Source: an uncultured Bacilli bacterium
GTDB lineage: Bacteria > Bacillota_I > Bacilli_A > RF39 > UBA660
Direction: 5' to 3'
NCBI GenBank assembly: GCA_910586425.1
Contig: CAJUHL010000064.1
Location: 1-9,167 of the forward strand
Length of the DNA stretch: 9,167 nt
Shown: piece by piece, positions 1-9,167 of the stretch
How the letters are laid out: every line of letters starts with the position of its first letter
How positions within the stretch are numbered: position 1 is the stretch's first letter
Program-made: the position numbers and the translations under genes
The notes under the pieces: model-generated
Seen by the model: the letters and a program-made list of their open reading frames with translations, nothing else
Told to the model about the DNA's origin: nothing
The model's database searches: none

Positions 1-52
1 TTACCGAATGGGATTTCCACCCATAAAACACTATACCCTTTGCTGGGCGCAC
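1..52 (-). mobile_element. 5' end of a group II intron (partial, runs off the left edge)
   Basis: Read on the minus strand from position 52, the sequence starts GTGCGCCCAGCAAAGGGT. This matches the conserved GUGYG 5' end of group II introns and closely resembles the start of Ll.LtrB (GUGCGCCCAGAUAGGGU). GCCC and GGGU can pair as the first domain I helix, and a further small hairpin (ATGGG/CCCAT) follows at about 24-8. The 5' splice site would lie between 53 (last exon base, T) and 52 (first intron base, G). The intron is in the same orientation as the gene it interrupts, so splicing could restore the message. The rest of the ribozyme, any reverse transcriptase/maturase and the 3' exon lie outside the window. 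The Ll.LtrB comparison is from memory of the family. Confidence 0.82.
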
Positions 53-1527
53 ACTAAACCTTCTACCTGATTTTTGGCACCACAATGTCTTTTTTCCACA
101 AAATCATATGCATAACATATTTTGCTCCACTCCTCCGTGTCATCCTGACCACTATCGCAAAACGTATCAAACTCCAGTTCACCATTACTATCAATTTTTA
201 GTCGATAATAGTTGTAATTGCTATACACCTTTTTATTAATGTCATTCGTATGTTCTGTACTCTTTCTAAACTCCGTCTTGTTTTTTCTCCTGATAACAAA
301 TGCCCATTCTTTTCCGGAATCAAGTCTTCTCCAGTCAAAAATTGAAATCAGCTTATCTCTCACATCGCCTTTAATAATCAATTCCTGTATTATCTTTTTC
401 ACAGCAGGTGAGCCACCTTGTGACTTTGTAAAATGTTCTGCCTCTTCTGTCATATGCTGAATGATATATCCTCTAAAGTTATCATCATGAGGATCATGGA
501 TGTCATTTTCAGCATAAAACTCACCATCGTGAATAATTCTTATATTATATGCATTCGGGGACACTTCTCCTACACTGGCTTCGATGCCATAATACGTTTG
601 CAATTCATATTTTAATCTTCCAACAATATCATCTGATGTTTCAGATTTATTTTCGTCTACAATAACAACTCCTTTTTTCTGTAGTATTTCTCCATATTGA
701 TGTTCCGATATTCCCTGTTTTTCCAGACTCGAAATATTAAATTCCTTTGCATCTTCCCGCTCCATCATTTCTATAGTAATATATCTGGAAAGATTATCTT
801 TCACATCTCTTAAAAAATGCTCCATTATACCCATCTTACTCTTTCTGAAATGTGCATAATCCGTAATATCAAAATTATCCACCCTAAAATGGTTATGTGG
901 TAACGAGCCCTTTTTGTATGTAATAACATTTACGTCCGTTTTTAATTTCTTTCTAAACTCACCCGTTTTTGAATCTATCACATATAACCCGGCTCCCGCA
1001 CTATTACATCTTTTGAAGGTTCTATGTTCCAGATTTAGATACATCCCAGGGTCAATAACAATCTCCAAAAATCTAATAAAGTTTATTTCGCCCGTTATTT
1101 TATCCTTATGGCTCCATGAAGGTTCATGGTAAAAAAGCTTACCTGTCAGATTATTATACATAAATGCATCAAATTTAGGTGTTCTCATTGAATTTATCAA
1201 CAATTGAGCAAGCAGTCTGTTTTCATAATAAAAATATTTATCACACTGTTCACTATCAAATACATTGATTTTCTGAATTCTTACATCTTTGTATTCCTCC
1301 ATAATGCTATCTTTAAATTTTCTTTCTGTTACATCGCCTTTACGAAACAGCACCAGTGCAGTTGCCCCAAAACTCCATTGAACGGCTACCGCCTTAAACT
1401 CATATTTAGCAGAATCCAATATGTTACAACCATAATAGTCCTTATTAGCCTTCTCAACCCTAAAAATATCAAAGTCAGAATCAATATTTTCCATATTATA
1501 AGTTACATTAATTCTATTCGTTAACAT
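31..1527 (-). CDS. Large defence-associated protein, possibly PIWI/Argonaute-like; 5' exon only, interrupted by a group II intron
   Basis: I do not recognise this family with certainty. The ORF reads 498 residues to a TAG at 33-31, but the exon ends at 53. Only residues 1-491 plus two bases of codon 492 are gene; the final CAQQRV is intron sequence. The start is the ATG at 1527, nine bases after GGGAGG; a TTG six bases earlier sits too close to that site. The gene overlaps the helicase gene by 14 bases, so translation is probably coupled. Residues about 284-322 (KGVVIVDENKSE, then a lysine-containing helix and YGIEASVGEV) resemble an Argonaute MID domain. At about 328-362 there is IIHDGEFY, a DPHD motif and IIQHMTEE, then a KKIIQELIIK segment. 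No PIWI RNase H core is present before the break, so the full protein should be much longer. The pairing with a helicase-nuclease recalls pPIWI-RE modules. The PIWI assignment is an inference; a unique accessory factor of the helicase is the alternative. Confidence 0.6.
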   Translation of the reverse strand: MLTNRINVTYNMENIDSDFDIFRVEKANKDYYGCNILDSAKYEFKAVAVQWSFGATALVLFRKGDVTERKFKDSIMEEYKDVRIQKINVFDSEQCDKYFYYENRLLAQLLINSMRTPKFDAFMYNNLTGKLFYHEPSWSHKDKITGEINFIRFLEIVIDPGMYLNLEHRTFKRCNSAGAGLYVIDSKTGEFRKKLKTDVNVITYKKGSLPHNHFRVDNFDITDYAHFRKSKMGIMEHFLRDVKDNLSRYITIEMMEREDAKEFNISSLEKQGISEHQYGEILQKKGVVIVDENKSETSDDIVGRLKYELQTYYGIEASVGEVSPNAYNIRIIHDGEFYAENDIHDPHDDNFRGYIIQHMTEEAEHFTKSQGGSPAVKKIIQELIIKGDVRDKLISIFDWRRLDSGKEWAFVIRRKNKTEFRKSTEHTNDINKKVYSNYNYYRLKIDSNGELEFDTFCDSGQDDTEEWSKICYAYDFVEKRHCGAKNQVEGLVCAQQRV

Positions 1528-4500
1528 TTTCAAAATCCTCCCTGCGAATCATATGTAAATTATCATAGCATATCGTCCCGTCTTCTTTAACCAGCCTCGG
1601 TATCTCCACCAATCGCTGATCCACAATGGCACTTGGCTTGTAATTTTTATCCGATACAACATTTATTACATAAACACGTTTAGCTCCTATATAATCCAGC
1701 TTTCTCAATATATCTTTTCTGATTTCATCCCTATCCTGCACATATGTAAATTTCCAATTTTTGAAGTCAACATACACGCCATCAGACAGCCTGTAATCAA
1801 AAAATTCAAAGTATTCCGGTTCTGTTATTGATTTCAGCTCAATCCCCAGTTCTTTACTCAATATAAATTTGCCAGCTACTTCTCCTAGGGCTCCCTTGTA
1901 AATATTATGAAACAGAACCGGACTCATAAGATATTCATTCATATGAAATTCTAATGCATATCCTTTTTCTTCAAAATAAGATTTCATTCCCGGATACTTT
2001 AATACTCCTTGCAATCCTGATTCGTTTTCACTCATTTCATAAATAGCAAGTTCATCTGAATTACCTTTGATTTTTGCTCTTTTACTATTTCTAAACGCCA
2101 CCTTGTCATTTCCAAAATCTATTGTAACATCGTTAAAATCCGAATATTGTGAATAAATATACCGATTCTGCTTTACACCGCTTGTAATATAAAGTTTTTG
2201 TATATACTCATTATCCTCCCAATCAGATATATTTGCTGTCGGATATTGTAAAACCAATGTCCTTAAATGCTCCCATAACTGCATACTTTCCCTTGTCCAA
2301 TCTTTTGCCAACATTCTATGTATGGTCCAAAGACCCACTGATGATATCTTTTCCGCTTTATTTAGCAAAGTATTTTCTTCTGGCAGATAATCCTTTCCCA
2401 ACGTTTCACGCATAGAAACTATTTTTTTCATTTCAGGTGGTAATATACGCTTTTTCAATTCACCAACATACAATTTTTCTAACAATTCAGATTCTACAAA
2501 CAAATATATATTAGGATTCTTAACAAACGTTCTGCACATACGCCCTACTGCCTGCAAAACCATTCTGCTCGCCTGTACAACAACGCTTTTCAATTTGTAT
2601 AATTTGTTTAAAGTATATTGTTCAGTTCCCGTATATGAACGAAAAGCAAGTTTTAACATTTGTTCCTTATCAGAATAATTCATTTCACCATTTTCGTACA
2701 ACTCCTCAATTTGAAAAAGCATCTGCAATAATTCATGAGGATTAATTCTATCTTCCTGATATGTATTCACTGTCATATTTGTTATATTGCCCAAATACAA
2801 AGCATCAAAATCCTTATATAAATATCTGTTATCATTTTCATCAAATTCCCCCAACTGCACACCTGTCATGTGTTCTGGAATTTTATACTGCAAATTTTGC
2901 CCTGCTCCTATAGTTTGATAAGATGACATAACAAATATTTTTTCACCACATCCTAATCTCTGTTGTAGCGCTTCCTTATCCTGATCAAAATTATCCCCCT
3001 TCAAAAAGTACAGGTTACTTTTTATTTGATGAATTGCAAATTGGGAATACTCAAATAACTTCGTCAAAACAGTTTCATCCATTCCCGGATTATTTTTCCT
3101 GGGCAATGCCATCCCCAGATATAACATTGATTGAATATCCTCAGTCTTATTAAAAATGCACATAGCTTTAAGTATATTGCAGTATCTTATTATCTGATAT
3201 TCGTTGTTGGTCATATTGGTAATCATGTTTGCTGAATAGCGTGCGATTTCTTCATCAATAAATGTCTTACAGTAATTTTCTGCATGAAATCCATGTATAT
3301 CACTTGTAATTATCTCTCCATGTACCTTGATATCTCCGGCTATATACGCACTCCACCTTTTTTCTAAAGCATTCTTTGTTTTTTCTTTTAAATAATGCGG
3401 GGTTCTGTGAAAACGTTCTTTTAACTGCTCCTCCAAATATCTTAAATCGTAATTTCCTACAACCGTATCAATTTCAGCTGTTGCAGATATTCCGAACACA
3501 GTTGCTTTTCCTGAAAGGTATAATATAATTTTTTCAGGTGTATCATATACCTTAACAAAATTAAGATTCGTATTGTCATGATGTGAATCACTGTCTTCAA
3601 ATTCATAATATTCCATACCAACCTGATAAAAGCTTGCGTCTTCCAGTATCAAATCATGATTATTACAAACCCTTTGACAGGTTTCGCCCATAAGTAAATC
3701 CCTCTGCTTATTGGTCAATTCTAATCGTTTTAAAATAGAACTAATCGCATTTTCTAAACTCATCGCATCCATAATTCCACTTCGAGAATTATTTACAATA
3801 TCCATATAATTTCTTGCCCATTCCATAGAAAACATTCTAAAATGCAAAAGAAATAAATTGATTTCACGTAAAAGACTATATAAAACAATATCTCTTTCTT
3901 TATTCCTGTTTTTAAAAAACTTTTCCTTGCCTTCAAAGAAAACATCTATACGATTATCTTCTTCGTTCAATGTTGCCCTAATATATTGCGCGTCATCCTT
4001 TAAAACAGTGTGAAAAGAACCATCATTAAATAAAAAAATCTGCCTCTGTTCTGCCAAATCTTCCCTTGTCTTTATGCTCAATCTCACATGGTAATTCTCT
4101 GCAATTTTCCTGGCTTCACTGATTAATGAAGTAAGCGTGTTTCTATTACCAACCTTTTCAATCTGCTCCATTGCTTTTCTCATATCAGATGAAAAATCAT
4201 TTGGATTCAACGTACGGTATATCTGACGAAACAACTGAATGTAATCCGCCTGCATTGCCAATGACTTCTCAATAAGTTCATTTTGTATTGTATCTTTTGT
4301 TGCATCAATCTCATCAATAACTATCACTGCTTTCTCAATTAAATCGGAATTTAAAAATTCGTAACTGGTATCAATGAGGATAGAATTTCTCTTCATAAAC
4401 TTACTAACACTCATTAACAGAATTTTATAGTCGTCTGTAAATACTGCCGGATATAATTTTCCAATCCATTGATACTCAGCCTTATCTCTAATGGCTTTTT

Positions 4501-4990
4501 TACGTTGTGTTTTTGATGAAAAACATTTTTTCAACCGCTTTGTTATCTCATAACGAAGCAGTCTGTCTTCCTCTGTTATTCTATCTGCTAACTCCTTTAT
4601 GTATTCTTTATCTGCATATTGCTTGTCTACAGCATCTCGATAAAGAGAAACAACTTTACGTAATTTTATATATGTATCTGTCTGCATCTCTTCTGGGACT
4701 TCAATATCAAGAATCTTTTCAACCACTTCATCAAAATTGGAACGCAATCTTAATACATTACATTTGTATAGCTCCTCACTTCCATAGGCTGCTTTCAGCG
4801 CATCTTCGGGAAGATTTTTATTCAAAGTTGTGAGATAGATTATCTTGGTATTGTCCTCTATAGAATCCGCATATTTCTTCATCGCCTGTGCCGAATCAAA
4901 TGTTTTACCATTACCAGTAGGCAACTCACACAAATATAATCCACATTCTCGCTTTTCCATAACATTTAACAAATAATCTTTCAACCTCAT
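1514..4990 (-). CDS. SF2 (DEAD/DinG-like) helicase fused to a C-terminal PD-(D/E)XK nuclease domain, 1158 aa
   Basis: Predicted nucleic-acid-dependent ATPase/helicase with an attached endonuclease. Visible motifs are Walker A PTGNGKT at residues 24-30, motif Ia-like IIYLTTLNKN near 50-59, Walker B DEID at 226-229, motif III SAT near 500, GAGQNLQY upstream of motif VI, and motif VI QAVGRMCRTF near 812-821. The roughly 200-residue gap between motifs I and II and the QxxGRxxR form recall DinG/XPD-type helicases, but I see no clear iron-sulfur cysteine set. The C-terminus has a PD-(D/E)XK layout: GALGE near 1033, then FDYRLSDGVYVDFKNW near 1065-1080, giving E, D and D-x-K. The start is uncertain: AGGAGG lies one base before the ATG at 4990, while a TTG two codons on (4984) has the normal seven-base spacing. 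An in-frame TAG just upstream excludes a longer N-terminus. The gene lies 29 bases after rloB and overlaps the next gene by 14. In pPIWI-RE systems helicase and REase are usually separate; here they are fused. Confidence 0.85.
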   Translation of the reverse strand: MRLKDYLLNVMEKRECGLYLCELPTGNGKTFDSAQAMKKYADSIEDNTKIIYLTTLNKNLPEDALKAAYGSEELYKCNVLRLRSNFDEVVEKILDIEVPEEMQTDTYIKLRKVVSLYRDAVDKQYADKEYIKELADRITEEDRLLRYEITKRLKKCFSSKTQRKKAIRDKAEYQWIGKLYPAVFTDDYKILLMSVSKFMKRNSILIDTSYEFLNSDLIEKAVIVIDEIDATKDTIQNELIEKSLAMQADYIQLFRQIYRTLNPNDFSSDMRKAMEQIEKVGNRNTLTSLISEARKIAENYHVRLSIKTREDLAEQRQIFLFNDGSFHTVLKDDAQYIRATLNEEDNRIDVFFEGKEKFFKNRNKERDIVLYSLLREINLFLLHFRMFSMEWARNYMDIVNNSRSGIMDAMSLENAISSILKRLELTNKQRDLLMGETCQRVCNNHDLILEDASFYQVGMEYYEFEDSDSHHDNTNLNFVKVYDTPEKIILYLSGKATVFGISATAEIDTVVGNYDLRYLEEQLKERFHRTPHYLKEKTKNALEKRWSAYIAGDIKVHGEIITSDIHGFHAENYCKTFIDEEIARYSANMITNMTNNEYQIIRYCNILKAMCIFNKTEDIQSMLYLGMALPRKNNPGMDETVLTKLFEYSQFAIHQIKSNLYFLKGDNFDQDKEALQQRLGCGEKIFVMSSYQTIGAGQNLQYKIPEHMTGVQLGEFDENDNRYLYKDFDALYLGNITNMTVNTYQEDRINPHELLQMLFQIEELYENGEMNYSDKEQMLKLAFRSYTGTEQYTLNKLYKLKSVVVQASRMVLQAVGRMCRTFVKNPNIYLFVESELLEKLYVGELKKRILPPEMKKIVSMRETLGKDYLPEENTLLNKAEKISSVGLWTIHRMLAKDWTRESMQLWEHLRTLVLQYPTANISDWEDNEYIQKLYITSGVKQNRYIYSQYSDFNDVTIDFGNDKVAFRNSKRAKIKGNSDELAIYEMSENESGLQGVLKYPGMKSYFEEKGYALEFHMNEYLMSPVLFHNIYKGALGEVAGKFILSKELGIELKSITEPEYFEFFDYRLSDGVYVDFKNWKFTYVQDRDEIRKDILRKLDYIGAKRVYVINVVSDKNYKPSAIVDQRLVEIPRLVKEDGTICYDNLHMIRREDFENVNE

Positions 4991-5019
4991 TCCTCCTACT
5001 AACTATATCCGACATATCA

Positions 5020-5688
5020 TCAGCTCTCAACTTTTCTTCGTATTTCTTCCACCAACCGTTGCACTATACTCGCCGGCCACATCTCCGATGGCTTCATTTT
5101 CCCATCTTCTATGCACTTTTTGTAATATCGCTTTGCTATCTGAATCGCTTTTTCTTCATCCCCATGCTGCACCAGTTTCCGATAAATATCCCTATCATTC
5201 TTAGAATACTTTTGCCTTGTTACCTTCTCAAACTTCTCCGCAAACCGTTCACAACATATATAAGATTCCTTGATAGCGGGCATCTCACCAAAGTATGCAA
5301 ACATCCATATTTCAAAGCACGGGTTAGACCATCCGGCATTGATATCGTTTCCCTCTGCCAGCCTTATAATCTCATCAAAATCCTTTACCTGATCCCTGTC
5401 GAAAACAATCCATGGAATCCGATACTGCGATTCTGCATCGTTAAGTTCCATCGCCCTTTTCACCAGTTCTGCGGTCTTTGCCCTTTCCACCTTTATAACC
5501 AAATGGTCTTTTAGTTCCACAGGAATGCTATCTCTCAAACCTTCAAAATAATTCTTCTCTGTTTCCTCCGTATCAGTTACAATCAGGTAATACCCTAATT
5601 CAGGTATCCTTGTTCCTACCCGATTATTCCGGTCTTTTCGTTTCCCAGCCCTGCGGTCACTGGGTTTGCCTTTCCCTTTACTCGTCAT
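5020..5688 (-). CDS. rloB: RloB-family protein (Toprim-like putative nuclease), 222 aa
   Basis: The protein starts with a basic tail (about 14 Lys/Arg in the first 28 residues), typical of RloB, then a hydrophobic strand LGYYLIVTDT leading into EETEKNYFEGL (41-51), which is the RloB signature 'EGxKTExNYF'. IPWIVFDRDQ (91-100) supplies the Toprim-like D-x-D pair at D97 and D99. SNPCFEIWMF (121-130) is the conserved RloB SNPCFExW motif. The canonical Toprim glutamate-glycine is replaced by D39-T40, although several glutamates follow directly. The gene overlaps the end of the ATPase gene by 11 bases (ATGACGAGTAA), and GGGAGG lies eight bases upstream of the ATG, so the two are translationally coupled. 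In known ATPase-Toprim pairs (OLD, PARIS AriA/AriB) the Toprim partner is the effector nuclease held by the ATPase; that role here is inferred. A 60-base sample from the gene's 3' part is 48% GC against 35% in a helicase sample, which may hint at a separate origin. Confidence 0.9.
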   Translation of the reverse strand: MTSKGKGKPSDRRAGKRKDRNNRVGTRIPELGYYLIVTDTEETEKNYFEGLRDSIPVELKDHLVIKVERAKTAELVKRAMELNDAESQYRIPWIVFDRDQVKDFDEIIRLAEGNDINAGWSNPCFEIWMFAYFGEMPAIKESYICCERFAEKFEKVTRQKYSKNDRDIYRKLVQHGDEEKAIQIAKRYYKKCIEDGKMKPSEMWPASIVQRLVEEIRRKVES

Positions 5689-6973
5689 CCAAAGTCCTCC
5701 CAGTCAGCATTTCCATGGGCTTCAAGGCAGGAATGGCCCCATAACTGCCTGTCAGATATTTTTTAGACAAAGCCTCGTCTCTACGTACCTTATTGCCTTC
5801 TTCATCTTTAAAGTCAGCCAGAGAATATAATTCAGAAACTCCATCCCTATTTTTATTGACCAGCCAAATCTCATCCCGGCGAAGCAATTCATTAGAAAAC
5901 TGCCAGACGTCATGAGTCGTAAAAATCAACTGTGCATTCTGTGTATTGATTTCTGGGGACAAAAAGGTCAATATTATATTCCGTACCAACAACGGGTGCA
6001 ATCTGGCATTTAACTCATCAACAAACAGTGTACCCCCATGATCCAGCACATCTTTTAAGGAAGGATAGAGCGCAAACATTTTTAACGTACCACTGGACTC
6101 CAATTTTAAAGGAATAGATGCCAGCTCCTGACTGTCCACCATTTTGTGTAACGCATCAATCTTATAACCTTTGCCTGTATCTTTCTCATCTTCTTGCAGC
6201 AACTCTTCTACGTTAAAATCCTGAATTGCCTCATCAAAAGATGCAAAATACTTTACTACATTCGCCTGCACTTCCTTGCTGTCTATAAAACCTTCCGGAA
6301 GCACTCTTGAGCGAAAGTAATTTTCTGCCGGATCACCAAAATCAAGAATGTCATTATTTAAAAACCAGTCTCTTACCTTTTTTAACTTATCAATCCGCAG
6401 TTTCGTTCCTAATGAAACAATAAGTGTTTCTTTATTTAAGGATGCTTTGATATTTTCTATATGGCTTTTAGAAAAACCATTCATCTCCAATTCTTCACCT
6501 TTTTTTCGGTAAAAGATTGTTCTATAGTTGTTCCTCGCTGTTTTGGCTTTAGAATATAGCCATTCCTCTACCACTTCATCGTTTTTCAACGAAAATCCAT
6601 ATTGATAAATTTTTCCACTATTCTCAGCATTATCTACATAAAATACCTCAAATGTAGTTTCCTCGTCATGGCTCTTTCTATCAAACAAAAAAGGAGTGAC
6701 TTTCATATAATTATTCTCTGTTTTCCGGCGGCTATCTTTCTCTCCCCCAAAGTTAAAAGATTCTGACACATAGTAAGTCATATAATCAAATGCATCATAT
6801 ACATTAGACTTTCCACTCGCATTGGCTCCGTAAATTGCAGCAACCTTTAGCAGTTTGTCATTGGCAATATCCACCACATGGCTTTCATGTTCCGTAATCT
6901 TAGTGGCTGATAAATCCAGTGATACTTCATCCCGAAATGATTTATAATTTTTAAAGTTAAATTGTATCAGCAT
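5678..6973 (-). CDS. rloA: AAA/ABC-type ATPase, RloA-like (AAA_15/AAA_21, OLD-like), 431 aa
   Basis: Predicted cytosolic SMC/ABC-like ATPase that partners the RloB nuclease. The N-terminus MLIQFNFKNYKSFRDEVSLDL is the classic opening of this family. Walker A GANASGKS lies at about residues 49-56 and Walker B GTLFVDELNARLHP near 314-327. FTTHD, the switch histidine, follows at about 358-362. The tail contains KKYLTGSYGAIP, a motif common at the C-terminus of RloA/AAA_15 proteins. The SSGTLKMF segment upstream of Walker B is the expected signature loop. I chose the ATG at 6973 because GAGGAG lies six to seven bases upstream. An ATG nine codons earlier would sit almost at the predicted transcription start with no ribosome site. 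It is the first gene of a four-gene operon and overlaps rloB by 11 bases. In related systems (PARIS, OLD, Gabija-like pairs) the ATPase senses phage proteins or DNA; the trigger here is unknown. Confidence 0.9.
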   Translation of the reverse strand: MLIQFNFKNYKSFRDEVSLDLSATKITEHESHVVDIANDKLLKVAAIYGANASGKSNVYDAFDYMTYYVSESFNFGGEKDSRRKTENNYMKVTPFLFDRKSHDEETTFEVFYVDNAENSGKIYQYGFSLKNDEVVEEWLYSKAKTARNNYRTIFYRKKGEELEMNGFSKSHIENIKASLNKETLIVSLGTKLRIDKLKKVRDWFLNNDILDFGDPAENYFRSRVLPEGFIDSKEVQANVVKYFASFDEAIQDFNVEELLQEDEKDTGKGYKIDALHKMVDSQELASIPLKLESSGTLKMFALYPSLKDVLDHGGTLFVDELNARLHPLLVRNIILTFLSPEINTQNAQLIFTTHDVWQFSNELLRRDEIWLVNKNRDGVSELYSLADFKDEEGNKVRRDEALSKKYLTGSYGAIPALKPMEMLTGRTLDDE

Positions 6974-7004
6974 AATAATCTCCTCATTTTTCATTGACAC
7001 TTCT

Positions 7005-7037
7005 ATTATATTATACCCTAAATCAAGTAAAAATCAA
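7005..7037 (-). promoter_or_regulatory. Sigma-A-type promoter of the rloA operon
   Basis: On the minus strand there is a -35 TTGATT at 7037-7032, a 16-base spacer and a perfect -10 TATAAT at 7015-7010. A second TATAAT overlaps at 7010-7005. Transcription should start near 7003, giving a leader of about 30 bases before the ATG at 6973 with its GAGGAG site. The -35 box lies inside the left arm of the 27-bp inverted repeat, so a factor binding that repeat would compete with RNA polymerase. No comparable promoter was noticed between the four downstream genes, which supports one transcript. Confidence 0.65.
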
Positions 7038-7087
7038 CGTCTAATTTATGTAAATACTTTAATTAGATGTTGATTTTTACTTGATTT
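7020..7087. repeat. 27-bp near-perfect inverted repeat with a 14-base centre
   Basis: The left arm 7020-7046 and the right arm 7061-7087 are reverse complements at 26 of 27 positions (G at 7039 against T at 7068, a wobble if transcribed), with the AT-rich centre 7047-7060 between them. Each arm carries a copy of TTGATTTTTACTTGATTT pointing outwards. Neither side is followed by a U-run, so it does not look like a standard intrinsic terminator. Its position over the -35 of the rloA promoter suggests an operator. A small palindromic mobile remnant or a structured leader RNA are alternatives. Confidence 0.9.
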
Positions 7088-7096
7088 ACATATAAT
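7070..7096 (+). promoter_or_regulatory. Possible divergent promoter on the right arm of the palindrome
   Basis: On the plus strand, TTGATT at 7070-7075 is followed 15 bases later by TATAAT at 7091-7096. This mirrors the rloA promoter, because the -35 is supplied by the other arm of the repeat while the -10 lies outside it in both cases. The spacer is shorter than ideal. Nothing coding was found downstream on the plus strand, so if it works it would make a short untranslated RNA running towards 7200 or an antisense transcript against the HEPN gene. Confidence 0.3.
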
Positions 7097-7525
7097 TCCT
7101 TTAAAATAATCGCCTAAACAAATCCAGTTGATTTACTCAACAAAATTTTAGTCAGTCTGTAGCAACACTTTATTCGACAACAAGCGTCACGAAATAGCAT
7201 GCACCTTGTCTCAAAAATCCGTGCTTTTCTACCCCGGCAGACTATCCTCCACACAAATCGCCCCATACCCCGCGTATGTCAAGTTATTGTCACAAACTTT
7301 TTTCACTTTTTTTGAGTGAAAATCGCTGAAACCCGCATAACTTCGTGGGGCGTATGGTACGATAATGCTAAGTTGGGGCAAAATTGACGGTGAATTAGTG
7401 TCAAGTTGGAATGACAGAAAAGTATGTTTCATATATACAAAAAACAGTCAACCGATTAGCCATTTCACAGTTGTGTCCTATAAAATACATCATTCAATAA
7501 TATCCTTTATTATATATTTTCATCA
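7088..7525. other. Gene-free stretch with short repeats, possibly mobile-element debris
   Basis: I see no convincing gene here. A 67-codon minus-strand ORF (7432-7229) has no family resemblance and no good ribosome site. The stretch holds TGTCAAGTTATTGTCA at 7277-7292 and TGTCAAGTTGGAATGACA at 7399-7416, which share TGTCAAGTT; the second is itself a TGTCA/TGACA inverted repeat. An 8-bp hairpin, TTTTCACT/AGTGAAAA, lies at 7300-7322. Around it an imperfect inverted pair, CCCCATACCCCGCG near 7261 and GGGGCGTATGG near 7347, forms a larger nested fold. Such a pattern is compatible with the end of a decayed insertion element, but no transposase remains. Confidence 0.4.
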
Positions 7526-8173
7526 TTATTTTATAGCATCATAAGAATGCGATACCCCAGCCATTTGTTGACGGACAGCTTTCTTAATATGTTCATCTTT
7601 AATACCAATTTCTTTCAAAATATAATACTGCAATACTCCCAATAATATCCCATTCACATAGGGCATTTGATGTTTCGGAAAAATCTTTTCCTTCTTATCA
7701 ATAGAATAATGTGTATAATAGTTTCTTGTGTCGACTACCTTTTGAATAAATTCATCCATTTTATAATCCAAATACTCGAATATAATTTCAAATCTGGCCA
7801 AAAATAAATATCCTAATCTGCTTTTTAATGTAATACTTCTCACTCCCTCTTCATTCTGTGCGATAAGCACCTGACGGTAACTCAATATATGCCCATCAAA
7901 CTCATCATCATCTGTTAATTTATAAATTTTTCTCAAAAAAACATCTACTAATTTAATATACTTTTTCAAATCATTACTAACAAATCTGGCATGATATGTT
8001 TCCAATGCCTGGGTCAGATTTAAAAATAGCATCTCACTCGATATACCTGGATAATTATACGCTGTTTCATATAGTTCAACAATAGATCCTAATAAATCAT
8101 ATTTGAAATACCAGTTTTTCAAACAATGATAAGCATTTCCCGTTAAATCAGATAATGTAAAAAGATAATACAT
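7526..8173 (-). CDS. ApeA-type HEPN domain protein (C-terminal part of a split ApeA), 215 aa
   Basis: Mostly helical protein with the HEPN RNase motif R-N-Y-Y-T-H (R150 and H155 form the RX4H pair) inside VVDTRNYYTHYS, the form usual in ApeA-like abortive-infection proteins. The segment FLNLTQALETYHARF (50-64) is also ApeA-like. In intact ApeA this domain follows the ApeA N-terminal domain in one chain. Here it starts at its own ATG (8173), 31 bases inside the end of the upstream ORF and in a different frame. Upstream of the ATG is AGGCGGGGG four bases away, which could act as a ribosome site, so it may be a genuine second cistron coupled to the first. Alternatively a frameshift in the G5 tract split one gene; one extra G would join the frames. 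The expected role is RNA cleavage that arrests phage-infected cells. The active-site motif is intact. Confidence 0.82.
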   Translation of the reverse strand: MYYLFTLSDLTGNAYHCLKNWYFKYDLLGSIVELYETAYNYPGISSEMLFLNLTQALETYHARFVSNDLKKYIKLVDVFLRKIYKLTDDDEFDGHILSYRQVLIAQNEEGVRSITLKSRLGYLFLARFEIIFEYLDYKMDEFIQKVVDTRNYYTHYSIDKKEKIFPKHQMPYVNGILLGVLQYYILKEIGIKDEHIKKAVRQQMAGVSHSYDAIK

Positions 8174-8946
8174 CCATCCCCCGCCTGATGCTTTCCTGCT
8201 TTAGCATCTCCAAGAAAAGCATCTCTTTTACTAATGAATCCTCTTTCATCTTTATTTGATTGATGTAGATACCATATTTCTTCAATATAAATGGCTTTGT
8301 TTATGCCAAGAGTCAGTAACTGGCTTATTATCTGTATATCCTTTATTACATCATCCCAACACACAGCTTTTTGATATTCCAACTGCATATATACCGCCTG
8401 CTCAATAGTCACTTTTTTAGTCGTTATATTTCCCATACTTTTTGAACCAAGATGCGGAACTATACGCAATGTGGTATTGCTATTAATTTCAAATTCTATG
8501 TCAGAATTATAATTCCACGCCAGTTTCTCATCTCTATAATCATCTTTTACTTCCCAATTAAAACTGCAGAGTTCCGTCCAGTCGAGAATCTCTCCAAAAT
8601 CTATAATTACCTTGGGAAATATTAGTTCTTCTTTACTTTCTATATCAAGATTCCAAAAAGCTGCTTTTACAGATACAGAAACTGTAGTCCGCTGTCCCAG
8701 ACAATTATTTTGTCCCCCAATTAAACAGTCATACAGTAATATTGTTCCTCCTGTATCAATACTTCCCTTTATAATATCTGTTCTCCCATGTACCTTAATC
8801 TTCCCAATAAAATCATCTTCAGTTGCCACCTTAGTTAACTGCAACAGAATTTTCTTTTGAACTTTATTAATATACAATGTTCCCGCTATTGTCTCATCAG
8901 TCTCTGGTATATACCAGTCCCCATTCATTCTAATATCTTCTTCCAT
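8143..8946 (-). CDS. apeA: ApeA N-terminal domain protein (N-terminal part of a split ApeA), 267 aa
   Basis: The start (GDWYIPETDETIAGTLYIN), followed by KIKVHGRTDIIKGSI and ILLYDCLIG, is the beta-rich pattern of the ApeA N-terminal domain (ApeA_NTD1), which is thought to sense infection or hold the HEPN RNase inactive. The ATG at 8946 is chosen because AAGGAG lies six bases upstream; an ATG five codons earlier has no such site. The last residues after about DAKAGKHQAGDG (CIIFLHYLI) look unrelated to the family and are probably read out of frame. True homology should continue in the overlapping HEPN ORF. The gene begins 29 bases after the U-tract of the upstream terminator, so it is likely a separate unit, though I could not settle on a clear promoter. 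Domain identification rests on remembered family patterns. Confidence 0.78.
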   Translation of the reverse strand: MEEDIRMNGDWYIPETDETIAGTLYINKVQKKILLQLTKVATEDDFIGKIKVHGRTDIIKGSIDTGGTILLYDCLIGGQNNCLGQRTTVSVSVKAAFWNLDIESKEELIFPKVIIDFGEILDWTELCSFNWEVKDDYRDEKLAWNYNSDIEFEINSNTTLRIVPHLGSKSMGNITTKKVTIEQAVYMQLEYQKAVCWDDVIKDIQIISQLLTLGINKAIYIEEIWYLHQSNKDERGFISKRDAFLGDAKAGKHQAGDGCIIFLHYLI

Positions 8947-8974
8947 GTCATTCTCCTTCATTCGTATTTAATTG

Positions 8975-9004
8975 AAAAAAGCAGCAAATCATATGATCTA
9001 CTGC
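8975..9004 (-). terminator. Rho-independent terminator after the Rpn-like gene
   Basis: On the minus strand a 10-bp stem (GCAGTAGATC, loop ATAT, GATTTGCTGC; two wobble pairs) at 9004-8981 is followed directly by six Ts (8980-8975). It lies 15 bases after the stop codon of the upstream gene and 29 bases before the ApeA start codon, so it separates the two transcription units. Confidence 0.85.
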
Positions 9005-9019
9005 CTCAGTAAAGCCAAT

Positions 9020-9167
9020 CTATACTGTCCCAAGCTTTGCAAGTTCCTCCACTTCTTTGATTACAAGCCCTGAATATTTTGCAATCTTATCAATTGATAA
9101 TTCACCATCCTGCAACATTCTGAGTGCTGTCTCTTTTTTAGCCTCGTCTTTCCCTCTATTTAAAATT
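9020..9167 (-). CDS. C-terminal end of an Rpn/PDDEXK-type nuclease or transposase (partial, 48 codons)
   Basis: The frame is open from the right edge of the window to TAG at 9022-9020 and encodes 48 residues. The segment KDEAKKETALRMLQDGELS, followed by IDKIAKYSGLVIKEVEELA, matches the characteristic charged tail of Rpn family recombination-promoting nucleases (PDDEXK_2), where an E/K-rich linker leads into a small 'LSIEKIAEYTGLSLEEVEKL' helix-turn-helix-like repeat. The catalytic part is upstream of the window, so activity cannot be judged. The gene is closed by a strong terminator and is probably not co-transcribed with the ApeA genes. Such nuclease genes are common, often multi-copy, in Lachnospiraceae and relatives. 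Confidence 0.8.
   Translation of the reverse strand, partial: ILNRGKDEAKKETALRMLQDGELSIDKIAKYSGLVIKEVEELAKLGTV

Follow-up and report, generated by a model that had tools for sequence, protein, structure and literature searches.

DdmDE is an anti-plasmid system in which, according to the available text of PMC12409362, DdmE is a catalytically inactive Argonaute that locates plasmids with DNA guides and recruits DdmD. The two names are swapped in the accessible part of PMC12904381 relative to PMC12409362; the naming used here follows PMC12409362 and PADLOC. Compared with the DdmDE system represented by solved chains (9ezy, named Vibrio cholerae DdmE; 8u3k; 9iw3), the locus described here likewise has an Argonaute-like DdmE adjoining a DdmD helicase-nuclease, but its DdmE is distant in sequence from those chains and its ddmE is interrupted.

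The interruption has parallels among group II introns, which are mobile elements often carried on conjugative elements. As a general rule, bacterial introns are mostly found away from housekeeping genes (PMC4424553, in the portion available). In integrative conjugative elements (ICEs) of Streptococcus suis, group II introns were described in virB4, helicase and coupling-protein genes, at conserved motifs; according to the authors, VirB4 and coupling protein reach full length only through splicing, and the introns give rise to false pseudogenes (PMC12479173, available text). These introns resemble ours in sitting at conserved protein motifs, but their hosts, in that text, are conjugative elements and not an anti-plasmid gene. 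Phage coding genes with group II introns, one of them annotated as an antirestriction helicase, are described in the accessible part of PMC12350094. There, as here, the 5' site is marked by a conserved pentamer that precedes the Rfam D1-D4 match, whereas the hosts named are phage genes and a helicase, not DdmE. In the open-licence literature searched, no paper mentioned DdmDE together with a group II intron, and none of the listed titles and abstract openings concerned an intron in ddmE.

The whole stretch of DNA that was analyzed, 9,167 nt long, is called the window below. The following features of the window, all on the minus strand, are needed for the argument.

1514..4990, minus strand: ddmD-like helicase-nuclease gene, 1158 aa, uninterrupted (PADLOC DdmD model PDLC04130, E 1e-32; 83% identical to the ddmD of the homologous locus L001).
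53..1527, minus strand: ddmE 5' exon, 491 codons plus two bases (from the ORF, PADLOC and the alignment of homologues).
53..58, minus strand: candidate IBS1, the last six exon bases, TTTAGT (by analogy with EBS1 pairing in relatives; the window's own EBS1 would lie beyond the contig).
1..52, minus strand: group II intron, first 52 nt (GTGCG...), of the RF02005 (group-II-D1D4-6) type (match to the covariance model R1, see below; in relatives, this 5' end is followed by RF02005; the contig ends inside the intron).
31..33, minus strand: TAG stop within the intron, which closes the unspliced frame (from the ORF list and the sequence).

The product of the interrupted gene matched PADLOC DdmE at E 7.6e-9 over residues 205 to 454 (1.6e-11 for an intact homologue), and its upstream neighbor matched the PADLOC DdmD model as listed above. 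Pfam and NCBIfam gave no confident name for either product. The DdmE family profile matched the solved DdmE chains 9iw3 and 8u3k, and this was repeated with more sequences. The two genes overlap by 14 nt, and L001 carries the same ddmD-ddmE pair, with ddmE being 76% and ddmD 83% identical. Judged from these comparisons, the interrupted gene is ddmE, beside ddmD, of a DdmDE anti-plasmid system.

The listed ORF (31-1533, minus strand) encodes 500 aa from a TTG and 498 aa from the ATG at 1527, where the eight homologues in the ddmE alignment also begin. Its end was compared with P0001, an uninterrupted homologue of 698 aa that is 98% identical (BLASTP): P0001 reads ...NQVEGLV-YSDIDNIN at the junction, and the window reads ...NQVEGLV-CAQQRV and then stops. 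The exon|intron junction, GGTTTAGT|GTGCGCCCAGC, lies between positions 53 and 52 (minus strand) and divides codon 492 behind its second base (GT|G). Past it, the unspliced frame runs on as V-C-A-Q-Q-R-V to the TAG (33-31), for 498 residues in total. A splice site after the second base of codon 492 had been proposed in an earlier sequence-only reading of this DNA, and its coordinates, phase and residue count were all correct. That reading had also pointed to relatives of the gene that lack the intron as a check, and both P0001 and L001 indeed run through the junction position. We rejected the idea of a natural DdmE C terminus at the TAG, since an end near residue 492 is seen in 0 of the 120 homologues listed (441 matches in all); the shortest listed has 587 aa, with 109 of the 120 falling at 692 to 700 residues and 11 at 587 to 671. 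DdmE relatives were present in 6 of the 397 sampled genomes of one family (G001 included), and 0/6 had a stop in the matched frame. Locus L002 of Butyrivibrio, which is not among the matches of that 397-genome draw, has a broken ddmDE and yet reads through the junction point.

By alignment, the insertion spot is a conserved site in ddmE, within a V-x-G-L stretch that is recognizable at the junction even in DdmE relatives of 26 to 35% identity; losing the rest of DdmE is therefore unlikely to be harmless. The unspliced product would be without residues 493 to 698 (the last 206), including a C-terminal block ending VLPFPYKYLREY, which is present in P0001 and contributes to the strongest match with a solved DdmE. 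The sequence-only reading had the unspliced protein cut off before any catalytic core: the protein is indeed cut short, but there is no catalytic core to lose, DdmE being an inactive Argonaute (PMC12409362, available text). Relative to their relatives, the ddmE 5' exon and ddmD contain no stops or frameshifts. Structure prediction of P0001 was poor, with a mean pLDDT of 47. As a separate observation, a group of DdmE proteins near P0049 (P0021 to P0025, P0060, P0065 and P0112; P0049 itself carries the name of a Lachnospira eligens MAG) either stop or switch tails at about residues 582 to 602, which may be due either to contig ends or to a second insertion-prone place in ddmE.

The pentamer GTGCG at 52-48 (minus strand), corresponding to the GUGYG 5' end of group II introns, is the exact point where homology to uninterrupted DdmE stops. 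Intron sequence starts at position 52 (minus strand) with GTGCGCCCAGCAAAGGG..., and 52 bases of it precede the contig end. A BLAST search with 62 end bases against 150 family genomes returned six weak matches (E 5e-5 to 0.08). Three of them (L003, L004 and L006) aligned at the GTGCG end, and all three carry RF02005 just downstream; the others (L005, L007 and L008) matched in an internal stretch only, not at the intron start, and were dropped. Among 200 family genomes searched for RF02005, 16 had matches, at 25 places in total; 20 places scored above the family cut-off. Many of these places start with GTGCG(C/T)CCAGC-AAGGG. The Rfam model begins 35 bases in for the commonest subgroup, and a count on the sequence gives the window that same offset.

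From 12 distinct Lachnospiraceae 5' ends of the RF02005 type we built a covariance model, R1, with the window excluded from training. The training set comprised 11 of the 25 RF02005 places plus L004, which had been found only via the window's sequence; it included L026, which is below the family cut-off, and L020 and L029, which were found also with the window's own sequence. Left out were 14 of the 25 places, namely, L028 (nearly identical to L013), L033 (GCGCG start) and others with diverged or missing 5' ends. Recall was tried on 12 of these 14 (L027 and L028 were not among them): six were matched at E 5e-5 or better (L033, L035, L025, L032, L021 and L018), three at E 0.5 to 1.4 (L034, L017 at its own place, and L019) and three (L024, L031 and L036) gave no match. 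This partial recovery indicates that R1 captures a single subgroup, and the window belongs to it. Searched against the window with reporting up to E 10, R1 gave a sole match, at 52-1 (minus strand), with 49 bits and an E of 3.4e-17, flagged as cut off at the 3' end. A check with a group II covariance model had been suggested by the sequence-only reading. No Rfam family matched the 52 intron bases at E up to 5, because at most about 17 nt of the RF02005 region, out of the 225 positions of the model, can be present there. The folding energy of the 52 bases alone was no better than that of shuffles (z -0.19). What supports the intron is therefore sequence conservation and a precise position, and neither folding energy nor an Rfam match.

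The tail of the window is almost certainly the beginning of a group II intron inserted in the sense strand of ddmE. A sense-oriented group II 5' end in a PIWI-like or defense gene is what had been read from the letters, and this is borne out by the R1 match at the junction and by the identity of the gene as ddmE. The window shares with the Lachnospiraceae RF02005 introns the GTGCG(C/T)CCAG-AAGGG 5' end, a hairpin in the same place and the 35-nt offset to the Rfam model seen in the commonest subgroup; it differs in lying inside a defense gene, whereas 12 of 14 of the relatives lie outside long frames.

Pairing between EBS1 and IBS1 was compared in 13 related loci, 6 of which had no recognizable loop; L039 and L045 have the same loop and belong to the same genome. 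The last six exon bases paired 6/6 with the EBS1 loop in five of the six relatives with a usable loop. In the sbcD intron of genome G006, for instance, the loop TGCCTG pairs 6/6 with the exon end CAGGTA; the loop of L040 pairs only 4/6. Mismatched combinations of loop and exon paired in 4 of 42 cases (shared loops of L039 and L045 included). An 8-base complement to the window's exon end in L046 was discarded as an EBS1 candidate, being a coincidence within a reverse-transcriptase coding remnant.

The closest parallel within a gene is sbcD of G006, which is split by an RF02005 intron on the sense strand. As in the window, the split follows a codon's second base, so that the phase is identical. 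Contig C40 of this genome carries the 5' half of sbcD followed by about 340 nt of RF02005 intron up to the contig end, and the next unspliced codon is TAG. Contig C1 starts with domains V-VI, with an RF00029 match ending at base 93 (...CTACTCGAC), and continues with the 3' half of sbcD. Joined without the intron, the two halves read TA|C to give R-Y-S-G-S-P, an exact fit (read by eye). The genome has one SbcD_C match; a second TIGR00619 match is weak and below the cut-off. An RF02005-type intron can therefore lie within a coding gene and have exact exons on both sides, and contigs do end inside such an element. The sbcD intron is thus like that of the window in type, sense orientation, phase and a contig broken within the intron, but in G006 the 3' half and domains V-VI were found, and the host gene encodes a repair nuclease.

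Of 14 related 5' ends inspected for upstream coding sequence, 12 had no frame of more than 80 codons open to the junction; L016 (the same place as L047, in sbcD) lies in a long frame, and L040 is too near a contig end to judge. Insertion within a gene is therefore the exception among these introns. Three of them (L039, L045 and L046), all in genome G181 and not independent, directly follow the stop codons of similar frames, which presumably encode transporter permeases; the gene end there looks as if it were a homing site. Ten loci had more than 3 kb of downstream sequence. RF02005 was found at gathering level in nine of the ten, with L043 just below, and D5 (RF00029) was found at that level in five and not in the other five. 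A frame of about 430 to 460 aa between D1-D4 and D5 was present in 3/10 (L037, L040 and L045). The frame of L045, the one tested, matched TIGR04416 above the cut-off, contained RVT_1 and a GIIM maturase domain, and resembled solved group II maturases; by these matches it is a group II reverse transcriptase/maturase. With D5 absent from half of the loci and a long frame in only three, broken copies are therefore common.

Further copies of the window's intron were searched for. Its 5' end, with up to three mismatches, was found in none of G001, G002 and 397 family genomes; a second intron-end pattern was found in none of 200 family genomes (a draw overlapping the 397), and three patterns gave 0 matches in viral contigs. 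Among plasmids, the 54-base end had a single 21-base match, from Pandoraea (E 0.3); no phage matched it. The ddmE region had no match in plasmids or phages and no relative in viral contigs.

We propose that a mobile intron of the RF02005 type inserted into the coding strand of ddmE after the second base of codon 492, in a genome that, judged from the homologues, is probably of the Lachnospiraceae; the contig break 52 nt into it probably reflects an intron repeated elsewhere. The intron would be transcribed with ddmD-ddmE, fold, and splice out with the help of a reverse transcriptase/maturase. Splicing would rejoin GT| to the next codon base and yield full-length DdmE, while the unspliced message would yield the 498-aa protein without its last 206 residues. 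We put the probability that the intron is complete and splicing at roughly 0.6, because of the analogy with sbcD and because the exon and the partner gene are undamaged. We infer that DdmE works after splicing; the intron itself most likely rides along passively, tolerated through splicing, and is not a regulator.

The main rival is an intron that is truncated or dead, which would knock out ddmE and leave DdmD without its guide-binding partner. The lack of a D5 match in 5/10 related loci speaks for such a loss, as does the fact that ddmDE loci can break (in L002, ddmD is split and runs into a shortened ddmE); however, the upstream exon of ddmE and ddmD are uninterrupted, and sbcD, the one in-gene parallel, retains D5/D6 and an exact 3' exon. 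We regard a dead intron as a serious possibility, but on balance an unlikely one. It seems very improbable that plasmid immunity is gated by splicing, with the invader's ribozyme and maturase setting the DdmE level. Slightly more doubtful still is conditional splicing that sets the amount of DdmE, the intron being a switch on plasmid immunity: the architecture fits, in that full-length DdmE needs splicing if the gene works at all, but the arrangement does not recur. ddmE relatives in six of 397 family genomes have a matched frame free of stops, all 120 listed proteins extend well past residue 492, and most of the related introns examined (12/14) lie outside long frames. Least probable of all is an assembly chimera in which 52 bases of an unrelated intron were misjoined to ddmE, which would fit a short overhang at a contig end, but the join falls at the intron's first base, in splice-competent orientation, where uninterrupted alleles continue, and contigs ending within repeats are expected, as in G006.

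Other defense genes adjoin the pair. An AbiL-like two-gene system (AAA ATPase and RloB-like) at 5020-7000 (minus strand) lies next to ddmDE, and the same AbiL-like pair comes after ddmE in L002. In that locus (Butyrivibrio sp. VCD2006, L002 1494-7434), ddmD is split by a two-gene insertion, which resembles an IS21-type IstA/IstB pair; homology to ddmD stops near residue 711, and homology to ddmE begins near residue 227, as after a deletion. An ApeA-like gene at 7526-8961 (minus strand) of the window consists of two overlapping frames, an N-terminal domain (8143-8961) and a HEPN part (7526-8173), which both match one PADLOC model, PDC-S58; the split may mean a frameshift, a pseudogene or an error in sequencing. 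A long hairpin (7010-7097) separates the ApeA gene from the AbiL genes; three microRNA models match it with scores well under their cut-offs, and it is probably a terminator or a small mobile element.

The locus places a retroelement inside an Argonaute-type anti-plasmid gene. An intron-split ddmE resembles a pseudogene to annotation software, yet may function after splicing; since intron-split genes are read as pseudogenes, counts of broken defense systems could be too high. Should splicing turn out to be conditional, a mobile element would control how much immune protein is made.
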